Of a stretch of DNA of 11,869 bases, positions 1-11,869 are shown one piece after another. The notes under the pieces are model-generated. The model had not been told where the DNA came from and searched no databases. It was given only the letters and a program-made list of their open reading frames with translations. How positions within the stretch are numbered: position 1 is the stretch's first letter; every line of letters starts with the position of its first letter. The DNA lies in the NCBI GenBank assembly GCA_009703165.1, contig WLGP01000011.1:1-11869 (forward strand). Direction: 5' to 3'. This DNA comes from Actinomycetota bacterium. GTDB taxonomy: Bacteria > Actinomycetota > Actinomycetes > Nanopelagicales > Nanopelagicaceae. The translations under genes were made by a program, and so were the position numbers.

Positions 1-311
1 ATCTGCCATTTCTCTCAATCGGCGCCGTAGGTTTTGTATCTGTCTGTGGCCACACAGTGGGTAACGAACTTAAAGCGATGCTCGATGCCTGGTTTGCCGG
101 TGATACCGCTCGAGCCCTTGAGATTCACCAGAAGTTGATTCCTGTATTTAAGGGAACTTTCAGAACACAAGGCGCGATTTTGACCAAGGCTGCCATGACA
201 TTGATGGGTCTTCCTGGAGGAACAACCAGACTCCCACTTGTTGATGCAACCCCTGCACAGATTGCTACTCTGCGAGAAGATCTCATCGCAGGTGGCGTGC
301 AGCTCAACTAA
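1..311 (+). CDS. dapA: 4-hydroxy-tetrahydrodipicolinate synthase, C-terminal part (partial, 5' end outside window)
   Basis: The reading frame (first full codon at base 3) is open from the left edge to a TAA at 309-311 and gives about 102 C-terminal residues. The segments GAVGFVSVCGHTVGNEL, FRTQGAILTKAAM and LPLVDATPAQIATLRED match the C-terminal helices of actinobacterial DapA. DapA is a cytosolic TIM-barrel enzyme that condenses pyruvate with aspartate semialdehyde, the first committed step to diaminopimelate and lysine. The catalytic lysine lies upstream of the window and cannot be seen. An internal GTG at 57 is not a start, because the homologous sequence continues upstream of it. The next gene begins 6 bp after the stop, which suggests one operon; dapA followed by RNase J is a common actinobacterial order. 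Confidence 0.93.
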   Translation, partial: LPFLSIGAVGFVSVCGHTVGNELKAMLDAWFAGDTARALEIHQKLIPVFKGTFRTQGAILTKAAMTLMGLPGGTTRLPLVDATPAQIATLREDLIAGGVQLN

Positions 312-317
312 CCTCAT

Positions 318-2000
318 ATGACGCATCCGCATCCAGGTTTAGGAACACCTCCCGCATTAGTTTCAGGTGGCCTTCGCATCGTTGCCCTCGGGGGAATCGC
401 CGAAATTGGTCGCAATATGACCGTTTATGAAACAAAGGGAAAGTTAATTGTTGTCGATTGTGGAGTTCTCTTCCCTGAGGATAATCAACCAGGAATTGAT
501 CTGATCCTTCCTGACTTTTCATATATCCGCGATCGCCTTAACGACGTTATTGCCATTGTCTTAACACATGGACATGAGGATCACATTGGGGCAGTTCCAT
601 ATCTCTTGCGTGAACGTGGAGATATCCCTCTCTACGGTTCACCACTGACCCTGGCGCTGATTACTGCTAAATTGAAGGAACATCGAATTACAGCTATTAC
701 TCGTGAAGTTCGCGAAGGAATGACAGAAGATATCGGCCCCTTTGAACTCGAATTTGTCGCAGTTAACCATTCAATTCCTGATGCTCTAGCAATCTCGATC
801 CGCACTGATGCTGGTCGAGTCCTGCACACAGGTGATTTCAAAATGGATCAGTTGCCATTAGATGGTCGCCTTACAGACCTGCGCACATTTGCTCGAATGG
901 GGGAGGAGGGCGTCGATATCTTCCTCGTTGATTCAACGAATGCCGACGTTCCAGGATTTACACCCTCTGAGCGCGAAATCATGCCGGCGCTCAATCGCGT
1001 TATTGCGTCAACGAAGCGACGCGTGATCGTCGCTTCATTCTCCTCGCACGTCCACCGCGTCCAGCAAGTAATTGATGTTGCAGCAGAGCATGGCCGCAAA
1101 GTCGTCTTTATCGGGCGCTCCATGGTGCGCAATATGAAGATTGCTCAAGAGATGGGCTATCTCACCGTCCCACCAAATATGATCTTAGATTCCAAAGATC
1201 TCGAAACTTATGGTGATGATGTTGTTTTGATCTGTACTGGATCACAAGGTGAGCCGATGGCTGCTCTGTCTCGTATGGCAAATGGTGACCATCAAATTCG
1301 CGTCGGCGATGGAGATACAGTGATTTTGGCATCTTCACTTATTCCAGGAAATGAAAACTCTGTCTTCAGAGTCATCAATGAACTCACACGTTTTGGTGCA
1401 AAAGTGGTTCATAAGGCCAATGCCATGGTCCACGTATCAGGACATGCTGCCGCTGGAGAGCTTCTCTACTGTTACAACATCGTCAAGCCAAAATATGCCC
1501 TCCCTGTTCACGGAGAATGGCGACACCTCAAGGCAAATGCGCAATTGGCAATCGAAGCCGGCGTCCCACGTGAGAATGCTTTCATTATCGAAAACGGAAT
1601 CGTTGTTGATCTGGTCGATCATGTCGCAGAGGTTGTTGGCGCAGTCCCATGTGGCTTTGTCTATGTAGATGGACAGAGCATCGGAGATATCACCGAAGCA
1701 TCTCTGAAAGATCGACGAATTCTTGGAGAAGAAGGTTTCATCTCTGTCTTTGTCGTAGTTGAAGCTCAGAGCGGAAAGATCATTTCAGGACCAGATATCC
1801 ACGCCCGTGGATTTAATGAAGATGAGGCGCTCTTCGACGAAGTTAAATCCCAGATCGAAAAAGCGCTAGCAAAAGCCGTTGCAGATGGAATTGATGGAAC
1901 GCATCAACTACAGCAGGTCGTTCGACGAACAATCGGCAATTGGGTCGGACAAAAACATCGACGCCGTCCGATGATTGTTCCCGTAGTTGTTGAGGTCTAA
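318..2000 (+). CDS. rnj: Ribonuclease J (metallo-beta-lactamase/beta-CASP RNase)
   Basis: This 560-residue protein has the usual family length. RNase J is a cytosolic endoribonuclease and 5'-3' exoribonuclease for mRNA decay and rRNA maturation. The metallo-beta-lactamase zinc motif THGHEDH is at residues 83-89 (H84, H86, D88, H89). Further metal ligands are probably H151 (in VNHSIPDAL) and D173 (in HTGDFK). The beta-CASP part follows (FLVDSTNAD, VASFSSHVHR, ICTGSQGEP, HVSGHAA, LPVHGEWRHL), then a C-terminal domain ending VPVVVEV. The ATG at 318 is preferred because the MTHPHPGLGTPP N-terminus resembles that of other actinobacterial RNase J proteins. No strong Shine-Dalgarno sequence is seen, so it is probably translated by coupling with dapA, whose stop is 6 bp upstream. 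Confidence 0.96.
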   Translation: MTHPHPGLGTPPALVSGGLRIVALGGIAEIGRNMTVYETKGKLIVVDCGVLFPEDNQPGIDLILPDFSYIRDRLNDVIAIVLTHGHEDHIGAVPYLLRERGDIPLYGSPLTLALITAKLKEHRITAITREVREGMTEDIGPFELEFVAVNHSIPDALAISIRTDAGRVLHTGDFKMDQLPLDGRLTDLRTFARMGEEGVDIFLVDSTNADVPGFTPSEREIMPALNRVIASTKRRVIVASFSSHVHRVQQVIDVAAEHGRKVVFIGRSMVRNMKIAQEMGYLTVPPNMILDSKDLETYGDDVVLICTGSQGEPMAALSRMANGDHQIRVGDGDTVILASSLIPGNENSVFRVINELTRFGAKVVHKANAMVHVSGHAAAGELLYCYNIVKPKYALPVHGEWRHLKANAQLAIEAGVPRENAFIIENGIVVDLVDHVAEVVGAVPCGFVYVDGQSIGDITEASLKDRRILGEEGFISVFVVVEAQSGKIISGPDIHARGFNEDEALFDEVKSQIEKALAKAVADGIDGTHQLQQVVRRTIGNWVGQKHRRRPMIVPVVVEV

Positions 2001-2004
2001 CTGA

Positions 2005-2010
2005 TAATAT
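2005..2010 (+). promoter_or_regulatory. Candidate -10 element for a leaderless ftsK transcript
   Basis: TAATAT lies exactly 7 nt before the GTG start of ftsK, the distance expected if transcription starts at the start codon. No good TTG-type -35 lies 16-18 bp upstream. AAAAGG at 2011-2016 is too close to the GTG (1 nt) to act as a normal ribosome binding site. Overlapping alternatives (GATAAT 2003-2008, TATAAA 2008-2013) are also possible. Confidence 0.35.
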
Positions 2011-2017
2011 AAAAGGT

Positions 2018-4348
2018 GTGGCCAAGAAAAAGACTCGCACCAAGCAGGGTTCATCCCTTCCTGCAGTAGCAGGCCGCGCAATCTCGGCCACCTGGTCGGC
2101 GCTGGCAAAGGCCTTCGGTTCAACAGTCCGATTCCTAGCCCGCGGAGCTAAAGATCTCGATCCGGTACATCGCCGCGATGGCGCGGGGTTGCTCATCCTC
2201 ATTCTTGCCCTTGCTGCCCTAGTCGGCACCTGGTTTAAATCTGAAAGTATCTTGAGCGATCTCCTCTATGCCATCTTCTACGGAGTATTTGGAAAGATCG
2301 GCTTCTTCGCGCCTATCGTTTTGGGTTATTTCGCAGTGCGCATCTTTAAAAACCCAGAAGATACAAAGTCACTGGGTCGAATTGTAATTGGAATCTTGCT
2401 TCTGCTTATCTCAAGTACTGGCTTTATCCATTTTGTATCAGGTTTTGCTGCCCCTACAGATGGCGCAACAGCGATGCGCAATGGCGGAGGTTTACTCGGT
2501 TACGGAGTCTCGCTGCCGCTTGAGCGTTTAATGACCGAAGTTCTCGCCCAACCATTTCTTATCTTGCTCTTCTTCTTCGGCCTTCTTGTTACAACAGCGA
2601 CACCGTTCTCTGCTGTGCTTACCAAGATTTCCGCTCTCTTTTCTTGGATCTGGAATAAGCGCCCAGAACGCACCGAAGAAGAGTTCGAAATTACTGATAC
2701 CCCTCCATTCGATACCCCAGTCGTAGGGTGGAATCAAGAGCCAGAAGATGAAGAGCTGCTTGATGAAGATGAGTTTGATAAAGAATTTACAGTTGAGACT
2801 CCACGTCCACCTGTTACTGCAACACCTATTGCTTCCAGCGGGGGAGTAGCAAAGCGAATTGAGCAGCTACTGCTCACGGGAGATTCCACTTATGAACTCC
2901 CATCACAAGATCTGCTTCGCACAGGTCCTGCCTCAAAGAGTAAGAGCAAGGCCAATGACACAGTCGTTGCAGCCCTTACCGAGGTCTTTAAGCAATTTGA
3001 GATCGATGCTGAAGTGACCGGCTTTATGCGTGGCCCAACAGTTACTCGTTATGAGGTTGAACTTGGCAACGCAGTAAAGGTTGAGCGCATCACAGCACTT
3101 GCAAAGAATATTTCATATGCAGTAGCTAGCAGCGATGTCAGAATTCTTTCGCCGATTCCGGGTAAATCCGCCGTCGGTATTGAAATTCCAAATACTGACC
3201 GTGAAATCGTCGCTTTAGGCGATGTTATGAGATCTTCAGTTGCGGGGCAGGATCACCACCCAATGCTCGTTGCATTAGGTAAAGATGTTGAAGGTAACTT
3301 CGTCTGTGCAAACCTTGCCAAGATGCCACACCTTCTTGTTGCAGGAGCCACCGGCGCTGGTAAATCTTCCATGATCAACGCAATGATCTCTTCAATTTTG
3401 ATGCGTGCAACCCCTGATGATGTACGCCTTGTTCTTATCGATCCTAAGCGCGTTGAGTTAACAGCTTATGAGGGCATCCCACATTTGATTACCCCGATTA
3501 TTACCAATCCAAAGAAGGCAGCTGATGCGCTTACTTGGGTGGTTCGTGAGATGGATCTGCGATATGAGGATCTTGCAACATTTGGATTTAGACATATCGA
3601 TGATTTCAATAAGGCTGTGCGCGCCGGCAAGGTAAAACCTCCTGAGGGGAGCGATCGAATTGTTGAGCCATACCCATATCTACTTGTCATTATCGATGAG
3701 CTCGCTGATTTGATGATGGTTGCAGCACGTGAGGTAGAAGAGTCTGTCGTTCGCATTACTCAACTCGCTCGATCTGCCGGTATTCACTTAGTTCTAGCAA
3801 CACAGCGCCCAAGCGTTGATGTAGTCACCGGTTTGATTAAGGCGAACGTTCCTTCACGTCTGTCATTTGCCACATCATCACTTGCAGATAGCCGAGTGAT
3901 TCTCGATAGTCCAGGTGCTGAAAAGCTTGTCGGACAGGGCGACGGCCTCTTTATTCCAATGGGTGCTTCCCGTGCGATTCGTATTCAGGGTGCTTATATT
4001 TCAGAGCGCGAGATCGAAGCGATCGTTGGACATGTAAAGAAGCAACTCTCACCTCGCTATCGTGAAGATGTCACAGCACCTCCTGCATCAACAAAGCAGA
4101 TCGATAAAGAGATCGGTGACGATCTCGATCTCTTGTGTCAGGCAGTTGAGTTGGTAGTTGGTACACAATTTGGATCAACATCAATGTTGCAACGTAAGTT
4201 GCGCGTTGGTTTTGCAAAAGCTGGGCGCCTCATGGATCTGATGGAGTCGCGAGGAATTGTTGGACCGTCAGAAGGTTCTAAGGCGCGCGTAGTCATGGTG
4301 AAGGCTGATGAACTGGAATCGGTTTTAGCCACGCTCCGCGACTACTAG
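2018..4348 (+). CDS. ftsK: DNA translocase FtsK/SpoIIIE
   Basis: This 776-residue septal DNA pump clears chromosome termini at division and activates dimer resolution. Four hydrophobic membrane segments are visible at about residues 56-73, 91-110, 119-143 and 178-200, followed by an acidic linker (about 217-262). The motor carries Walker A GATGAGKS at 443-450 and Walker B LLVIIDE with D560-E561. Other motor motifs are IDPKRVEL, ATQRPSVDVVTGLIKANVPSR and DSPGAEKLVGQGDG. A gamma-type winged helix that reads polarity sequences in DNA sits at about 700-765 (QAVELVV...STSMLQRKLRVGFAKAGRLMDLMESRGIVGP). GTG 2018 is the only start near the RNase J stop (17 bp away) and gives a basic MAKKKTRTKQ N-terminus. 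It lacks the very long linker of E. coli FtsK, which is normal for actinobacteria and Gram-positives. Confidence 0.96.
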   Translation: MAKKKTRTKQGSSLPAVAGRAISATWSALAKAFGSTVRFLARGAKDLDPVHRRDGAGLLILILALAALVGTWFKSESILSDLLYAIFYGVFGKIGFFAPIVLGYFAVRIFKNPEDTKSLGRIVIGILLLLISSTGFIHFVSGFAAPTDGATAMRNGGGLLGYGVSLPLERLMTEVLAQPFLILLFFFGLLVTTATPFSAVLTKISALFSWIWNKRPERTEEEFEITDTPPFDTPVVGWNQEPEDEELLDEDEFDKEFTVETPRPPVTATPIASSGGVAKRIEQLLLTGDSTYELPSQDLLRTGPASKSKSKANDTVVAALTEVFKQFEIDAEVTGFMRGPTVTRYEVELGNAVKVERITALAKNISYAVASSDVRILSPIPGKSAVGIEIPNTDREIVALGDVMRSSVAGQDHHPMLVALGKDVEGNFVCANLAKMPHLLVAGATGAGKSSMINAMISSILMRATPDDVRLVLIDPKRVELTAYEGIPHLITPIITNPKKAADALTWVVREMDLRYEDLATFGFRHIDDFNKAVRAGKVKPPEGSDRIVEPYPYLLVIIDELADLMMVAAREVEESVVRITQLARSAGIHLVLATQRPSVDVVTGLIKANVPSRLSFATSSLADSRVILDSPGAEKLVGQGDGLFIPMGASRAIRIQGAYISEREIEAIVGHVKKQLSPRYREDVTAPPASTKQIDKEIGDDLDLLCQAVELVVGTQFGSTSMLQRKLRVGFAKAGRLMDLMESRGIVGPSEGSKARVVMVKADELESVLATLRDY

Positions 4349-4358
4349 TGAGATCTAG

Positions 4359-4416
4359 TCACCCTACAAATATCACCCAATTAGGGCTAGGTTGATTGAT
4401 CTTCCTCACCCTACAA
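4359..4416 (+). repeat. Direct repeat TCACCCTACAA (4359-4369 and 4406-4416)
   Basis: Two perfect 11-bp copies start 47 bp apart in the 119-bp gap after ftsK. Each copy ends in TACAA, the beginning of a possible -10 element, so they may be two promoter copies or two operator sites. No strong terminator was found in this gap; only short stems occur, such as GTGA/TCAC and CCCTA/TAGGG. Confidence 0.4.
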
Positions 4417-4417
4417 T
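4412..4417 (+). promoter_or_regulatory. Candidate -10 element upstream of the RodZ-like gene
   Basis: TACAAT matches the TAnnnT -10 pattern and lies 50 bp before the ATG at 4468. The -35 is poorly conserved (AGGTTG-like, about 17 bp upstream). A second candidate, GATAAT at 4432-4437, lies nearer the start. A new promoter here is plausible because this is the largest gap inside the housekeeping block. Confidence 0.3.
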
Positions 4418-4467
4418 TTTCCAGTGGGGTTGATAATCACCCCCCACCAAACGAGATTGTTGGTGAG

Positions 4468-5217
4468 ATGACACTAGGCGAGGGTCTACGACGAGCACGC
4501 GAAGATGCGGGCTTGAGCCTTGACGAACTCGCACATAAAACCAATCTGCGCAGTAGTTTGATTACTTTAATTGAAAAAGATGACTTTTCTCAATGTGGCG
4601 GAGATACCTATGCGCGCGGACATATCAGAAATATTGCTCGTGCAGTTGGGGTCTCACCTATAGAGTTTTTAGCAGCATTTGATGCAGATCATTCAACTGA
4701 TTCGCGTTCGATCCATGCCCAGTTAGTCGATAACAATGCAGCTGCTATTCGAGGTGAAAATCGAAAGTTATCGTGGAAAGTACTCGCGGGAGCCTCGCTT
4801 TCGATCGTCGCACTTATTGGTGTTGCGCAATTTTCAATTAATGCACTTGATTCGCAAAACTCGACTAGTGAAGTAATTAGCGAAACAGTAGAACCCTCTG
4901 TCGCCTCTGTGACACCATCGGCAACGCCATCTGTAACGCCACCGGCAACTACGGAAGCGGTTACCCCAACAGGCGGGCCATTACAGCTTGTAATCTCAGC
5001 AACGCGTGGAAACTCCAACATCCATGTCGTTGTTGTTGGAAAGACTCTTTACAAAGGCCCACTCTTCCAGGGTGAAGAGAAGACATTTGTTGGCGAAAAC
5101 TCCATTTCAATCTACTTAGGAAATGCCGGAGACCTTGATTTAACTCTCAACGGAGAGAAATTAGCTCCATTGGGTGAGCGAAATCAGGAAATTCGTAAGA
5201 CTTTTAGAGCCAAGTAA
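4468..5217 (+). CDS. RodZ-like membrane protein: HTH domain, one TM segment, DUF4115 domain
   Basis: This 249-residue protein carries an N-terminal Cro/C1-type helix-turn-helix of the HTH_25 kind (residues 2-70: MTLGEGLRRAREDAGLSLDE, IEKDDFSQCGGDTYARGHIR). One transmembrane helix follows (about 104-125), then a Ser/Thr/Pro-rich extracytoplasmic linker (129-168), then a beta-rich DUF4115 domain (about 171-247). RodZ links the MreB cytoskeleton to the cell-wall machinery in rod-shaped bacteria; whether that role applies here is not shown. Homologs of this layout sit between ftsK and rimO in other actinobacteria. ATG 4468 was chosen over an in-frame upstream TTG at 4396 because MTLGEGLRRAREDAG is the family's normal N-terminus. 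GGTGAG directly precedes the ATG, within a CACCAA/TTGGTG inverted repeat (4445-4450/4460-4465). Confidence 0.88.
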   Translation: MTLGEGLRRAREDAGLSLDELAHKTNLRSSLITLIEKDDFSQCGGDTYARGHIRNIARAVGVSPIEFLAAFDADHSTDSRSIHAQLVDNNAAAIRGENRKLSWKVLAGASLSIVALIGVAQFSINALDSQNSTSEVISETVEPSVASVTPSATPSVTPPATTEAVTPTGGPLQLVISATRGNSNIHVVVVGKTLYKGPLFQGEEKTFVGENSISIYLGNAGDLDLTLNGEKLAPLGERNQEIRKTFRAK

Positions 5218-5229
5218 GGCGCCGCACTG

Positions 5230-5235
5230 TACTAT
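5230..5235 (+). promoter_or_regulatory. Candidate -10 element for a leaderless rimO transcript
   Basis: TACTAT ends 7 nt before the rimO ATG at 5243, in a 25-bp gap that holds no Shine-Dalgarno sequence. This geometry matches leaderless actinobacterial promoters. No convincing -35 is seen. Confidence 0.4.
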
Positions 5236-5242
5236 CTGACAA

Positions 5243-6625
5243 ATGAGTCGGACCGTTGCAATAATTACGATGGGCTGTGCCCGTAATGATGTCGACTCTG
5301 AAGAGCTAGCAGGTCGCCTCGAAGCAGATGGCTGGACCTTGGTCGACGATGTTGAAAATGCTGAAGTCGCCGTTGTAAATACCTGTGGATTTATCGAATC
5401 GGCAAAGAAAGATTCAGTTGATGCCCTGCTTGAGGCAAATTCACTCAAGGGGCATGGAACAACGCGCGCAGTAGTGGCCGTCGGATGCATGGCTGAACGC
5501 TACGGAAAAGAGTTGGCAGAGGCCCTACCTGAGGCAGATGCAATTCTTGGTTTTGATGATTATCAGGATATTTCGGCGCGACTGCAATCGATCATCTCAG
5601 GGCAGAGCCATGTTTCGCATACTCCACGTGATCGCAGGTCGCTATTGCCTATCGCGCCAGTTGATCGCGCTAAAGCTCGCGATGAAAACTATGAATCCTC
5701 ACTCGGTGCCGGAGGTTCGCTCTTTCGCAAACGCCTTGGAGATGCTCCGTGGGCTCCGTTAAAGATTGCTTCGGGTTGTGATCGCAGATGTTCATTCTGT
5801 GCAATCCCATATTTCCGCGGCTCCTTTATCTCTCGCCGTCCAACCGAAGTATTAAAAGAAGCCGAATGGCTTGCCCAGAACGGCGTGAGCGAGCTCTTCT
5901 TGGTCAGTGAAAATACAACCTCATATGGAAAAGATTTAGGCGATCTGATGTTGATGGAGAAGATCCTCCATGAATTCGGAGAGATTGATGGCGTTGAACG
6001 CGTGCGCCTTTCATACCTGCAGCCGGCAGAGATGCGCCCATCGCTACTGCAGGCGATGATCTCAACTGAGAAAGTTGCACCTTATTTTGATCTCTCATTC
6101 CAGCATGTAAGTCCAACGCTTTTGCGGCGCATGCGTCGCTTCGGAGATAGCGAAAAATTCTTACATCTGATCACTCAGATCCGAGCGCTCTCACCAGAGG
6201 CTGGCATCCGCTCTAACTTCATCGTTGGTTTCCCGGGGGAGACGCAAGAAGATTTCGATCTCTTGGCAGATTTCATTACCCAAGCCCAACTTGATGCGAT
6301 TGGTGTATTTGGTTATTCAGATGAGGATAAGACTGAAGCACTTGACTTAAGCGACAAGGTCGACCCTGATCTCATTGCAGAGCGCGTTGAATCACTCTCT
6401 TCTTTAGCCGATGAGATGGTCTCGCTCCGTGCCGCTTCTCGTATAGGTGAGCAGGTTCGTGTGCTCATTGAAGATGAAGAGAACCAAGAGGGGCGCGCTG
6501 CACATCAAGGCCCAGAAGTAGATGGCACCACCTCATTTATCGGTACATCATTTAAAGTTGGTCAGTATGTTGACGGTATTGTCACTCAATCGCTCGGAGC
6601 GGATTTGGTAGCCCGTCCACTATGA
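5243..6625 (+). CDS. rimO: Ribosomal protein S12 aspartate methylthiotransferase
   Basis: This 460-residue radical-SAM enzyme adds a methylthio group to a conserved aspartate of ribosomal protein S12. The N-terminal UPF0004 domain holds the three cysteines of the auxiliary [4Fe-4S] cluster: C12 ([12 protein letters not shown]), C48 (NTCGF) and C82 (VGCMAE). The radical-SAM CxxxCxxC motif is C179-DRR-C183-SF-C186. A C-terminal TRAM domain spans about residues 395-460. [14 protein letters not shown] favours RimO over the paralogous tRNA enzyme MiaB. The ATG at 5243 is preferred because [15 protein letters not shown] is a full family N-terminus. Its stop overlaps the next start (ATGA), so pgsA is translationally coupled. 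Confidence 0.95.
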
Positions 6626-7161
6626 AAAAGTACTTCTCACCAAATGCAATCACCATTTCGCGCATTCTGTTGATCCCATTTGGCGTCTATGCAATCTTTA
6701 AAAATGGTGGCGATGATACAACCTGGCAAGTAATCGCTTGGTGCATCTACTTCGTGCTTGGCATGTCAGATCTCTTGGATGGGCACTTAGCCCGTTCGAC
6801 CAACCAGGTCAGCGAGCTTGGAAAGTTTCTCGATCCAGTTGCAGATAAAGCGCTTATCGGTTCTGCCATGATCTCGCTCTCTCTTCTCGATCGATTCCCA
6901 TGGTGGATTACGATCGTAATCTTGGCTCGAGAAATTGGAATCACACTCTTTCGGATCGCTGTTATTAAGGGCGGAGTCATTCCAGCAAGCCGCGGTGGAA
7001 AGATAAAGAGCACCTTCCAGAGCTTTGGAGTCGGCTTCTTTATGCTGCCGATGCCTGAGAGCCTTTATTGGTTTAGGGATGGCTTTATCGCGATTGCAAT
7101 TATTCTCACTATCGTGACCGGCTTTAACTATGTACGATTGGCTATGGAGAGACCGAAGTAA
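6622..7161 (+). CDS. pgsA: CDP-diacylglycerol–glycerol-3-phosphate 3-phosphatidyltransferase
   Basis: This 179-residue integral membrane enzyme makes phosphatidylglycerol phosphate, the committed step to phosphatidylglycerol and cardiolipin. The full CDP-alcohol phosphotransferase motif is present: D50-xx-D53-G54-xx-A57-R58, then G67-xxx-D71-xxx-D75 (DLLDGHLAR ... GKFLDPVAD). Several hydrophobic helices flank it, and the short basic start [19 protein letters not shown] is typical of PgsA. It overlaps rimO by 4 bp (ATGA). Other members of the superfamily share the motif, but length, N-terminus and the position next to rimO and cinA favour PgsA. Confidence 0.92.
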
Positions 7162-7180
7162 GAAATGGTGAGGGGGAGTA

Positions 7181-7678
7181 ATGACACTTTCCTCAGAGAT
7201 CACCGCGATGGTCAAAGAAATTATTGCCACTCTTGCCTCACATGGCCAATCTCTGGTTACCGCAGAATCAATTACTGCTGGGGGATTGAGCTCGGCAATC
7301 ACAACAGTTGAGGGATCTTCTCAAATATTTCTTGGCGGGATCGTTGCTTATCAAGATTATGTCAAAGTAGATGTTCTTGGCGTTGATCAGCAGATCATCG
7401 ATGCACATACTGTCTACAGCCAAGAAGTAGCTGTTGCTATGGCAAAGGCAGTTCGTGAAAAGTTTGCTTCGACGTGGGCTATTGCAACAACTGGGGTAGC
7501 AGGGCCAGGGCCGACAGATGGGGTTGCAGCCGGCACAGTATGGGTCGCCATAGATGGGCCAGTAACTCAGAGCCTTGAACTCTCACTTTCAGGTGGGCGC
7601 GAAAGCGTGCGAAACGCTACCGTTGCCACTGCAATTGGCTCATTTACGCGTATCCTTAGAGAACGAAATAGCAGATAG
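7181..7678 (+). CDS. cinA: CinA C-terminal domain protein (nicotinamide-nucleotide amidase type)
   Basis: This 165-residue protein consists of the CinA C-terminal (PncC) domain only; the N-terminal MoaB-like domain of long CinA proteins is absent. The stand-alone form is common in actinobacteria. The domain deamidates nicotinamide mononucleotide to nicotinate mononucleotide and salvages pyridine nucleotides. Recognisable segments are TAESITAGGLSSAI, FLGGIVAYQDYVKVDVLGV and TTGVAGPGPTDGVAAGTVWVAI. The strong purine-rich ribosome binding site AGGGGGAG (7171-7178) immediately before ATG 7181 fixes the start. It lies 19 bp after pgsA. Confidence 0.92.
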   Translation: MTLSSEITAMVKEIIATLASHGQSLVTAESITAGGLSSAITTVEGSSQIFLGGIVAYQDYVKVDVLGVDQQIIDAHTVYSQEVAVAMAKAVREKFASTWAIATTGVAGPGPTDGVAAGTVWVAIDGPVTQSLELSLSGGRESVRNATVATAIGSFTRILRERNSR

Positions 7679-7690
7679 AGGGGAGTGGTC

Positions 7691-7957
7691 GTGGTCTTGT
7701 TACGTGAAGCAGTCGGCAGCTCTCTTCGCGCTGCGCGCACCGAACAATCGCGCACACTTCGCGATGTTGCACGTGAAGCGCGAGTATCACTTGGCTATCT
7801 CTCTGAAGTCGAACGTGGACAGAAAGAGGCATCGTCTGAGCTTCTCAATGCAATCTGCGACGCCCTCGGCCTACAACTTTCTGCACTCATGAGTGATGTC
7901 ACTCTTCAGATCGCATCTGGCGAGATCGCGAAGCTCTCCGTTGTCGACGCAGCCTAA
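7691..7957 (+). CDS. clgR: ClgR-type XRE transcriptional regulator
   Basis: This 88-residue Cro/C1-type HTH protein is nearly identical in pattern to actinobacterial ClgR ([53 protein letters not shown]). ClgR activates clp protease and other proteostasis or stress genes. GTG 7691 is chosen over GTG 7685 because it gives the family's MVLLRE start and lies 5 nt after GGGGAG (7680-7685); the upstream GTG overlaps that ribosome binding site. The C-terminus ends in Ala-Ala (VVDAA). Streptomyces ClgR is reported to be a Clp substrate whose degradation depends on its C-terminal alanines, so a feedback degron is plausible here. It lies 12 bp downstream of cinA. Confidence 0.92.
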
Positions 7958-8468
7958 GTACGCCACGCAAGGCGCTTCACATCGCCGTACCGAAGAGGCG
8001 ATTCTCCAGGGAACAAAAGATCTGATTGCAATTCAAGGTCTTTCTAAAATTTCAATGATTGATATCTCAGCAACTTCTGAAGTTGCCCGCGCTACTTTAT
8101 ATAACCATTTTCGCGATAAGAGTTCAGTTGTTGAAGCACTCCTTTCCTCTGAGGTCTCTCGAGTTATAGAGCAGGCACAGTCAGCCGGAACTCCGGCTGA
8201 TGCCCTCGAATACCTCTCGATTGCCATCTCTTCAGATAGCGCTCTCGCCGGGTTGCGCCAGCACGATCCAGGGTTGATTGCGCAATTGTTGATTCATAGC
8301 GAACACCCTCTCTACCTTGATCTTGCACGTGCGATATTTGCACTGACGCAATCACAGAGCGCTACCGGCCTTGCCATGCGTTGGTTACTTGGTCAAGCAG
8401 TACAGCCACTTACTCCAGAGCAGTCGCGCGAACAGGCTGCGCTCCTTGTCGAGAACACTCTCTTCTAA
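7941..8468 (+). CDS. TetR-family transcriptional regulator
   Basis: This protein of about 175 residues has a TetR-type N-terminal DNA-binding domain: [20 protein letters not shown], then the [27 protein letters not shown] (about residues 37-60). A helical ligand-binding domain of low similarity follows. The start is uncertain. No ATG lies after the clgR stop; TTG 7941 gives a family-like N-terminus with a 17-bp overlap into clgR, while GTG 7893 or ATG 7896 would add an Arg/Ser-rich extension that reads clgR out of frame. The overlap implies coupled translation with clgR. Ligand and targets cannot be inferred. A TetR regulator between clgR and DUF3046 is not part of the usual actinobacterial order I know. 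Confidence 0.8.
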
Positions 8469-8497
8469 AAACTGTAGATGCAAATGGATTGCACCAG

Positions 8498-8698
8498 ATG
8501 AGGATCTCTGATCTACGTAATCGGATAGAACTCTCTTTCGGTAGCGATTGGGCCTCCTCTTTCTGCAAAGACATCGCACTTTCTGAGCTCGGGAGCAAGA
8601 CAGTTGATGAAGCGCTGGCTGCAGGACATGAAGCAGCAGATATCTGGCGAGCTGTCTGTGCTGCACACCCAGTAGAGACCCTTGCACACAAGTACTAA
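8498..8698 (+). CDS. DUF3046 family protein
   Basis: This 66-residue protein has the DUF3046 pattern MRISDLRNRIELSFG ... ALSELGSKTVDEALAAG ... DIWRAVCAAHPV and the family's usual length. Its function is unknown. It is an actinobacterial hallmark that commonly lies immediately upstream of recA. ATG 8498 is preferred to the upstream in-frame GTG because it gives exactly the family N-terminus. No clear ribosome binding site is visible, and the TetR stop is 29 bp upstream. Here recA does not follow. Confidence 0.88.
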   Translation: MRISDLRNRIELSFGSDWASSFCKDIALSELGSKTVDEALAAGHEAADIWRAVCAAHPVETLAHKY

Positions 8699-8721
8699 CT
8701 GCAAGTTATTTGCATAATTTC

Positions 8722-8740
8722 TTGAGGTAGATCACCTCAA
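8722..8740. promoter_or_regulatory. 19-bp palindrome TTGAGGTAGATCACCTCAA (operator candidate)
   Basis: Perfect 7-bp arms TTGAGGT/ACCTCAA flank a 5-bp centre AGATC. The site lies 24 bp after the DUF3046 stop and 16 bp upstream of the -35 box of the leader-peptide promoter, centred near -61 relative to the predicted transcription start. That position suits an activator site. It could instead be a weak terminator for the housekeeping operon, but no T-run follows and the stem has only 3 G-C pairs. Confidence 0.5.
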
Positions 8741-8756
8741 TTTAGTGGCACAGAAA

Positions 8757-8785
8757 TTGATTTGGTTGGTCTTTAAATCTAAAGT
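8757..8785 (+). promoter_or_regulatory. Promoter of the leader-peptide/rhodanese/permease operon
   Basis: TTGATT (8757-8762) and TAAAGT (8780-8785) are separated by exactly 17 bp. The -10 ends 6 nt before the leader ATG at 8792, so transcription would start at or next to that ATG and give a leaderless message. This is the best-formed promoter in the window. Confidence 0.65.
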
Positions 8786-8791
8786 ACAGCC

Positions 8792-8851
8792 ATGTTTACA
8801 AAACGACGCGCGATTGATTACTGCCGCGTTGCAACATCTATTTGTTGCTAA
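8792..8851 (+). CDS. Cysteine-type leader peptide (19 aa)
   Basis: The ORF encodes MFTKRRAIDYCRVATSICC with cysteines at 11, 18 and 19; the last two codons (TGT TGC) immediately precede TAA. It fits the actinobacterial leader-peptide pattern with R-R-x-x-D-x-x-R-V near the start and terminal cysteines, found upstream of sulfur-assimilation genes in mycobacteria and streptomycetes and shown in mycobacteria to act as a cysteine-responsive attenuator. It sits 78 nt upstream of a thiosulfate sulfurtransferase gene, directly after a good promoter and apparently without a 5' UTR. Family membership is recalled rather than searched, but motif, length and context agree. Confidence 0.75.
   Translation: MFTKRRAIDYCRVATSICC
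8831..8848 (+). promoter_or_regulatory. RNA hairpin over the leader peptide's Cys codons
   Basis: GCAACA (8831-8836) and TGTTGC (8843-8848) form a perfect 6-bp stem with loop TCTATT. The 3' arm is exactly the two terminal Cys codons. A ribosome stalled there would prevent the stem from forming. A pyrimidine-rich stretch follows (about 8855-8892); TTCTCT at 8884-8889 can pair with the rhodanese ribosome binding site AGAGGA at 8919-8924 (one G-U pair). Confidence 0.45.
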
Positions 8852-8918
8852 TTGACTTTTCGCACCCGCTTTTCTATTTGCTTTTCTCTTTAACTAAACC
8901 ACAACACACTACAAAAAT

Positions 8919-8924
8919 AGAGGA
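8919..8924 (+). promoter_or_regulatory. Ribosome binding site of the rhodanese gene
   Basis: AGAGGA lies 5 nt before ATG 8930. It may be sequestered by TTCTCT at 8884-8889, which would make it the target of leader-peptide control. Confidence 0.6.
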
Positions 8925-8929
8925 TTACT

Positions 8930-9886
8930 ATGTTTACACTCAATAAGAAGGTAATTGCAGCGGCATCATCGCTTGCAGTTTTAGCACTCACAGCAACATC
9001 ATTTACACCAGCACAGGCTGCTCCAAAGAATCAGGCACGCTCCGTCGTTTCAGCAGATTGGGTTGAGAAGAATCTCAACGATCCAAAGGTAGTTATCGTT
9101 GAGGTCAGCACAGAGCCTGGCATCTACGAGCGCGGCCACATTCAGAACGCTGTAAAAATCTCATGGCATACAGATCTCGTTGATACTGTAAATCGCGATG
9201 TTGTTTCAGCGGCAAAGTTCCAGAAGTTTGCACAGAACTCTGGAATTAGCGCCGATTCAACAATCGTTCTCTACGGAGATAAGAACAACTGGTTTGCAGC
9301 ATGGGGTGCGTGGATCTTTAACCTTTACGGCGCTAAGGATGTCCGCATCCTCGATGGTGGCCGCGTTAAGTGGGAGAAGGATGGTCGCGCCATGACAACT
9401 GCCGTCCCAACAAAGCCAAAGGGTAACTTCACAAGTACTCGTCTAGATAAGAGCCTTCGCGCAACGCTGCTACAGGATGTTATCCCAGTGGCAAAGAAGC
9501 GCGTCAAGGCTGATTTGATTGATATTCGTTCAGCAGATGAGTTCAGCGGCAAGATCTTTGCACCAGCTGGCTTCCAGGAGCTTGCAGTTCGCGCCGGACA
9601 CATCCCAGGTGCTATCAACGTCCCATGGGGTCTTAACGTCAACGCTGATGGAACCTTTAAGACAGTTGCTGAGTTGAAGAAGCTCTATGCCGATCGCGGA
9701 GTAGATGGCAAGCAGCCAATCATTACCTACTGCCGCATTGGTGAGCGCTCATCACTTACCTGGTTTGTATTGAGCGAAATCCTTGGCTATGACGTCAAGA
9801 ATTACGATGGCTCATGGACTGAATACGGAAACACTGTCGGTGTTCCAATTTCAAATCCTTCAGGAACTGTATGGGGAGCTAACTAA
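8930..9886 (+). CDS. Exported two-domain rhodanese (thiosulfate sulfurtransferase, CysA/SseA type)
   Basis: This 318-residue protein has a Sec signal peptide (basic NKK, hydrophobic core about 8-22, AQA before a likely cut after residue 30), so it should act outside the membrane. Two rhodanese domains follow (about 37-155 and 175-310). The first has YGDKNNWFAAWGAW with no cysteine, the usual inactive structural domain. The second carries the active loop C268-RIGERSS, followed by TWFVLSEILGY and VKNYDGSWTEYG. It closely resembles mycobacterial CysA-type thiosulfate sulfurtransferases, which to my knowledge lack such a signal peptide. It transfers sulfane sulfur from thiosulfate to an acceptor; the acceptor here is unknown. 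Its stop overlaps the permease's apparent ATT start. Confidence 0.92.
   Translation: MFTLNKKVIAAASSLAVLALTATSFTPAQAAPKNQARSVVSADWVEKNLNDPKVVIVEVSTEPGIYERGHIQNAVKISWHTDLVDTVNRDVVSAAKFQKFAQNSGISADSTIVLYGDKNNWFAAWGAWIFNLYGAKDVRILDGGRVKWEKDGRAMTTAVPTKPKGNFTSTRLDKSLRATLLQDVIPVAKKRVKADLIDIRSADEFSGKIFAPAGFQELAVRAGHIPGAINVPWGLNVNADGTFKTVAELKKLYADRGVDGKQPIITYCRIGERSSLTWFVLSEILGYDVKNYDGSWTEYGNTVGVPISNPSGTVWGAN
9873..9878 (+). promoter_or_regulatory. Ribosome binding site for the permease, deciding an ATT start
   Basis: GGGGAG lies inside the last rhodanese codons, 7 nt before ATT 9886. No conventional start codon in any frame sits at a suitable distance, so the site supports ATT 9886 as the true start. 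Confidence 0.6.
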
Positions 9887-11121
9887 TTACTACAGATACT
9901 AACTTTGATAGAGGTTCTGGATCTTCCGGAACCTCTATTGAGGCTTCTACCTGGAGTCGCGGTGATACCTATCGCACGATAGCCGCAGCCATTCTCGCGC
10001 TATCGCTACTGGCAGGAGCATATGTTCTCTCTGGAACAGAGGGAACTGGTGCACAAGCTTCTTTCTCACTTCTTATCGGTGCAGCGCTCGGCCTGATCTT
10101 CGAAAGAGCGCGCTTCTGTTTCTTCTGTATCTTCCGCGATGCAATCGAAGATAAGAACACAACGCCGCTCCTTTCAGTACTGACTGCCATCGCCGCCGGA
10201 AGTATTGGATATGCCATTCTCTTTGGCCAATTTCTTCCAGATACATCAACTGAATTCTTTCCACCCAATGCCCACATCGGTCCAGTCAGCTGGGTGCTGA
10301 TTCTGGCCGGCTTACTCTTTGGACTTGGAATGACGCTCTCTGGTGCATGCATCAGTGGTCATATCTATCGCATCGGCCAGGGATCTCTTCGCGCAATTCC
10401 TGCCCTTCTTGGCTCACTTATTGGTTTTGGTTTAGGTTTTGCATCGTGGAATAGCCTCTATCTTTCAGCGCTGAGCGAGGCACCAAAGACATGGCTTCCC
10501 CATACATTTGGATACGCTGGATCCCTTGTCATTACATTTGCGATCTTAGGTGCGATCTATCTCTTTGCTCGTAAGTGGGGAACTTCCTCTGAAAACATTT
10601 CAGCACCAGCGACAGGTTCGCTCTACACCAGATTGATCATTAATCGCTGGCCACCGCTTCTATCTGGCGCTCTCGTTGGAATCGTCGGAACAGTTGCCTA
10701 TCTTCGTATTGAGCCTCTTGGCGTTACAAGACAGCTCAGCACAACAGCACGCACACTTCTTTCAGATCGTGGTTATCTTCCTGAAACTCTCGAAGGTCTC
10801 GATGTGATGAAGGGATGCATCGCTGTCATCAGCTCAACCATTACAAATAATGGTTGGTTAATCATCGGCATCTTGGTCGCATCCCTTGCTGCAGCGCTGG
10901 CTGGAAATAGATTTAAACTTCAAGAGATCACTTTGCGCAATGGATTTACCGCCCTGCTTGGCGGAATTCTTCTTGGCTGGTCATCCATGATCGCACTTGG
11001 TTGCACAGTAGGTGTTCTTCTCTCAGGAACACAGGCCTTTGCACTCTCTGGCTGGGTCTTCTGTGCAACGGTCTTTATTGGAACAGTTCTTGGTGTGAAG
11101 TTAAAGCTTCATAAGCTTTAA
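9886..11121 (+). CDS. tsuA: YeeE/YedE-family thiosulfate permease (TsuA-like), apparent ATT start
   Basis: This integral membrane protein of about 411 residues would import thiosulfate (or another small sulfur compound). Two internally related halves carry family motifs: ERARFCFFCIFRD (C78, C81), GMTLSGACISGHIYRIGQG (C155), MKGCIAV (C311), and IALGCTVGVLLSG (C373); TsuA proteins pass thiosulfate along conserved cysteines. The reading frame is open from 9883, and homology to the first membrane helices (from about residue 29) requires a start before 9970. No ATG, GTG or TTG occurs in frame until GTG 10294, which would delete the first helices and the first cysteine motif. ATT 9886 overlaps the rhodanese stop (TAATT), sits 7 nt after GGGGAG, and yields a TTDTNFD N-terminus. 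The alternatives are a -1 frameshift fusion or a sequencing error of TAATG. Confidence 0.85.
   Translation: MTTDTNFDRGSGSSGTSIEASTWSRGDTYRTIAAAILALSLLAGAYVLSGTEGTGAQASFSLLIGAALGLIFERARFCFFCIFRDAIEDKNTTPLLSVLTAIAAGSIGYAILFGQFLPDTSTEFFPPNAHIGPVSWVLILAGLLFGLGMTLSGACISGHIYRIGQGSLRAIPALLGSLIGFGLGFASWNSLYLSALSEAPKTWLPHTFGYAGSLVITFAILGAIYLFARKWGTSSENISAPATGSLYTRLIINRWPPLLSGALVGIVGTVAYLRIEPLGVTRQLSTTARTLLSDRGYLPETLEGLDVMKGCIAVISSTITNNGWLIIGILVASLAAALAGNRFKLQEITLRNGFTALLGGILLGWSSMIALGCTVGVLLSGTQAFALSGWVFCATVFIGTVLGVKLKLHKL
9908..9938 (+). other. 13-bp RNA hairpin at the start of the permease gene
   Basis: ATAGAGGTTC (9908-9917) pairs perfectly with GAACCTCTAT (9929-9938), extended inward by TGG/CCG (one G-U pair) around the 5-nt loop ATCTT. 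The stem begins 22 nt downstream of the ATT start and encodes the Gly/Ser-rich residues DRGSGSSGTSI. No T-run follows, so it is not a canonical terminator. It may attenuate read-through, stabilise the rhodanese 3' end, or affect initiation at the weak start codon. Confidence 0.65.
11101..11121. terminator. Palindromic hairpin at the convergent permease/yaaA junction
   Basis: Perfect 9-bp arms TTAAAGCTT (11101-11109) and AAGCTTTAA (11113-11121) flank a 3-nt loop CAT. The right arm ends in the permease stop codon. It can form on transcripts from both sides, so a bidirectional terminator is the simplest reading. It has only 2 G-C pairs per arm and no T-run, so termination strength is doubtful. 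Confidence 0.4.
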
Positions 11122-11679
11122 TCACACTGCAATTACTTCCAACACCCACGGTTGATCACCTGTTGGCGGTGTCAGCGCACAGGGATATTTTTCAGAGACG
11201 ATAGCGTAGATATCTTCAGGAGTCTTTGTGATTGAGCGGCTAGTCAGAAGCGCCCTAGCTACCTCACCACGAGTCTTCTTTGACATGTGTGTAATGACTT
11301 TTCGCTCTCCATCAACCACTGTTGATGCACGAATTGCAACGGTGACATCACATGGAGCGCTCCATACCGCTTGATATGTAGATGAACGACAGTCGACAAT
11401 CAAATCTTTCTTGTATCCGGCTAACTTCTTTTCGACCACTGGGCGCATTACAACGTTATTGATCTTCTCTTTATAGAACTCGATGCGATCACTCGGAGCT
11501 AGCGCTCCATATTTTGCCGAGATGATGACAACTGATTTCTCACAACGCGCTTTGGCACTTGGTGAGAGCGTTGGGTAATCCAGTGCCTTGTAGAGAACTC
11601 CGCTATAGACAGCGATCGCAGGCTGGGCTCCGTTGGGGGTCGGGTTCTTGCCTTCAGATGGTGGCAAGAGGATCAACAT
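11122..11679 (-). CDS. yaaA: YaaA family protein (DUF328), compact form
   Basis: The protein is 185 residues, against about 240-260 for typical YaaA. The family N-terminus MLILLPPSEGK is intact and the later core is recognisable: AVYSGVLYKALDYPTLSP, IISAKYGALAPSDRIEFYKEKI, VDCRSSTYQAVW and ITHMSKKTRGEVARALL (matching the KKARG segment of E. coli YaaA). The helical region normally between PPSEGK and YSGVLY (some 50-60 residues) is missing. E. coli YaaA limits intracellular iron and oxidative DNA damage under peroxide stress and binds DNA. An upstream in-frame ATG at 11814 would add 45 residues but is rejected because MLILLPPSEGK is the normal start. Its stop codon is directly adjacent to the permease stop. 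Confidence 0.85.
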   Translation of the reverse strand: MLILLPPSEGKNPTPNGAQPAIAVYSGVLYKALDYPTLSPSAKARCEKSVVIISAKYGALAPSDRIEFYKEKINNVVMRPVVEKKLAGYKKDLIVDCRSSTYQAVWSAPCDVTVAIRASTVVDGERKVITHMSKKTRGEVARALLTSRSITKTPEDIYAIVSEKYPCALTPPTGDQPWVLEVIAV

Positions 11680-11741
11680 GGGGCCATTCTGGGGCGCGCA
11701 GAGGCTCTGGCAGGGGAGAAGGGGCGACACGCCGCCTGTGA

Positions 11742-11763
11742 TGTCAGTGGGCGGTGCTAGTTT
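11742..11763 (+). promoter_or_regulatory. RecA-NDp (PafBC-dependent) DNA-damage promoter
   Basis: TGTCAGTG (11742-11749), an 8-bp spacer and TAGTTT (11758-11763) match the mycobacterial RecA-NDp consensus tTGTCRGTg-N8-TAnnnT at every defined position except the weakly conserved first T. This promoter class is LexA-independent and is activated by PafBC after DNA damage. It points right, with transcription starting near 11770, so its gene lies at or beyond the window edge. Confidence 0.78.
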
Positions 11764-11764
11764 T

Positions 11765-11778
11765 CGAACAGGTGTTCG
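11765..11778. promoter_or_regulatory. LexA-binding SOS box
   Basis: CGAACAGGTGTTCG is a canonical actinobacterial SOS box (CGAAC-N4-GTTCG, perfect half-sites). It begins 1 bp after the -10 and covers the predicted transcription start, an ideal position for repression. Combined with the PafBC motif it makes a doubly controlled DNA-damage promoter. Confidence 0.88.
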
Positions 11779-11869
11779 GATACCCTTATACCTGTTCAAC
11801 CAGAGCGGTTCCATCTTCCGCCCACAGCTCTTCCCCAGATGCTGTGGTCCGTCGGTGGGTCTCCGTACC

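Follow-up and report, generated by a model that had tools for sequence, protein, structure and literature searches.

A likely cysteine leader peptide ahead of a rhodanese–permease operon in freshwater actinobacteria

Why should an operon for a rhodanese and a sulfur-compound permease be preceded by a minute reading frame that ends in two cysteine codons? The question is raised by a stretch of 11,869 nucleotides (here called the window) from contig WLGP01000011.1 of an Actinomycetota bacterium (assembly GCA_009703165.1), which we take to belong to the freshwater acI group (Nanopelagicales). To judge from sequence comparison, the frame at 8792–8851 probably encodes a leader peptide that is translated, acts in cis and belongs with the cysteine leaders of actinobacteria. 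It is an open reading frame that is conserved in frame, is selected as a peptide and keeps a constant place before the rhodanese–permease operon. A role as leader is likely, and a response to cysteine is probable.

The frame lies on the forward strand, from an ATG at 8792 to a TAA ending at 8851, and encodes the 19-residue peptide MFTKRRAIDYCRVATSICC with cysteines at codons 11, 18 and 19 (8822–8824, 8843–8845 and 8846–8848). It opens with atg ttt aca, continues with aaa cga cgc for Lys–Arg–Arg and gcg att gat tac up to the first cysteine, then tgc cgc gtt, followed by gca aca tct att, and closes with tgt tgc taa. The sequence agrees here with the initial annotation, which had described an ORF with three cysteines, two of them as the last codons, in front of a rhodanese and a permease gene. 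Among ORFs of up to 50 codons, the pattern RR..D..R.{3,9}C, searched as a regular expression, finds this frame and nothing else in the window; a search of both strands over 400 kb from two relatives brought up only the two orthologous leaders. The upstream neighbours on the same strand are genes for a DUF3046 protein, immediately before the leader (about 8498–8698), and a TetR-like protein (7893–8468).

Downstream, on the same strand, follows the rhodanese gene (8930–9886), with the Shine–Dalgarno sequence AGAGGA at 8919–8924. Its 318-residue product has two Rhodanese domains by Pfam (118.8 bits) and, by eye, an apparent signal peptide; its best solved chains, 3hwi and 3aax, are both named thiosulfate sulfurtransferases. 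The active-site loop, with Cys268, reads CRIGERS, a loop type of rhodaneses. The next frame (9886–11121, 410 residues) encodes a permease of the YeeE/YedE (Sulf_transp) family, with 181.7 bits against PF04143. Like the TsuA/YeeE thiosulfate transporters of S. thermophila (6leo) and E. coli, it combines membership of this family with three transport cysteines: Cys77, Cys154 and Cys372 align with those of S. thermophila TsuA, whose roles are given in a published account (PMC11582611). Unlike them, it falls far below the cut-offs of the two TsuA NCBIfam models (75 bits against 400 and 68 against 645), and its partner gene encodes a secreted-looking rhodanese.

The permease gene probably begins with an unusual codon, an ATT at 9886–9888 whose first base is also the last of the rhodanese stop codon (TAATT). 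Further upstream in its frame, an ATG (9871–9873) meets a TAA after two codons, and the first in-frame ATG, GTG or TTG in this genome is a GTG at 10294. ATT or ATC stands at the rhodanese–permease overlap in 19 of 19 leader-bearing loci; five codons upstream of the overlap there is a TTG in 11 of them and a CTG in seven. Because only the present locus and L070 have an intervening stop, only these two are pushed towards the ATT start. An assembly error at this point of the genome may also be involved. Among operon copies outside the leader-bearing clade – 73 of the best 80 of 574 rhodanese stretches from a named genome collection – 71 have an ATG, GTG or TTG in open frame near the start of the permease match.

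Two curated models bear on the leader peptide itself. Against NF042934 (putative leader peptide, cis_reg_atten), it scores 31.7 bits in a full-length match, above the cut-off of 27 (28.9 in a six-frame search); against NF042933, the Ms5788A family Cys-rich leader peptide, it reaches 38.4 bits (E 7e-10; 36.3 in a six-frame search), below the cut-off of 45. Since it passes the former and resembles Ms5788A at a score under the equivalog cut-off, we file it with the actinobacterial cysteine-leader kind; the likeness of its RR-x-x-D-x-x-R pattern to actinobacterial leader peptides, asserted at first sight of the sequence, has held up against both models and against the class-wide leader set described below. 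Its own assembly, which is 65% complete and comprises 968 kb in 153 contigs, contains no other match to NF042934 at E ≤ 10; of 14 control genomes, 10 gave weak matches and none a match over the cut-off. A six-frame search of 151 genomes of the host family, its own included, brought only two past the cut-off, namely its own and G094, whose passing leader precedes a different gene; most orthologues of the leader therefore fail it.

Leaders of this kind have a precedent in mycobacteria. According to Shell et al. 2015 (PMC4633059), a Cys-rich leaderless small ORF with ribosome occupancy lies upstream of mycobacterial cysA2, and stalling in the Cys tract was suggested speculatively for mycobacterial leaders; two other articles name six Cys-rich M. 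tuberculosis ORFs as likely regulators (PMC9094748) and mention translation attenuation in M. smegmatis (PMC13236596). Because a Cys-rich leader before a sulfurtransferase gene, that of mycobacterial cysA2, already appears in PMC4633059, the novelty here would lie in the rhodanese–permease operon: among the titles and abstract openings listed by literature searches that took leader peptides and YeeE/TsuA separately, there is no report of such a leader on a rhodanese–permease import operon or in the host family.

The present leader resembles that of Ms5788A (NF042933, mycobacterial cysA2) in its KRRA(I/V)D-x-CRV core, in its terminal Cys and in being the first ORF ahead of an operon for a rhodanese of the thiosulfate-sulfurtransferase type. 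It differs from it in scoring below the curated cut-off, in having one or two terminal Cys across loci, in the Shine–Dalgarno match that precedes the leader in 9 of 19 loci, and in its operon, which joins a secreted-looking rhodanese to a permease instead of encoding a CysA2-type rhodanese (with or without DUF4395). With the mycobacterial polycysteine leaderless attenuators it shares a position as a short ORF that opens a sulfur operon and closes with Cys codons and, in the genome at hand, a start that looks leaderless. Unlike these, it has mixed start types across loci and a G-poor spacer, and conserved masking of the ribosome site downstream was not found; a long Cys tract is absent, with two terminal Cys in this leader and one or two in its orthologues.

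How far, then, does the leader follow the operon? Within the 151 family genomes, the permease query matched in 15 and the rhodanese query in 41, and all 15 permease-bearing genomes have the leader. Thirty family rhodanese loci were examined; of 18 further matches, mostly weaker or second copies, only that of G100 was used. The present locus and 13 others, at about 70% rhodanese identity or more, all carry the leader, its ATG 122–155 nt upstream of the approximate rhodanese start (the spacer is 78 nt in the genome at hand). The other 16, at 46–52% identity, are a CysA2-type paralogue and have no leader directly upstream, a loose filter yielding unrelated short ORFs in four. G100, the fifteenth permease genome, has a rhodanese only 40% identical, yet bears a leader, ...EFTKRRTVDYCRIMTTSCNG, with a GTG start and a TAGTTT at −12 (start choice and spacing by eye).

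A profile search of the named genome collection extends this picture within the best 80 of 574 confirmed rhodanese stretches. The leader is present in all seven loci at 71% identity or more and, in a motif search up to about 500 nt upstream (less at contig ends), in none of the 73 outside the clade; the permease is present in the locus in 79 of the 80, the stretch of L070 ending too early. The short ORFs that precede the four other actinobacterial copies of the operon are without the leader motif. Of 72,556 plasmid records searched with the rhodanese, 279 match, 278 of them at less than 60% identity. Public records titled Bifidobacterium breve (L072, L073 and L076) carry the operon, under titles that look mislabelled. 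As L075 and L076 repeat G009 and G050, the distinct leader loci number 19, or 20 with G100. The initial annotation had staked its reading on the ORF frame and Cys codons recurring in related genomes; the frame, Cys11 and a terminal Cys are indeed conserved, in 15 of 15 permease-bearing genomes and at 20 distinct loci. The terminal pair fares less well: a Cys at the terminus is conserved, but it is doubled in only 6 of 19 loci, the remaining 13 having one Cys at or near the end.

Related leaders are widespread in the class, where NF042933 matches 154 of 197 genomes at E 0.01 or better, 28 of them over the cut-off. In all 30 best-scoring class-wide loci a CysA2-type rhodanese follows the leader, whose typical core is LTKRRAVDLCRVA, and in 18 of these 30 a DUF4395-like protein is encoded in between (Pfam confirmed DUF4395 for two proteins, one of them from the 30 loci). 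A rhodanese tree of 78 rows – all 19 leader-bearing loci, 29 of 73 other permease-linked and 30 of 42 CysA2-type ones, with G100 left out – separates the CysA2 type (100/100) and gathers every locus that bears the leader into a single clade (100/98). Its nearest branches, weakly supported (83/87 and 87/90), are the Actinomycetota loci L077, L083 and L109, which have the operon and no leader, followed by a mostly Chloroflexota set and then by Pseudomonadota and others. The simplest story is that an operon with an ancestry of its own acquired a Cys leader once; the leader may instead have been lost in sister lineages, or captured a second time in G100.

The family holds other leaders as well. 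A related peptide (e.g. LTKRRHIDFGRLVGSLCRM) occurs in L034, L035, L037, L039–L041 and L043–L047, around positions 1345–1560, in front of a DUF4395 protein (by Pfam for L034, by eye for the others); after it come a CysA2-type rhodanese or, by eye, proteins resembling a Fur regulator and a GcvT-like protein, so that cysteine control may be common to several operons. The leaders of L032 and L033, TRRHIDLKRTSSAICC and TRRHIDFMRTASALC (about 1486), stand before, or two genes before, what looks by eye like the binding protein of a peptide transporter; that of L032 passes NF042934 and matches NF042936 (Ms4527A) below the cut-off.

The way in which translation of the leader begins seems to differ between loci. 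In the genome at hand, a TAAAGT occupies −12 to −7 of the leader ATG, a position that would suit a leaderless start, with the RNA 5′ end at or next to the ATG, and no Shine–Dalgarno match precedes this codon. Together with a −35-like TTGATT at 8757–8762 and a 17-nt spacer, the −10-like TAAAGT (8780–8785) makes up a putative promoter at 8757–8785, recognised by eye; the 'good promoter' at first noted here proved too generous a description, as a strict sigma-70 consensus scan of 8650–8980 found none. A TANNNT lies exactly at −12 in 6 of the 14 family loci (the present one, L001, and L004, L005, L009, L013 and L015); in L074 it stands at −13. All seven are without a Shine–Dalgarno match. Such a match is found in the other eight family loci (L003, L006, L007, L008, L010, L011, L012 and L014) and in L070, and a purine-rich stretch is seen by eye ahead of the leader in L071, L072 and L073. 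Seven of 19 loci thus look leaderless and nine look Shine–Dalgarno-led, the leaderless-looking ones falling on three separate branches of the rhodanese tree.

What might such a leader do? A ribosome would start on it at or near the RNA 5′ end and, when Cys-tRNA is scarce, would stall at the Cys codons, perhaps aided by the conserved KRRxIDxCR nascent chain. Stalling could then raise rhodanese expression, and that of the permease with it because translation of the two overlaps, either by freeing the rhodanese ribosome site or by preventing premature termination in the open spacer; the outcome would be the import of reduced sulfur when cysteine runs out. The accounts that compete with or refine this scheme differ in what they ask of the peptide, the spacer and the RNA structure.

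Selection bears on the peptide first. The 14 family loci give 12 distinct core rows, among which all 16 core codons vary in the third position, seven in the first and six in the second; nonsynonymous differences make up 0.41 in pairwise comparison, where 0.74 would be expected in the absence of selection. When changes are counted by parsimony on the 19-locus rhodanese tree, the whole core shows 63 synonymous and 30 nonsynonymous changes. The 19 loci agree throughout in eight of the residues (K, R, R, I, D, C, R and C), whose codons change only synonymously – 20 against 0 for the six non-Cys codons, 4 against 0 for Cys11 and the conserved terminal Cys – so that the peptide is under selection. 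We also considered a conserved hairpin over the terminal Cys codons and rejected it: present in the genome at hand (8831–8836 with 8843–8848), it is in general no stronger than in synonymous reshuffles (mean z −0.5 over 19 loci, range −3.47 to 1.12), the few exceptions being L071, L072 and L073.

The six invariant non-Cys residues, which attenuation by codon starvation alone does not need, suggest that the nascent chain could itself be a sensor, an arrest peptide for cysteine or a sulfur metabolite in which the Cys codons belong to the arrest motif and are not just a meter of tRNA charging. The recurrence of the KRR..D.CR core throughout the class argues in the same direction, as does the invariance of Cys11, far from the end of the peptide. 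Against this, about 20 residues is short for arrest in the ribosomal tunnel, the charged residues could instead be conserved for a part in initiation or in the release of the peptide, and the core Cys is missing in some other family leaders (e.g. KRRHIDFGRL). We regard a sensor of this sort as a serious possibility, though on balance we lean against it.

The spacer suggests another account. From the leader to the rhodanese ribosome site (8852–8911), it is G-poor and pyrimidine-rich, with 7% G, 30% C and 40% T. Without its last 18 nt, the spacer has 1–9% G in all 14 family loci and 3–7% in five further distinct loci, and only 1 of 61 control upstream regions from two relatives is as low (≤9%), although this control set is rough and some of it may be coding. 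Such a G-poor, C-containing spacer might be a Rho-loading site, with the position of the ribosome deciding whether RNA polymerase reads through into the rhodanese gene. C also exceeds G in the spacers of the class-wide leaders (means 0.42 and 0.27; 27 of 30 loci parsed), which speaks for transcription attenuation of this type. Yet the commonest spacer base is mostly T rather than C, the spacers behind the family's other leaders contain 5–18% G (12 of 16 loci parsed), and a ribosome on the last Cys would cover, by the footprint assumed in our modelling, only 3–9 nt past the stop, which makes shielding hard to explain. No intrinsic terminator was found in 8650–8980 and no known RNA family (Rfam) in 8400–11869. 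With so little G the spacer RNA stays open, which could serve Rho, re-initiation or mere avoidance of structure; control through Rho thus appears possible, if rather doubtful.

Third, the ribosome site of the rhodanese gene may be hidden in an RNA structure that stalling opens. This is the published model for the mycobacterial leader family, and Canestrari et al. (2020) reportedly tested the stalling idea for the polycysteine leaderless attenuators. In the genome at hand, a 10-bp hairpin (8870–8879 with 8915–8924; forward strand) does cover the AGAGGA, and when a ribosome parked on the last Cys is modelled, the energy needed to open the ribosome site falls by 1.3 to 3.1 kcal/mol in 5 of 14 loci (L005, L006, L007, L009 and L012). 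However, a ribosome stalled in the leader would, with the footprint we assumed, end short of the hairpin, which lies further downstream; the other 13 family loci show no such structure in common; and in the remaining nine loci stalling alters the opening energy by at most 0.4 kcal/mol (from 4.6 to 4.3 in the genome at hand). As a common mechanism, masking thus finds no support in 9 of 14 loci and some effect in 5, and we think it rather unlikely that unmasking is how this leader acts.

Two further explanations set regulation in cis aside altogether. A stand-alone small protein acting in trans, for instance by binding sulfur or a metal, would account for selection on the peptide; it is very improbable in view of a frame that always lies directly upstream of the rhodanese–permease pair in 20 loci, of its variable tails and of similar leaders before other genes. 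That the ORF arose by chance, as short ORFs commonly do, is contradicted by profile match, conservation, codon pattern and rarity of the motif, and can be neglected for practical purposes.

What the operon would bring into the cell is a related question. Sulfite reductase (PF01077) was found in only 3 of the 151 genomes of the family, and the 15 permease carriers are not among them; cysteine would therefore have to come from reduced sulfur or from uptake. The genome at hand has a single PAPS_reduct match in a frame of CysD size, a length that leads us to read it as CysD. In the family, PAPS_reduct is found in 52 genomes, mostly once and in a reading frame some 300 codons long, again of CysD size; adjacent second copies, maybe CysH, occur in G077 and in G094, both of which have sulfite reductase. 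G094, one of the three family genomes with this enzyme, is also the genome of the L032 leader.

The substrate of the permease may be thiosulfate. YeeE-mediated uptake needs the TusA-family partner YeeD (PMC11073785); a TusA-like protein (PF01206) was found neither in the genome at hand (65% complete) nor in the seven permease carriers of the same genus (99–100% complete), whereas the other 7 of the 15 carriers, which belong to different genera, have one. Perhaps the secreted rhodanese takes the place of the TusA-like partner; alternatively, the permease may import a different sulfane-sulfur compound, as reported for the related YedE1E2 (PMC10812762).

Taken together, these observations allow a joint reading, which we put forward tentatively and which, with all its parts, is somewhat unlikely to be right as it stands. 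A leader of the CysA2 kind would have been captured by a secreted-rhodanese–permease operon of separate ancestry in a forebear of freshwater actinobacteria that lack sulfite reductase, placing sulfur import under cysteine control; the leader would act as a cysteine-sensing nascent peptide (KRRxIDxCR...C), with switching between leaderless and Shine–Dalgarno starts and without the masking structure of the mycobacterial leaders.

The finding should be of practical help to annotation, given a leader so short and a permease frame with no usual codon near its start in this genome. The 20 loci, with two apparent start types and one or two terminal Cys, form a natural comparison set for the invariant non-Cys residues. 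For the biology of these organisms, it would extend the cysteine-leader family to small-genome actinobacteria that are nearly without sulfite reductase, and would place it there on an importer operon.
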